A stretch of 42,956 nt of DNA, taken from Cytophagales bacterium (GTDB lineage: Bacteria; Bacteroidota; Bacteroidia; Cytophagales; Microscillaceae). Numbering within the stretch: the stretch's first letter is position 1; every line of letters begins with the position of its first letter. A program made the translations under genes and the position numbers. This document shows positions 1-42,956 of the stretch, piece by piece. The notes below the pieces were generated by a model that saw nothing but the letters and a program-made list of their open reading frames with translations, did not search any database and had not been told where the DNA came from. Where the stretch lies: the NCBI GenBank assembly GCA_013297825.1, contig JAAFIN010000011.1:1-42956 (forward strand), in the 5' to 3' direction.

Positions 1-33
1 TAGCTATTTTATCATAAATAGCTATTTTTTTTT
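1..33 (+). terminator. Rho-independent terminator at left edge
   Basis: A perfect 9-bp inverted repeat (TAGCTATTT at 1-9, AAATAGCTA at 16-24, 6-nt loop) is followed by nine T residues on the plus strand. The orientation fits a plus-strand gene ending just outside the window. The MFS gene on the other strand stops at 39, so the hairpin may also serve it, although the T tract favours plus-strand transcription. Confidence 0.7.
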
Positions 34-38
34 AAAAT

Positions 39-1136
39 TTATTTCATTGCTTGTGCAATTTCAAAAATTCCATTTACAATTTCTACCCCACTAAAAAATA
101 ATCCAATGCCTAAAACTTTATCTTTTGCATTTAGATTATGAATAACCAAAGGCAACGCACTCACAGATAAAAACGCAAACGCCAAAGGGTATATGTAAAA
201 TGAAATCATTGCCAAGAAAGGAATTTTGACAAAAAAGATAAATAATATCAATACCAAAATAAACGCAAAAGACACAAAAACAGACCTTACAAGTCCAAAT
301 TTTTCTACAAAATTAGCCACAATCAACGACAAAACTGCTCCGCTTGCTATCAAAATTGATGTAAGGTAACTGCCTTTGATGCCCATATTATATTGGTCAA
401 TTATATTGGGAAATGCCTCAAAAAATACCGCAGAACCTACGCCCATACCCAAACCCAATGCGAAAACTATCCCAAAATTTGAGGGTTTTTCTTTTATTGT
501 TGGAATTTCAGAAGCATTTATCACTTGCATATTTTTAGTAGTTTGTTGCAACCAATAACCTGTTACAAATACCAAACTACCACCAACCGCAAAAATAATG
601 GGCGCACCAAATTTTTCCATAATATCAATAATGCTTGGCTCTATGGCTTGCGTGAGGTCAGCAATAAACGCAAAAATTGCCATAATTTGGGGCAATTTGT
701 GTGGTGGCACAAATAATTCAACTGTAGAAATGGCTGGACTATGAAAAATATTCATAGAAATCAACCAAAGCACTATCATCAATGGAAAAAAATATCTAAT
801 AATTCCTATTGGATTGGCAAATATCGTAACTGCTACTACCATAAAAACCATTGAAACGACATTGATGCCAATATTTATCATAGGCAATCTATCGCCATTT
901 TTGTTGCGAATTTTATCTGCCAAAAAACCAGCAATAGGAGGTGTAAGTGCCAAAACTATCATCTGCACAACTGCCAAAGCGAGTGTAAATTGTGTAAATT
1001 GAAATTGTTTTAGCAATTCAGGTTGGTATTTGTGGTAAGCAAGCCAACTTATGACAATGGCTATGTCCAATGAAATCAAGCTCCAAACTTGTTTCCAGCG
1101 AATTTCGTTATTGGGTAATGATTGTATTTCACTCAT
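39..1136 (-). CDS. MFS-type membrane transporter
   Basis: The product of about 365 residues is a polytopic inner-membrane protein with roughly ten to twelve hydrophobic segments, consistent with the major facilitator superfamily. The first loop carries the typical motif A region (AGFLADKIRNKNGDRLP: glycine, D/R-rich, basic cluster), which in MFS proteins lies between helices 2 and 3. An open frame continues upstream to 1232, but only through a TTG codon and low-complexity A/T sequence inside a terminator hairpin. The ATG at 1134-1136 (MSEIQSLPNNE) is therefore taken as the start. Substrate cannot be read from the sequence; sugar or nucleoside transporters of this size are common in Bacteroidota. 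The next gene upstream (1289-4138) is separated by a hairpin terminator, so this gene is probably transcribed alone. Confidence 0.8.
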   Translation of the reverse strand: MSEIQSLPNNEIRWKQVWSLISLDIAIVISWLAYHKYQPELLKQFQFTQFTLALAVVQMIVLALTPPIAGFLADKIRNKNGDRLPMINIGINVVSMVFMVVAVTIFANPIGIIRYFFPLMIVLWLISMNIFHSPAISTVELFVPPHKLPQIMAIFAFIADLTQAIEPSIIDIMEKFGAPIIFAVGGSLVFVTGYWLQQTTKNMQVINASEIPTIKEKPSNFGIVFALGLGMGVGSAVFFEAFPNIIDQYNMGIKGSYLTSILIASGAVLSLIVANFVEKFGLVRSVFVSFAFILVLILFIFFVKIPFLAMISFYIYPLAFAFLSVSALPLVIHNLNAKDKVLGIGLFFSGVEIVNGIFEIAQAMK

Positions 1137-1222
1137 AAATTGATGAATAAATTGTAAAAAAATATTTGGTAAAAATTGTTTTTTTTGGTAAATAATCCAA
1201 ATTTTTAATTTTTTTTTAACAA

Positions 1223-1259
1223 AAAAAATCAATCACTAAAAAAAGTGATTGATTTTTTT
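1223..1259 (-). terminator. Strong hairpin terminator, works on both strands
   Basis: An 11-bp perfect stem (AATCAATCACT at 1227-1237 and its complement at 1244-1254) closes on a loop of six A and is flanked by an A run on the left and a T run on the right. On the minus strand it follows the stop of the secreted protein gene at 1289 and separates that gene from the MFS transporter. Confidence 0.85.
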
Positions 1260-1260
1260 A

Positions 1261-1288
1261 AACTTTGAACCTTAAACTTTAAACTTTT
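1261..1288. repeat. Heptamer tandem repeat, GTTCAAG/GGTTTAA class
   Basis: Four exact-phase 7-bp units (AACTTTG, AACCTTA, AACTTTA, AACTTTT) abut the stop codon of the T9SS protein gene at 1289. On the minus strand they read as AAGTTTAAGGTT-like sequence, the class seen at many other gene boundaries in this window. Confidence 0.85.
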
Positions 1289-4138
1289 TTACCTGTTTAG
1301 TTGAATCCAACCTTTTAATTTCCTTTTTTGGAGATTGGGGTCAGAAGTTAAAAACGTAACTTCTGCCTCATAAAAATACACACCATCAGGAGCATTTTGT
1401 CCTGTTCCAGAGTCTTTTCCGTCCCAATTTAAGAAAATATCATTGTCAGAACTAAATACTTTACTTCCCAAACGATTGCTTACATTAAATTTTACACTCA
1501 ATACAAAACGAGGCGTAGGCAAAGGTCTAAATAAATCATTTTTACCGTCAGCATTTGGTGTAAAAACATTAGGCAATGCGTAATAAAGACAATTATCTGA
1601 ACAAACAATATTACTTGCAGGACTTTCGTTACCACTTGCATCTGTCGCAGTTACATAATAACAACCAGCACGAGATTTCAAACCTTGAAATTCAGGTAAA
1701 TCTGTGTGTATGTAAGTAGTATCTTTGAAAGGTTGGAGCATTGGTGGATTAGGAATTACCCTAAATTCATTACTTCCAGCAGGTCTAAAATACAATTTGT
1801 AAAAAGCTACATCAGTTTGGCATACATTAGTGCCTGCTTCTTTTACATTATTCCAAATAAGTTTATTTTGGAAAAATATGCTATTTACGTTATTTGGGTC
1901 AAAACCTTCACACGCTAAAGTATCTAATTTCAGAATAGGAGCAGGTGGTGGTGCGGTGTCCAATGCAGATGCACACGCAACTTGTGAATTATTAAGCAAA
2001 CCAGCTACAGGTTCAGGAATATCAGGATTGTTATAGCTTCCTTTTGTGGTTACATAATAACAATAGCTTTTGCGTGGGTCAAGACATTCATTGTTAAATG
2101 TACCTGCGTCTGTGTAACGTGTTTGTCCAACTTGTACCTGTGCAATACGTACAAATGTATTTTGGGGCGTACCACTTACACCTCTGTATATATCGTGTGT
2201 TTGGTTTTGGTTTGACCAAGGAACTTTATAAGCCCAAGTAAGATTTATGCTATTATTTGCTCCTGTTGTTGTCAATCGCACCGAAGATGCGTTATCAGAA
2301 GGCACACCTTCTGTAGCAGGTGGATTATTTAGGTTATAAAACCATCTTACACGATACAAAAATTGTTGTGTACGAGTATCCAAGCCTGAATCTGTAAATG
2401 CGAAACTTAATTGGTTTCCTGTATTATCTGTTTGGGTATTTACTAAGGTAAAACCTGTTGCACCTGTTACATCTGTTGTGCGATACACTTCATAACGATA
2501 AGGTGGTGGAAATGTTGCACTGATATTGCCAGCATTAGGGCGAGGACGTAACCATTCCACTTGAATTGTGCCTGTTGGGGCAGTTGTATTGGTTTGTTGA
2601 ACAGATACTTTTGTCATCACAGGTGCATCAATAGGCAAAGCCAAACAAACAGAAGCTGAAGAAGGTTGGCTTTCACCGCCTTTTGGCAATGGAAAATTAG
2701 CCACAATCACATAACTATATCTTAATCCCAAAGAAAGTGGCCCTGCATCTGTGTAACTTGTTGTGCCAAGTGGCAGAGTAGCTATTCTTTGAAAACCCAA
2801 ATCTGCTGGATTTTGGGTACAAGCAATGGTAGCCACACAGCCCTCTCTACGCCATACATTCAACGTAACTGCATTGGGCATAGAAGTACATTGAGGGCGA
2901 TAATCGTCCCAAGTTAGGTTTATGGTTCTTGAAGCAACTACAGGTGTTGCAACCACATTTCTAACAGGAGGAGCTTTTACAGTTATTCGCATTGTTTTTA
3001 TATCCACAAGTTTGGGACTTCGTGGAGGAAGTGGTTGGTCTTCTGCTTTGAATACGACTAAATAAGGCTCTTTTCTAACGTGTTCGCATCTTGTTGTCCA
3101 ACGAAATAATCCTGTTGCAGTACCAAATTGTGGAGGTGTAGAGGAAAATGTAAATGTTGCAACACTTGAAAAAATATTAGCATCATACACTGCTTGTGTA
3201 GGTGTAAATGCGGAAGAAATAATCCTTATTTCATCTGCTGGATTATTATCAGGGTCAGTAGCAGTGATGGTTTGATTTATTACATTAGTGGTATTGCTAA
3301 GGTCATCAGCTACCACACAAACATCTGTTACAGTGAGATTAGGACGTTTGTTATTACAATCAAGCACTCTTATTTGCATATCACGTGTTACATAACCTAT
3401 ACGCACACCATTTCGCCATTCTTCCACAATAAAAGCAATATTATATTCGCCTGCTACGCCAGGAGCATTCCAAGTAATATCACCTGTGATAGGATTAAGC
3501 GTAAATGTTGCAGGAATATTTGTAGTGCCTTCTTGTACGCCTCCAATAATATTAGGTTGTTGATAACCAATTACATTCACATTAAAGTTTTGGCGTGGAA
3601 CTACCATTTTAAATGACAAACTATCACCATCTGAATCAAACGCACCAGGATTGTGGGTGTATTTTTGCCCTACGCAAGCCTTATCAATAGGTGGAACACG
3701 CATAATAGGTGTGCTATTTTGACCAAGTGTAGGATTTACCACGATAAAAGTTTCTACTGAAAACGCAGTACCAACCGAATTAGCCATATTTACTACATTG
3801 GCATTGCGATTTTCTTCCACAAAAAATACACGAAAAGTACCTTGCCCTGTGTAAGTATGACAAGTACGATAATAACTCACAAATGTTTCGCTACCAATGT
3901 CAGTTTTCGTATCACGTTGTACATTGACAGAAGGCGAACCATCACCAAAATTAAGTGTAATATTGGGGCTATCTGCTTGTGAAAGCGTACTTGTGTACAT
4001 TATTACTGTAAAACAATATGTGAATGTTCCTGTGCGTGTAGCTATGATTTCGCCTGCTCTGATATGTGTTGCATAACTTTGCGAGAAAATCATTGCCCAA
4101 AAAATAAATAAAAATAACCAAAACCTGATTTTTTTCAT
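1289..4138 (-). CDS. Secreted multi-domain protein with T9SS type B sorting domain
   Basis: The 949-residue product starts with a signal peptide (basic KKIRFW, a hydrophobic stretch, cleavage near YAT-HIRAGE). The first module, with the THIRAGEI start and a PKD-like FGDGSP motif, is a common N-terminus of Bacteroidota adhesin-like proteins. The middle holds Ig/cadherin-like and at least three fibronectin type III-like repeats (about residues 390-790), recognisable by repeated 'YTDAG', 'YRVRWFY' and 'YYVT' strands. The last 90 residues (NVFTPNADGKNDLF ... WDGKD ... PDGVYFYEAEV ... KGWIQL) are the gliding-motility-associated C-terminal domain used as a type B signal for type IX secretion. The protein is expected to be exported by T9SS and attached to or released from the cell surface; its ligand is unknown. 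A terminator and a heptamer repeat follow the stop. Confidence 0.9.
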   Translation of the reverse strand: MKKIRFWLFLFIFWAMIFSQSYATHIRAGEIIATRTGTFTYCFTVIMYTSTLSQADSPNITLNFGDGSPSVNVQRDTKTDIGSETFVSYYRTCHTYTGQGTFRVFFVEENRNANVVNMANSVGTAFSVETFIVVNPTLGQNSTPIMRVPPIDKACVGQKYTHNPGAFDSDGDSLSFKMVVPRQNFNVNVIGYQQPNIIGGVQEGTTNIPATFTLNPITGDITWNAPGVAGEYNIAFIVEEWRNGVRIGYVTRDMQIRVLDCNNKRPNLTVTDVCVVADDLSNTTNVINQTITATDPDNNPADEIRIISSAFTPTQAVYDANIFSSVATFTFSSTPPQFGTATGLFRWTTRCEHVRKEPYLVVFKAEDQPLPPRSPKLVDIKTMRITVKAPPVRNVVATPVVASRTINLTWDDYRPQCTSMPNAVTLNVWRREGCVATIACTQNPADLGFQRIATLPLGTTSYTDAGPLSLGLRYSYVIVANFPLPKGGESQPSSASVCLALPIDAPVMTKVSVQQTNTTAPTGTIQVEWLRPRPNAGNISATFPPPYRYEVYRTTDVTGATGFTLVNTQTDNTGNQLSFAFTDSGLDTRTQQFLYRVRWFYNLNNPPATEGVPSDNASSVRLTTTGANNSINLTWAYKVPWSNQNQTHDIYRGVSGTPQNTFVRIAQVQVGQTRYTDAGTFNNECLDPRKSYCYYVTTKGSYNNPDIPEPVAGLLNNSQVACASALDTAPPPAPILKLDTLACEGFDPNNVNSIFFQNKLIWNNVKEAGTNVCQTDVAFYKLYFRPAGSNEFRVIPNPPMLQPFKDTTYIHTDLPEFQGLKSRAGCYYVTATDASGNESPASNIVCSDNCLYYALPNVFTPNADGKNDLFRPLPTPRFVLSVKFNVSNRLGSKVFSSDNDIFLNWDGKDSGTGQNAPDGVYFYEAEVTFLTSDPNLQKRKLKGWIQLNR

Positions 4139-4525
4139 ATAGGGTTTTTTGTTAAAAAAGTTTCAATAAAAAATGGTTAAAAAGGGATTTTATATTTTAG
4201 GTGTAAGGTGTAAGTAGTAAGTATGAGAATACAAAAGAGCCAACATACAACTTTTATTATTTTAAAATATTAAATTTTTTTCTTAAATGAATTTTACAAA
4301 ATTATAAAAAAAACCTTTGGTTTGATAATTTTTTAAATTAAAATTTTGTCTTATTTTTTATTTATCAAAAAAACGACAAAAACATAACTTTGGTTTTTAT
4401 TTTTTTTATAAAAATTATCGTATTTATAAGAAAATAATTTATCAAAAGGAAAATTGTTTTTTTAAATTTAACCTAAAAAAAACAAAAATTTCAAAAAAAA
4501 TTAACAAAAATTTACATTTTTCTTG
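4139..4525. other. AT-rich divergent intergenic region
   Basis: No gene is seen between the start of the T9SS protein and the promoter of the glycosyltransferase. Apart from the heptamer repeat at 4199-4226 the stretch is A/T-rich, with long A and T runs typical of Bacteroidota promoters. It should contain the minus-strand promoter for the T9SS protein. A TAATTTTG-like -7 box on the minus strand at 4297-4304 is the only candidate, and it lacks a good -33 partner. Confidence 0.6.
4199..4226. repeat. Heptamer tandem repeat, AGGTGTA class
   Basis: Four 7-bp units in exact phase (AGGTGTA, AGGTGTA, AGTAGTA, AGTATGA) lie 60 bp upstream of the T9SS protein gene. The sequence class differs from the GGTTCAA repeats but the period is the same. 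Confidence 0.75.
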
Positions 4526-4533
4526 TATCTTTG
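4501..4533 (+). promoter_or_regulatory. Bacteroidota-type promoter for the glycosyltransferase
   Basis: TATCTTTG at 4526-4533 matches the TAnnTTTG -7 consensus exactly. A weak TTAAC at 4501-4505, 20 nt upstream, takes the -33 position. Transcription would start near 4540, giving a 5' leader of about 235 nt before the ATG at 4777. Confidence 0.55.
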
Positions 4534-4585
4534 CAGGGTTTTTGTCATATTTTATCTTATAATTTAATATTTTTCTCGAAAAACT

Positions 4586-4680
4586 ATGAAAGAATTTGCC
4601 TTGTTAAAATAGGCAAAAAACCTAATATTATCAACCAATTGCTTACCAACTACGTATAAATTTATACAAAATCGCCTATT
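4586..4680 (+). promoter_or_regulatory. Possible leader with alternative hairpins
   Basis: The leader of the glycosyltransferase contains a 7-bp hairpin (TTTGCCT at 4595-4601 with AGGCAAA at 4611-4617). The overlapping segment AATAGGC (4608-4614) can instead pair with GCCTATT at 4674-4680, so the two pairings exclude each other. A 14-bp palindrome (GTATAAATTTATAC, 4654-4667) lies between them. A nine-codon reading frame (MKEFALLK) begins at 4586 and ends inside the first hairpin. There is no poly-T terminator; function is a guess. Confidence 0.25.
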
Positions 4681-4776
4681 TGTTTTTGACATTTTAAGAA
4701 AGAATAATATTTTAATAATTTTTTATTACTAATTTTTATAAAAAAACATACAAAAAAAAGGCGTATTCAGTGATAT

Positions 4777-6030
4777 ATGAAAGTGTTGCACATAAACACC
4801 CTTGACAAAGGAGGCGCTGCCAAAGCATCACTCCGATTGCAAAAGGGGCTTAGAGATAGTGGCATACAATCTGAAATGCTTGTATTGTATCGAGAAAATA
4901 CTGACCAACCACACATACACGCCTATCACCCCCAAATGAGAACAGGTGTGTGGCAAAAACTCCAACATTCCTTAGCGTATCGTTGGGATAATTTTCAAAA
5001 AAAACAAATGCTAAGAGGAAAACCATCTAATTATGAGGTTTTTTCTTTTCCGCAAACCGTATATAATATTACAAAACACCCTTTGGTGCAAGAAGCTGAT
5101 ATTATCCACTTGCATTGGGTAGCCAATTTTTTAGATTATAATACTTTCTTCAAACAAATTCAAAAACCTATCGTTTGGACACTTCACGACCTCAATCCTG
5201 TAAGTGAAAGTGGATTTCATTATGAACACGACGAACAAAATCTATTAGAAGATTTTGAGGAATTAAATCAGTTTATTTTTCAGACTAAAATGGAAGGCTT
5301 ATCTCACGCCTCCCAAATGCGTATAGTTCCCATCACAAAATGGATTGCCCAAAAATCCAAAAAATCACAATTATTAAAGCGTTTTAAACACGAATTTATC
5401 CCAAATGGCTTAGATTTACAGATTTTTAAACCTACTGACCAAGAAGCATCACGCAAAATATTGGGTTTGCCTTTGGACAAAAAAATTGTTCTTTTTATTG
5501 CGGATAGTGTGGATAATCAACGCAAAGGTTTTAATTATTTGCGTGAAGCCCTTAATAATATTCCTACTGAAAATGTAGCCCTCGCAGTAGTTGGCAGGGG
5601 AACTTTTGAACAAATGCCCTGTCCAACTTATCCACTTGATTTTATTTTTGATGACCGATTGCTTGCTACGGTTTATGATGCGGTAGATGTGTGTGTAGTG
5701 CCTTCTTTGGAGGATAATATGCCTAATACGGTGTTGGAAGCAATGGCTTGCCAAACTGCTACGCTTGCTTTTGCGGTGGGTGGTATTCCTGAAATGATAA
5801 AATCACACAAAAACGGTGTGTTAGCTCGCCAACAAGACAGCAAGGATTTAGCCCAAAAATTACAATTTCTTTTGGAAGAAGACGAATACAGATTATTATA
5901 CGCTAAAAATGCACGCCAAACCGTAGAAAATCATTTTGATGTGCGTTTTCAAGCCCAAAAATTCATAAAACTTTATGCTGATATGCTTAATCTTCCAAAA
6001 AATAGTTTGGAGGTTGAAATTGGAGTTTAA
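4777..6030 (+). CDS. GT4-family glycosyltransferase
   Basis: This 417-residue protein has the two-domain GT-B layout of family 1/4 glycosyltransferases. The N-terminus reads VLHINTLDKGGAAKAS, a glycine-rich donor/acceptor loop typical of WcaF/Pel-like transferases. The C-terminal half contains a Rossmann strand (KIVLFIADS..RKGFNYL) and the EX7E region (SLEDNMPNTVLEAMACQ, near residue 311) that binds the sugar nucleotide, followed by GGIPEMI. It should transfer a sugar from an activated donor to a cell-surface glycan in the cytoplasm. No signal peptide or membrane segment is visible. The gene stands alone behind its own promoter with no polysaccharide cluster around it, so the acceptor cannot be inferred. 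Confidence 0.88.
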   Translation: MKVLHINTLDKGGAAKASLRLQKGLRDSGIQSEMLVLYRENTDQPHIHAYHPQMRTGVWQKLQHSLAYRWDNFQKKQMLRGKPSNYEVFSFPQTVYNITKHPLVQEADIIHLHWVANFLDYNTFFKQIQKPIVWTLHDLNPVSESGFHYEHDEQNLLEDFEELNQFIFQTKMEGLSHASQMRIVPITKWIAQKSKKSQLLKRFKHEFIPNGLDLQIFKPTDQEASRKILGLPLDKKIVLFIADSVDNQRKGFNYLREALNNIPTENVALAVVGRGTFEQMPCPTYPLDFIFDDRLLATVYDAVDVCVVPSLEDNMPNTVLEAMACQTATLAFAVGGIPEMIKSHKNGVLARQQDSKDLAQKLQFLLEEDEYRLLYAKNARQTVENHFDVRFQAQKFIKLYADMLNLPKNSLEVEIGV

Positions 6031-6082
6031 AAGGATTGCACAAAAAAATTCGTAAAATATAAAAATCAAAAACACAAAAATA

Positions 6083-6448
6083 ATGTGGAGCAATAAATAT
6101 TTTTATTTCAATATTCAAAAAAATAGTTCAGAATGGGAATATTTAGATACTAAAAAAGTCCAAGAAATTTTTTTGAAAATAAATCATTTGGAACAAATAA
6201 ATGAATGTGAGTTTAGAAATAATGCAGAATTTCCTTTTATAGATATTACTTTGGCAAATGCAATAAATGGTGATTTTTCAACAACTTTAGAACTACCAAA
6301 AGAAATAAATTTGATTTCGGTTGTATGTTCAAAAAATGATTTATACGAAAATCAATACAGGAATTTATTACTTAAAATTGCCTCTGAATTAAATTGGAAG
6401 TTGTTTTTGGAGGAAGATGAGGAAGGGAATGAACAAATATTATTTTGA
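6083..6448 (+). CDS. Hypothetical protein, 121 aa
   Basis: An ATG-started frame 53 bp downstream of the glycosyltransferase encodes a soluble, acidic 121-residue protein (MWSNKYFYFNIQKNSSEWEY... ending EEDEEGNEQILF). It has no signal peptide, membrane segment or recognised motif. The alternation of hydrophobic strands and acidic ends recalls small immunity or SMI1-like proteins, but this is only an impression. It may be read with the glycosyltransferase. A bidirectional terminator lies 80 bp downstream. Confidence 0.65.
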   Translation: MWSNKYFYFNIQKNSSEWEYLDTKKVQEIFLKINHLEQINECEFRNNAEFPFIDITLANAINGDFSTTLELPKEINLISVVCSKNDLYENQYRNLLLKIASELNWKLFLEEDEEGNEQILF

Positions 6449-6530
6449 GATATGAGTATAAAAATAAACAAAAGCATCATTTTTGAAATGAAAAAAATAA
6501 TTTAAAAATAAATTTTGAAAAAATAATAAA

Positions 6531-6565
6531 AAAAATCCTCTACTTTCACAAGCAGAGGATTTTTT
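6531..6565 (-). terminator. Hairpin terminator, copy 1 of a duplicated sequence
   Basis: An 11-bp stem (AAAAATCCTCT / AGAGGATTTTT) encloses a 12-nt loop that can form three further base pairs around TCAC. It lies between the plus-strand gene ending at 6448 and minus-strand genes ending at 6564 and 6692, so it can stop transcription from both sides. The stem and loop are identical to the terminator at 12691-12728. Confidence 0.85.
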
Positions 6566-6653
6566 ATTTATCATCCAATCCAAAATCATACATATCATCA
6601 TTTTGATTTTTAAAAAAGTAAAAAATCTCACTCTTTTTGAAAAACCATTGATT
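6564..6653 (-). pseudogene. Remnant C-terminal tail related to the 7048 membrane protein
   Basis: The minus strand reads 29 codons without a start, ending KNQNDDMYDFGLDDK and a stop directly before the terminator. The membrane protein encoded at 7048-7644 ends IENDDDAYDFGLDNKR, so the two tails clearly correspond, including the preceding F-F-K/T region. Upstream of the fragment the frame is closed by a stop codon. The simplest reading is a decayed duplicate of the 7048 gene, of which only the 3' end is left; gene 6692-6967 now lies between the two. Confidence 0.6.
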
Positions 6654-6691
6654 TTAAAAAGTATATTCTTTTAAAATTACCAAAGTTTATC

Positions 6692-6967
6692 TTAAGAGAA
6701 TAGTGTTATTACACTAAAAACGCCTGGTATTCCCCAAAAAATGGAAAAAATCATATAGATATTTGCTTTTGCTTTGTCTTGATATTTAAATTTTAACAAA
6801 GAATACATTATTACATTAAATATTGTCATAGAAATTGGTAAGTACTTAATTAGAGCAATAGGCTCAGAATTATTCCAAGATACGCTACCACTTGCTATTG
6901 AAGTGATGATACTTCCTACCAATATCATTATCACAAAATTAATGGCTATAATTTTTTGAGAATTCAT
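6692..6967 (-). CDS. Small membrane protein, 91 aa
   Basis: The product has three hydrophobic segments (about residues 6-25, 40-58 and 68-90) and almost no soluble part, so it should be an integral inner-membrane protein. No family is recognised. It lies 80 bp downstream of the membrane protein gene at 7048 on the same strand and may be co-transcribed. The ATG at 6965-6967 is the only sensible start. Confidence 0.6.
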   Translation of the reverse strand: MNSQKIIAINFVIMILVGSIITSIASGSVSWNNSEPIALIKYLPISMTIFNVIMYSLLKFKYQDKAKANIYMIFSIFWGIPGVFSVITLFS

Positions 6968-7047
6968 GTTTATAAATTATTTTTAGGGGATTTAAAAAAT
7001 GTTTATGCTAACTAACAACAGATAATTTCGTCCATTATTTGAAAAAA

Positions 7048-7644
7048 CTATCGTTTATTATCCAATCCAAAGTCATACGCATCATCATCATTTTCAATTT
7101 TTCCTTCTGATGACGTGAAAAATTCATCTCTTTTGAGGGAAAGCCTATAAAATAAATAAACAATCCACAACAAAATAAGTGATATAAGTGTAATACAAAG
7201 CATTTGATATTCCCACAATTCACCTCCAATACTGCGATTAACAAACCACAATTTGCCCACCAAAAGGCTTACAAAAGCATTGATTATCACACCAAAACCG
7301 TACACCCACGACACAAATATTTTGCGGAGTTGTTCGTGTTTGGTACGTTCATCTTCTTTTTGGGCAAGCCAATAGGCTTTATTTGGAAAATTGGGTAATT
7401 TATCCAAAGGAAATTTTCTAAAAACATTTGCCCAAAGTGATATGATAATATTAAAAACAATGATAAAAAGCATTGGCACATAAAAAAAATATGCAACATC
7501 AATGCGATAAATTGGTGTTTTGTCAGCAGTTAGGCAAAGCGTAACAGGCGAATCCTTATTAGATAGTTCATAATAAGAAAGCCCTAACACCGCTATAAAT
7601 ACCACAACCAATACGTTTTTTAGAAATCTTAGTATTTTGTCCAT
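7048..7644 (-). CDS. Membrane protein with YDFGLD tail, 198 aa
   Basis: Four hydrophobic segments (about residues 10-25, 42-60, 105-125, 138-155) predict a polytopic inner-membrane protein with a charged stretch (NFPNKAYWLAQKEDERTKHEQLRK) between segments 2 and 3. It ends in an acidic C-terminus, DDDAYDFGLDNKR, which is repeated in the fragment at 6564-6653. The frame can be extended to a TTG at 7659, but this lies in a tandem repeat; the ATG at 7642-7644 is preferred. I do not recognise the family. Confidence 0.7.
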   Translation of the reverse strand: MDKILRFLKNVLVVVFIAVLGLSYYELSNKDSPVTLCLTADKTPIYRIDVAYFFYVPMLFIIVFNIIISLWANVFRKFPLDKLPNFPNKAYWLAQKEDERTKHEQLRKIFVSWVYGFGVIINAFVSLLVGKLWFVNRSIGGELWEYQMLCITLISLILLWIVYLFYRLSLKRDEFFTSSEGKIENDDDAYDFGLDNKR

Positions 7645-7653
7645 AAAACAAGA

Positions 7654-7721
7654 GTTCAAGTGTTCAAAAGGTTCAAGTGTTCAAAAGGTTTAAGTGTTCA
7701 AAAGGTTTAAGCATTTAAAAG
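7654..7721. repeat. 17-bp tandem repeat, four copies
   Basis: Four consecutive 17-bp units (GTTCAAGTGTTCAAAAG, twice exact, then two variants with GTTTAAG) lie just upstream of the 7048 gene start. The internal GTTCAAG links them to the heptamer repeats elsewhere in the window. Confidence 0.9.
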
Positions 7722-7751
7722 ACTAAAAATTGTATTATTTGAATTTTTTTT

Positions 7752-7880
7752 GAGCTTTTTTTGAGCTTTTTTGAACCCTTTTTGAGCTTTTTTGAACCCT
7801 TTTTGAGCTTTTTTGAACCCTTTTTGAGCTTTTTTGAACCCTTTTTGAGCTTTTTTGAACCCTTTTTGAGCCTTTTGAAC
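7752..7880. repeat. 21-bp tandem repeat, about six copies
   Basis: The word GAGC recurs at 7763, 7784, 7805, 7826, 7847 and 7868, that is every 21 bp, each followed by TTTTTTGAACCCTTTTT. One shorter 11-bp unit starts at 7752. The block ends at the stop of the rseP-like gene. Twenty-one is three times seven, and the minus strand reads GGGTTCAA, which relates it to the heptamer class. Confidence 0.9.
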
Positions 7881-7885
7881 TTCTT

Positions 7886-9184
7886 TTAAAAAATTAAATT
7901 AAAAATATCATTCCCAATCACAAACACCATCAAAGCCAACAAAATAATCATTCCACCTGCTTGTGCATACGTGAGAAAATTATCAGATGGTTTTCTACCT
8001 GCTACAATTTCATACAACAAAAACATTACGTGACCACCGTCCAACGCAGGAATAGGCAATAAATTCATAAATGCAATCCAAATAGAAAGCACCGCCAATA
8101 TTCGCCAAAAACGCACCCAATCCCATCTATCTCCAAATACTTTGGCAATGCCAATAGGCCCACTTACAGATTTTGTAGAAACCTCACCACGAAACATTTT
8201 GCCAATACCTTGCAAATTATAAACCAATGAATTATAGGCTTGTTCTGTGCCTTTTATGGTGGATTCACCTAATCCATAATATTCTGTTTTGTAATTCAAA
8301 TTCATTTTTGGGGCAAAACCCAATTTACCTTCTTTTGAGATTTCAACGGTTAATATTTTATTTTCACCATTTCTTTTTACTTCAATTTTGGCTTCTTTTC
8401 CTGCGTATTTTTTCGAAGCACTTTGTAATTCATTAAAATAAACTACATTTTCACCATTTATTTTTACAAAAACATCACCTTTTTGCAAACCTGCTTTGCT
8501 TGCTGGCGAATTAGGCAAAATTTCATCAACCGCAAAAGGAATTTGAGGCTCAATAAATTGCTGTTTAGCAAGTTTTTCTACAAGATTATTTGGCAAATCA
8601 ACTTCCATTGTTTTGCCTTCACGCTCTATTGTATAATAACTATTTGAGCCTAAAAGTACTTGCGGACTAAGCACTTCTTCAAATTTTGTGAAAGATTTTC
8701 CGTTAATTTTTACAATTTTATCACCTGTTTTTAAGCCAATTTCTTGAGCTAATTCGTGAGCTACAATGCCATTTTTTACTTCTGATGCAGGCAAAAAACT
8801 TTCACCTGTGAAATAAACCAAACCCACAAACATCATAATTCCTGTGATAATATTCACAATAATTCCCCCAAGCATCACGATAAGGCGTTGCCAAGCAGGT
8901 TTTGAACGAAATTCATAAGGTTGAGGTGGTTTGTTCATTGTTTCGGTGTCCATTGATTCGTCAATCATACCAGATATTTTGACAAAACCACCCAACGGAA
9001 TAGCACCAATAGCATATTCAGTATCACCAATTTTTTTACTAAAAATTTTTGGAAAAAATCCAATAGAATAAATTTCTACACGCATTCCAAATAGCTTTGC
9101 AGTAAGCAAATGCCCCAATTCGTGCAAACCAACCATTATAGACAAACCCAAAAAAAGCTGTCCAATCATTATCAAAACACCCAT
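7886..9184 (-). CDS. rseP: RseP-like site-2 intramembrane metalloprotease
   Basis: The 432-residue protein has the M50 zinc motif HELGH at residues 21-25 in the first transmembrane segment and the second catalytic motif (LLPIPALDGGH) near residue 390. Two PDZ-like regions lie between them (GDKIVKINGKSF about residue 150 and AGLQKGDVFVKINGENV about residue 230). Family members cut anti-sigma factors inside the membrane after a first periplasmic cut and release the envelope stress sigma factor. A GEST/KS loop and the last two hydrophobic helices complete the domain order. The gene follows the methyltransferase on the same strand after a 130-bp gap containing a hairpin. Elsewhere in Bacteroidota it often sits near dxr or other envelope genes; here that context is missing. 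Confidence 0.93.
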   Translation of the reverse strand: MGVLIMIGQLFLGLSIMVGLHELGHLLTAKLFGMRVEIYSIGFFPKIFSKKIGDTEYAIGAIPLGGFVKISGMIDESMDTETMNKPPQPYEFRSKPAWQRLIVMLGGIIVNIITGIMMFVGLVYFTGESFLPASEVKNGIVAHELAQEIGLKTGDKIVKINGKSFTKFEEVLSPQVLLGSNSYYTIEREGKTMEVDLPNNLVEKLAKQQFIEPQIPFAVDEILPNSPASKAGLQKGDVFVKINGENVVYFNELQSASKKYAGKEAKIEVKRNGENKILTVEISKEGKLGFAPKMNLNYKTEYYGLGESTIKGTEQAYNSLVYNLQGIGKMFRGEVSTKSVSGPIGIAKVFGDRWDWVRFWRILAVLSIWIAFMNLLPIPALDGGHVMFLLYEIVAGRKPSDNFLTYAQAGGMIILLALMVFVIGNDIFNLIF

Positions 9185-9229
9185 TATTTATGTTTTTTTA
9201 TTTTTTTATAATTTTTATAACGTTTTTAC

Positions 9230-9268
9230 AACGCTTGGAGGGTTTAAAACCCTCCAAGCGTTTTTTTT
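9230..9268 (+). terminator. Hairpin with T tract on the plus strand
   Basis: A 13-bp perfect stem (AACGCTTGGAGGG / CCCTCCAAGCGTT) closes on TTTAAAA and is followed by eight T residues on the plus strand. No plus-strand gene leads into it; on the minus strand it follows the methyltransferase without a T tract. It may be a dispersed palindrome rather than a working terminator. Confidence 0.5.
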
Positions 9269-9356
9269 AATTTCTGTCAAATGCTTCTTTTATGGATTTT
9301 TCTAAATTATCGTCTTTTAGTTCGTATTTGTTAAATTGTGCAATATTGCTTTTTTT
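9267..9356 (-). other. Out-of-frame tail of the methyltransferase behind an A7 run
   Basis: From the seven A residues on the coding strand (plus-strand T7 at 9350-9356), the -1 frame continues for 27 codons. It begins SNIAQFNKYELKDD and ends SIKEAFDRN with a stop at 9267-9269. The composition is that of a normal protein tail, rich in K, E and D. The annotated frame ends instead in the weaker ILHNLTNTN. The coding strand reads TTA AAA AAA GCA, so A AAA AAA can act as a -1 slippery site. Confidence 0.6.
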
Positions 9357-11002
9357 AATGTGCTAAAAGTTCCATTTTGATTTTTTTTAATTTGTAGGTA
9401 GTTTAAATAATCAGTTTCTGAAAAATCTGAATAATGCAAAAAATAATCTGTATGAATAGGCAATAATTCCAAATCACTTCTCAAAACTTTGTGTGTTGCA
9501 AATAATTTTCTAAAAAGCCAATTAATAATTTCACTATTTAATAATGCAGTCAGTTGCTCATTTGTAATTCCAATATTCAAAGGAATAAGTAAATTAGCAC
9601 TATTCAAAATATATCGTTGTTGATTATCATAAAAAAAACACAAATCCGAAGAAATAAATTTATACATTAATTTTTCTTTTGCTTCATACATTTTTAAAGG
9701 TGCAATTTGTTGAAAATTTGAAAAATCATTTAATATAAAATTTGTTGCTTCTTTCAAACCTTTTTTTGTAATATCAGAACCTTTGTAAATTGGTATATAA
9801 TTTTCTTTTTTAATATTACTACAAAATTTTTCATTGTTTCCTGTTACAATACCCAAAGCCCATTTTGCTTTATCTTTCAAAGTAATATGTTTTGTGGTAT
9901 ATAATTTTTCAATTACTTGTGTTTCATTTTCATTTGTCCAAAAATTAAAAATTAGTTTTGGATTTTTTGTAAATGATGATAATTTTCTATCAAATTTTTT
10001 ATTTTCTGCAAAACATTCAATTATATCATCAGCATTTGCTTCTGTATTTTCAATAATAATTGCTTGTGCTTTTGTCAAAAGCCCTTTAAAAGCCTTGTCA
10101 TAATCTATAAAACGCAAGATTTTTTTTGCAATAATTTTTTTTCTAATATCTTCAAAAGTTGTAATATTAAAAAATGCTTCTTGCACCAAAAAACCTAAAA
10201 TACCATTTTTTTTGAGCAAAGTCAAACTCGCACCCATAAACAAAGCGGTAGTATCTAAACTATTACCACAACCAAAAAACGAAGAAATTTTTTCTTTTTC
10301 TTCTTTTTGAATTTTTTTGCCCCAAGGCGGATTTGTAAATATTAAATCAAAAAATGATTTTTCTTGATTTAATTCAAAAATTTTTTCTAAAAAATTACCA
10401 ACTTTTATATTGGGCGTTTCAAAACCAAATTCTTGCAATATGCGTTCTTTTGTGATAAAAACCGCATTTTCATCTACATCAAAACCATATACATTTTCAG
10501 GAGCAACACCTGATTTTATGGCTTCAATAATAAAATTCCCTGAACCACAACAAGGGTCTAAAAACTTAAAATCACTTTGAATTTTAATATTTTTAAACAT
10601 ATCTTTTACCACCCAAGAAGGCGTATAATAAATACCTTCTTTATTTCTGTGAGCATTTGATAAAGAATTTTCGTATTCAACACCAATATTCTCACCACTA
10701 AAATTTTTAATTAATGTATTAATTCCCCCTTTGAAGCCCCCCAAACCCCCAAAGGGGGAGTGAATGGTTAGGGGGCTTTCTTTTAATGACTTATTTGCTC
10801 TTGCATTTAATTTTTCTTTTCCAGCAATATTCAGCATAAAATTATCAAGAGATTCTTGTGTAATAATGCCTTTGCTTGACATTTCCAAATATCCAGTTTT
10901 TATCCAGTTACGAATAGTCGCAGTAGAAACATTAGCATTTTTTGATGCTTGTTCTATGGTAAAACCCTGCGTTTCTATTTCCCCAAATAAATTTGATTGC
11001 AT
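9317..11002 (-). CDS. N6-adenine DNA methyltransferase, frameshifted near its end
   Basis: The 561-residue product has an N-terminal helix-turn-helix of the MerR/excisionase type (FTIEQASKNANVSTATIRNWI). The class I methylase core follows, with SAM motif I DPCCGSGNF near residue 145 and catalytic motif IV NPPW near residue 225, which marks N6-adenine methylation. A TaqI-like target-recognition region occupies the C-terminal 200 residues. No nuclease domain or neighbouring restriction gene is seen, so it looks like an orphan methyltransferase. A 19-codon palindromic insert (SPLT...KGGI) lies at codons 76-94 between the HTH and the core. The frame ends at 9317, but reading back one base at an A7 run (9350-9356) gives 27 further residues (ending IKEAFDRN) up to a stop at 9267, just before a hairpin. 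This points to a frameshift, phase variation or slippage. Confidence 0.88.
   Translation of the reverse strand: MQSNLFGEIETQGFTIEQASKNANVSTATIRNWIKTGYLEMSSKGIITQESLDNFMLNIAGKEKLNARANKSLKESPLTIHSPFGGLGGFKGGINTLIKNFSGENIGVEYENSLSNAHRNKEGIYYTPSWVVKDMFKNIKIQSDFKFLDPCCGSGNFIIEAIKSGVAPENVYGFDVDENAVFITKERILQEFGFETPNIKVGNFLEKIFELNQEKSFFDLIFTNPPWGKKIQKEEKEKISSFFGCGNSLDTTALFMGASLTLLKKNGILGFLVQEAFFNITTFEDIRKKIIAKKILRFIDYDKAFKGLLTKAQAIIIENTEANADDIIECFAENKKFDRKLSSFTKNPKLIFNFWTNENETQVIEKLYTTKHITLKDKAKWALGIVTGNNEKFCSNIKKENYIPIYKGSDITKKGLKEATNFILNDFSNFQQIAPLKMYEAKEKLMYKFISSDLCFFYDNQQRYILNSANLLIPLNIGITNEQLTALLNSEIINWLFRKLFATHKVLRSDLELLPIHTDYFLHYSDFSETDYLNYLQIKKNQNGTFSTLKKAILHNLTNTN
10721..10777 (-). repeat. 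In-frame GC-rich palindromic element, 57 bp
   Basis: On the coding strand the element begins AGCCCCCTAACC and ends AAAGGGGGAATT, with an internal CCCCC-TTT-GGGGG palindrome. It is exactly 19 codons long, in phase, and encodes SPLT...FKGGI between the HTH and methylase core. The same ends in the same frame occur in the nuclease gene at 18259-18285. Confidence 0.85.
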
Positions 11003-11025
11003 ATTTTAAAAACTATTAATAAAAT

Positions 11026-11709
11026 TTATTTTATTTTTTGTGTTAATTTATGATTTGAAATGTCAATTATTGATAAAATTATGTAAATTGTAATAATGGG
11101 TAAAAGTGCCAAATATTGCAAAAAAATTACCAAAACGAAAGAAATTAAAAGAAAAATGTATCTTATAAAATTTTCTTTTAAGGTAAATGTTTTAAATTTT
11201 AGTGCAAATAAAGGTAATTCTGCTACCATAAGCCCACAAAGCAATAAAACAAATCCTAAAAAAATCAAAGGTTCTTTCAAAAAAGGATAAATCTCAATAT
11301 ATGCCAAAAAACCAACCACACACAACGCTGATGCAGGCGTAGGCAAACCTACAAAACTTTCGCTTTGGCGTGTGTCTGTATTGAATTTTGCTAATCGCAA
11401 ACCTGAAAAAACTGCATACAACAGCACAATATAGACCAAAAATGAATTCTTTTGTTCAAAAACCATATACAACATACAAGTAGGCAATACGCCAAATGTA
11501 ACCAAATCAGCCAAAGAATCTATTTGTTTGCCAAATTCAGAATATGCACCCAACCAACGAGCCACCAATCCATCAACAAAATCGCAAAACATACCCACAT
11601 ACATTGCCCAAATAGCATTTTGGAGATTTCCTTGCATTATTTGGATAATGCCCAACATTCCACAAAATAAATTGATAGCAGTTATAAAATTGGGAAAAAA
11701 ATATTTCAT
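11026..11709 (-). CDS. pssA: CDP-diacylglycerol--serine O-phosphatidyltransferase
   Basis: The 227-residue membrane protein carries the complete CDP-alcohol phosphatidyltransferase signature: DFVDG, then AR, then eight residues to G, and D-x3-D (CDFVDGLVARWLGAYSEFG...IDSLAD, residues about 42-68). These aspartates bind the metal and CDP-diacylglycerol. The N-terminal FFPNFITAINLFCGMLGI is typical of the PssA branch, which makes phosphatidylserine, the precursor of phosphatidylethanolamine. About eight transmembrane helices follow. The start ATG overlaps the stop of the upstream gene (ATGA, 11706-11709), so the two are translationally coupled. The methyltransferase gene follows after a 23-bp gap and may be on the same transcript. 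Confidence 0.93.
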   Translation of the reverse strand: MKYFFPNFITAINLFCGMLGIIQIMQGNLQNAIWAMYVGMFCDFVDGLVARWLGAYSEFGKQIDSLADLVTFGVLPTCMLYMVFEQKNSFLVYIVLLYAVFSGLRLAKFNTDTRQSESFVGLPTPASALCVVGFLAYIEIYPFLKEPLIFLGFVLLLCGLMVAELPLFALKFKTFTLKENFIRYIFLLISFVLVIFLQYLALLPIITIYIILSIIDISNHKLTQKIK

Positions 11710-12065
11710 TTTCCAATAATGCGTTTGATAATACCTTGTAAAAAATTACGCAAAATTCTTTTGAGAAATTCAGGATATGCTTTTATAAAAATCAACAACA
11801 ACGTCCAAACAACTAAGTGCATAACTGCCACCAAGCTAAACCCTATGAAGAAATCATTGTTAAAAATTTTACTTAGATAAAATGCCAAAGCAAGATTAAA
11901 AAACAACAAAAAAATACCCAAAAAAACCACAGTAAGTCCCAACTCCAAAAAAATCACATTCAAACGAGCGATTTTTTCTTCGGTATCAATTTTTAATAAT
12001 TCCATTTGCACGTCCAAATATTCGTACAAATTTTCTACAATTTTAGGTTTTTTAAAGAGTGCCAC
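11706..12065 (-). CDS. Phage holin superfamily III-like membrane protein
   Basis: The 119-residue product begins with a short amphipathic segment (ENLYEYLDVQMELLKIDTEEKIARL). Two long hydrophobic helices (about residues 40-62 and 70-95) and a basic tail (KRILRNFLQGIIKRIIGK) follow. This is the layout of the 'phage holin family / DUF1469' membrane proteins that are common in bacterial chromosomes without phage function. The start is a GTG at 12063-12065, directly downstream of a heptamer repeat. Its stop overlaps the pssA start by four bases, which links it to phospholipid synthesis or envelope work, by context only. Confidence 0.7.
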   Translation of the reverse strand: MALFKKPKIVENLYEYLDVQMELLKIDTEEKIARLNVIFLELGLTVVFLGIFLLFFNLALAFYLSKIFNNDFFIGFSLVAVMHLVVWTLLLIFIKAYPEFLKRILRNFLQGIIKRIIGK

Positions 12066-12070
12066 GAGCA

Positions 12071-12098
12071 GGTTTAAGGTTCAAGGTTTAAGGTTTAA
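12071..12098. repeat. Heptamer tandem repeat, GGTTTAA class
   Basis: Four exact-phase units (GGTTTAA, GGTTCAA, GGTTTAA, GGTTTAA) sit 6 bp upstream of the GTG start of the holin-like gene, in the gap to fur. Confidence 0.9.
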
Positions 12099-12130
12099 AG
12101 AAAAATAACCAAATTATTGTGTAACGAAAC

Positions 12131-12165
12131 TAATTCCTGACTACTGATTCCTGACTACTGATTCA
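12131..12165. repeat. Heptamer tandem repeat, TGATTCC/TGACTAC class, overlapping fur
   Basis: Five 7-bp units in phase (TAATTCC, TGACTAC, TGATTCC, TGACTAC, TGATTCA) cover the last codons and the stop of the Fur gene. The final residues ESVVRNQ are therefore repeat-encoded. Confidence 0.85.
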
Positions 12166-12587
12166 CATACCTCACAAAAACCATTTACCAAAATATTGAT
12201 TTCTTGTACTTTATAAGATTTTGGGAGATTTATCACAGGAACAACTACATCATTGATACATTTGGTTTCACCACATTTTTCACATTTAAAATGAATATGA
12301 TTATGATTGTGATGTTGGTGGTCGCAAGCAGGTGATTGACAAAGTGCGTATTTTGGGTTGGCTTCATCATCTAAAACTTTGTGTAAAATACCTTTTTCTA
12401 AAAATGTTTTTAGAATACGATAAATCGTAACCCTGTCAAATTGTTTGCTAAATTCGTGTTCAATATCTGCGTGTGTAAGGGCAAAATTTTTGCTCAAAAA
12501 ATATGACAAAACTGCATTTCTGCTGTCAGTATTACGCAACGCAAAATTTTTTAAGATATTTTCAGGATTTTGAATTAGCATTGTCAT
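12141..12587 (-). CDS. Fur-family metal-dependent transcriptional repressor
   Basis: The 148-residue protein shows the Fur fold: an N-terminal winged helix (ALTHADIEHEFSKQFDRVTIYRILKTFLEKGIL) and a C-terminal dimerisation domain. That domain has a His-rich metal site (CDHQHHNHNHIHFKCEKCGE) and a structural zinc pair CxxC (GFCEVC). The CxxC motifs are as in Fur/Zur proteins. The His-rich loop fits either iron or zinc sensing, so no symbol is given. The last seven codons and the stop lie in a heptamer repeat. A promoter at 12617-12647 carries a partial palindrome over the start point, which suggests self-repression. The downstream holin-like gene begins 76 bp later. Confidence 0.92.
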   Translation of the reverse strand: MTMLIQNPENILKNFALRNTDSRNAVLSYFLSKNFALTHADIEHEFSKQFDRVTIYRILKTFLEKGILHKVLDDEANPKYALCQSPACDHQHHNHNHIHFKCEKCGETKCINDVVVPVINLPKSYKVQEINILVNGFCEVCESVVRNQ

Positions 12588-12599
12588 TTTTTATGATAT

Positions 12600-12647
12600 T
12601 TACAAAATTTATTTTGCAAAAATAAAGAAATATTGGTAGTAATCCAA
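12600..12647 (-). promoter_or_regulatory. Promoter and possible operator of the fur-family gene
   Basis: On the minus strand TTGG (plus 12644-12647) is followed after about 20 nt by TATTTTTG (plus 12617-12624), an exact TAnnTTTG box. The imperfect palindrome TTACAAAAT-TT-ATTTTGCAA at 12600-12620 overlaps the expected start point, which is where a Fur box for autoregulation would lie. Confidence 0.5.
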
Positions 12648-12690
12648 TTTGTTTTGTGTTTTTATGAAAACAGAATTTTTAAAAATTCTA

Positions 12691-12728
12691 AAAAAAATCC
12701 TCTACTTTCACAAGCAGAGGATTTTTTT
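12691..12728 (-). terminator. Hairpin terminator, copy 2 of a duplicated sequence
   Basis: A 13-bp stem with the same 12-nt loop as the terminator at 6531-6565 follows the stop of the DUF445 gene at 12743. On the minus strand it is followed by a T run, so it should end that transcript before the fur promoter. Confidence 0.85.
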
Positions 12729-12742
12729 TGAAACTTAATTTT

Positions 12743-15700
12743 TTACATTTTTAACTTCATCAACATCAATATTCCCAAAATACCAAAATCAATTCCCCAG
12801 CCAAATATTATTCCGAAAATAAAACCGTAATTGATTAAAAATATAAAATATTTGCGTGCAAAACCATAAAATAAATCTTCTAATTGTTTTGGGTGCATAG
12901 CTTCTATTTCTTTTTCTACAATTCCTTTCAAATCCAACGCAGTCAATAATTCAGACAAATGATGCGAAATTGCCTCCATAAGTGCCTCTGTGCCTTGATT
13001 TAACACAAAATTTTTGGTGTCATCAGGAAGGTTTTGGATAAGTGCAGAAAACTGTTTTTCAAAAATTTCTTTTAAAGATTCAGGCAAAAGTTTTTGGATT
13101 TCAGGATTTTCTAACAAAATTTTTACGCTATTTTGAAGGTCTTTTTTCAAAGTTGGAACATCCAAAATGTCTTTTAAAGATTTTGTTTTGATTTTTTCCC
13201 AAAATTGCGGTACAATTTCCGTCTTGCGTTGTGTCCAAGCTGGCGTATTTTGTAAGGTGTGCATAAATTTCTGCACAATATTAGGCAATGTATTTTGTGG
13301 TAATTTTTCTAAAACACTATCCAAATTCCACGAAAATAAATGTTTTTCCAACAAACTTGACAACAATTCTGCAATATCACCCACAAGTTCCTGACTTGCT
13401 TTTTCGTCTTGTAAGCGTTCTTGTAGGTGCGTACAAATACGCTGAATTTCAGGATAAAGAATTTTTTGCAAATGTTCCAAAATCTCGCCTGCATCATCTC
13501 TAAAAATTGTTTTTAATGGAATTTTAAAGATATTTTCGGTAAGAATTAAATTAGAAACTTTTTGCAAATTCGTTAAAAGGGTTTCATTTTTTAAGATATT
13601 TTGGACTTTTTCAGCCAAAGCATCTTTTTCTAATGCCAACAAACGAGGAACTGAAAGCGGTTTTTCGCCCAATTCTTGGATTTTTTTGGCAAGCATTTCT
13701 TTCAAACTCACAAATTCTTTTTGCAAAAAATTAGGTATTCCTTCATCTAATAAGCTAAATGTCGTTTTTTTGATAGAATTTTTGAATACTGCAACCGCAA
13801 TATTTTCTTTGTAGGCATCTTGATATATTTTTTCAGCAATTTGTTCCCTGTTTTGTTGCAAATAACCGCTTGCTTGATTAACCAAATTCTGCAAAATGAT
13901 GTTCAAATTGTTTTCCAAACCACCTAAAAGTTTGCCTTCAAACATATCTTTGAGCGGTTTTTTGGTGGAAAACTCTCTACGCAAATAATTATCCAAAAAA
14001 TTCACAATTTGGGTGTGTATTTCAGGGCTTTGCAGTTGGTTTTTTAGGAATGAAAACAAGGAGTTTTTGAGGTTTTCCTCCTGATTATCATTCAAAATCT
14101 GTTCTACGTTTTGGTGCAATAATTCCTCAATACGTTCTTCAAATGGGGTTTTTTCTATCCAATCGTATATTTTTTCAGGGGTAAGATTTTGGGTTGCACG
14201 TTGCGCCTCTTTGTAAAGTCGTCTTTCTAAGGTTTGGGGAAGTTTTTGCACCCATTTTTCGGGCAAAATATGGCGAATTGGCATCTCCAAACTTTGCCAT
14301 TGAGCAGTTTTTTGGGTCAAATAATCTGTAGCAATGCGTTCTATATTGCCATCTTTGATGTAATTATTCAAAATCTCTAAAAAACCATCAATTTTTAATT
14401 TTTCCAAAGGAAAATCCTTGTTTTTCTCCACTTGGTCGCCCACTTGCCACTGCAAAATGGAAGGATTTAAAAGGTTTTTTTGAATTAAATCCACCAACCA
14501 ATCCGCCAAACTGCTTTGTTGGGCAAGTAAAAGGTTTTGTAAAATGCTAAAATTATCTTTTGAAACGGTTTCTTTGATGGTTTCGGTTAATTTTGGGCGT
14601 TGTTCTTGGAAATTTTTTATCAAATTGTCTTTATTTAGGAGATTATCGCCAATAAATCGCCCCATACTTTTGGCAAACCGCCCTTTATTCTTCGCAATTA
14701 CGCCAGGCGTAAAAGGAACTGTAAGCCCACCCACTTTTACAGCGTTATAAGGCTTAAAAAGCATCTTAATCGCAAGCCAATTAGTCCCCCAACCCGTAAT
14801 TCCATACGCCAAACCTGAAATTAACAGTATCATTCCCCAACTTTGATACTCTGGCAATATCAAAAGCATTGCCCCTGTTATCGCCCCAAGCACCGCCCCA
14901 AACCAACTCAAAGGCTCTAATTCTTTGCCCATTGCCTTATACACCATTCCACGAAGTTGTGTATCGCCTTGTTTTGAAAGGCTATTCTGTACGATTGCCT
15001 CAACTCTGCCTTTTGTGGCATTTGGTACTTGGTCGTTGATAAATTTTTGAGCTTTTTTGGTGATATTTTCGGTTTGTTCAGGCGTATTATATTTTTCAAT
15101 CCAATCTTTTGGATTACGTTTGAGGAGTTGGGTTATTTGGTTTTGAGCAAACATATCCAAAAGTTGCAAAATGCCTTTTACAGGGCTATTTTCAGCTTTT
15201 TCATTGGGGAGAAGTTGCCCAAGTTGGAGGCGATTTAAGTAATTTTCTAAGGCATTTGCAATCCAATTTTCCAGTAATTCAGGTTTTTCATTTGTCCAAT
15301 CTAAAATATTTTGGGTAATTTGTAAAGAAAGGTTATTATGTTGGTCTTTTGGAAAAAAAATCTCCCACGTTTGGGTGCTAAGTTTTGGAATTTGTGATTT
15401 TATTTGATTTTGTAACCAATTTGTAAAATTTCTAGAAAAAATAAATTCATCTTGAAGGTTTTTTTCTAATAATTGATTAACTAAAATCTGCATTTGTCGT
15501 TGTAAATATTCTGCAGAAAACCACGTTTTTAAAGGTTTTTCTAAAATATTTTCTAAAACTGTTGGTTTTAATTTAAGAATACTTTTTTGGATATTTTCCA
15601 ACAGCACAGGAACAAGCGTATCAATGACATTCTGCACAGGAATTTTTTTAACCAAATCCCCAATATTTTGCGTTTGAAGGTACTTGATAAGCATTTCTGT

Positions 15701-16897
15701 TGCTTGTTCAGCGAGTTTTTGGGTGTCTTGTTGGGCAATAAGTTTGGTTAATTTTTCCTCAACTTCTATGTATTCGCCCACATTTCCCACAAAAATCATC
15801 GCCAAAAGTTGCGTAACCCAGCCTGTACTATCCTCAAAAGCGTGTTGAACGACCATTTCTAACTTCTCTTTCTTAGATTGAATCCAAGGAATAAGCGTTT
15901 GGAGCAGGTCAGGAAGTTGTTTTCTGATAAAATCCTCTACATTTTCACGCAAATCAGGTGCAAGCAACTCAAAAATTGTAGATTTTTCTTCTTTTAAGGT
16001 TTCAAAAAGATAATGCAAAAGGTTTTTGATGATGTCATCACTTAATTCACCTTTAAAAAAAATCTGTTGCAGTTGTTCGCTAATAGCTTTTGGAAGATGT
16101 GCATTATTTTCTGCACTTAGAAGTGAATTAAGCGGTTTTTCTGCAAGTTGGGAAGTGATTTTTGCTAATAAATCAGGGAGATTTAGGTGCGTTTGGGCAT
16201 CTTCCAAAAGGTTTTTAATAGGTTCTTGGTAGTTATTTTGCAAACTTATATGAAAATCTGTCAGCAATTCCGCCAAATTATCGCCCAAAATCGTCAAAGT
16301 ATCTTCATTCACCCATTCTGCCACAGGTTGGGGTGCTAATTGTGCTAAAATTTCCTCAAAAAACGTTGGTAAATTCGCATCATTTTGTAAATAATCACGC
16401 AAAACCTTAGCAACTTCCTGACCTATTTTTTGGCATTGTGCAGGTGTAACAATATCTTTGAGATGTTGCTTTTGGGTAACTTCCGCAAGGATTTTTTCTA
16501 ATGGATTTTCCAAATCCTTTAATAATTGGGTGCGTAATTTGTCCAAACCTTCGCCCAAAGCAGGAATTTTTTGCAAAGTATCTGCATTTTCAAGGATTTT
16601 AGGCAATTCATTTCCCAAAAAACTTGTAAAAAAACCATTTAAAGCAGTTTTAAACGTATCTTTTTGAATTTCAGTTTGCAATGCTTTTGGGTGAATTACC
16701 TCACTTTCCACAAGGCGAGAAATGCTACGCTCAAATTCTTTGCGTTCTTTGACAATCACACCTCCCAAACTTGCGGTTTTTTGCCCAATTTTTATTTTAA
16801 AATACTCCTCAAAAAGCATTTTAATTGCCAAATAATTGGTTGCATAACCCACTACACCACCCGCTAATATTTTTGCAAATAAATTCCCAAAATCCAT
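12743..16897 (-). CDS. Double-length DUF445 membrane-anchored protein, 1384 aa
   Basis: Ordinary DUF445 (YheB-type) proteins have about 400 residues. This one carries the family's N-terminal motif twice: GYATNYLAIKMLFEEY at residues 17-32 and GWGTNWLAIKMLFKPY near residue 710, each after a hydrophobic helix and each followed by a basic stretch (VIVKERKEFERS; GVIAKNKGRFAKS). Long helical, Leu/Gln/Lys-rich arms of about 600 residues follow each motif. The C-terminus has the closing family element (MHPKQLEDLFYGFARKYFIFLINYGFIFG..) with one or two membrane helices. The product is therefore an in-frame tandem fusion, anchored in the inner membrane at both ends and in the middle (LEPLSWFGAVLGAITGAM). 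The family's function is unknown. A terminator and fur follow; a long heptamer block precedes the ATG. Confidence 0.85.
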   Translation of the reverse strand: MDFGNLFAKILAGGVVGYATNYLAIKMLFEEYFKIKIGQKTASLGGVIVKERKEFERSISRLVESEVIHPKALQTEIQKDTFKTALNGFFTSFLGNELPKILENADTLQKIPALGEGLDKLRTQLLKDLENPLEKILAEVTQKQHLKDIVTPAQCQKIGQEVAKVLRDYLQNDANLPTFFEEILAQLAPQPVAEWVNEDTLTILGDNLAELLTDFHISLQNNYQEPIKNLLEDAQTHLNLPDLLAKITSQLAEKPLNSLLSAENNAHLPKAISEQLQQIFFKGELSDDIIKNLLHYLFETLKEEKSTIFELLAPDLRENVEDFIRKQLPDLLQTLIPWIQSKKEKLEMVVQHAFEDSTGWVTQLLAMIFVGNVGEYIEVEEKLTKLIAQQDTQKLAEQATEMLIKYLQTQNIGDLVKKIPVQNVIDTLVPVLLENIQKSILKLKPTVLENILEKPLKTWFSAEYLQRQMQILVNQLLEKNLQDEFIFSRNFTNWLQNQIKSQIPKLSTQTWEIFFPKDQHNNLSLQITQNILDWTNEKPELLENWIANALENYLNRLQLGQLLPNEKAENSPVKGILQLLDMFAQNQITQLLKRNPKDWIEKYNTPEQTENITKKAQKFINDQVPNATKGRVEAIVQNSLSKQGDTQLRGMVYKAMGKELEPLSWFGAVLGAITGAMLLILPEYQSWGMILLISGLAYGITGWGTNWLAIKMLFKPYNAVKVGGLTVPFTPGVIAKNKGRFAKSMGRFIGDNLLNKDNLIKNFQEQRPKLTETIKETVSKDNFSILQNLLLAQQSSLADWLVDLIQKNLLNPSILQWQVGDQVEKNKDFPLEKLKIDGFLEILNNYIKDGNIERIATDYLTQKTAQWQSLEMPIRHILPEKWVQKLPQTLERRLYKEAQRATQNLTPEKIYDWIEKTPFEERIEELLHQNVEQILNDNQEENLKNSLFSFLKNQLQSPEIHTQIVNFLDNYLRREFSTKKPLKDMFEGKLLGGLENNLNIILQNLVNQASGYLQQNREQIAEKIYQDAYKENIAVAVFKNSIKKTTFSLLDEGIPNFLQKEFVSLKEMLAKKIQELGEKPLSVPRLLALEKDALAEKVQNILKNETLLTNLQKVSNLILTENIFKIPLKTIFRDDAGEILEHLQKILYPEIQRICTHLQERLQDEKASQELVGDIAELLSSLLEKHLFSWNLDSVLEKLPQNTLPNIVQKFMHTLQNTPAWTQRKTEIVPQFWEKIKTKSLKDILDVPTLKKDLQNSVKILLENPEIQKLLPESLKEIFEKQFSALIQNLPDDTKNFVLNQGTEALMEAISHHLSELLTALDLKGIVEKEIEAMHPKQLEDLFYGFARKYFIFLINYGFIFGIIFGWGIDFGILGILMLMKLKM

Positions 16898-16898
16898 A

Positions 16899-16985
16899 GT
16901 TAAAGTTTAAAGTTCAAAAAGTTCAAGGTTCAAAAGTTCAAGGTTCAAAGTTCAAGGTTCAAAGTTCAAGGTTCAAGGTTCAAAA
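16899..16985. repeat. Long heptamer tandem repeat, GTTCAAG class
   Basis: About twelve GTTCAAG/GTTCAAA/GTTTAAA units run from two bases upstream of the DUF445 start codon, with one or two phase slips. Alternation of AGTTCAA and GGTTCAA gives a secondary 14-bp period. Confidence 0.9.
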
Positions 16986-16993
16986 ACTCAATC

Positions 16994-17056
16994 CTTAATT
17001 TCTAATTTTCAATTCCTAATTCCTAATTCCTAATTTATAATTCATCATTCATCATT
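16994..17056. repeat. Heptamer tandem repeat, CCTAATT class
   Basis: Nine consecutive 7-bp units in perfect phase (CTTAATT, TCTAATT, TTCAATT, three CCTAATT, TATAATT, two CATCATT) end at the stop codon of the Ppx/GppA gene (17056-17058). Confidence 0.9.
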
Positions 17057-17949
17057 TATATTTTTCCATTTGCAAGATATTTTTGCCACATCATTATCAT
17101 CATACCATCTTTTAGTCCAACTTCTGGCACTTGCATTGTATCCACATTAGCCCATTCCATAATAGAAAGGTAAATCGTAAGAGCAGGCACGATGGTATCA
17201 GCTCTATCAGGATTTAATTCCAAAAGATTAACTTTATCGTGAAAACTCAATGTATTCAAATGTAACTGCAATTTTCTTAATTGGTCTTTGTTTAACATTT
17301 GATTTTTGACTTTGAGCAAAGAAAGTGATTTATTGATATTTCCGCCTGTTCCTATGGCGGTTACGTGCATATTTTGGAGCGGTACAAGTTGGACTTGTAA
17401 CCATTCTTGCATACTTTTTAGGATTTCAATATTTTTTTTACTGCCTACATTTCTGATAGAACCCATTGCAAATGAGCGTGAGGCAATTTTTTGGCGATGA
17501 GCATAAATATTGATTTCGGTACTACCACCTCCCACATCAATATGCAGATAATTATCAAAATCAGTTAATTGTTGGCTGATAACATAATGCAAAATTTCTG
17601 CTTCTTTGGCACCTTCTATGACTTCTATTTTTACGCCTGTTTTTTCTTTAACTTCTTTGATAATTTGTTCGCCATTTTTTGCTTCTCTAAACGCAGACGT
17701 AGCAACTGCCATATAATCATCAACTTCGTGCAGTTCAATCAACAATTTGAAGGCTTGCATTAGTTTAATGAGCTGTTCACGTTTTTTGTTGTTAATTTTT
17801 TGGTCTTCAAACACATCTTTTCCCAATCTTAGTGGAAATCTTGTGTATTCCACGTCTTTAAAAGAAATATTTTCTTTATCCTCATTCAACACACTACTTA
17901 TAAGAAGCCTTGCACCATTGGAGCCAATATCAATCGCAGCGAATTTCAC
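17056..17949 (-). CDS. Ppx/GppA-family phosphatase
   Basis: The 297-residue protein begins FAAIDIGSNGARLLI, the phosphate-1 loop of the ASKHA fold in exopolyphosphatase/GppA proteins. It continues with the phosphate-2 loop IDVGGGSTEI (near residue 145) and the adenosine-type loop AIGTGGNI. The length equals one two-lobed actin-like core, without the C-terminal HD domain of E. coli Ppx. It should hydrolyse polyphosphate or pppGpp in the cytoplasm; the sequence alone does not decide which. The start appears to be GTG (17947-17949), since no ATG lies in frame just upstream. A good promoter lies 55 bp upstream. Confidence 0.88.
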   Translation of the reverse strand: MKFAAIDIGSNGARLLISSVLNEDKENISFKDVEYTRFPLRLGKDVFEDQKINNKKREQLIKLMQAFKLLIELHEVDDYMAVATSAFREAKNGEQIIKEVKEKTGVKIEVIEGAKEAEILHYVISQQLTDFDNYLHIDVGGGSTEINIYAHRQKIASRSFAMGSIRNVGSKKNIEILKSMQEWLQVQLVPLQNMHVTAIGTGGNINKSLSLLKVKNQMLNKDQLRKLQLHLNTLSFHDKVNLLELNPDRADTIVPALTIYLSIMEWANVDTMQVPEVGLKDGMMIMMWQKYLANGKI

Positions 17950-18003
17950 AAAATTTTTTTTTGGGGAAAAGTAAAAAGATGAATTGTATTAAAAATTGTT
18001 GTT

Positions 18004-18034
18004 CAAAAGTATTCATTTTTCCAAAAAAATCAAA
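18004..18034 (-). promoter_or_regulatory. Bacteroidota promoter of the Ppx/GppA gene
   Basis: Read on the minus strand, TTTG (plus 18031-18034), 19 nt and TACTTTTG (plus 18004-18011) match the -33/-7 consensus exactly. Transcription would start near 17997, about 48 nt before the GTG start. Confidence 0.7.
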
Positions 18035-18135
18035 GAAAAATAAAAATTCCTACATTTTTTGAAATCAAAAAAAATATTTTTTAGTTTTAAAAAAGTGGTA
18101 TATTGCATAAATTTTACACAAAAAATCAAAAAATT

Positions 18136-18939
18136 ATGATACTTGCAAGATTAGACAATGAAGTTTTTTTTAAAAAAGCATTCACAGATGTAATAGTTTT
18201 GAAGGCTTTTGTGAAAGATATTGTTGGAATTGATTTTGAACCAAATAAAATAGAAATAAGCCCCCTAACCCCCAAAGGGGGAATTTTAGCATTACAAAAA
18301 ATATTTGCAGAAACAGAAGATAAAACAAAACGCATTGAAATTCAAAAAGTAGAATATGACCATAATTTTGATAGATTTTTGCATTATCATCTGCAAGCAA
18401 TTACTGAACAACAAAGAAGTTCAGAAGATTATTCTGTTGAAAAAACGGTTTATACAATCGTTGTGATGACTGCACCTTATAAAATCAATTCAAAAACACA
18501 CGAACTTTACAAAGATGAGGTTTTAGTTTCAAACTTAAATCCAAAAAATTTAAAAGGAATTGAAAGAAAAATTTTTAATCACGAATTGATTTATTTGAAC
18601 CCAAATTACAAAGGAAAAGACACGCCTGATAATTACAGGGATTGGTTGGATTTGATTTATGAAAGCATACACAACCCAAAAAATCCACAAATAAACATCA
18701 ACAATGCAGGTATAAAACGCACTTCTGAGATTGTGGGTTATGAAAATATTAGCCCTGATGAATGGGAGCAGGCTAAAATTGAAGCCTCCAAAAGAAAAGT
18801 AATTAAACTTGAAAGGGAGGAAGAAAAAGAGGAAATTGCAAAAAAAGCAATTTTAAAAGGTTTGGACAATGATTTCATTGCTGAAATTACAGGATTGACC
18901 ATTGAACAAGTAGAAAAATTACGTAATGAAAAACCTTAA
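18136..18939 (+). CDS. PD-(D/E)XK nuclease family transposase (Rpn-like)
   Basis: The 267-residue product matches the Rpn/PDDEXK_2 family: an N-terminal ARLDNEVFFKKAF..., the nuclease core (RIEIQKVEYDHNFDRFLHYHLQAITEQ, where E-x-Q replaces the usual E-x-K), the YTIVVMTAPY strand, and the helical C-terminus ending in a small helix-turn-helix (KGLDNDFIAEITGLTIEQVEKLR). Family members are DNA endonucleases linked to recombination and often carried in many copies. The ATG at 18136 is chosen over a TTG at 18103. A nine-codon palindromic element (SPLTPKGGI, codons 42-50) is inserted in frame. The stop codon lies in a heptamer repeat. Confidence 0.88.
   Translation: MILARLDNEVFFKKAFTDVIVLKAFVKDIVGIDFEPNKIEISPLTPKGGILALQKIFAETEDKTKRIEIQKVEYDHNFDRFLHYHLQAITEQQRSSEDYSVEKTVYTIVVMTAPYKINSKTHELYKDEVLVSNLNPKNLKGIERKIFNHELIYLNPNYKGKDTPDNYRDWLDLIYESIHNPKNPQININNAGIKRTSEIVGYENISPDEWEQAKIEASKRKVIKLEREEEKEEIAKKAILKGLDNDFIAEITGLTIEQVEKLRNEKP
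18259..18285 (+). repeat. In-frame GC-rich palindromic element, 27 bp
   Basis: The element begins AGCCCCCTAACC and ends AAAGGGGGAATT, with only CCC between them, and encodes SPLTPKGGI in phase. It is the short form of the element at 10721-10777. Its GC content stands out against the A/T-rich gene around it. Confidence 0.85.
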
Positions 18940-18966
18940 ACCTTGAACTTTAAACCCTGAACTTTT
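18932..18966. repeat. Heptamer tandem repeat overlapping the nuclease stop
   Basis: Five in-phase units (AACCTTA, AACCTTG, AACTTTA, AACCCTG, AACTTTT) start inside the last codons of the nuclease gene and supply its stop (18937-18939). They end 12 bp before the next ATG. Confidence 0.9.
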
Positions 18967-18977
18967 TAAAAATTTTT

Positions 18978-19736
18978 ATGAAAAAACTGTATTTTATTGT
19001 CATTTTTTTATTTTTTTGTACCAATATTTTTGCCCAAAAAATAAAATTTCAATCTCGTGTTGTATTAGAAAAAGAAACACCTTGCCTGAAAGGTAATTGT
19101 GCATCTTGCGAAATTATTTTTCCAAAAATAACTGATTGCTCAAATAAAAATTTGGAAAAAAAACTTAATGACGAAATTCTTGTAATGGTGCTTGGTGATT
19201 CCAAAGAACGCCAATATAAATTATTTGGTGATAAAGCAAAGGCTTTTATAAAAGATTATAAAGAAACCAAAAAAACAACCGAAGGTATGGGAAAATGGCA
19301 ACAAAAAATAAAAGTTGAGTTGCTGGAAGTTGGCAATATGATAAGCCTTGTTTATAGAGAATATACATATTCAGGCGGTGAAACACCTTATAATATTCAC
19401 AATGCTTTGCATTTTGATATTAAAACTGCCAAAAAAATTACGCTTGATGATGTTTTGGTGGAAGATTATCAGGAAAAACTTATGCCTTTATTGACCCAAA
19501 AACTCAAAAAAGCCCTTAAAGTTGATGAAAAAACACCTTTGAAAGATATTAGTGAATTAAAATTGGATAATGGAAAACTCAAATTTAGCAATGCTTTTGC
19601 ATTTAGAAAAGATGGTTTGCATCTCAATTATTCTCATTTTGAGGTAACACAAGCCTCCATAATGCCTGTTTCGCCTGTTATTTCCTACAAAGAATTAAAG
19701 CCATTTTTGAAAAAAGGGAATTTATTGGGAAAATAA
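18978..19736 (+). CDS. Exported DUF3298/RsiV-like protein
   Basis: The 252-residue protein has a clear signal peptide (MKKLYFIVIFLFFCTNIFAQ, cut after AQ or nearby). The body reads as the DUF4163-DUF3298 pair found in RsiV and PdaC-type proteins: a first half with conserved cysteines (CLKGNCASCEIIFPKI) and a second half with the YTYSGGETPYNIHNALHFD motif, then LDDVL and the EKLMPLL helix. It is expected in the periplasm. In RsiV this fold binds lysozyme, but no sigma factor gene is near, so a role here cannot be stated. It lies 38 bp after the nuclease, separated by a heptamer repeat, and ends before a strong terminator. Confidence 0.8.
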   Translation: MKKLYFIVIFLFFCTNIFAQKIKFQSRVVLEKETPCLKGNCASCEIIFPKITDCSNKNLEKKLNDEILVMVLGDSKERQYKLFGDKAKAFIKDYKETKKTTEGMGKWQQKIKVELLEVGNMISLVYREYTYSGGETPYNIHNALHFDIKTAKKITLDDVLVEDYQEKLMPLLTQKLKKALKVDEKTPLKDISELKLDNGKLKFSNAFAFRKDGLHLNYSHFEVTQASIMPVSPVISYKELKPFLKKGNLLGK

Positions 19737-19807
19737 TCTTTGGTAATTTTTCCAAAAAAGTTATCATACTTTCGTAAAATTATATAGCATAAATTTAACA
19801 TTTTTCA

Positions 19808-19850
19808 AAAAAAAATATAGCCTGAATTATGATGCAGGCTATATTTTTTT
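19808..19850. terminator. Bidirectional terminator between convergent genes
   Basis: A 16-bp perfect stem (AAAAAAATATAGCCTG at 19809-19824 and its complement at 19835-19850) with a 10-nt loop has A and T tails on both sides. It lies between the DUF3298-like gene (ends 19736, plus) and the membrane protein (ends 19898, minus). Confidence 0.9.
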
Positions 19851-19897
19851 TATTTTAATAGTGTTTCAATAAAGTAACACAGAATTTGCAAAACTAA

Positions 19898-20269
19898 TTA
19901 TTTTAATTGATTCCATTTTGGACTAAAAATAAACACATGTAAAAATCCAACAATAGCAAAAAAGTAAAATGATACTAAATATAATGGTGATAATCCAGTT
20001 AAAAATATCACAACTGCTGCAAAAAACCAAGAAAAATAGTTTAAATGAACACCCATTTTTAGATGACTAAGTGTCATAAAGGAAGAAATAAACTGTAATA
20101 CTAAAAATGTGGTTACAGCTAAAGGTAGAACCCCATAACTAAACAAATTACCTGTAAATAAGGCATAAATGCAAGATGGAAGGAATTCATACAACCAATA
20201 ACCAGTCTTAAACATCATCAAAAGTGATACAAAAAAAATACGAAAGCTAAAACCTGTTCCAGAAGCCAT
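19898..20269 (-). CDS. Small membrane protein, 123 aa
   Basis: Four hydrophobic segments (about residues 8-22, 28-45, 48-65 and 78-116, the last probably a pair) predict an integral inner-membrane protein with very short loops. No family motif is recognised. It has its own promoter on the minus strand (20329-20360) and shares a terminator with the convergent DUF3298-like gene, so it is a single-gene transcript. Confidence 0.65.
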   Translation of the reverse strand: MASGTGFSFRIFFVSLLMMFKTGYWLYEFLPSCIYALFTGNLFSYGVLPLAVTTFLVLQFISSFMTLSHLKMGVHLNYFSWFFAAVVIFLTGLSPLYLVSFYFFAIVGFLHVFIFSPKWNQLK

Positions 20270-20328
20270 AAAAATTAGAATTTAGAAGTTATTAAATTTT
20301 TTGGGTTAAAATATTTTGTTAATACTCA

Positions 20329-20360
20329 CAAATTTAAAAAAAATTACAAATTTCTTCAAA
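20329..20360 (-). promoter_or_regulatory. Bacteroidota promoter of the small membrane protein
   Basis: On the minus strand TTTG (plus 20357-20360), 20 nt and TAAATTTG (plus 20329-20336) fit the consensus exactly, about 60 bp upstream of the ATG at 20269. Confidence 0.65.
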
Positions 20361-20598
20361 TTTTTTTTCAATTTTTTATAACTGCTATTTTTCCTTTTTC
20401 AATCAAAAATTTTGATTTGAAATAAAATAAAATAAAATAAAATAATTTTTTTACATACAAACATCATAGATTTAATAAGTGGATATAGTTTTTTTATAAA
20501 AAAAGTTCTTCAAATTAAAAATAAATTAAAAACTGTTTAGTCTTAACATTTTTTTTTTCAAAAAATATAAAAAAAATTTTTTTTTCAAAAAAAAGCAG
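20361..20598. other. AT-rich intergenic region with pentamer run
   Basis: No gene is seen between the two divergent promoters. The stretch holds five AAAAT pentamers in a row near 20420-20443 and long A and T tracts, nothing else recognisable. Confidence 0.6.
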
Positions 20599-20606
20599 TA
20601 CATTTG
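20599..20606 (+). promoter_or_regulatory. Promoter -7 box of the first BON-LysM gene
   Basis: TACATTTG is an exact TAnnTTTG box. The -33 position about 20 nt upstream is poly-T rather than TTTG. A 5' leader of about 70 nt would precede the ATG at 20684. Confidence 0.5.
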
Positions 20607-20683
20607 TTTTAGAATTTAGAAAATTCTAAATTTTAAAAAATTACACACAAAAAACTTTTAATAACTTTTAATTTTTTATTATT

Positions 20684-21202
20684 ATGGGCGTTTTTGACTT
20701 TGGACCCGATGCTGATAGCATCAAAGCTGAATTGGAAGATTTGGACATTGAGGATTTGGAAGTAGAAGTAGATGATGATGGCAAAGTAATTTTAAGCGGA
20801 ACTGCTGCAAGCGAAAAAGTAGCACAAAAAGCAGTAAAAATTGCAAGTGGAATTGATGGCGTTGAAAAAGTAAAAAATAATTTTGATATTGCTGACGAAG
20901 ACGAGGAAGAAGATCAAGAAGATGAAGACGAGGAAGAAGATGAAGATTATGACGAAGAAGAAGAAGAGGAGGAAGAAGAAGATAACCACAAAAAAAAGAA
21001 AAAAAGTCATGGTGGCGGTGGAGGAAGTGGCGACAGAGTTCATACTGTAGTGCCTGGTGATACGCTTTGGGGAATTGCACAAAAATACTACGGTGATGGC
21101 AACCGTTATATGGAAATCTTCAATGCTAATAAAGCACAATGGAAAAATTATGGAAACAATCCTAATAATATTTATCCAGGTTGGGAATTAAAAATTCCTT
21201 AA
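20684..21202 (+). CDS. BON-LysM protein with long acidic linker (Kbp/YgaU-like)
   Basis: The 172-residue protein has a BON domain (about residues 13-70: ELEDLDIEDLEVEVDDDGKVILSG...VEKVKNNF), a linker of more than 30 Asp/Glu residues, a short KKKKKSHGGGGG hinge, and a C-terminal LysM domain (VHTVVPGDTLWGIAQKYYG...NPNNIYPGWELKIP). BON plus LysM is the architecture of E. coli Kbp (YgaU), a cytoplasmic potassium-binding protein; no signal peptide is present here either. The second copy at 21311 shares the N-terminal MGVFDFGPDADSIKA and the LysM domain but lacks the long acidic run, so the acidic linker is a feature of this copy. The two genes lie in tandem 108 bp apart. Confidence 0.85.
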   Translation: MGVFDFGPDADSIKAELEDLDIEDLEVEVDDDGKVILSGTAASEKVAQKAVKIASGIDGVEKVKNNFDIADEDEEEDQEDEDEEEDEDYDEEEEEEEEEDNHKKKKKSHGGGGGSGDRVHTVVPGDTLWGIAQKYYGDGNRYMEIFNANKAQWKNYGNNPNNIYPGWELKIP

Positions 21203-21310
21203 TTTTTTGAAAAAATCTCTGCATTAGATTTCATTTCAACACAAATTTCCTTTATTTGCAACTGTTTTTTTAATATATTTTATAACCTCAAAACAAAAAA
21301 CATTTTAACA

Positions 21311-21730
21311 ATGGGCGTTTTTGATTTCGGACCTGATGCAGATAGCATCAAAGCAGCTTTGGCTGATTTGGATATTGAAGATTTGGAAGTAGAAGTTGAT
21401 GGTGGAACTGTTACCATTAGTGGTACAGCAGGTAGCCAAGCTGCTGCTGATAAAGCTGTGAGTATTGTAACTTCTACTGATGGTGTAGAATCTGTAAGCA
21501 ATGACCTTGAAGTTGCAGAAGATGAGGAAGAAGATGATGACTCTACTGGTGGTGGTGGTGGAAAAGTTCACGTTGTAGTAGCTGGTGATACGCTTTGGGG
21601 TATTTCTGAAAAATACTACGGTGATGGAAGTCGTTATATGGAAATTTTTAATGCAAACAAAGAAGTTTGGAAAAATTACAAATATGACCCTAATGTGATT
21701 TATCAGGGTTGGGAATTAACCATTCCTTAA
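21311..21730 (+). CDS. BON-LysM protein, short paralogue (Kbp/YgaU-like)
   Basis: This 139-residue protein has the same order as its upstream neighbour: BON (residues 13-70), short linker (DEEEDDDSTGGGGG) and LysM (VHVVVAGDTLWGISEKYYG...NVIYQGWELTIP). It is close in length to E. coli Kbp (149 residues), a potassium-binding protein. The identical first 15 residues and strong identity in both domains show a recent tandem duplication. A terminator follows 20 bp after the stop. Function as a potassium sensor is inferred from family only. Confidence 0.85.
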   Translation: MGVFDFGPDADSIKAALADLDIEDLEVEVDGGTVTISGTAGSQAAADKAVSIVTSTDGVESVSNDLEVAEDEEEDDDSTGGGGGKVHVVVAGDTLWGISEKYYGDGSRYMEIFNANKEVWKNYKYDPNVIYQGWELTIP

Positions 21731-21751
21731 TCTTTGGTTTTCTAATCCATA

Positions 21752-21788
21752 AAAAAGCAGAGTTTTCCAAAAGAAAATTCTGCTTTTT
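21752..21788 (+). terminator. Terminator of the BON-LysM pair
   Basis: A 16-bp stem with one G-U pair (AAAAAGCAGAGTTTTC / GAAAATTCTGCTTTTT) and a CAAAA loop lies 20 bp after the second BON-LysM gene and ends in T residues. Confidence 0.85.
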
Positions 21789-21904
21789 CATTTGATAAAA
21801 ATGACAAAAAACAAAAATAATGAAATAATTTTTTTAATTTTTTGAATAAATTAAAATAAAAAATTATAATTTTAGATAAAAACAATATTTTTAATTTATA
21901 ACAC

Positions 21905-21946
21905 CTAATCTATAATTCATAATTTTTAATCCATAATTCCTAATTT
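21905..21946. repeat. Heptamer tandem repeat, ATAATTC class
   Basis: Six in-phase units (CTAATCT, ATAATTC, ATAATTT, TTAATCC, ATAATTC, CTAATTT) lie just upstream of the SRP RNA promoter. Confidence 0.8.
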
Positions 21947-21968
21947 AATTATTTTTTTTCAAAAATAA

Positions 21969-22000
21969 TTTGGAAGTTAAAAAAAATGATATTACTTTTG
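21969..22000 (+). promoter_or_regulatory. Bacteroidota promoter of the SRP RNA
   Basis: TTTG (21969-21972), 20 nt and TACTTTTG (21993-22000) fit the -33/-7 consensus with no mismatch. The expected start is within a few bases of 22005, where the SRP RNA helix begins. Confidence 0.8.
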
Positions 22001-22004
22001 CAGT

Positions 22005-22090
22005 GCAAGTCAGAAATTCCAGCTCCTCCAAATCCCCCAGGTCTTAACCGAAGCAAGGGTAGGCAGTCGTAGCGGAGTGTTCTGGCTTGT
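22005..22090 (+). ncRNA. ffs: Small bacterial SRP RNA (4.5S type)
   Basis: The two ends pair over 10 bp (CAAGTCAGAA with TTCTGGCTTG, one G-U), followed by GCTCC/GGAGTG-type inner helices. The apical part contains CCCCCAGGTC ... CGAAGCAAGGGTAGGC, the conserved asymmetric and symmetric loops that bind Ffh. The RNA is about 86 nt and ends before ATTTTTTTG, which can terminate it. The tip between GGTC and GAAGC reads TTAACC rather than a GGAA tetraloop, an unusual cap. It forms the signal recognition particle with Ffh and guides ribosomes to the membrane. Confidence 0.85.
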
Positions 22091-22143
22091 ATTTTTTTGT
22101 GCAAAATGCAATTTTTTTACTTATAATTCTTAAAAAAGTTTGT

Positions 22144-22196
22144 GTTGTAAAAAAATGTGTTGTAAAAAAATTTGTTGTAAAAAGTTTGTTGTAAAT
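22144..22196. repeat. 15-bp tandem repeat, about four copies
   Basis: GTTGTAAAAAAATGT, GTTGTAAAAAAATTT, GTTGTAAAAAGTTT and a partial GTTGTAAATTT follow one another downstream of the SRP RNA. No gene lies in the rest of the stretch to 22352; a 9-bp inverted repeat (TATAAATTT / AAATTTATA) sits at about 22219-22241. Confidence 0.8.
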
Positions 22197-22352
22197 TTAG
22201 GCACGATTTTTTTGAACATATAAATTTAAAAAAAATTTATACTTTTTCTTAATTTTTCGGTGTTTTTTTAAAATTTTTTAAAAAAAATTAAAAAAAATTT
22301 GAAAAATTATTGAAAATTCAAAACAAAAAAATTATTTTTGCTTTTGTCAAAA

Positions 22353-23021
22353 ATGGTAACCTCAATTAAGAGCGTAATGCCTTTACAACCGACACAAATG
22401 AACAGCCTACCCAATATGTTAGATATACATAGGTTTTATGACTTGATGCAAGAAGAACATGTAATTTTGTCTTATCAAGGCGAATTAAATGGGGAACTTA
22501 TTGATATGCTGATTCAAATGACTGACCACCGCCTCACTTTCACAGGCACACGACTTCGTACCAAGAAAAAAGTTATTAACATATTGGTAGAAGCATTGCA
22601 AAATACATATCATTATATCGTACAAGCCTCTGATACTGAACCCAAAGAAAGTCTTATTCTCAAATCTCCTTTTTTAATATTGGCTGAACCTTCCGAATAT
22701 TATGCGATATTTACAGGAAATTATATCACCAATGAACAAGCAAAACACCTTCAAGAACGTGTGCGTGCTGTAGAAGGACTTTCGGAGAAAGAATTACAAG
22801 AATATTATGTGGATTCCCTTAATAAAAAACAAGAACAACTCCCCCAAAAAGGCGGTGCTGGACTTGGACTGGCTGATATTATTAGACGTGCAAAGCACGA
22901 TGTAAGTTTTGATTTTAGACCAGTTGATGATATTCATACACTTTTTAGTTTGTTTATAAAAGTACACAAAAATGAACCCTCACCTCAATCAGTATTTTCT
23001 TCGCTTATAAACCCAGCATAA
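22353..23021 (+). CDS. siaB: SiaB-family protein kinase
   Basis: The 222-residue protein matches the SiaB family (DUF6272), a GHKL-type serine/threonine kinase. The N-box is seen in ILVEALQNTYHY (E and N, near residue 85), and the glycine-rich lid in GGAGLGLADIIRRAKHDVSFDF near residue 165. In Pseudomonas, SiaB phosphorylates SiaC and thereby controls a diguanylate cyclase and biofilm switching. The next gene encodes SiaC, 65 bp downstream. The ATG at 22353 is preferred over a TTG at 22338. No membrane or sensory domain is present, so the signal must come from elsewhere. Confidence 0.88.
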   Translation: MVTSIKSVMPLQPTQMNSLPNMLDIHRFYDLMQEEHVILSYQGELNGELIDMLIQMTDHRLTFTGTRLRTKKKVINILVEALQNTYHYIVQASDTEPKESLILKSPFLILAEPSEYYAIFTGNYITNEQAKHLQERVRAVEGLSEKELQEYYVDSLNKKQEQLPQKGGAGLGLADIIRRAKHDVSFDFRPVDDIHTLFSLFIKVHKNEPSPQSVFSSLINPA

Positions 23022-23086
23022 ACCTTCACAAATTTTTTTTAATAAATTTTTTTTTGTTTTTTGAATTAGTTTTGAAATAATAAATC

Positions 23087-23476
23087 ATGGAGAATATACA
23101 AATTAATGGCACTTCAAAAACTCCTGACGTTTTTTTTGATGCACATACAGGCAAATTAGAAATTAGTGGGCGTTCTATTCCTGAGAACTCTTATCAGTTT
23201 TATGAACCTCTGCTTACTTGGTTGGATAATTATGCGTCTGCACCCCAATCCGAAACTTTGTTGATTTTTAGATTGGATTACTTCAATACAAGTTCATCAA
23301 TGTATATCTTAGGTATTCTAAAAAAATTAGAAAAATTATACACCGCAGGCAATAAATCTGAGGTAAAATGGTATTATGACGCTGAAGATGAAGATATGCT
23401 ACAAACAGGTGAAGACCTTAAACAAATCGTGAAAATTCCGATTGATATGGTGCAAATCAATTCAGAAGAAGCATAA
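23087..23476 (+). CDS. siaC: SiaC-family regulatory phosphoprotein
   Basis: The 129-residue protein belongs to the SiaC family (DUF1987), which has an anti-sigma-antagonist-like fold. It shows the opening strand (TPDVFFDAHTGKLEISGRSIPEN) and the conserved FRLDYFNTSSSMYILGIL, which contains the Thr/Ser cluster that SiaB phosphorylates. C-terminal WYYDAEDEDMLQTGEDL is also typical. Unphosphorylated SiaC activates a diguanylate cyclase (SiaD) in Pseudomonas; no SiaD is in this window. It lies 65 bp after siaB and should be on the same transcript. Heptamer repeats follow the stop. Confidence 0.9.
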   Translation: MENIQINGTSKTPDVFFDAHTGKLEISGRSIPENSYQFYEPLLTWLDNYASAPQSETLLIFRLDYFNTSSSMYILGILKKLEKLYTAGNKSEVKWYYDAEDEDMLQTGEDLKQIVKIPIDMVQINSEEA

Positions 23477-23487
23477 TTTTAATGGTA

Positions 23488-23515
23488 AATTAGGAATTAG
23501 GAATTAGGAATTAGG
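23488..23515. repeat. Heptamer tandem repeat, AATTAGG class
   Basis: Four identical AATTAGG units in a row follow the siaC stop by 12 bp. This is the complement of the CCTAATT class. Confidence 0.9.
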
Positions 23516-23537
23516 AATGAAAAATGGGTTTAATTTA

Positions 23538-23580
23538 AACCTTGAACCTTGAACTTTTGAACTTTAAACCTTGAACTTTC
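23538..23580. repeat. Heptamer tandem repeat, AACCTTG class
   Basis: Six units (AACCTTG twice, AACTTTT, then after one extra G AACTTTA, AACCTTG, AACTTTC) end one base before the ATG of the HD-domain gene. Confidence 0.9.
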
Positions 23581-23581
23581 T

Positions 23582-24124
23582 ATGTTTTGGGACGAAGAAC
23601 TTTATAGACAAACGCTTTCTTTTAGTGCAAAAGCTCACGCCAAACAAATGATTGGAGGTATGGAAATCCCATATCTTAAACACATTTCTGCGGTTACAAT
23701 GGAAACTTTGTCTGCCATAATGCACTCACCTGAACAGGATTGGGACGTGAATCTTGCTTTACAATGTGCATTACTGCATGATGTGATAGAAGACACACAT
23801 ATTGATTATGAGGAGGTTGTGATGTCTTTTGGTAAAAAAGTAGCTGATGGTGTGCTTGCTCTTACCAAAAATGATAAATTGCCCAAAAATGAACAAATGC
23901 AAGACAGCCTCAATCGCATAGTTGCACAAGGCAAGGAAGTAAGGCTTGTAAAAATGTGTGATAGAATTGATAATCTTTATTTGCCACCCATTTATTGGAC
24001 TTCTGCCAAAAGAAAATATTATCAACAAGAAGGTCAGCTTATTCTTGACACGCTCAAAGGCGTTTGCCCTTATGCTGAAAATCGTCTTGCTCAAAAAATA
24101 GAGGCTTATTCAAAATATTTTTAA
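23582..24124 (+). CDS. Small HD-domain ppGpp hydrolase-like protein
   Basis: The 180-residue protein has the HD layout of SpoT/MESH1-type (p)ppGpp hydrolases: H34 after a basic PYLKH, the HD pair in ALLHDVIEDT (H66-D67, with the ED following), FGKKVADGVLALTK, and the second Asp in VKMCDRIDNL near residue 126. There is no synthetase, TGS or ACT domain, so it is a small alarmone hydrolase-type enzyme or a nucleotide pyrophosphohydrolase of that branch. It should act in the cytoplasm with Mn2+. The start codon lies one base after a heptamer repeat, which leaves the ribosome site in the repeat. A strong terminator follows. Confidence 0.82.
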   Translation: MFWDEELYRQTLSFSAKAHAKQMIGGMEIPYLKHISAVTMETLSAIMHSPEQDWDVNLALQCALLHDVIEDTHIDYEEVVMSFGKKVADGVLALTKNDKLPKNEQMQDSLNRIVAQGKEVRLVKMCDRIDNLYLPPIYWTSAKRKYYQQEGQLILDTLKGVCPYAENRLAQKIEAYSKYF

Positions 24125-24150
24125 ATGATAAAAATTTACAAAAAAATACA

Positions 24151-24187
24151 AAAAAACCACTTTTAAATCGTTTAAAAGTGGTTTTTT
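24151..24187. terminator. Bidirectional terminator between convergent genes
   Basis: A 17-bp stem (AAAAAACCACTTTTAAA / TTTAAAAGTGGTTTTTT) with a TCG loop lies between the HD gene (ends 24124, plus) and the hydrolase (ends 24223, minus). Confidence 0.9.
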
Positions 24188-24222
24188 GGTTTAATTTCCA
24201 AATCAAAAATCAAATTGCAATT

Positions 24223-25101
24223 TTAAAATTTCTTTTTCAAAAAATTAAGGCTCATATTATAGGCTTCTTTTGCAAAAGCCTCATTATATTTGGGGTTGCT
24301 TGGATTAGCAAAAGCGTGTTCAGCATCAAAAATTTTGATGGTATTTTTCTTTTTCAATGATTTCAAATCATTTTCAAAAGTATTTACCACTTCTTTGTTT
24401 ATCCATTTTTCTTGCCCAGCAAAAATTCCCAAAACTTCTGCATTTAATTTACCTAATTTTTCTTTGTCTTTTTCAGGCATACCATAATAAATAATACAAC
24501 CTACTGCTTGTTTTTGAGCCAATAAAGACGCTTGCAACGACCAACCGCCACCAAAACACCAGCCAATAGTGGCAATTTTGGCTTTTGCACCAACATATTT
24601 TACAAGACCATTTATGATATTTTCAGAACGTTCTTTGCTATTTTCTTGCATATATTTTGCTGCGTCCTCACGTTTTTCAGCTACTTTGCCATCATAAAGG
24701 TCAAGAGCAATTACATTTACATTTTTCTTTTGTAAATCCAAAAAGAATTTTTCAGCTTCTTTTTTGATGTGATTATTCAATCCCCACCATTCGTGAATAA
24801 CAAAAAGATATTTATCAGATTTTTTTTTACTCATAAAGGCAAATGCTTTGGCTTTTTGTCCATCAGGTGTATCAAAAGAAATTTCCGAGCCTTCTTCTAT
24901 GGGCGTATAATCAATTTTTTGAGGATTAAGATGCGAATTGATAAAAGCATTATCACCCAAAAAAGATTTCATATCAGCAGTTTGGACATCACAACAAAAT
25001 CGTCCCATTTCTTCCACAGCAAGATTTTCTTCATTATTTGATGTGCAACCCAACACAATTATACAAAGCAACAAAAGGCTTTTTAAGGAATATTTTAACA
25101 T
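24223..25101 (-). CDS. Dienelactone hydrolase family lipoprotein
   Basis: The 292-residue product starts with a lipoprotein signal (LLLLCIIVLGC, lipobox ending at Cys19) and should be anchored in the outer or inner membrane, facing the periplasm. The alpha/beta-hydrolase domain shows the dienelactone hydrolase features: HEWWGLN after the second strand, the nucleophile Cys in GWCFGGGWS, and the catalytic His in EHAFANP. The acid residue, usually Asp in a GxxD context, falls in IFAGQEKWI, where no Asp is present; Glu may replace it. Family members cut esters or lactones; the substrate here is unknown. Convergent to the HD gene; a heptamer-like repeat precedes the ATG. Confidence 0.85.
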   Translation of the reverse strand: MLKYSLKSLLLLCIIVLGCTSNNEENLAVEEMGRFCCDVQTADMKSFLGDNAFINSHLNPQKIDYTPIEEGSEISFDTPDGQKAKAFAFMSKKKSDKYLFVIHEWWGLNNHIKKEAEKFFLDLQKKNVNVIALDLYDGKVAEKREDAAKYMQENSKERSENIINGLVKYVGAKAKIATIGWCFGGGWSLQASLLAQKQAVGCIIYYGMPEKDKEKLGKLNAEVLGIFAGQEKWINKEVVNTFENDLKSLKKKNTIKIFDAEHAFANPSNPKYNEAFAKEAYNMSLNFLKKKF

Positions 25102-25108
25102 AAAAAAA

Positions 25109-25138
25109 GTTTAAGGTTTAAAAGTTTAAGGTTTAAAA
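25109..25138. repeat. Tandem repeat, AGTTTAAGGTTTAAA
   Basis: Two 15-bp copies of AGTTTAAGGTTTAAA, built from GGTTTAA-class heptamers with one extra base, lie directly upstream of the hydrolase ATG. Confidence 0.85.
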
Positions 25139-25182
25139 AAATGTGTCATTCTGAAAGAATCTGGCTGTTTTGGTATTTTACA

Positions 25183-25210
25183 CTGACACCTGATTCCTGA
25201 TAACTGACCA
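25183..25210. repeat. Heptamer tandem repeat, CTGATTC class
   Basis: Four in-phase units (CTGACAC, CTGATTC, CTGATAA, CTGACCA) end 8 bp before the stop of the aminotransferase gene. The same class overlaps the fur stop at 12131-12165. Confidence 0.85.
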
Positions 25211-25218
25211 CTTTTATT

Positions 25219-26280
25219 TTAAAAATTCTCACAAATTTCTAACAAAAAATTATTTTCTTCTTGCGTAATTGCAGGAAAATTAGCAATTCTAAAAGTGTTA
25301 TCTTTTAGATTTCCATAACCATTTCCCAAAATAATATTTTTAGAAATGCAATGTTTTTTTAATAAATCAATATCTGAATTTTCGCCTTTTATGACCATTA
25401 CTGTTTCAGAACGAGCATTTTTATTTTGAACAAGTGGTTTAAAAAGATTGGTTTTTTCAAAAAAACTATAATAATTATTAGCTCTTTGTTTCAAAATTTG
25501 GTGTGTTTCAGAAATATTAGGTACAATTTCCGCCCATCTACTCAATAAATAAATTCCTAACACATTGGGCGTGTAATTAGTTTGCCAATTTTTCATATTA
25601 TCCGCAAGACGAGTAATGCTATTATAATGTTTGCGAGAACCTTGAATAACACTTTCTTGAAAGGCACGAGGCGACATAATAAAAATACCCAATCCAGCAG
25701 GCAAACCAAAACATTTTTGGACAGAAGCCAAACAAATATCAATTTGCGTAAAATCAATCGCAACACCACCCAACGAAGAAGTAGCATCAATCGCAATATA
25801 AGTATCAGGGAAATTTTTGCGTGTTTTTGCAATAAAATCCAAAGGAACAGCAGTTCCATTAGAAGTTTCATTTTGTGTAAAACACAAAATTCCTTCTGTA
25901 ATTAGCGTAGAAATGGTAGGATTTAGACCTTCTAAACCAAAATCTTCGCCCATAATATAGGTGTCACCTTTTTCCAAATTGGCATAATAATGCCATTTTT
26001 CGCCAAAAGCACCATTAAAATAATGATATTGGGGTAAATCAGGCAAAGATTGTTGTACTAAAGCCCAACCTTCAGTAGCAGAACTTACAAAAAATATTTT
26101 GTAATCTTGTGGAATATTAAGTTTTTCGTGTAATCCCATAACTGCCTTCTTTGTAATGTCCATACACGCACTACTGCGGTGATTTAGGCTAAGAACGCCA
26201 TTATTATAAGCATCTTGAAGCCATTGATGCACGTGTGGATAAACTTTGGAAGGACCAGGATAAAAAGTAATAGGAAGCAT
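25219..26280 (-). CDS. Class V aminotransferase, SerC-like
   Basis: The 353-residue protein is a PLP fold-type I, class V aminotransferase. It begins ITFYPGPSKVYP, has the SLNHRSSACMDI segment that matches the SHRS region of phosphoserine aminotransferase, the DATSSLGGVAIDF aspartate that pairs with the PLP ring, and the Schiff-base lysine in SVQKCFGLPAGLG near residue 188. These features fit a SerC-type or alanine-glyoxylate-type enzyme; canonical Bacteroidota SerC has a different N-terminus, so the symbol is left blank. The ATG at 26278-26280 is chosen; a TTG-started extension would overlap the next gene. The small membrane peptide lies 84 bp upstream on the same strand. Confidence 0.85.
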   Translation of the reverse strand: MLPITFYPGPSKVYPHVHQWLQDAYNNGVLSLNHRSSACMDITKKAVMGLHEKLNIPQDYKIFFVSSATEGWALVQQSLPDLPQYHYFNGAFGEKWHYYANLEKGDTYIMGEDFGLEGLNPTISTLITEGILCFTQNETSNGTAVPLDFIAKTRKNFPDTYIAIDATSSLGGVAIDFTQIDICLASVQKCFGLPAGLGIFIMSPRAFQESVIQGSRKHYNSITRLADNMKNWQTNYTPNVLGIYLLSRWAEIVPNISETHQILKQRANNYYSFFEKTNLFKPLVQNKNARSETVMVIKGENSDIDLLKKHCISKNIILGNGYGNLKDNTFRIANFPAITQEENNFLLEICENF

Positions 26281-26363
26281 TTTTTTAGAAAAAATAAAAA
26301 AAATAAAAAATATTTGAGATGTCAGGCAACCATTTAATAAAAGATTGCGTTTTTGGTTGAAAG

Positions 26364-26558
26364 CTATTTTTTTCTTCTCCACCACAAATATAACCAAAGA
26401 ATTACAAGAACTACAAACGAACCAATCATAAGATAATTAAATAATACAAAAGGGTGGATTTTACTTTTGGGACGTTGGGCAAAAAGTGGATAAAATTGAA
26501 AAGAAAAGAAAAAAAGAAAAGAAAAAAAGAAATTTTTAATTGCAGTTTGTATTTTCAT
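26364..26558 (-). CDS. Small membrane protein with signal peptide, 64 aa
   Basis: The 64-residue product has an N-terminal signal-like hydrophobic segment ending FYPLFAQ, a short polar stretch (RPKSKIHP), a second helix (FVLFNYLMIGSFVVLVILWLYLWW) and a basic RRKK end. This is the profile of a small, one- or two-pass inner-membrane protein with a possible cleavage at AQ. No family is known to me. It is probably co-transcribed with the aminotransferase downstream. Confidence 0.55.
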   Translation of the reverse strand: MKIQTAIKNFFFSFLFFFSFQFYPLFAQRPKSKIHPFVLFNYLMIGSFVVLVILWLYLWWRRKK

Positions 26559-26859
26559 AAAATATTTTTAATTTAACAACCTAATAATATTTCGTTAATA
26601 TTGAAAAAACTATACCTTTAGATACATTTTTCAAAATAAAATTTGGCATCAAACGAAACCAAAAAACCAAATTTTATACAAAAATAGTAAAAATAAAGAA
26701 CATTCTGTAATTATTAGAAAATATTAGTTATACTTTTATAAAAAATAGTAAAGCTATTATTTTATCAAAAAAATGCAAATTATTCTAAGAATAATTATAT
26801 AAAAAACGCTTAAAGTTAAAAAAAGTTAAAAAAAATTTTTCTTTAAATTATTTTTACTT
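26559..26859. other. AT-rich divergent intergenic region
   Basis: No gene is seen. A 9-bp inverted repeat with a single central base (AATTATTCT / AGAATAATT, 26778-26796) lies about 65 bp upstream of the susC -7 box and could be an operator. The rest is A/T-rich sequence. Confidence 0.5.
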
Positions 26860-26867
26860 TAAGTTTG
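26860..26867 (+). promoter_or_regulatory. Promoter -7 box of the SusC-like operon
   Basis: TAAGTTTG is an exact TAnnTTTG box 40 bp upstream of the susC-like ATG; the -33 position is a T run. No anti-sigma/ECF pair is next to the operon, so the housekeeping sigma factor could serve it. Confidence 0.45.
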
Positions 26868-26907
26868 GGTTTAATTATTTACAATTTTTAATTTTTAACA
26901 AACAAAT

Positions 26908-29900
26908 ATGAGCAAAAAATTACTTTTATGTTTTGCCCTACTTATTGGATTGGTGAGCTTCGCAATGGCTCAACGAACTGTAACTGGGACAGTAACAGAT
27001 GAGCTTACAAAGGAAGCCCTCATACAGGCAACCGTTGTAATCAAAGGTACTACTCAAGGTACCGTTACCGATGAAAATGGTAAATTCAAACTTGAGAATG
27101 TTCCTAATAATGCGGTTTTGACGGTGTCATTTGCTGGTTCTCTAACACAAGATGTTAATACTGGAGTTTTAAGTGAAGTAAATATATCTTTAAAAACTGA
27201 CCAAGGTGGTGAAGTGGTAATTACAGGTTATCAGGTTGTAGAAAAACGTAGTTTAGTTGGATCAATTGGAAGTGTTAAGGGATCTACAATTGAAAATCTC
27301 CCAATGCAAAGTTTTGACCGAGCTATGCAAGGTCGTATAGCTGGGGTACAAGTAAGTTCAGCTTCTGGACAGCCTGGTGGTGCATTGTCTATCAAAGTAA
27401 GAGGTGTGGGTTCTATTAATGGTGGGACTGAACCACTCTATATTATAGATGGTGTTCAAGTTAGACAAGGGCGAATATCTACACAAGCGTCCTCAAATGC
27501 GTTAGCTGGATTGAATCCAAATGATATAGAATCAATTGAAGTTTTGAAAGATGCTTCTGCTTCTGCTATTTATGGGGCACAAGCTGCCAATGGTGTAGTA
27601 ATTATTACTACTAAAAAAGGAAAAGAAGGTAAATCTCAAATAAATTTCGCAGTACAAGAAGGTATAGTGCAACCAATGAACCTGTACAATATGATGGATG
27701 CAAGACAATTTGCAACTATAAGGGCAGCATCCATTAGGAACTCCCAAATTGACGGAGGGTCTCCTTTAAATTCTGCTGCTGCAATAAATTTATATGGTGA
27801 TCCTAATAATCCAAATTTACAATCATATAATTGGCTTGATGCTATATTTAGAACAGGTAGACAAAGTTCTTATGATGTTAGTATTAATGGTGGTGATAAT
27901 AAAACAACTTTTTTTATATCTGGGTCATATACAAAACAAGAGGGACAGGTTCAAGAAAACTATTGGTCAAGGGGATCAATGAAAGCCAATTTTACGCACA
28001 AAGCAACAGATAAACTTTCTATTGGCATTAATTTGAATGGTAGTTGGCAGAGTTCAAGGGGGGCTGCGGAAGCAAGTACTGGAACAGGTGCAAATTTTGT
28101 AAATAATCCTTTTAATGCAGCTTTTGCTATTAATCCAAACTCTCCTGCAATAAATCCTGAAACAGGTAGATATAACTTATATCCAGTAAGTTCTCCTGGT
28201 AGTCATTTTTTTGGTCTAAATGCTTTACAATTAATAAATGAAGAAGTAAGATTAGCTAAAACATTTCAGTTTTTGGGAAGTTCAAATTTGAGCTATAAAA
28301 TTACAAAGGATCTAACTGCAAATATTCTTGGTGCAATAGATTTTATTAATCTTCGCGCAGACAATCAAAGACCATCTACCATACCTGCATATGCACCTGG
28401 AACTGTTACTGTTATAACAGACAGGATATTTAATTTCAATGCAAATGCAAATCTTCAATATAGCAAAACTTTTTCAGTGAATCACAGAATAAGTGCGTTA
28501 CTTGGCTTTGAGTATAAAATAGAGCAACAGGAAAATGCTAATGTTACTGGACAAACTTTTATAAATCCAAGATTAAGACAACTTTCTAGTGCAGGAAATA
28601 TAGCACCAGGTGGTTGGGCTGGTAATTTTACAGAATATAAAAGACAAGGTATCTTTGGTCAAGTAAAATATGATTATATGGATAAATATTTTATTGATTT
28701 AACACTTCGCAGAGATGGTTCTTCTCGTTTTGGACTCAATAATAGATGGGGAAATTTTTATGCTGCTGCTTTGGCATGGAGAATATCTGCTGAAAATTTT
28801 ATGGCATCAACAAAAAGGCTAATAAGTGATTTAAAACTTAGAGTGAGTTATGGTGTTTTAGGTAATTCTGAAATTGGAAATTTCCCTTCTATAAATTTAT
28901 TTGCAACAGGAGGGGGTACTGCTGCAACATACAATGGGGTTCCTCTTATCCGTCAAACACAACTTGGTAATGATTTGTTGGGTTGGGAATCTCAAGGGCA
29001 ATTCAATATTGGTACAGACGTTGATTTGTGGAATGGTAAAGTAAGGCTTACTTTTGATTATTGGAATAAAATAAACTATGATTTATTGTTGAATACTGTT
29101 TTGGCTGCTAATGGTGGAGCTGGATTCAGTGGTGGTAATTATGTGATTACTGGTAATGCAGGAAAAATGTTGAACAGGGGATTTGATATAGACCTTACAA
29201 CAACAAATTTAGATACAAAATGGGGATTAAAATGGACAACATCCTTTAATATTTCATTTTTGAAAAATGAAATTCTTGAGTTGGCTGATGGACAAAAAAG
29301 AATTGGTTCAGATTTATTTGTAGGACAAGCAAGGGATGTCATATTTGGTGATGAGTTTGCAGGAGTTAATCCTGCTACTGGTAGAGCAATATATTTGGAT
29401 ACATTGGGAAATCCTACATATAGAAGTGGTACAGCTCTTACACAAAGGGTTTTGGGTAAACAAATACCAGATTATTTTGGTGGATTTAATAATACTTTTT
29501 CTTATAAAGGTATTTCATTGGATATATTTTTTCAATATCAAGTGGGTAACTCTGCATTTATTGCGGATTTTGCTAATATTGCTAATGCTGGTGTAGATGG
29601 TGGTAATCAAATTGTTTCTCAAATGGCATATTGGCAAAAACCTGGTGATGTTACAAATGTGCCAAGGCCAACAGAGGCAGGAAGTATGTTAGGAACTAAT
29701 AATTTTGAATTTGTTACTTCAAGAAGTATGAGTGATGCATCATATATTAGATTAAAACAGGTTAGATTATCATATGAAGTACCAAGTGATAAATTGGCTA
29801 AATTTGGACTTCGTAGATTGAATGTATTTGCACAAGCAATAAATTTGTGGACTTACACAAAATTCTCAGGAATAGACCCAGAAGTTGTTGGTGAAGTTAC

Positions 29901-29979
29901 AGCAACAAATGGTTCAGGTACTTTTGGTACATATCCATTGGGTCGTCAATTCAATGTTGGGTTAGCTTTAGGTTTTTAA
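26908..29979 (+). CDS. SusC/RagA-family TonB-dependent outer-membrane transporter
   Basis: The 1023-residue protein has a signal peptide (MSKKLLLCFALLIGLVSFAMAQ), a carboxypeptidase-regulatory-like domain (residues 23-95: RTVTGTVTDELTKEALIQATVVIKG), a TonB box region (GGEVVITGYQ), and a plug domain (LPMQSFDRAMQGRIAGVQVSSASGQPGG... PLYIIDGV ... LNPNDIESIEVLKDASASAIYG). A beta-barrel of some 700 residues follows and ends in aromatic GLALGF. It should import oligosaccharides or other large nutrients across the outer membrane with the SusD-like lipoprotein as lid. The gene is first in the operon; susD begins 20 bp later. No glycosidase or sensor is adjacent, so the ligand is not known. Confidence 0.95.
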   Translation: MSKKLLLCFALLIGLVSFAMAQRTVTGTVTDELTKEALIQATVVIKGTTQGTVTDENGKFKLENVPNNAVLTVSFAGSLTQDVNTGVLSEVNISLKTDQGGEVVITGYQVVEKRSLVGSIGSVKGSTIENLPMQSFDRAMQGRIAGVQVSSASGQPGGALSIKVRGVGSINGGTEPLYIIDGVQVRQGRISTQASSNALAGLNPNDIESIEVLKDASASAIYGAQAANGVVIITTKKGKEGKSQINFAVQEGIVQPMNLYNMMDARQFATIRAASIRNSQIDGGSPLNSAAAINLYGDPNNPNLQSYNWLDAIFRTGRQSSYDVSINGGDNKTTFFISGSYTKQEGQVQENYWSRGSMKANFTHKATDKLSIGINLNGSWQSSRGAAEASTGTGANFVNNPFNAAFAINPNSPAINPETGRYNLYPVSSPGSHFFGLNALQLINEEVRLAKTFQFLGSSNLSYKITKDLTANILGAIDFINLRADNQRPSTIPAYAPGTVTVITDRIFNFNANANLQYSKTFSVNHRISALLGFEYKIEQQENANVTGQTFINPRLRQLSSAGNIAPGGWAGNFTEYKRQGIFGQVKYDYMDKYFIDLTLRRDGSSRFGLNNRWGNFYAAALAWRISAENFMASTKRLISDLKLRVSYGVLGNSEIGNFPSINLFATGGGTAATYNGVPLIRQTQLGNDLLGWESQGQFNIGTDVDLWNGKVRLTFDYWNKINYDLLLNTVLAANGGAGFSGGNYVITGNAGKMLNRGFDIDLTTTNLDTKWGLKWTTSFNISFLKNEILELADGQKRIGSDLFVGQARDVIFGDEFAGVNPATGRAIYLDTLGNPTYRSGTALTQRVLGKQIPDYFGGFNNTFSYKGISLDIFFQYQVGNSAFIADFANIANAGVDGGNQIVSQMAYWQKPGDVTNVPRPTEAGSMLGTNNFEFVTSRSMSDASYIRLKQVRLSYEVPSDKLAKFGLRRLNVFAQAINLWTYTKFSGIDPEVVGEVTATNGSGTFGTYPLGRQFNVGLALGF

Positions 29980-29999
29980 CATTTAAAATTTTTTACAAT

Positions 30000-31544
30000 A
30001 TGCAAAATTTAAAAAAATATACATATTCTTTTTTGGTATTGTTGATTGCTCCATTTTTATTTTCTTGCACCAAGGAATTAGAAACATATCCAAGAGCATC
30101 ACTTACACCAGATATTGCTTTGTCAGACTCTACAGCTTATCAAGGTTTATTGATGTCAGCATATAGAAGAATGCACGAATTTACGTATTATGGACAAAAC
30201 ATGATACTTACTCCTGAAGTTTTAGCAGATAATGCAGTTGTGTTAAGAAATACAGGACGATTCATTGATGAATTTAATAATGTTCAAGGAGAACATATTG
30301 ATATATGGTTTGATGTTTACAGGGCTATCAATGACTGTAATTATGTTTTAGCTGATATTGATGATCCAAATAAAGGAGCTGCATTAGCATCTTTATGGTT
30401 TAAAAAAAGAATAGCAGCAGAAGCACTCGCTGTGAGGTCGTTAATATACCATGATTTAGCTCGTATATATGGTTATGAGCCTAATAAAGAAAAAAATGGC
30501 TGGAAACAATCTGCTGTTTTGAGAATAAAACCTACCTTGGGTAAAGGGGACATCGGTTCACCAACAAGATCAACGAACAATGAGATATATTCTCAAATAG
30601 AAGAAGACCTAAATAAAGCCTTAACTCTTTTAGCTGAAATACCTCCAACAAGTAATTATAAAGTCTTGAGAAATGGAGTAACTCCTATAGAGGCTGTTGA
30701 TTTAACAAAATCTGTAAATTATTTTAGATTTAATGCACCTGCAATCCAAGCACTTCTGGCAAGGGTTCAACTTTATTCTGGTAATTACACACAAGCACTT
30801 CAAAATGCTGAGGCAGTAATAAGTATCCCAAATAATATTGGAGGTGCTGAATTTGTGAATACAAGTAACTATGTACAGGCTTTTAATAATGGTGCTTCTA
30901 ACTCTGGAAGAGAATCATTGTTTGAACTGAATATAAATCCAACGGATTGGTCTACTGTTGATGGGCAAAATAATGGATTATCTTCTTTGACAAGTGATAG
31001 AGTGACAGGTGGGCAATTTGTTTTGGGAGCCTCTCAACAGTTATATAATTTATTTGGAACAGGCGACACCAGAAGATCTCTTATGGTTGACAAAGGACCA
31101 TCTGAAACAGGGTACAACAGATGGATGGTAAATAAATGGACAGGTGAAAAAACTAATGCTACTGGTGGTGTAGAAAATGTACAAGTGATGAGAAAATCTG
31201 AAGTTGTATTAATTAAAGCTGAGTGCCAAGCAAGAAATGGAAATCTAAACGGTGCAATGACAACATTGAATGATTTTAGGACAACAAGAGGTGCAAGCAA
31301 TCTTGCAACACCTGCCACTCTTGATGGGGTTTTAGATCTAATATTATTGGAAAATAGATTAGAATTCTATTTTGAAGGACACAGATTCTTTGACTTAAAA
31401 AGAATGCAAAAAGGTATTGTAAAACCTACAGGAGGAAACATTACCGCTTCTGATTTAGCATTTGATGATTATAGATTTTTGGCAAGGATACCAACAAGCG
31501 AAATCAATATTAATCCAGGTCTAACACAAAATCCAGGTTATTAA
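30000..31544 (+). CDS. SusD/RagB-family nutrient-binding lipoprotein
   Basis: The 514-residue lipoprotein has a lipobox (IAPFLFSC, Cys23) followed by the SusD helical domain: ETYPRASLTPD, LLMSAYRRMHEF, the AAEALAVRSLIYHDLARIYG helix near residue 145, and the C-terminal ENRLEFYFEGHRFFDLKRM signature near residue 455. It sits on the outside of the outer membrane and closes the SusC-type channel. It follows susC by 20 bp and is followed after 72 bp, with a hairpin between, by another lipoprotein. Confidence 0.95.
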   Translation: MQNLKKYTYSFLVLLIAPFLFSCTKELETYPRASLTPDIALSDSTAYQGLLMSAYRRMHEFTYYGQNMILTPEVLADNAVVLRNTGRFIDEFNNVQGEHIDIWFDVYRAINDCNYVLADIDDPNKGAALASLWFKKRIAAEALAVRSLIYHDLARIYGYEPNKEKNGWKQSAVLRIKPTLGKGDIGSPTRSTNNEIYSQIEEDLNKALTLLAEIPPTSNYKVLRNGVTPIEAVDLTKSVNYFRFNAPAIQALLARVQLYSGNYTQALQNAEAVISIPNNIGGAEFVNTSNYVQAFNNGASNSGRESLFELNINPTDWSTVDGQNNGLSSLTSDRVTGGQFVLGASQQLYNLFGTGDTRRSLMVDKGPSETGYNRWMVNKWTGEKTNATGGVENVQVMRKSEVVLIKAECQARNGNLNGAMTTLNDFRTTRGASNLATPATLDGVLDLILLENRLEFYFEGHRFFDLKRMQKGIVKPTGGNITASDLAFDDYRFLARIPTSEININPGLTQNPGY

Positions 31545-31560
31545 ATTTTTTACTAGAAAT

Positions 31561-31598
31561 TCATCTATTATTTTCAACATATTAAAAATAGTAGATGA
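31561..31598 (+). terminator. Hairpin inside the Sus-like operon
   Basis: A 14-bp stem with one T-G pair (TCATCTATTATTTT / AAAATAGTAGATGA) and a 10-nt loop lies between susD and the third gene. There is no T tract directly after it, so it may be a partial terminator or an mRNA-stability element that lowers expression of the third gene. Confidence 0.45.
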
Positions 31599-31616
31599 AT
31601 ATAAACTAAATTTTTT

Positions 31617-32474
31617 ATGAAAAAACAATTTTATTCTCTATTTTGCCTTTTTTTACTATTATTGCCTTCTTGTTTTCAAAAAACTGGACTAGATATACTA
31701 ATTGAGCAAGAATTTGTTGAGCTTCAAATGGCAACATTAGCATCCAAAAAAACATTTGCATATCAAAAAACCTTAAATGGGTTACCAACTAAAGATAGCA
31801 TAATTGTAAATTTTGTTGCAAGACCAAGAAACTCGCCTGTCAATGTTTCTTATACTATAAATCCAATTTCTCGTAATGTTACAGGAGATACAATTAAAGC
31901 TATTGAGGGTGTACATTATCGTATGGCTCCAACAGGGACACAATCTGTACCAAGTGGTGGAAGCTTTGCAAAACTCCCTATAGAAATTATGGATGATGTT
32001 TTGGTTATTGGAAAACTTTATATTTTTGATATTGCAATATCTAATGCTGATGTTCCAGTTAGTAAATATTATGGCAGGTCAGATTTTATTTTTAGTTCTG
32101 TTTGTCCCTTTAATATAAATCTTTTTAAGGATGATTATAAATGTTTGGAACCAGGTTATGATCCAAATGATCCTGCAAATGGTCCAAGTCCAAATGGGCT
32201 TCCTGATGGAACATACAAAGTAAAATTCACAAATATAAACAACACAACAATTGAAATTGATAATTTTTGGGACTCTGGTATAGTTGCAAGATATGTATTT
32301 GCAGGAAATACAGTTTCTTTGCAGGCTACTTCTACATCAACCTGGAATATAACTCCAAATGGAGCTGGAACATTTGACCCATGTTCAGGTCAGATGACTG
32401 TACCCTACACTATTAGGAGAGTATCAAATGGCTCTCTTGTTGAAAACAATGTTCATACATTCACAAAACGTTAA
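31617..32474 (+). CDS. Sus-operon surface lipoprotein (DUF4843/DUF1735-like)
   Basis: The 285-residue protein has a lipoprotein signal (FLLLLPSC, Cys19). Its first half reads like the Ig-type domain of DUF4843/DUF1735 lipoproteins found behind SusD genes, with VNFVARPRNSPVNVSYTI, AIEGVHYRMAP, and LPIEIMDDVLVIGKLYIFDIAI. The second half (PDGTYKVKFTNINNTTIEIDNFWDSG) is a beta-rich lipocalin-like segment. It is expected on the outer face of the outer membrane and may bind the transported ligand. The assignment rests on fold-like motifs, not on strong identity. Confidence 0.7.
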   Translation: MKKQFYSLFCLFLLLLPSCFQKTGLDILIEQEFVELQMATLASKKTFAYQKTLNGLPTKDSIIVNFVARPRNSPVNVSYTINPISRNVTGDTIKAIEGVHYRMAPTGTQSVPSGGSFAKLPIEIMDDVLVIGKLYIFDIAISNADVPVSKYYGRSDFIFSSVCPFNINLFKDDYKCLEPGYDPNDPANGPSPNGLPDGTYKVKFTNINNTTIEIDNFWDSGIVARYVFAGNTVSLQATSTSTWNITPNGAGTFDPCSGQMTVPYTIRRVSNGSLVENNVHTFTKR

Positions 32475-32629
32475 TAATGTTAATATAAAAATAATGGTTT
32501 TTCTATGGTTTGTATAGGAAGTTATATATTGCAAGAATACTAAATATATTTGCAGCGTTACTTGATGTTCTCATTAAACAAGTCCAACTAAAATCATAGA
32601 AGAACCAAAATAACTTATTTTTTATATAG

Positions 32630-32740
32630 TGTTCAATAAATACTAATTTGTCGGTTGTATAAACCTATAAGGTTTTTAAAATCTTATAGGTTTAAACGAA
32701 AATAAATGATAATATAAGACATTTTAACATTTATTGAACA
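32630..32740. repeat. Nested inverted-repeat element, CCTATAAGG type
   Basis: Outer arms TGTTCAATAAAT (32630-32641) and ATTTATTGAACA (32729-32740) are perfect complements. Inside lies a second palindrome with AACCTATAAG and CTTATAGGTT arms. The whole 111 bp can fold into a nested hairpin, typical of a non-autonomous mobile or REP-type element. Confidence 0.65.
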
Positions 32741-32754
32741 ATAGTTTTGTTTAG

Positions 32755-32917
32755 CAAGTAAAAATATGGTTATCTGATAAATTTTTATGAAAACATAAGA
32801 TATAAACCCCTATTTACTGATTTAATTATAGTAAATATAAAATAAGGTTTTGTATCTTATATTCTAAAAGCTGTCAGATAAATAAAAATATGATAATTCA
32901 TAAAATATTTTTACTTG
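32755..32917. repeat. Long fold-back element A with TTATCTGA ends
   Basis: Outer arms CAAGTAAAAATAT (32755-32767) and ATATTTTTACTTG (32905-32917) are perfect complements. Further inside are GGTTATCTGATAA and, inverted, CTGTCAGATAAAT, then ATAAGATA/TATCTTAT, AAACC/GGTTT and TATTTAC/GTAAATA in order. The 163-bp unit thus forms one long imperfect hairpin. Confidence 0.65.
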
Positions 32918-33075
32918 TGTTTTAATAAAAAATATTATGTGAAATAACTTATGTTTAAAAAATGAGCTATTGTTGTTTTTTGAATTGAAAAATAGCTTTA
33001 AATTTATTAATTAAATGTAAAACAATTATTCTTCACATAAATAAAATTTTATCATTATAAAATCCAATTATTTTT

Positions 33076-33837
33076 ATGTCTTATACAATACTCAAAAAAA
33101 TAACAAAATATATTTTGTTAATGAATATTTTTGTTATTTATGGTTGCAGTTCTACATCAACTAATGATATAGAAGCTGATAAAACACAACTACTCATATC
33201 AAAAGAATGGCAATTGACAAGTATGTTGGTATCTCCTGGAACAAAAAATAATTTCTTTCTGTTACCACGAGCAACATCATCAGTTCTAACTCCAAATCCA
33301 ATTAATATTTCAGATATGGAAGATATTTATCCTTTAATCCCTGCGTGGAGAAAAGATAATACTTTGCGTTTTTCTATAGAGATAGACTCTTCTCGTAGAA
33401 GACCTGATAACAGTAAAATTATTGAAACTGTTTTTCCGTTCCGAGAATTTGAAAATCAACTCAAAGAAGGTAATGTTGTTCCTATGGTTGGAGAGGTTTA
33501 TATTTCTGGTGTTTGGAGTTTTGGAACTCCCAACTCTGTTGCAACTAATAATAATATTCCTGGTCCAAAAGGTTTTGGTGAAAATAACCAAAAATATTTA
33601 AGAATGACAAATACTATGTTTAGGGGCACAAGATTCCCAATAATTGCTCCAGTAGTTGCTCCAACAACCCCACAGATTTTTTCTGCAACAACAACAACAA
33701 CAATGGTAAATACAGCATCAATATATGAATTATCAGAAAAAACATTAAAAATAGGTTTTACTCAACGTCTAAGCATAGATGGAGGTACTTCAAATGTGGT
33801 AGATTATTATTTTATCCAAACCTATACAGCAAAATAA
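33076..33837 (+). CDS. Lipoprotein, unknown, 253 aa
   Basis: The product has a lipoprotein signal (ILLMNIFVIYGC, Cys24) followed by a soluble domain beginning ISKEWQLTSMLV, the opening strand seen in lipocalin-like Bacteroidota lipoproteins. The middle is rich in proline, serine and threonine (IIAPVVAPTTPQIFSATTTTTMV). It ends in beta strands (SEKTLKIGFTQRLSIDGG..VVDYYFIQTY). No enzyme motif is seen. It follows the Sus-like operon after 600 bp of repeat sequence, so it may have its own promoter; a terminator follows the stop. Confidence 0.65.
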   Translation: MSYTILKKITKYILLMNIFVIYGCSSTSTNDIEADKTQLLISKEWQLTSMLVSPGTKNNFFLLPRATSSVLTPNPINISDMEDIYPLIPAWRKDNTLRFSIEIDSSRRRPDNSKIIETVFPFREFENQLKEGNVVPMVGEVYISGVWSFGTPNSVATNNNIPGPKGFGENNQKYLRMTNTMFRGTRFPIIAPVVAPTTPQIFSATTTTTMVNTASIYELSEKTLKIGFTQRLSIDGGTSNVVDYYFIQTYTAK

Positions 33838-33864
33838 ATAAAAAAACGCTCAAAAAATAATTTT

Positions 33865-33903
33865 CCCCACCTTTTCCCTCAAAAGAAAAGGTGGGTTTTT
33901 TTT
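33865..33903 (+). terminator. Rho-independent terminator
   Basis: An 11-bp GC-containing stem (CCCACCTTTTC / GAAAAGGTGGG) with an 8-nt loop and nine T residues follows the lipoprotein gene by 27 bp. Confidence 0.9.
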
Positions 33904-33936
33904 TAACATTTTTGAAGATTTTGGGTTGTATAAAGT

Positions 33937-34359
33937 ATGAATACAACAACACAAAATTATCCACTTGTTACAGTTGGGGCGGTTATTTTTAATCCTAAAA
34001 AGGAAATTTTTTTGATAAAAACCCACAAATGGAACAATAAATATGGTTTGCCAGGCGGAAAAATAGAAGTAGGCGAAACCAATACACAAGCACTCATAAG
34101 AGAAATCAAAGAAGAAACTAATCTACAAATTCAAAATATTGAATTTGTGATGACACAAGAAGTTATTTTTTCAGAAGAATTTTATAAAAAAATGCACTTT
34201 ATTTTTTTTAATTATACTTGTTCAACCATTGATGATAATAATGTAATTCTAAATGATGAAGCACAAAGTTATGTTTGGATTTCTTTGGAAAATGCTTTTG
34301 AATTGCCATTAAATCAACCTACACGCACATTATTAGAGCAGATTAAAAATAATAAATAA
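33937..34359 (+). CDS. Nudix hydrolase
   Basis: The 140-residue protein has the Nudix box GGKIEVGETNTQALIREIKEETNL (residues about 48-71): G-x5-E-x7-RE-U-x-EE-x-N-U, with Asn in place of the usual Gly near the end. The RE..EE residues bind the metal. The family cuts nucleoside diphosphates linked to another group, in the cytoplasm, for example to clean nucleotide pools or process ADP-ribose or NDP-sugars; the substrate here is not defined. The neighbouring SDR gene begins 18 bp later, so the two form an operon. Confidence 0.9.
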   Translation: MNTTTQNYPLVTVGAVIFNPKKEIFLIKTHKWNNKYGLPGGKIEVGETNTQALIREIKEETNLQIQNIEFVMTQEVIFSEEFYKKMHFIFFNYTCSTIDDNNVILNDEAQSYVWISLENAFELPLNQPTRTLLEQIKNNK

Positions 34360-34377
34360 ATTTCCCCTTTCTTTTTT

Positions 34378-35094
34378 ATGCAAAAAACTATCCTCATCAC
34401 AGGAAGTGCAAAAGGATTGGGAAAAGCTATTGCTCAACATTTTGCACAACAAAATTATAATATTGTACTCCATTATCACAAAAGCCAACAAGATGCTGAA
34501 ATATTAGCAAAAGACTTAGCTGATGTTACGCAAATATTATTAGTGAAAGCTGATTTAAACGAACAAAAAGAAGTAGAAAATATATTTTTTCAAGTAAAAG
34601 AAAAATTTGGAAAAATAGATGTTTTGGTAAATAATGTTGGGAATTTTCTAAGGAAAAACATATTAAATGTTCAAATAAATGAATGGCACGAAATAATCCA
34701 AAATAATCTTAATAGTGTTTTTTATACTTCCCAAATGGCAGTTTCATTGATGAAAAACCACAATTTTGGGCGAATTATCAACATTGGTTTTGCAGGCATA
34801 GAACACATACAAGCTGAACACCTTTTTACGCCTTATTTTATTGCTAAACAAGGTGTTTTGACGTATTCTAAAAGTCTTGCAAAAGCACTTGCCTTAGAAA
34901 AATATAATATTTCTGTGAATGTTGTTTCGCCTGGCGTATTGGAAAATAGCTTAGAAAAACCTATTGATGAGATTCCACAAGGGCGTTTGGCTACTTTTGA
35001 GGAATTTATTACTGCTATAGATTTTTTGGTAAATGACAAAAACGCTTATATCACAGGACAACACATTGAAGTTGCAGGAGGTTGGAGGTTGTAA
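34378..35094 (+). CDS. Short-chain dehydrogenase/reductase, atypical
   Basis: The 238-residue protein has the Rossmann TGSAKGLG at residues 8-15 (TGxxxGxG), NNVG near residue 88 and the active YxxxK as Y153-FIA-K157. The catalytic Ser, expected about 13 residues before the Tyr in an INISS context, is absent: the sequence reads INIGFAG. It may therefore be a degenerate or special-purpose SDR. The C-terminus (ITGQHIEVAGGWRL) is that of FabG/pteridine reductase-like SDRs. It follows the Nudix gene by 18 bp and could act on a related nucleotide-derived substrate. Confidence 0.85.
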   Translation: MQKTILITGSAKGLGKAIAQHFAQQNYNIVLHYHKSQQDAEILAKDLADVTQILLVKADLNEQKEVENIFFQVKEKFGKIDVLVNNVGNFLRKNILNVQINEWHEIIQNNLNSVFYTSQMAVSLMKNHNFGRIINIGFAGIEHIQAEHLFTPYFIAKQGVLTYSKSLAKALALEKYNISVNVVSPGVLENSLEKPIDEIPQGRLATFEEFITAIDFLVNDKNAYITGQHIEVAGGWRL

Positions 35095-35159
35095 TTTTAA
35101 AATAGTATTATCAAAATGAAAAATATAAGATATTTTAAAAATAAATGTTAGATTTTATC

Positions 35160-35167
35160 TATTTTTG
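35160..35167 (+). promoter_or_regulatory. Promoter -7 box of the dCTP deaminase gene
   Basis: TATTTTTG is an exact TAnnTTTG box 50 bp upstream of the ATG. The -33 position is T-rich but not TTTG. Confidence 0.45.
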
Positions 35168-35217
35168 CCTTTCTTATTATTTTTTTGATAAATATACAAA
35201 CTCATTTACAATAAAAA

Positions 35218-35736
35218 ATGATTCTTTCAGGCAAAGAAATAGAAAAACGTTTGGACAAAGATATTATTATAAATCCTTATAGTCCAACACAACTTAATCC
35301 AAATAGTTATAATCTGCGATTACATAAAGATTTGTTGGTGTATGATACAGATTGTTTGGATATGAAAAAATTAAACGCAACCAAAAAAATAGAAATCCCT
35401 GAAACAGGGCTTTTGCTTGACCCAAATATACTTTATTTGGGGCGTACCACAGAATATACCGAAACGCACAAATGCGTTCCTATGCTGGAAGGCAGAAGTT
35501 CAGTAGGTCGTTTGGGGTTGTTTATTCACGTTACAGCAGGATTTGGAGATGTGGGTTTTTGTGGGTATTGGACGTTAGAAATTTTCTGTGTGCAACCCAT
35601 TATTATTTACCCAAATGCAGAGATTTGTCAAATTTATTACCACGATATTTTGGGCGAATATACCACTTACAAAAGCAACAAATACCAACATAATAGCGAA
35701 GTACAGCCAAGTATGATGTATAAAGATTGGGAATAA
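35218..35736 (+). CDS. dcd: dCTP deaminase
   Basis: The 172-residue protein carries the dCTP deaminase signature: N-terminal ILSGKEIEKRL, LNPNSYNLRL, EGRSSVGRLGLFIHVTAGFGD at residues 91-111, and WTLEIF near residue 119 with the Glu that acts in deamination. The enzyme converts dCTP to dUTP in the cytoplasm for dTMP synthesis, working as a trimer. The usual R of the 'HITA-R' segment is replaced by GF. The length is close to that of bacterial Dcd (about 190). It has its own promoter box and ends before a strong terminator. Confidence 0.93.
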   Translation: MILSGKEIEKRLDKDIIINPYSPTQLNPNSYNLRLHKDLLVYDTDCLDMKKLNATKKIEIPETGLLLDPNILYLGRTTEYTETHKCVPMLEGRSSVGRLGLFIHVTAGFGDVGFCGYWTLEIFCVQPIIIYPNAEICQIYYHDILGEYTTYKSNKYQHNSEVQPSMMYKDWE

Positions 35737-35753
35737 TTTTGATTTTTTTGTAA

Positions 35754-35785
35754 AAAAAGCCTTTTTTTAGAAAAAAGGCTTTTTT
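35754..35785 (+). terminator. Terminator after dcd
   Basis: A 14-bp stem (AAAAAGCCTTTTTT / AAAAAAGGCTTTTT) with a TAG loop and a T tail follows the dcd stop by 17 bp. Confidence 0.88.
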
Positions 35786-35935
35786 ATTGCATATAAAACT
35801 GAAATTTTAAACAAAAAAAAATTAAAAAATTAAAAAATTTCCTTTATTTTTACGTTTTTCTAAGTGAATTTTTTATAAAAAATTTAAAATAATTTAAAAA
35901 TAACCCAAAAAAACCTTAAAACTATTGTTTTAATT

Positions 35936-36460
35936 ATGCTCAAAAATACCCTTAAATCGCTTTTCTTTTTGTTTTCTGTTATCATTATCGCAAGTTGTGG
36001 CAATGGTGTGGCTACTAATATGGAACTCAACAAAAAATTGGAAGTAGAACACCAAAAATTTTTGAAAGAACACCAAATCATTCTACAAGAACACGATGTA
36101 ATGTTCAAAGAATATAACCAATGGGAAAAAGAATATCAAGCCAAAAAATCTGGTGTGAAAGACCAAAATGTAAATGAAATCAAAATGCACGACGAAGCTG
36201 TAGTTGCACAAAATAAAATTCTTAAAGAACATGATGACCTTATAAAAGGACACGATAAACTCCTTCAAGACCAAACTTCTATCCTAAAAAATCACGTAGA
36301 AGGCAAACTTATTGACAAAGATTTTGAAAAAGCTCACATTGCTTTAGCTGAAAATCATAAAAAATTGGTGGAAAAACACAATGACATCAAAGCTAAACAC
36401 GAGGCTTTTGAAGACAAACACAAAACTGTGCTTGCTACTATCGTAGTTGAAGTGAAATAA
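35936..36460 (+). CDS. Lipoprotein with Glu-His heptad repeats
   Basis: The 174-residue product has a lipoprotein signal (FLFSVIIIASC, Cys22) and is otherwise almost purely helical. From residue 37 an Glu-His pair recurs every seven residues (EHQKFLK, EHQIILQ, EHDVMFK, EYNQWEK). After an AKKSG break the pattern returns with MHDEAVV, EHDDLIK, GHDKLLQ, NHVEG, NHKKLVE, KHNDIKA, KHEAFED. The period fits a coiled coil with a stripe of histidines on one face. The protein should sit at the membrane in the periplasm or on the surface; metal binding by the His stripe is an inference. A heptamer DNA repeat starts at the base after the stop. Confidence 0.75.
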   Translation: MLKNTLKSLFFLFSVIIIASCGNGVATNMELNKKLEVEHQKFLKEHQIILQEHDVMFKEYNQWEKEYQAKKSGVKDQNVNEIKMHDEAVVAQNKILKEHDDLIKGHDKLLQDQTSILKNHVEGKLIDKDFEKAHIALAENHKKLVEKHNDIKAKHEAFEDKHKTVLATIVVEVK

Positions 36461-36509
36461 AGTTTAAAGTTCAAGGTTTAAAGTTTAAAGTTTAAAATTC
36501 AAGGTTTAA
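36461..36509. repeat. Heptamer tandem repeat, AGTTTAA class
   Basis: Seven units in perfect phase (AGTTTAA, AGTTCAA, GGTTTAA, AGTTTAA, AGTTTAA, AATTCAA, GGTTTAA) begin at the base after the stop codon of the lipoprotein gene. Confidence 0.92.
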
Positions 36510-36643
36510 AAAATCCTATAAATTATATTTAATCTTAAAACTTTACTCCAAAATCTTGAATTATCCAAAAAATTTTAAAATTCTGATTTTATTTGGTTGT
36601 TTCATTTATACATTCAACATTTACCATTGGATTTGGCTGTTTC

Positions 36644-36671
36644 ATTCCTAATTCCTAATTTCTAATTCATA
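36644..36671. repeat. Heptamer tandem repeat, ATTCCTA class
   Basis: Four in-phase units (ATTCCTA twice, ATTTCTA, ATTCATA) lie directly upstream of the GTG start of the sensor phosphatase. Confidence 0.85.
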
Positions 36672-36676
36672 ATTAA

Positions 36677-39600
36677 GTGAAGGTTACATCTCTTATTGCG
36701 ATTGTTTTTTTATTTTGGATAAATGTTTCTACTGAAATATTTGCTCAAAAAATAGGCTTTCCTTTGCTTAAAAATTACTTTCCACGTGATTATCAAGCCT
36801 CACCCCAAAATTGGGAAGTGGTGCAAGATACACGTGGTTTTTTGTATTTTGCGAATGATAAAGGTATTTTGGAATATGATAGTCAAAATTGGCGACTAAT
36901 TCCTACAAGTAATTTCTCGCCTGTGCGTGCCTTGTATGTAGGGAAAAATGGGCAAATTTATGTAGGTGGAAGCAATGAATTAGGATATTTGGCAAAAAAT
37001 GAAAAATCAGAATTGCATTATTTTTCCCTGAAAAATCAGTTACCCAAAGAATACCAAGAGTTTGAGGAAGTTTGGAGTGTGCAAGGCACAAATGAAGGCA
37101 TTTTTTTTCAAACAGACCATTTTTTGTTTTTTTTTGATTTTGATTTTTCTAAAAAACCAAAAATCTGGCAAGCACCCAATAATGCATCATTTTTCCTAAG
37201 TTTTCAGGTGAATAATACTCTTTATATTCACACCGAAAATATGGGGCTTTTGGTTTTTTCCAAAGGAAAACTTTTTCCACTAACAAATGCTGATATCTTT
37301 AAAAATGAAAAAATTTATTTTATTGTTCCTTTTGAAAAAGATAAAATATTAATTGGGGCAAGAAAACAAGGGCTTTTTGTGTATGATACCAAAAATTTTG
37401 TATTAAATAAATGGGAAACACAAGCCTCTGAATTTTTGCAAAAACATCAACTTTATAGTGCAACTAATCTTCCACATCATCAATTTGCAATAGGTACACG
37501 CACAGGTGGTGTGATTATTTTGGATAAAAAAGGCATTGTTCAAGAAAAAATAAACAAAGAAACAGGCATTGCTGACCAAAATATTCGTTATCTATTTTTT
37601 GCACAAGATAATACACTTTGGCTTGCTTTGAACAATGGTATTTCACAAGTAAATCTTTATAGCCCTTGGCGTTCCAATAATGAAAATAATGGGCTTATAG
37701 GTATTGTAAGAAGTATTTTGCCACTTTACAATGCACAAGAAGAAATTTGGGTAACTACTTCATTGGGAATTTTTTATTATAATAAAATTTCTAAAAATAC
37801 ACCCAAAAATGCTTTTCAAAGGTTTGGAAATATAGATACCGAAGCCTGGACTTTGCTCAAAATTCCTAATTCTGATGATATTTGGGCTGGTACCAATGAC
37901 GGAATTTATTTATTGAAAAATGGACAAGCCCAACTTATATATGCCTCCAAAGGTAAAGCAGTATTAAATATAAAAAATATTGGTAATAAAATTTGGGTTG
38001 GGCTAAAAGGAGGACTTTTGTGTTGGGAAAATAAAAATGGAAATTGGCAAATTACCCAAAATTTTAGTTGGATAAAAGATGAAATTTATAGTATTCAATC
38101 TGATTTTAAAAATAATATTTGGCTTGGTACTTTCGTAAAAGGCGTTATAAAACTTCCCCACAACAAAGAAACAGACAGTTCCGCACACAAAAGATATGGA
38201 CTTTCAGAAGGTTTGCCTGCGTTGCGTGATTGTAAATTATTTTATTTTAATGGAAAATTATTAGTAGGCACGCCCAAAGGGCTTTATGAATGGAAAGAAG
38301 ACAAAGATATTTTTGAAAAAAGTGTTTTTTTAAAAGAAAATAAAAGCGAATTGAAAGGCATTTTTGCATTTACCCAAAAAGGCAATGACCTTTATATGGC
38401 TGATGCACACACACGCCAACACCCTATAGAATTGTGGCAAAAACAAGGTGAAGATTGGATAAAACGTAATCGTATCTATAAAATCCTTCCTGAAATCAGC
38501 GAACCTGTCTTACACCCTGATTTTGTGGGTGGAAGTGAAGGACTTTTTGCCTTGCAAGAAGAACAATTTTTGAATAGACCAAAAATGAAAGTTTTTTTGA
38601 GAACTATTACCTTGAATAATGATAGCCTTTTGTATGGTGGATATGGTACGCCAAAATTATTTGATTTTGAGCCAAATAGTAATTTTGATATTGAATTTAT
38701 AACCCCATTTTTTGAAGATACAGACAAACTTGAATATTCTTATAGTTTGCAATCCAAAGGCATATTAGCACCACAAAGCATTGTTTGGTCTAATTGGTCA
38801 AAAGACAATAAAATCAATTTTAGGAATCTATTTGAAGGTGATTATGTGTTGCACGTCAAAGCACGCAATGCTTATAGTGATGAAAGCGAAATATTAGATT
38901 ATGCGTTTCACATACGCCCCCCAATTTATCGCACACCTGTTGCATTTGTGTTGTATGCGATATTTGGAGCAATATTTTTTTATATTTTATTGAGAATTTA
39001 CAATGCACGTCTTCGCCAACAACGCAATAAATTACAGCAATTGGTAGAAATTCGTACCCAAGAAATAGAAAAAAGCAATAAAGTATTAGAAGTAAGTACC
39101 CAAATGCTTCAATTCCAAAAAGAAGATACTGAACGCCAAAGAATGGTATTGGAGGAAATCAATCGTGATATGACTGATAGCATCAATTATGCAAGCCGTA
39201 TTCAAAAAGCTGGTTTGCCAACATACCAAAAATTACAATCTGCTTTTGAAGATTTTTTCTTATTTTATAAGCCTCGTGATATTGTTTCTGGTGATTTTTA
39301 TTGGTATAGTGAAATAGGTATGCAACCTTATTTTGCAAAAGATGCCAATATCAAAAATGGTACAGTTTCATTATTTAAAGGATTTACCAAAGGAAAAAAA
39401 ATTATTTCTATTGTAGATTGCACAGGACACGGTGTGCCTGGTGCATTTATGAGTATGGCTGGAAAAGCACATCTTAACCAAATAATCAATACAGAAGGCA
39501 TTACACAACCTGCACTTATATTGAAAGAATTGGATTTGGTTATTCGCCAAAATCTTCGCCAAGATGAAACAGAAGGCACTGACGGAATGGATATGGCAAT

Positions 39601-40000
39601 ATGTGCCATTGACGAAATCAATAAAACTGTAGAATTTGCTGGTGCAAAAAATGCACTTATTTATATTCAAAATGGCGAAATGACCTACATAAAAGGTGAT
39701 AAATATAGCATTGGTGGTTATCACGTAGCCCACGAAGACAAAAATTTTGCACGACATATTATTTCGTTCCAAAGTCCCACACAGTTTTATTTATTTACTG
39801 ATGGTTATGAAGACCAATTTGGGGGAAATTTGGCTCGTAAAAAGAAATTTCTTATAAGCAAAATGCGTGAAATGTTTTTGGCTTATCACCACCTTCCTAT
39901 GAAAGAACAGGGCGAAACCTACGAAAAAATATTAGCAGAATGGCAAGGCACACATTCACAAGTTGATGATATTTTGATGATGGGATTTACATTAAAATAA
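36677..40000 (+). CDS. Propeller-Y_Y_Y sensor with SpoIIE-type PP2C phosphatase
   Basis: The 1107-residue protein starts (GTG) with a signal peptide ending IFAQ. Residues about 40-640 form a periplasmic two-component-regulator propeller with many W/L-x-G repeats (DTRGFLYFAND, DIWAGTNDGIYLL, NIWLGTFVKGV). The Y_Y_Y domain follows (about 680-755), then one transmembrane helix (VAFVLYAIFGAIFFYILL, about 757-775), a coiled coil (about 780-835) and a SpoIIE PP2C domain. The phosphatase shows GDFYW near 872, DCTGHGVPGAF near 913, TDGMDMAICAID, LFTDGYEDQFGG near 1040 and VDDILMMGF at the end, i.e. the metal-binding aspartates are present. It should sense a periplasmic ligand and dephosphorylate a cytoplasmic protein. 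SiaC is a candidate substrate. Confidence 0.93.
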   Translation: MKVTSLIAIVFLFWINVSTEIFAQKIGFPLLKNYFPRDYQASPQNWEVVQDTRGFLYFANDKGILEYDSQNWRLIPTSNFSPVRALYVGKNGQIYVGGSNELGYLAKNEKSELHYFSLKNQLPKEYQEFEEVWSVQGTNEGIFFQTDHFLFFFDFDFSKKPKIWQAPNNASFFLSFQVNNTLYIHTENMGLLVFSKGKLFPLTNADIFKNEKIYFIVPFEKDKILIGARKQGLFVYDTKNFVLNKWETQASEFLQKHQLYSATNLPHHQFAIGTRTGGVIILDKKGIVQEKINKETGIADQNIRYLFFAQDNTLWLALNNGISQVNLYSPWRSNNENNGLIGIVRSILPLYNAQEEIWVTTSLGIFYYNKISKNTPKNAFQRFGNIDTEAWTLLKIPNSDDIWAGTNDGIYLLKNGQAQLIYASKGKAVLNIKNIGNKIWVGLKGGLLCWENKNGNWQITQNFSWIKDEIYSIQSDFKNNIWLGTFVKGVIKLPHNKETDSSAHKRYGLSEGLPALRDCKLFYFNGKLLVGTPKGLYEWKEDKDIFEKSVFLKENKSELKGIFAFTQKGNDLYMADAHTRQHPIELWQKQGEDWIKRNRIYKILPEISEPVLHPDFVGGSEGLFALQEEQFLNRPKMKVFLRTITLNNDSLLYGGYGTPKLFDFEPNSNFDIEFITPFFEDTDKLEYSYSLQSKGILAPQSIVWSNWSKDNKINFRNLFEGDYVLHVKARNAYSDESEILDYAFHIRPPIYRTPVAFVLYAIFGAIFFYILLRIYNARLRQQRNKLQQLVEIRTQEIEKSNKVLEVSTQMLQFQKEDTERQRMVLEEINRDMTDSINYASRIQKAGLPTYQKLQSAFEDFFLFYKPRDIVSGDFYWYSEIGMQPYFAKDANIKNGTVSLFKGFTKGKKIISIVDCTGHGVPGAFMSMAGKAHLNQIINTEGITQPALILKELDLVIRQNLRQDETEGTDGMDMAICAIDEINKTVEFAGAKNALIYIQNGEMTYIKGDKYSIGGYHVAHEDKNFARHIISFQSPTQFYLFTDGYEDQFGGNLARKKKFLISKMREMFLAYHHLPMKEQGETYEKILAEWQGTHSQVDDILMMGFTLK

Positions 40001-40086
40001 AAATATTGTCTAAATTATCGTACTGATAAAGTTTTTTTTTAATGTGTTTCAAATAATTGAAATTCTAAAAAATATAAGTTTTACCG

Positions 40087-40237
40087 TTCTCTGACAATTT
40101 TTGTGGAAGAATAATGTAACACATACTTTTAGTGTGTGAAAACATCGTTAAATGAGGCTTTGACAAAGACACACACTAAAAGTGTGTGCTACAAAATATC
40201 GTTTTTTTCTTTTTCCACAAAAATTGTCAGATAACCA
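40087..40237. repeat. Fold-back element B with CTGACAATTTTTGTGGAA ends
   Basis: Arms CTGACAATTTTTGTGGAA (40091-40108) and its exact complement (40213-40230) enclose a second inverted repeat of 23 bp with two mismatches (40116-40138 and 40170-40192, each containing ACACACTAAAAGTGTGT-like sequence). The right end reads outward as GGTTATCTGACAA, matching elements A and C. It fills the gap between the sensor phosphatase and the CoA-transferase gene. Confidence 0.75.
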
Positions 40238-40278
40238 GTTTTACAGTACAACATTTTTTTGTGGAATAAATTAAAAAT

Positions 40279-40983
40279 TTATGCTGTTTTTTGTGTAACA
40301 GTACGTTGTTCAATACGTTTTTCGTAGTTTTTTCCTTCAAAAATACGTTGCACATACACGCCAGACGTGTGAATTTCGTTAGGGTCAAGCGTACCAACAG
40401 GTACAAGTTCTTCCACTTCTGCAATGGTAATTTTGCCTGCGGTTGCCATCATTGGATTAAAATTTCGTGCAGTACCTCTAAAAATCAAATTGCCAGAAGT
40501 ATCGCCTTTCCACGCCTTTACAATCGCAAAATCAGCTTTAAGCCATTTCTCCAAAAGATACATTTTTCCATCAAATTCTCTGGTTTCTTTGCCCTCCGCA
40601 ACCTCTGTACCATAACCCGCAGGCGTAAAAAACGCAGGAATACCAGCACCTCCTGCACGCACACGTTCTGCAAGTGTGCCTTGTGGGATAAGTTCTACTT
40701 CCAATTCTCCTGAAAGCAGTTGGCGTTCAAATTCTTTATTTTCACCTACATAAGAAGAAATCATTTTTTTTACTTGCTTTTGTTTAAGCATTAGCCCAAT
40801 ACCAAAATCATCAACACCAGCATTATTAGAAATGCAAGTAAGACCTGTAACACCCAAACGCAATAACGCAGAAATGCAATTTTCAGGAATACCTGACAAA
40901 CCAAAACCGCCCAACATCAATGTTGCCCCTGTAAAAATATCTTTTACTGCTTCATCAGCCCCTGATACTACTTTGTTTATCAT
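40279..40983 (-). CDS. scoA: 3-oxoacid CoA-transferase subunit A, unpaired
   Basis: The 234-residue protein is the alpha subunit type of succinyl-CoA:3-ketoacid CoA-transferase. It shows [18 protein letters not shown], the [15 protein letters not shown] segment, [16 protein letters not shown] and [23 protein letters not shown], all conserved in this subunit. With subunit B it transfers CoA between succinate and acetoacetate in ketone-body or fatty-acid use. The catalytic Glu lies in subunit B. No scoB gene is next to it in this window: the fold-back element lies immediately downstream, and the upstream side is a promoter-like region (TATTTTTG on the minus strand at 41025-41032). The partner must be elsewhere or was separated. 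Confidence 0.92.
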
Positions 40984-40996
40984 TTTTTTAATAAAG

Positions 40997-41017
40997 AATT
41001 AGAAATTAAGAATTAGG
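40997..41017. repeat. Heptamer tandem repeat, AATTAGG class
   Basis: Three in-phase units (AATTAGA, AATTAAG, AATTAGG) lie 14 bp upstream of the CoA-transferase ATG. Confidence 0.75.
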
Positions 41018-41212
41018 AATTTTGCAAAAATATTAAAAATTTGGGTTCTTTTTATTTTTAAAAAATAAAAATTTGAAGGTTTAATTTAAACTAATTATTT
41101 AGTCATAATAAATTTGTGTTTTATGCGAAATGTTTGTAAATTAGCAATTATTTAGATATAAAAATTAAAAAGTTTATATAAAACTACATTATTATTTTCT
41201 TTTATTAAAATT

Positions 41213-41653
41213 ATGCTTTTTGTGTGGTTTCCTTTTGTATTTTTCTCTTTTTTTCTTTTACAAGACAAAGAACCAAAAAAATTTACGTGTAGAAATTCTG
41301 TGATTTTGGAGCTTGCAACTCCCAAATTAGTAGATGTGAAAGAATCACAAAAAACAGAATGGTATCGTGAAGGATATTTTTCGTATATTTCCTATTCAGA
41401 CCGCTCCCATATTTTTGTGCATTGTGGTTTTATGGTAAAACGTCCTTTTTTGGTGGAAGAAGATTTTGTTGTTTTGGAAAATAATATTTCTAACAAAGGG
41501 CATTTTCGCAAAGGATACAAAAAGTCAAATAATTTATTTTGGCGAGAAGATTTTTATGCAGAATACGGTGTAACGATTGCGTATAAGAATATTAAAGAAG
41601 AAAATTTATCAATATTTGACAAGAGTTTATCAAATATTATTTTTAAAAAATGA
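41213..41653 (+). CDS. Hypothetical exported protein, 146 aa
   Basis: The product begins with a hydrophobic segment (MLFVWFPFVFFSFFLLQ) that can act as a signal peptide or anchor. A soluble domain follows with basic/aromatic strands (RNSVILELATPKLVDVK, EGYFSYISYSDRSHIFVHCG, FWREDFYAEYGVTIAYKNI). No family is recognised. The ATG at 41213 has no clear promoter; the frame is well kept and codon use resembles that of the neighbours. A fold-back element (41693-41764) follows the stop. Confidence 0.6.
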   Translation: MLFVWFPFVFFSFFLLQDKEPKKFTCRNSVILELATPKLVDVKESQKTEWYREGYFSYISYSDRSHIFVHCGFMVKRPFLVEEDFVVLENNISNKGHFRKGYKKSNNLFWREDFYAEYGVTIAYKNIKEENLSIFDKSLSNIIFKK

Positions 41654-41692
41654 TAAAAACTAAAATTTTGACTTTTAAATAAGATTTTTTGT

Positions 41693-41764
41693 GGTTATCT
41701 GATAATTTTTTGTAAAAAAATAAAAAAGCAAAAAAGGTATTCCATAAACATTGTCAGATAATCA
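41693..41764. repeat. Fold-back element C with TTATCTGA ends
   Basis: The left end GGTTATCTGATAAT and the right end, read inward, GATTATCTGACAATG are imperfect inverted copies, 72 bp from end to end. The termini match those of elements A (32755-32917) and B (40087-40237). Confidence 0.65.
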
Positions 41765-41843
41765 ATTATTTTGTCTTTATCAAATTTTCAAATGTTTGAA
41801 ATTTTAAAAATAAATTAAAAATATTGTCTATTTTTGAACATCA

Positions 41844-41883
41844 AAAAAGCCTTACTCTCTGACAAAAGTGTATAAGGCTTTTT
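41844..41883 (+). terminator. Rho-independent terminator
   Basis: An 11-bp stem (AAAAAGCCTTA / TAAGGCTTTTT) with an 18-nt loop and a T tail lies 190 bp after the 146-residue protein gene and 25 bp before the antirepressor gene. Confidence 0.8.
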
Positions 41884-41907
41884 CTAAAAATTTTATTTAA
41901 ATTTTAT

Positions 41908-42846
41908 ATGCAAATATCAGAAAATTTTGGAGAAAATCCAAATGTTCCTCTTATTAGAGTTGAGCAAAATGAACAAGGTGTACAGGTTGTATCTGCAAGA
42001 GAATTGCACCATTTTTTAGAAGTTCAAACAGAATTTGCTAAATGGTGTGTTCGTATGTTTGAATACAACTTTATTGAAAATCAAGATTTCAACCTCGTCA
42101 AAATTGACGAAGTTCGTTTGGAGGGCAACAGGCAAGTAAAAAGGGAAATTATTGATTATGTTTTAACCTTAGACACCGCCAAAGAAATTGCAATGATACA
42201 ACGTTCTCCCAAAGGCAGAGAGGCAAGACAATACTTTATTGAATGTGAAAAAGAATTGCGAAAAATTCAAAGCCTATCACAAAATATTTCATCTGAAACC
42301 GAACAACAAATTTTTAAAGAATTGAGGTTATTCAAAAGTAGACTTGATACGTATTCTCTTACATTGGGGCATAATTTTTTTAATTTGATTAAAAAAATAG
42401 ACAACATTCATTTTGATATTATGCAAAAAAATGAAAATATTATGTTTGATTTGTGGGAAAAATCCAATAAAAGAATTACACTTTTGGAAAGTGAAATTCT
42501 ATCTTTAAAACAAAATCCAAATAAAAGACTAAAAACCAAGAATTTTTTTGTTTTTATGGTTGTTTTGGGCAAAGAATCCAATTATTACAAAGTTTTTACA
42601 AAAGAAAATCCTGTTTTTCATACAGAAAACAAAAAAATGTATTTTGAACAATCAGAAGTTTTATTTTCTTTGGAATTTGAACAAAAATCTGAATGTAAAA
42701 AAGTAGAAACATATATTTTTGGACTTTTAAAAATGCAAAAAACACATATTCATAAGGTAGCGTTGCAACAGACTGCACCCTTTAAAATGAGCTTAAAGTG
42801 CATTTTTTTTAAGCAGTTGCATAAGATGACATTCCAATATCTGTAA
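41908..42846 (+). CDS. AntA/AntB antirepressor-like protein, 3' end replaced by IS
   Basis: The N-terminal 105 residues form an AntA/AntB antirepressor domain: VVSARELHHFLEVQTEFAKW, FIENQDFNLV, DYVLTLDTAKEIAMIQRSPKGREARQYFIECEKELRK. In phages and integrated elements such proteins bind and relieve phage repressors. A helical middle (residues 110-205) and a C-terminal domain of unknown type follow (TKNFFVFMVVLGKESNYYKVF...). From about residue 284 (VALQQTAPFKM) the codons fall in sequence that, on the other strand, is the end of a transposase gene. The last 29 residues are therefore probably IS-derived and the native C-terminus is lost. No other phage genes are nearby. Confidence 0.82.
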   Translation: MQISENFGENPNVPLIRVEQNEQGVQVVSARELHHFLEVQTEFAKWCVRMFEYNFIENQDFNLVKIDEVRLEGNRQVKREIIDYVLTLDTAKEIAMIQRSPKGREARQYFIECEKELRKIQSLSQNISSETEQQIFKELRLFKSRLDTYSLTLGHNFFNLIKKIDNIHFDIMQKNENIMFDLWEKSNKRITLLESEILSLKQNPNKRLKTKNFFVFMVVLGKESNYYKVFTKENPVFHTENKKMYFEQSEVLFSLEFEQKSECKKVETYIFGLLKMQKTHIHKVALQQTAPFKMSLKCIFFKQLHKMTFQYL

Positions 42847-42956
42847 AAAGGTTTAAAATCTTACATTTAATTTTATATTCGTTTTCTCTTGTCATCATTT
42901 TTTTTGAACTTAATTTATCTCCGAAAATTCGTTTATATCTGCACATTGTATTTTCT
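42757..42956 (-). mobile_element. End of an IS element (IS5-like), cut by window edge
   Basis: On the minus strand the sequence reads the C-terminal part of an IS4/IS5-type transposase, ending near 42809. The boundary with the antirepressor gene is probably near GGTAGCGTTGCAACAGACTG (42756-42775), which would be the IS terminal repeat. Only about 200 bp of the element are inside the window, so the other end, the target duplication and the family cannot be settled. Confidence 0.6.
42809..42956 (-). CDS. Transposase C-terminal part, partial
   Basis: The minus-strand frame runs from the window edge to a TAA at 42809-42811. It contains MCRYKRIFGDKLSSKK, then EYKIKCKILNLFTDIG, which matches the RYK-x-I-G-x-x-L-x-S/A-R...E...K-V/I-L-N-x-M/F-x-x-L/I-G end of IS5-type DDE transposases, where the last Glu of the DDE triad lies. 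The 5' part is outside the window, so it cannot be said if the gene is intact. Confidence 0.65.
   Translation of the reverse strand, partial: ENTMCRYKRIFGDKLSSKKMMTRENEYKIKCKILNLFTDIGMSSYATA

Follow-up and report, generated by a model that had tools for sequence, protein, structure and literature searches.

The window analysed here is the whole 42,956-nt stretch (positions 1 to 42,956, forward strand) of contig JAAFIN010000011.1, assembly GCA_013297825.1, from a Cytophagales bacterium of the Microscillaceae. Two of its genes, encoding an adenine methyltransferase (MTase) and a nuclease, carry G/C-run repeats that are read in frame, and no further clusters of this kind are present elsewhere in the 43-kb window. 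The features are as follows.

9317–11002, minus strand: host gene 1, type II-like N6 adenine methyltransferase of 561 aa (Pfam and PADLOC)
10721–10777, minus strand: in-frame 57-nt insertion SPLTIHSPFGGLGGFKGGI, a composite of two repeat units, absent from six orthologues
10721–10733, minus strand: 3' part of repeat A, CAAAGGGGGAATT on the coding strand
10734–10759, plus strand: core of repeat B, AAGCCCCCCAAACCCCCAAAGGGGGA, nested in A, antisense to the MTase gene and read SPFGGLGGF
10766–10779, minus strand: 5' part of repeat A, AAAGCCCCCTAACC on the coding strand
18103–18939, plus strand: host gene 2, Rpn-type PD-(D/E)XK nuclease family protein, probable ATG at 18133 (Pfam PDDEXK_2, 3.2e-07)
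18257–18284, plus strand: repeat A together with the flanking A residues that are almost invariant in aligned copies

The MTase gene matches the Pfam families N6_Mtase (1e-16), Eco57I (7e-13) and TaqI_C (1e-21) as well as MTase_II of PADLOC (2.8e-171). On its coding strand, positions 10721–10777 read AGCCCCCTAACCATTCACTCCCCCTTTGGGGGTTTGGGGGGCTTCAAAGGGGGAATT, i.e. 57 nt or 19 codons, with a GC content of 58% against 31% for the window; sequence and translation thus confirm the in-frame, GC-rich block of the preliminary description. Its placement between a helix-turn-helix and the methylase core is also borne out, the insert occupying aa 76–94 and the core starting at aa 107, with the preceding N-terminal helix-turn-helix-like region assigned by eye. 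The block had been regarded as one mobile insert; it is indeed derived from repeats, but it is not a single simple unit, since a type B repeat (AAGCCCCCCARCCCCCRAAGGGGGAGT, plus strand) is nested inside a type A repeat (AAGCCCCCTAACCCCCAAAGGGGGAA, minus strand). All six orthologues, sharing 61–77% identity, lack the insert and are typically 24 nt shorter at this place; the exact boundaries of the insertion are not derivable from the nearest relatives (~76% identity) because these differ in linker length.

The nuclease gene contains a plain A unit, the exact 24-mer AGCCCCCTAACCCCCAAAGGGGGA at 18259–18282, which is read SPLTPKGG in the same frame, as had been claimed. As with the MTase orthologues, the peptide is missing from homologues of the Rpn nuclease with 73–78% identity, in agreement with the expected absence of the insert from relatives of both proteins. 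In the region 18257–18310 of the window nuclease the conserved Asp of [YL]DIFAE is gone, coinciding with the insert; it is retained in a 52% identical paralogue (L308). Owing to the loss of this residue the window nuclease is probably inactive despite its open reading frame, so that the supposed tolerance of the insert applies to the reading frame but probably not to nuclease activity. AT-rich direct repeats of ~7 nt (AAGGTTC, AAAGTTC, AAGGTTT) were also observed in the window at 16902–16990, 18931–18969 and 12071–12096; repeats of the AAGGTTC type make long inverted matches between intergenic sites, and such strings also flank many A copies elsewhere in the genome.

In the window's genome (5.06 Mb, 362 contigs) the exact 24-mer is present in 149 copies and a reversed-pattern control in none, which excludes chance. 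Copies aligned from the stretches around the repeats define type A as AA-GCCCCCTAACCCCC[AG]AAGGGGGA-A[TC] and type B as AA-GCCCCCCA[AG]CCCCC[AG]AAGGGGGA-GT. Both have a common anatomy of a C-run, a short linker and a hairpin with the C-run repeated in its 5' arm, the order within the unit being C-run, TAA or CAR, C-run, 3-nt loop and G-run; the A residues framing the unit are almost invariant, and conservation falls rapidly beyond it. Units no more than 200 bp apart form inverted pairs with their G ends facing each other (48 A/B and 15 A/A), six pairs being direct and none having the C ends facing, and the stretches of this genome contain no conserved spacer between paired units. Most copies are intergenic; those between tandem genes are sense in 31 cases and antisense in 39, without a clear orientation bias. 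A role in termination was considered and rejected, neither convergent gene ends nor the 3' ends of genes being clearly enriched in copies.

Outside the window's genome the exact 24-mer is sparse. Each of 14 genomes of the same family has 0–4 copies, and in a phylum sample of 395 genomes it was found in six only, with at most seven copies outside the window's genome, the count reaching 20 in selected other genomes. Identical 24-mers are nevertheless found in records of Flavobacteriaceae, Cytophagales, Prevotellaceae and others; the 24-mer is thus widespread and amplified in few lineages only. The 149 copies as compared with 0–4 in the same family point to recent multiplication in the window's genome.

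The coding survey covered ~617 kb of stretches chosen around copies, in which 80% of the bases belong to called genes. Only 26 of the 167 A copies are situated within a gene at a depth of 25 codons or more, a strong depletion relative to the ~80% of coding DNA. Copies situated deep in an open reading frame, by a criterion of reading frames alone, are read in sense as SPLTPKGG in 25 of 29 cases in the window's genome; the remaining four fall into the two open antisense frames (three and one), and the second open sense frame, PPNPQRG, is avoided, with no copy. In other genomes SPLTPKGG accounts for 28 of 34 such copies and the other open frames for five, one and none. Relative to equal use of the four open frames, the bias has P values of ~7e-12 and ~4e-12, respectively; some proteins contain more than one copy, so that the events are fewer than the copies, but the bias goes far beyond that correction. 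With a slightly looser definition of the repeat the figure is 26 of 31, with one +2 case, and all 14 B copies inside open reading frames are antisense. The length test originally suggested, i.e. whether insertions are multiples of three, was replaced by this test of frame because every reading frame that stays open satisfies the former, which makes it uninformative by itself. The idea of a palindrome that spreads into genes and stays translatable is accordingly upheld by the extreme frame bias and has to be qualified by the depletion from coding DNA. Selection appears to keep almost only the copies read SPLTPKGG, since the other sense frames meet TAA or, in some genomes, a TGA within the spacer, or fail to persist for other reasons.

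Further hosts in the window's genome are RecF, FtsK (with three copies in its linker), IcmF, a C-terminal extension of NuoI, a RecB/AddA-like helicase, a D-Ala-D-Ala ligase-type protein, an ArgD-like aminotransferase, DsbD and a CCP/MauG peroxidase; the insert-bearing RecF is the only RecF of this genome above the family cut-off. Besides the MTase and the Rpn nuclease, insert-free relatives were found for RecF, IcmF, the AddA-like helicase, the aminotransferase and the peroxidase. The surplus peptides in host enzymes comprise 8–25 residues, and the net change in length is ~+14 aa in RecF, +12 in the aminotransferase, +8 in the MTase, +3 in the peroxidase and −2 in the nuclease. Since this net change varies, integration as judged from the aligned proteins often replaces host residues rather than adding cleanly, and with a range from ~+14 to −2 aa the exact ends of the element and its target rules are not fixed. 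The copies in nuoI and dsbD have the common flank SPLTPKGGTNxQEEEK. The NuoI protein (gene at L163:2769–3809) is greatly prolonged at its C-terminus by duplicated, almost identical blocks, in each of which an A copy is combined with a B copy, either intact or degenerate. In IcmF of two relatives (L269 and L270) other repeat-like peptides, TPTLSKGEG and TPPSGVRGL, occupy the same linker, which suggests that one permissive site has been used repeatedly.

Units of comparable architecture are found in an independent lineage. In a Cytophagales MAG (G445) the unit is a pair of 73–75 nt with a conserved palindromic spacer, TGACGTAATAACGTCA, and TGACG...CGTCA stands between the arms; with DNA parameters the pair ...GGGGGAACTGACGTAATAACGTCAAAAACTCCCCC... 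is predicted to form an almost perfect hairpin of 73 nt (−34.8 kcal/mol). The sense frame SPLTPKGGTDVITSKTPPLGVGGL is open across the pairs, and in most units a TGA in the spacer interrupts the second sense frame. The pair occurs in ValS, LeuS, UvrA and a peptidase-ABC transporter and, as judged from sequence alone, in a Tex-like protein; a sortilin/BNR-like protein carries about six inserts. The conserved spacer of the genome G449 is a different one; spacers thus vary between genomes, and none of the TGACG...CGTCA type was present in 660 kb of the window's genome. A single open frame of G445 (L405:649–3999) comprises an RloB-like domain (aa 23–222) and ValS with at least two palindromic inserts, and could be a true fusion or merely the result of a missing stop between neighbours.

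The same palindromes also bound in-frame DUF559 domains, inside MetH in Flavobacterium (two sites in L074, one each in L056 and L100) and in the genome G446 (L352), and inside ValS in a Prevotellaceae MAG (L050); these loci were found through a nearby 24-mer and are hence a biased sample of DUF559. The MetH sites can be compared in their empty and filled states: site 1 is empty in L100 (LLPFIEAAKQVGDKSGNGKILMATVKGD) and filled in L074, L056 and L352, and site 2 is empty in L056 (DDDDIELRDENGKVLEKFLTLRQQ) and filled in L074 and L100, with ~10–12 host residues replaced at the filled sites. On its right side the L100 insert is bounded by the exact 24-mer, read in antisense as VPPLGVRGL; the left palindrome of L050 is again the exact 24-mer, and peptides derived from the palindromes lie directly at the junctions of the DUF559 inserts. 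The domain matches the solved endonuclease-like protein 3hrl (2.8e-19). Pfam detected only DUF559 and host domains in L352, L050 and L457, with no indication of an intein or group I intron around DUF559; splicing seems unlikely, and the inserted peptide would stay in the protein.

A less biased set consisted of 19 DUF559 loci that a protein search returned from plasmid and phage records. In eight of them the gene is spanned by inverted repeats (arms ≥13 nt); for random positions within these loci the share is 2.2% (P 3e-9), in a comparison uncorrected for the higher frequency of hairpins in intergenic DNA and with several loci from some genera. The other 11 of these loci outside Bacteroidota have no inverted repeat of that length, and close relatives of the Bacteroidota DUF559 element were not found in the plasmid and phage records (all below 60% identity). 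Palindrome-flanked DUF559 genes are present in Cyanobacteria, Deinococcus and Alphaproteobacteria, and several of the flanking palindromes show the same two-armed C-run anatomy, e.g. GCCCCCTAAATCCCCCAATTCTGGGGGACTT of Pseudanabaena, which recurs at six places in the plasmid. In Pseudanabaena galeata, DUF559 interrupts, in frame, an adenine methylase of the Eco57I/MmeI type, broadly the class to which the MTase of the window belongs; in Sphingomonas and Deinococcus it is located between genes of suf, transhydrogenase and hpa clusters. Two Deinococcus species (L462 and L471) have a palindrome-flanked DUF559 gene in the same hpa cluster, at neighbouring positions. Since no DUF559 gene was detected in ~1.3 Mb, a quarter, of the window's genome, the enzyme of this genome may be encoded elsewhere, may have been lost or may be a different one.

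It is highly probable that the repeat represents a mobile, frame-selected family of coding palindromes, its mobility being deduced from presence in the hosts and absence from their relatives. The short repeats would then most likely be non-autonomous relatives of the DUF559 element: DUF559 would cleave the DNA, and its repair would bring in a copy of the sequence between the palindromes at the expense of some host sequence, which would account for the replaced host residues. The genic copies survive almost only in one frame, as surplus peptides within enzymes. The whole explanation, i.e. mobile, frame-selected palindromes that are short relatives of a DUF559 element, is given a probability of about 0.7, with the chances of DUF559 itself being the mobiliser evenly balanced. 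In a broader and more tentative reading, which falls somewhat short of even odds, DUF559 endonucleases are the driving force behind a class of palindromic repeats that is widespread in bacteria; a nuclease gene between two-armed C-run hairpins would enter genes in frame and unspliced or slip between the genes of operons, and its nuclease-free ends would spread as short, peptide-adding repeats. DUF559 is described as an EDxHD homing endonuclease present in inteins in one report (PMC9403480), and another describes a DUF559 protein that causes the SOS response in Caulobacter (PMC12907096). The EDxHD/Vsr-like homing endonucleases of inteins and group I introns belong to the same nuclease family and likewise reside in frame within essential genes; in contrast, palindromes take the place of a splicing domain or ribozyme as boundaries of the in-frame DUF559 inserts described here, and no splicing element was found.

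Alternatively, DUF559 might be a mere passenger that homes into palindromic insertions of other origin as safe in-frame sites. The direct repetition of palindromic peptides on either side of DUF559 in ValS of L050 and MetH of L352 is compatible with such secondary invasion, and most short copies have no DUF559 nearby; however, in several phyla DUF559 is bounded by different palindromes of the same anatomy, for which coevolving ends are the better explanation, and a passenger role is considered rather unlikely. Spread without any dedicated enzyme, by template switching or gene conversion between hairpins at replication, would agree with the replacement of host residues instead of clean insertion, with the common flanks of some coding copies (nuoI and dsbD) and with the lack of a link to RAYT genes. 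It explains neither the sharply bounded core at otherwise unrelated sites nor the repeated association with DUF559, and is accordingly judged less probable still.

Small hairpins, inverted pairs, high copy number and occasional in-frame insertion are also properties of REP, BIME and REPIN sequences, and in-frame REPs are known from some tnpA-REP genes of subclass 2.4 (PMC6006769). Repeats of the REP/REPIN type are moved in Proteobacteria as single strands by RAYT (TnpA-REP, a Y1 tyrosine transposase), and the same could be imagined here, since the inverted, hairpin-forming pairs (48 A/B, 15 A/A and the 73-nt hairpin of G445) look REPIN-like, four Y1_Tnp genes exist in the window's genome, and Bacteroidetes RAYTs of subclass 2.6 have been reported with flanking atypical hairpins lacking GTAG (PMC6006769). 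Searching with PF01797 in the window's genome and 13 further element-bearing genomes (flanks of 34 loci), however, revealed no A or B unit within ~1.4 kb of any examined Y1 gene and no RAYT gene flanked by the repeat as in a REPtron, although the same scan did find other palindromes beside IS200-type genes. Furthermore, one RAYT-like gene of the window's genome is truncated, and the conserved frame of the units, A-AGCCCCCTAACCCCCAAAGGGGGA-A, has no GTAG at the foot of the hairpin, so that RAYT-driven movement seems improbable. That SPLTPKGG is a conserved functional motif of its hosts, as its occurrence in many proteins might suggest, is practically inconceivable given the homologues without the peptide, the identical codons everywhere, the equally conserved intergenic DNA repeat and the removal of a conserved Asp from the window nuclease.

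A close parallel to the mobile palindromes proposed here is found in the palindromic elements of Rickettsia, hairpin repeats situated in frame in unrelated genes and kept translated, as stated for R. conorii (PMC3733652). The comparison drawn in the preliminary description holds by behaviour: the present repeats are palindromic, occur in many copies and in frame in unrelated genes, and are absent from homologues. The present family differs in its phylum, its 24-nt unit (~73–75 nt as a pair), its near-exclusive single sense frame and its link to DUF559. Intragenic GTAG and CGTC repeats are known from many bacteria, often in DNA-repair genes; the CGTC-tagged class, which includes dRS3 of Neisseria and RPE-4 and RPE-6 of R. 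conorii and is also found in Bacteroidetes, consists of short palindromes and dimers with intragenic copies, among others in DNA-repair genes, and has no known dedicated enzyme (PMC3733652). The CGTC in the G445 spacer is reminiscent of this class, whereas the sampled part of the window's genome lacks TGACG...CGTCA.

For the movement of in-frame palindromic repeats such as those of Rickettsia, the results offer a concrete candidate enzyme and a longer natural form of the element in which it is encoded; MetH supplies empty and filled sites for comparison, and in one lineage amplification is both recent and abundant. If the broader reading is true, DUF559 would be the missing mobiliser of palindromic repeats that have no RAYT, among them perhaps those of the CGTC type and the Rickettsia-like elements. 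The acceptance of surplus peptides in conserved proteins (RecF, UvrA, aminoacyl-tRNA synthetases) also bears on annotation and on the gain of loops. In a literature search that did not extend to subscription literature, no paper was found on the repeat or its peptide in such a context, and a link to palindromic repeats was not apparent from the titles and abstracts of papers naming DUF559. A third class of palindromes with the same two-armed anatomy, CCCCACCTAAATCCTCCCCAGAGGGGAGG, is dispersed in the window's genome, with sites at L162:1407–1504, L212:971–1070, L207:2396 and L238:80.

Follow-up and report, generated by a model that had tools for sequence, protein, structure and literature searches.

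Two kinds of repeat that have already been described come close to the elements considered here. One is the 187-bp ISL3-type MITE of Microcystis aeruginosa, a non-autonomous element whose inverted terminal repeats match those of an ISL3 transposase and start GGCTCTTCG; it is flanked by 8-nt direct repeats, forms a stem-loop and lies mainly in intergenic DNA, as far as the accessible part of PMC11448079 goes. The other is the REP arrangement of A. variabilis, T. roseum and H. neapolitanus, where REP dimers or REPs regularly sit inside a second palindrome, an arrangement for which the accessible part of PMC3733652 gives no mechanism.

The window, by which we mean the whole analysed stretch of 42,956 nucleotides, is contig C13 of a draft genome (G000 below; 5.06 Mb, 362 contigs, 95% complete). 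Its fold-back elements belong to a large family of ISL3-type MITEs, and the middles of these MITEs are mostly palindromic repeats that are also free in the genome, several of them the repeats beside Y1 transposase genes (RAYT or IS200-type). The members of the family in the window, with the evidence for each feature in brackets, are as follows.

32768..32883, + strand: element A, a degenerate ISL3-type MITE of 116 bp with a decayed right end (sequence, left end, fold)
32760..32767, + strand: left target-site duplication (TSD) of A, AAAAATAT (sequence; 8 bp is the TSD length of the family)
32884..32891, + strand: right TSD of A, AAAAATAT (sequence)
32755..32767, + strand: left arm of the host hairpin, overlapping the left TSD of A (empty-site fold)
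32905..32917, + strand: right arm of the host hairpin (empty-site fold)
40085..40236, + strand: element B, an ISL3-type MITE of 152 bp from the REPIN-carrying subfamily (ends, family matches, fold)
40077..40084, + strand: left TSD of B, AGTTTTAC (sequence, end pairing)
40237..40244, + strand: right TSD of B, AGTTTTAC (sequence, end pairing)
40116..40138, + strand: REP 1 in B, GTAACACATACTTTTAGTGTGTG (REP search of the genome)
40170..40192, - strand: REP 2 in B, inverted, GTAGCACACACTTTTAGTGTGTG (same sequence as the REPs clustered beside the RAYT gene on contig C325)
41693..41763, + strand: element C, a short ISL3-type MITE of 71 bp (sequence, end pairing)

The preliminary description of this DNA held that three elements of the window share inverted ends, and this is borne out. 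The family end is GGTTNTCTGACAATTTTTGTGGAA. Its 20-mer TTATCTGACAATTTTTGTGG (up to 3 mismatches) has three places in the window where 0.03 are expected, which are the right end of C and the two ends of B. With the shorter GGTTATCTGAYAA, at up to 2 mismatches, there are six places against 2.05 expected: one is unrelated, and the rest are the left end of A and both ends of B and of C. The differing lengths and middles were also correctly noted, since A has 116 bp, B has 152 bp with a REP pair and C has 71 bp without a palindrome. The genome search for the shared end which the same description recommended gives 90 + 82 = 172 places for the 24-mer, and none for a reversed-pattern control. From 145 overlapping loci of G000, which include the window and hold fewer than all 172 ends, we obtained 74 distinct inverted end pairs of 59-356 bp, together with 50 unpaired ends (up to 5 mismatches, no partner within 450 bp). 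Hence the ends are neither absent from the rest of the genome nor devoid of inverted partners, either of which would have spoken against the family. Its members are short and non-coding (an open frame of at least 120 codons spans 0 of the 71 elements tested), bear terminal inverted repeats and are present in many copies, as MITEs are.

Element B has a strong fold (z -10.27), and similar copies lie at no fewer than 39 places elsewhere in the genome, with 83-97% identity over most of the length among the 40 of 263 candidates that were scored. Element C has neither palindromic cargo nor a clear TSD. Two further repeats were seen in this part of the window. One is a tandem 14-bp repeat of TAAAGTTTAAAGTTCAAGGTTTAAA units at 36458-36510, between two genes. 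The other is a 33-bp inverted repeat, ATTCCTAATTCCTAATTTCTAATTCATAATTAA, with 91% complementary arms at 36644-36676 and 40988-41020, one just upstream of a 1107-aa ORF and the other upstream of a CoA-transferase-like gene.

Element A is the weakest of the three window members. Compared with the 24-mer, 5 positions differ in its left end and more than 6 in its right end, and this degeneracy keeps it out of the 74 counted pairs. We place it in the family because the first 13 bases of its left end are exact, because 32 bases match the left end of C at 88%, and because it is flanked by an exact 8-bp repeat. Its interior holds no recognised repeat. The preliminary description treated A as one long hairpin of 163 bp. 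Folding of the 163 bases does give a single hairpin (z -4.95), so this part stands; the extent of the element does not, as A proper is 32768-32883, and these 116 bp also fold back when taken alone (z -3.03). Once A and one TSD copy are removed, the outer 13-base arms of the resulting inferred empty site pair with each other. The 163-bp hairpin is therefore a MITE inserted in an older host hairpin, whose outer 13-base arms lie outside the element. A preference of these MITEs for insertion into hairpins is suggestive only: among 43 elements with at least 7 of 8 TSD bases, empty sites made by joining the flanks fold with z below -2 in 21% versus 8% (p = 0.06).

The target duplications that the preliminary description proposed to look for do exist, and they have a fixed length of 8 bp. 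An exact 8-bp TSD flanks 16 of the 74 G000 pairs, compared with a mean of 0.43 and a maximum of 3 in 500 shuffled re-pairings; when one mismatch is allowed, the count is 27 of 74 (shuffled mean 2.45, maximum 7). In the same 74 pairs direct repeats of 4, 5, 9 and 10 bp show no excess over re-pairings, and those of 6 and 7 bp a small one (4 and 5 pairs, with a shuffled maximum of 5 each). Other genomes give the same picture, with 14 of 44 elements having an exact 8-bp TSD (shuffled mean 0.31, maximum 3). No exact repeat of 4 bp or more is present in 48 of the 74 G000 pairs, which may be old or recombined copies. The insertion sites are A+T-rich. The nearest genomes returned by the search for relatives belong to other genera, and empty sites were inferred by joining flanks.

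Which transposase acts on these ends? ISL3 was proposed because of the duplication length and of the end sequence, which we take to resemble the ends of streptococcal ISL3 elements. The clearest case is a plasmid of Bernardetia sp. Wsw4-3y2 (NZ_CP147018.1), which carries an uninterrupted 1266-bp ISL3 element (locus L341, 1775-3040) with the same ends as the MITEs. Its two 22-base ends agree at 21 positions, the first 21 being identical, it is flanked by the exact 8-bp TSD AATAAGAT, and its gene is annotated as 'ISL3 family transposase' (WP_338812543.1). A PF01610 search found ISL3 genes with the end just outside in G002 (exact end) and G014 (2 mismatches); a protein search, in which at most the best 5 candidates per genome were scored, added a gene with an exact end in G141 and a decayed 5' part in G007, and ISL3 remnants lie between two such ends in G091 and G150. 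The protein family assignment of these transposases is ISL3. Thus the MITEs have their ends in common with an autonomous element, an ISL3 transposase lies between matching terminal inverted repeats (TIRs) with an 8-bp TSD, and the transposase for these ends is ISL3. Some scattered observations may be recorded here. A DNA search of the plasmid collection with whole elements gave one record, which matches over 33 bases at the end of the Bernardetia ISL3 element. A distant ISL3 copy on a Gloeothece plasmid has a 21-of-22 inverted pair just outside its gene, with no TSD at that alignment, and a simple scan of a likewise distant Enterococcus plasmid copy revealed no strong inverted pair. Seven G127 loci (L346, L363, L372-L374, L376, L377) have the family end no further than about 100 bp from where a contig stops, the pattern that assembly collapse of a multi-copy full-length element would give.

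The suggestion that a transposase encoded elsewhere, with the same terminal repeats, mobilises the MITEs is accordingly supported by the shared TIRs, the 8-bp TSDs and the matching ISL3 element, and the transposase gene flanked by the shared end that was to be looked for is the Bernardetia one, with both ends and a TSD. As far as found, 'elsewhere' means other genomes. The PF01610 profile has 0 matches in the G000 draft, and the protein search at E 1e-30 found no ISL3 gene there among the best 5 of 13 candidates, so that an autonomous copy in the same genome is missing from this draft. It follows from the lack of a PF01610 match that the helper in G000 is lost, unassembled or too diverged, and the MITEs may not be moving there at present. 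In our opinion this is no proof of true absence, and an autonomous copy in the same genome is not what defines a MITE.

The interiors of the G000 elements, for which the preliminary description offered no explanation, are of several types. Type 1, present in 31 of 74 elements, consists of two inverted copies of GTA(G/A)CACACACTTTTAGTGTG at up to 4 mismatches; at that cut-off 9 more elements have a single copy. The other 34 were sorted by eye: about 14-15 carry the type 2 palindrome AAACCTATAAGG..CTTATAGGTTT, 9 the type 3 palindrome TGTCATTCTGAAAGAATC, 3 a type 4 element of about 118 bp, CCCCACGTTTCACGTGGGG, and about 7, mostly short, none of the four. In G002 the element at L325, flanked by an exact TSD, carries type 2 cargo as well. 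All four types occur as free copies in G000, and the window itself has two such places.

32658..32696, no strand assigned: free-standing type 2 palindrome, AAACCTATAAGG..CTTATAGGTTT, the interior of other family MITEs (window match to MITE copies)
25144..25161, + strand: free-standing arm of the type 3 palindrome, TGTCATTCTGAAAGAATC, which is also MITE cargo (window match)

The type 1 repeat is built as REPs and REPINs are, with a GTAG head followed by an imperfect palindrome and with inverted pairs. It has 67 + 66 places in G000, and among 95 distinct copies in the loci examined an end-like match is found on both sides of 56, on one side of 12 and on neither side of 27. Type 1 MITE copies are uniform (median identity to the consensus 0.96, lowest 0.81), and the spacing of their REPs is 56 in 25 of 31, unlike the five free inverted pairs, which are spaced 35-38 nt; the spacing is 39, 54 and 125 in the three pairs where a single side shows an end-like match. 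From this uniformity and the differing spacing we read type 1 as probably one founding capture that then spread with ISL3 ends.

Four Y1_Tnp matches exist in G000. The Y1 gene on contig C325 is a REP-associated tyrosine transposase, or RAYT (NF047646, 83.3 bits, cut-off 80), and adjoins a cluster of type 1 REPs (L297, 940-1324); the Y1 protein on C93 is IS200-like (53.8 bits, just below the IS200 model cut-off of 55), and its gene lies between type 4 palindromes, where no ISL3 end has fewer than 7 mismatches. The main cargo type of G002 is found on either side of an IS200-family gene on C233 of that genome (84.8 bits against a cut-off of 55). Of the 72 G000 cores long enough for the test, the C325 RAYT locus is matched by 43 at E 1e-3 and by 38 at 1e-6, and the palindromes to either side of the C93 gene by 3; in G002, 10 of 20 cores match the palindromes that flank the IS200 gene of that genome. 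Compared with length-matched flanks, matches to the own Y1 loci at E 1e-6 are given by 41/72 cores versus 3/143 flanks in G000 and by 10/20 versus 3/40 in G002; at E 1e-3 the figures are 47/72 versus 22/143 and 10/20 versus 6/40. At the Y1 loci of the other genomes tested, matches of G000 and G002 cargo are of 16 bases or less. The cargo of G006 matches no Y1 locus of the other genomes tested, that of G006, G007 and G011 matches none of its own, and the Y1 search in G013 returned nothing. A cognate RAYT gene beside the same repeat is thus seen at C325 and was not found for G006, G007 and G011 cargo.

The end (up to 1 mismatch) is present in 18 of 390 genomes of the order, G000 included, and is abundant in five of them, at 251, 141, 77, 41 and 34 places. 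A GTAG-headed hairpin lies in 43 of 110 cores (118 elements minus 8 under 84 bp; the other-genome sample is 11 loci of 8 genomes) versus 4 of 219 flanks, and its stems differ between G000, G002, G006, G090 and G108, although of the two hits in G002 the one at L325 may be due to chance. G000 contributes 36 of the 43, and copies within one genome share descent, so that 43 of 110 overstates the number of captures. Inserts in MITE interiors are seen at two loci. At L338 of G002 a palindromic insert some 95 bp long (TTAGACTTCTTGCGAAAGT ... ACTTTCGCAAGAAGTCTA) splits a main-type MITE whose uninterrupted sister is L337; the insert is also free at two further loci, L070 and L080. At L246 of G000 the type 4 cargo is itself interrupted. 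Dispersed palindromes thus do enter MITE interiors. The insert at L246 (contig C42, 603-958) is a second, unrelated fold-back with ends CAGGGACGATTGTTTC / GAAACAATCGCCTCTGCC and a palindrome of its own, CGCTTGGAGGGTTTAAAACCCTCCAAGCG; it may represent a further MITE family with palindromic cargo. At L339 of G002 (contig C293) an ISL3 MITE abuts half of a TTAGACTTCTTG..AAAGT palindrome, where nesting may go in both directions.

We consider it highly probable that these are ISL3-derived MITEs with exchangeable palindromic cargo, often repeats that flank Y1 genes, which was captured and then amplified by the ISL3 transposase. An ISL3 transposase of the DDE type would bind the inverted ends of about 24 bp in trans and carry the element, in double-stranded form, to A+T-rich sites between genes, making the 8-bp duplication; the structure is seen, and the movement would be its cause. 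The middle is exchangeable cargo, being in most G000 members seen a palindromic repeat also free in that genome and in several cases a repeat flanking a Y1 (HUH) gene. Such a gene is either of the IS200 type, with palindromes at its sides, or a RAYT whose REPs have the GTAG head. The likely history is that palindromes were first inserted into MITEs (one inserted state is caught at L338), presumably by Y1 enzymes, and that the composite would then have been amplified by the ISL3 transposase. A bolder extension is that DDE-type MITEs have been loaded time and again by Y1 (HUH) transposases, each with its own palindromes, as independent captures in several genera of the order. Each system would then help to spread the other through a dual-mode element: RAYT or TnpA would act on the inner palindrome as a single strand, and the ISL3 transposase on the outer ends as double-stranded DNA. 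We advance this extension tentatively, and would sooner bet against it than on it.

One may object that, in ISL3-derived MITEs, any palindrome would be kept that makes a long fold-back (a stable hairpin, a terminator, an RNA stabiliser) of help to the element or to neighbouring genes, Y1 enzymes merely making palindromes common. Indeed the cores fold far better than flanks (mean -0.301 kcal/mol/nt, n=67, versus -0.135, n=133), an inverted repeat of 12 bp or longer is present in 84 of 110 cores versus 43 of 219 flanks, no long open frame spans any of the 71 elements, and the cargo of types 2 and 3 and of G141 and G011 is palindromic without a known Y1 partner. However, a general taste for hairpins does not explain why G000 and G002 cargo matches specific repeats beside the Y1 genes of its own genome, with such short matches at those of other genomes, or why GTAG heads recur in five genomes, and we regard this explanation as unlikely. 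Still less probable, in our opinion, is the opposite direction of events, in which REP/REPIN families escaped from MITE interiors and were later adopted by RAYTs. The type 1 copies inside MITEs are numerous, 56 of 95 REP copies lying between two TIR-like ends; but no ISL3 end is near the five free inverted pairs or the REPs next to the RAYT gene, and the spacing of the free pairs against the 56 usual in MITEs looks like one founding capture. Moreover, the borders of type 4 look alike (by eye) in free and MITE-borne copies, and the L338 palindrome is inside a MITE and absent from its sister copy.

Finally, the ends might belong to another transposase family with GG ends or duplications of about 8 bp, such as IS1595 or IS982. 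IS1595 was the first guess, from the TSD length and the GG ends, but PF12762 has no match in G000, the one genome searched with it. For IS982 there is a gene fragment about 90 bp inside a single ISL3-type end in G011 (contig C365, L074, 1403-1816); yet only one of 27 IS982 loci scanned, this one in G011, has a close TIR match, the others having none or one with 6 mismatches. The Bernardetia ISL3 element, with the TIR at both ends and its 8-bp TSD, largely refutes such an assignment, and we give it hardly any credence.

How REPs and REPINs spread, and where the interiors of MITEs come from, are both poorly understood. In the ISL3-derived MITEs the outer ends and the inner cargo come from two unrelated transposition chemistries, and candidate cognate Y1 genes are at hand, so that both questions become testable by sequence comparison and two-plasmid assays.

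It remains to compare the family with known systems. A literature search, with subscription papers mostly outside its coverage, returned no paper describing REPINs as cargo of ISL3 MITEs; for nesting, only PMC3733652, in its accessible part, comes near. In a 2024 review of prokaryotic MITEs (PMC10969869) a word search of the accessible text meets RAYT, ISL3 and nested nowhere, and REP only among the references. The Bernardetia insertion sequence has the same TIR and an 8-bp TSD, and differs by the transposase gene in its 1266 bp, which the MITEs lack. The Microcystis MITE is alike in its non-autonomy, ISL3-matching ITRs, 8-nt repeats, stem-loop and mainly intergenic sites; it has another TIR sequence and another phylum as host, and the accessible part of PMC11448079 mentions no REP cargo. 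With REPs and REPINs and their RAYTs, as the accessible parts of PMC3733652 and PMC3116915 present them, our type 1 repeats share the GTAG-headed palindromes, the inverted pairs and the clustering beside a RAYT gene (NF047646); unlike them, they also lie inside ISL3 ends and appear to have spread with these. The outer palindrome of A. variabilis, T. roseum and H. neapolitanus is not called a MITE in the accessible part of PMC3733652, which gives no transposase or TSD for it, whereas the present family has an identified transposase and TSD, with cargo that varies from genome to genome. Taken singly, ISL3 MITEs are known and so are REPs inside palindromes; their explicit nesting appears to be new.
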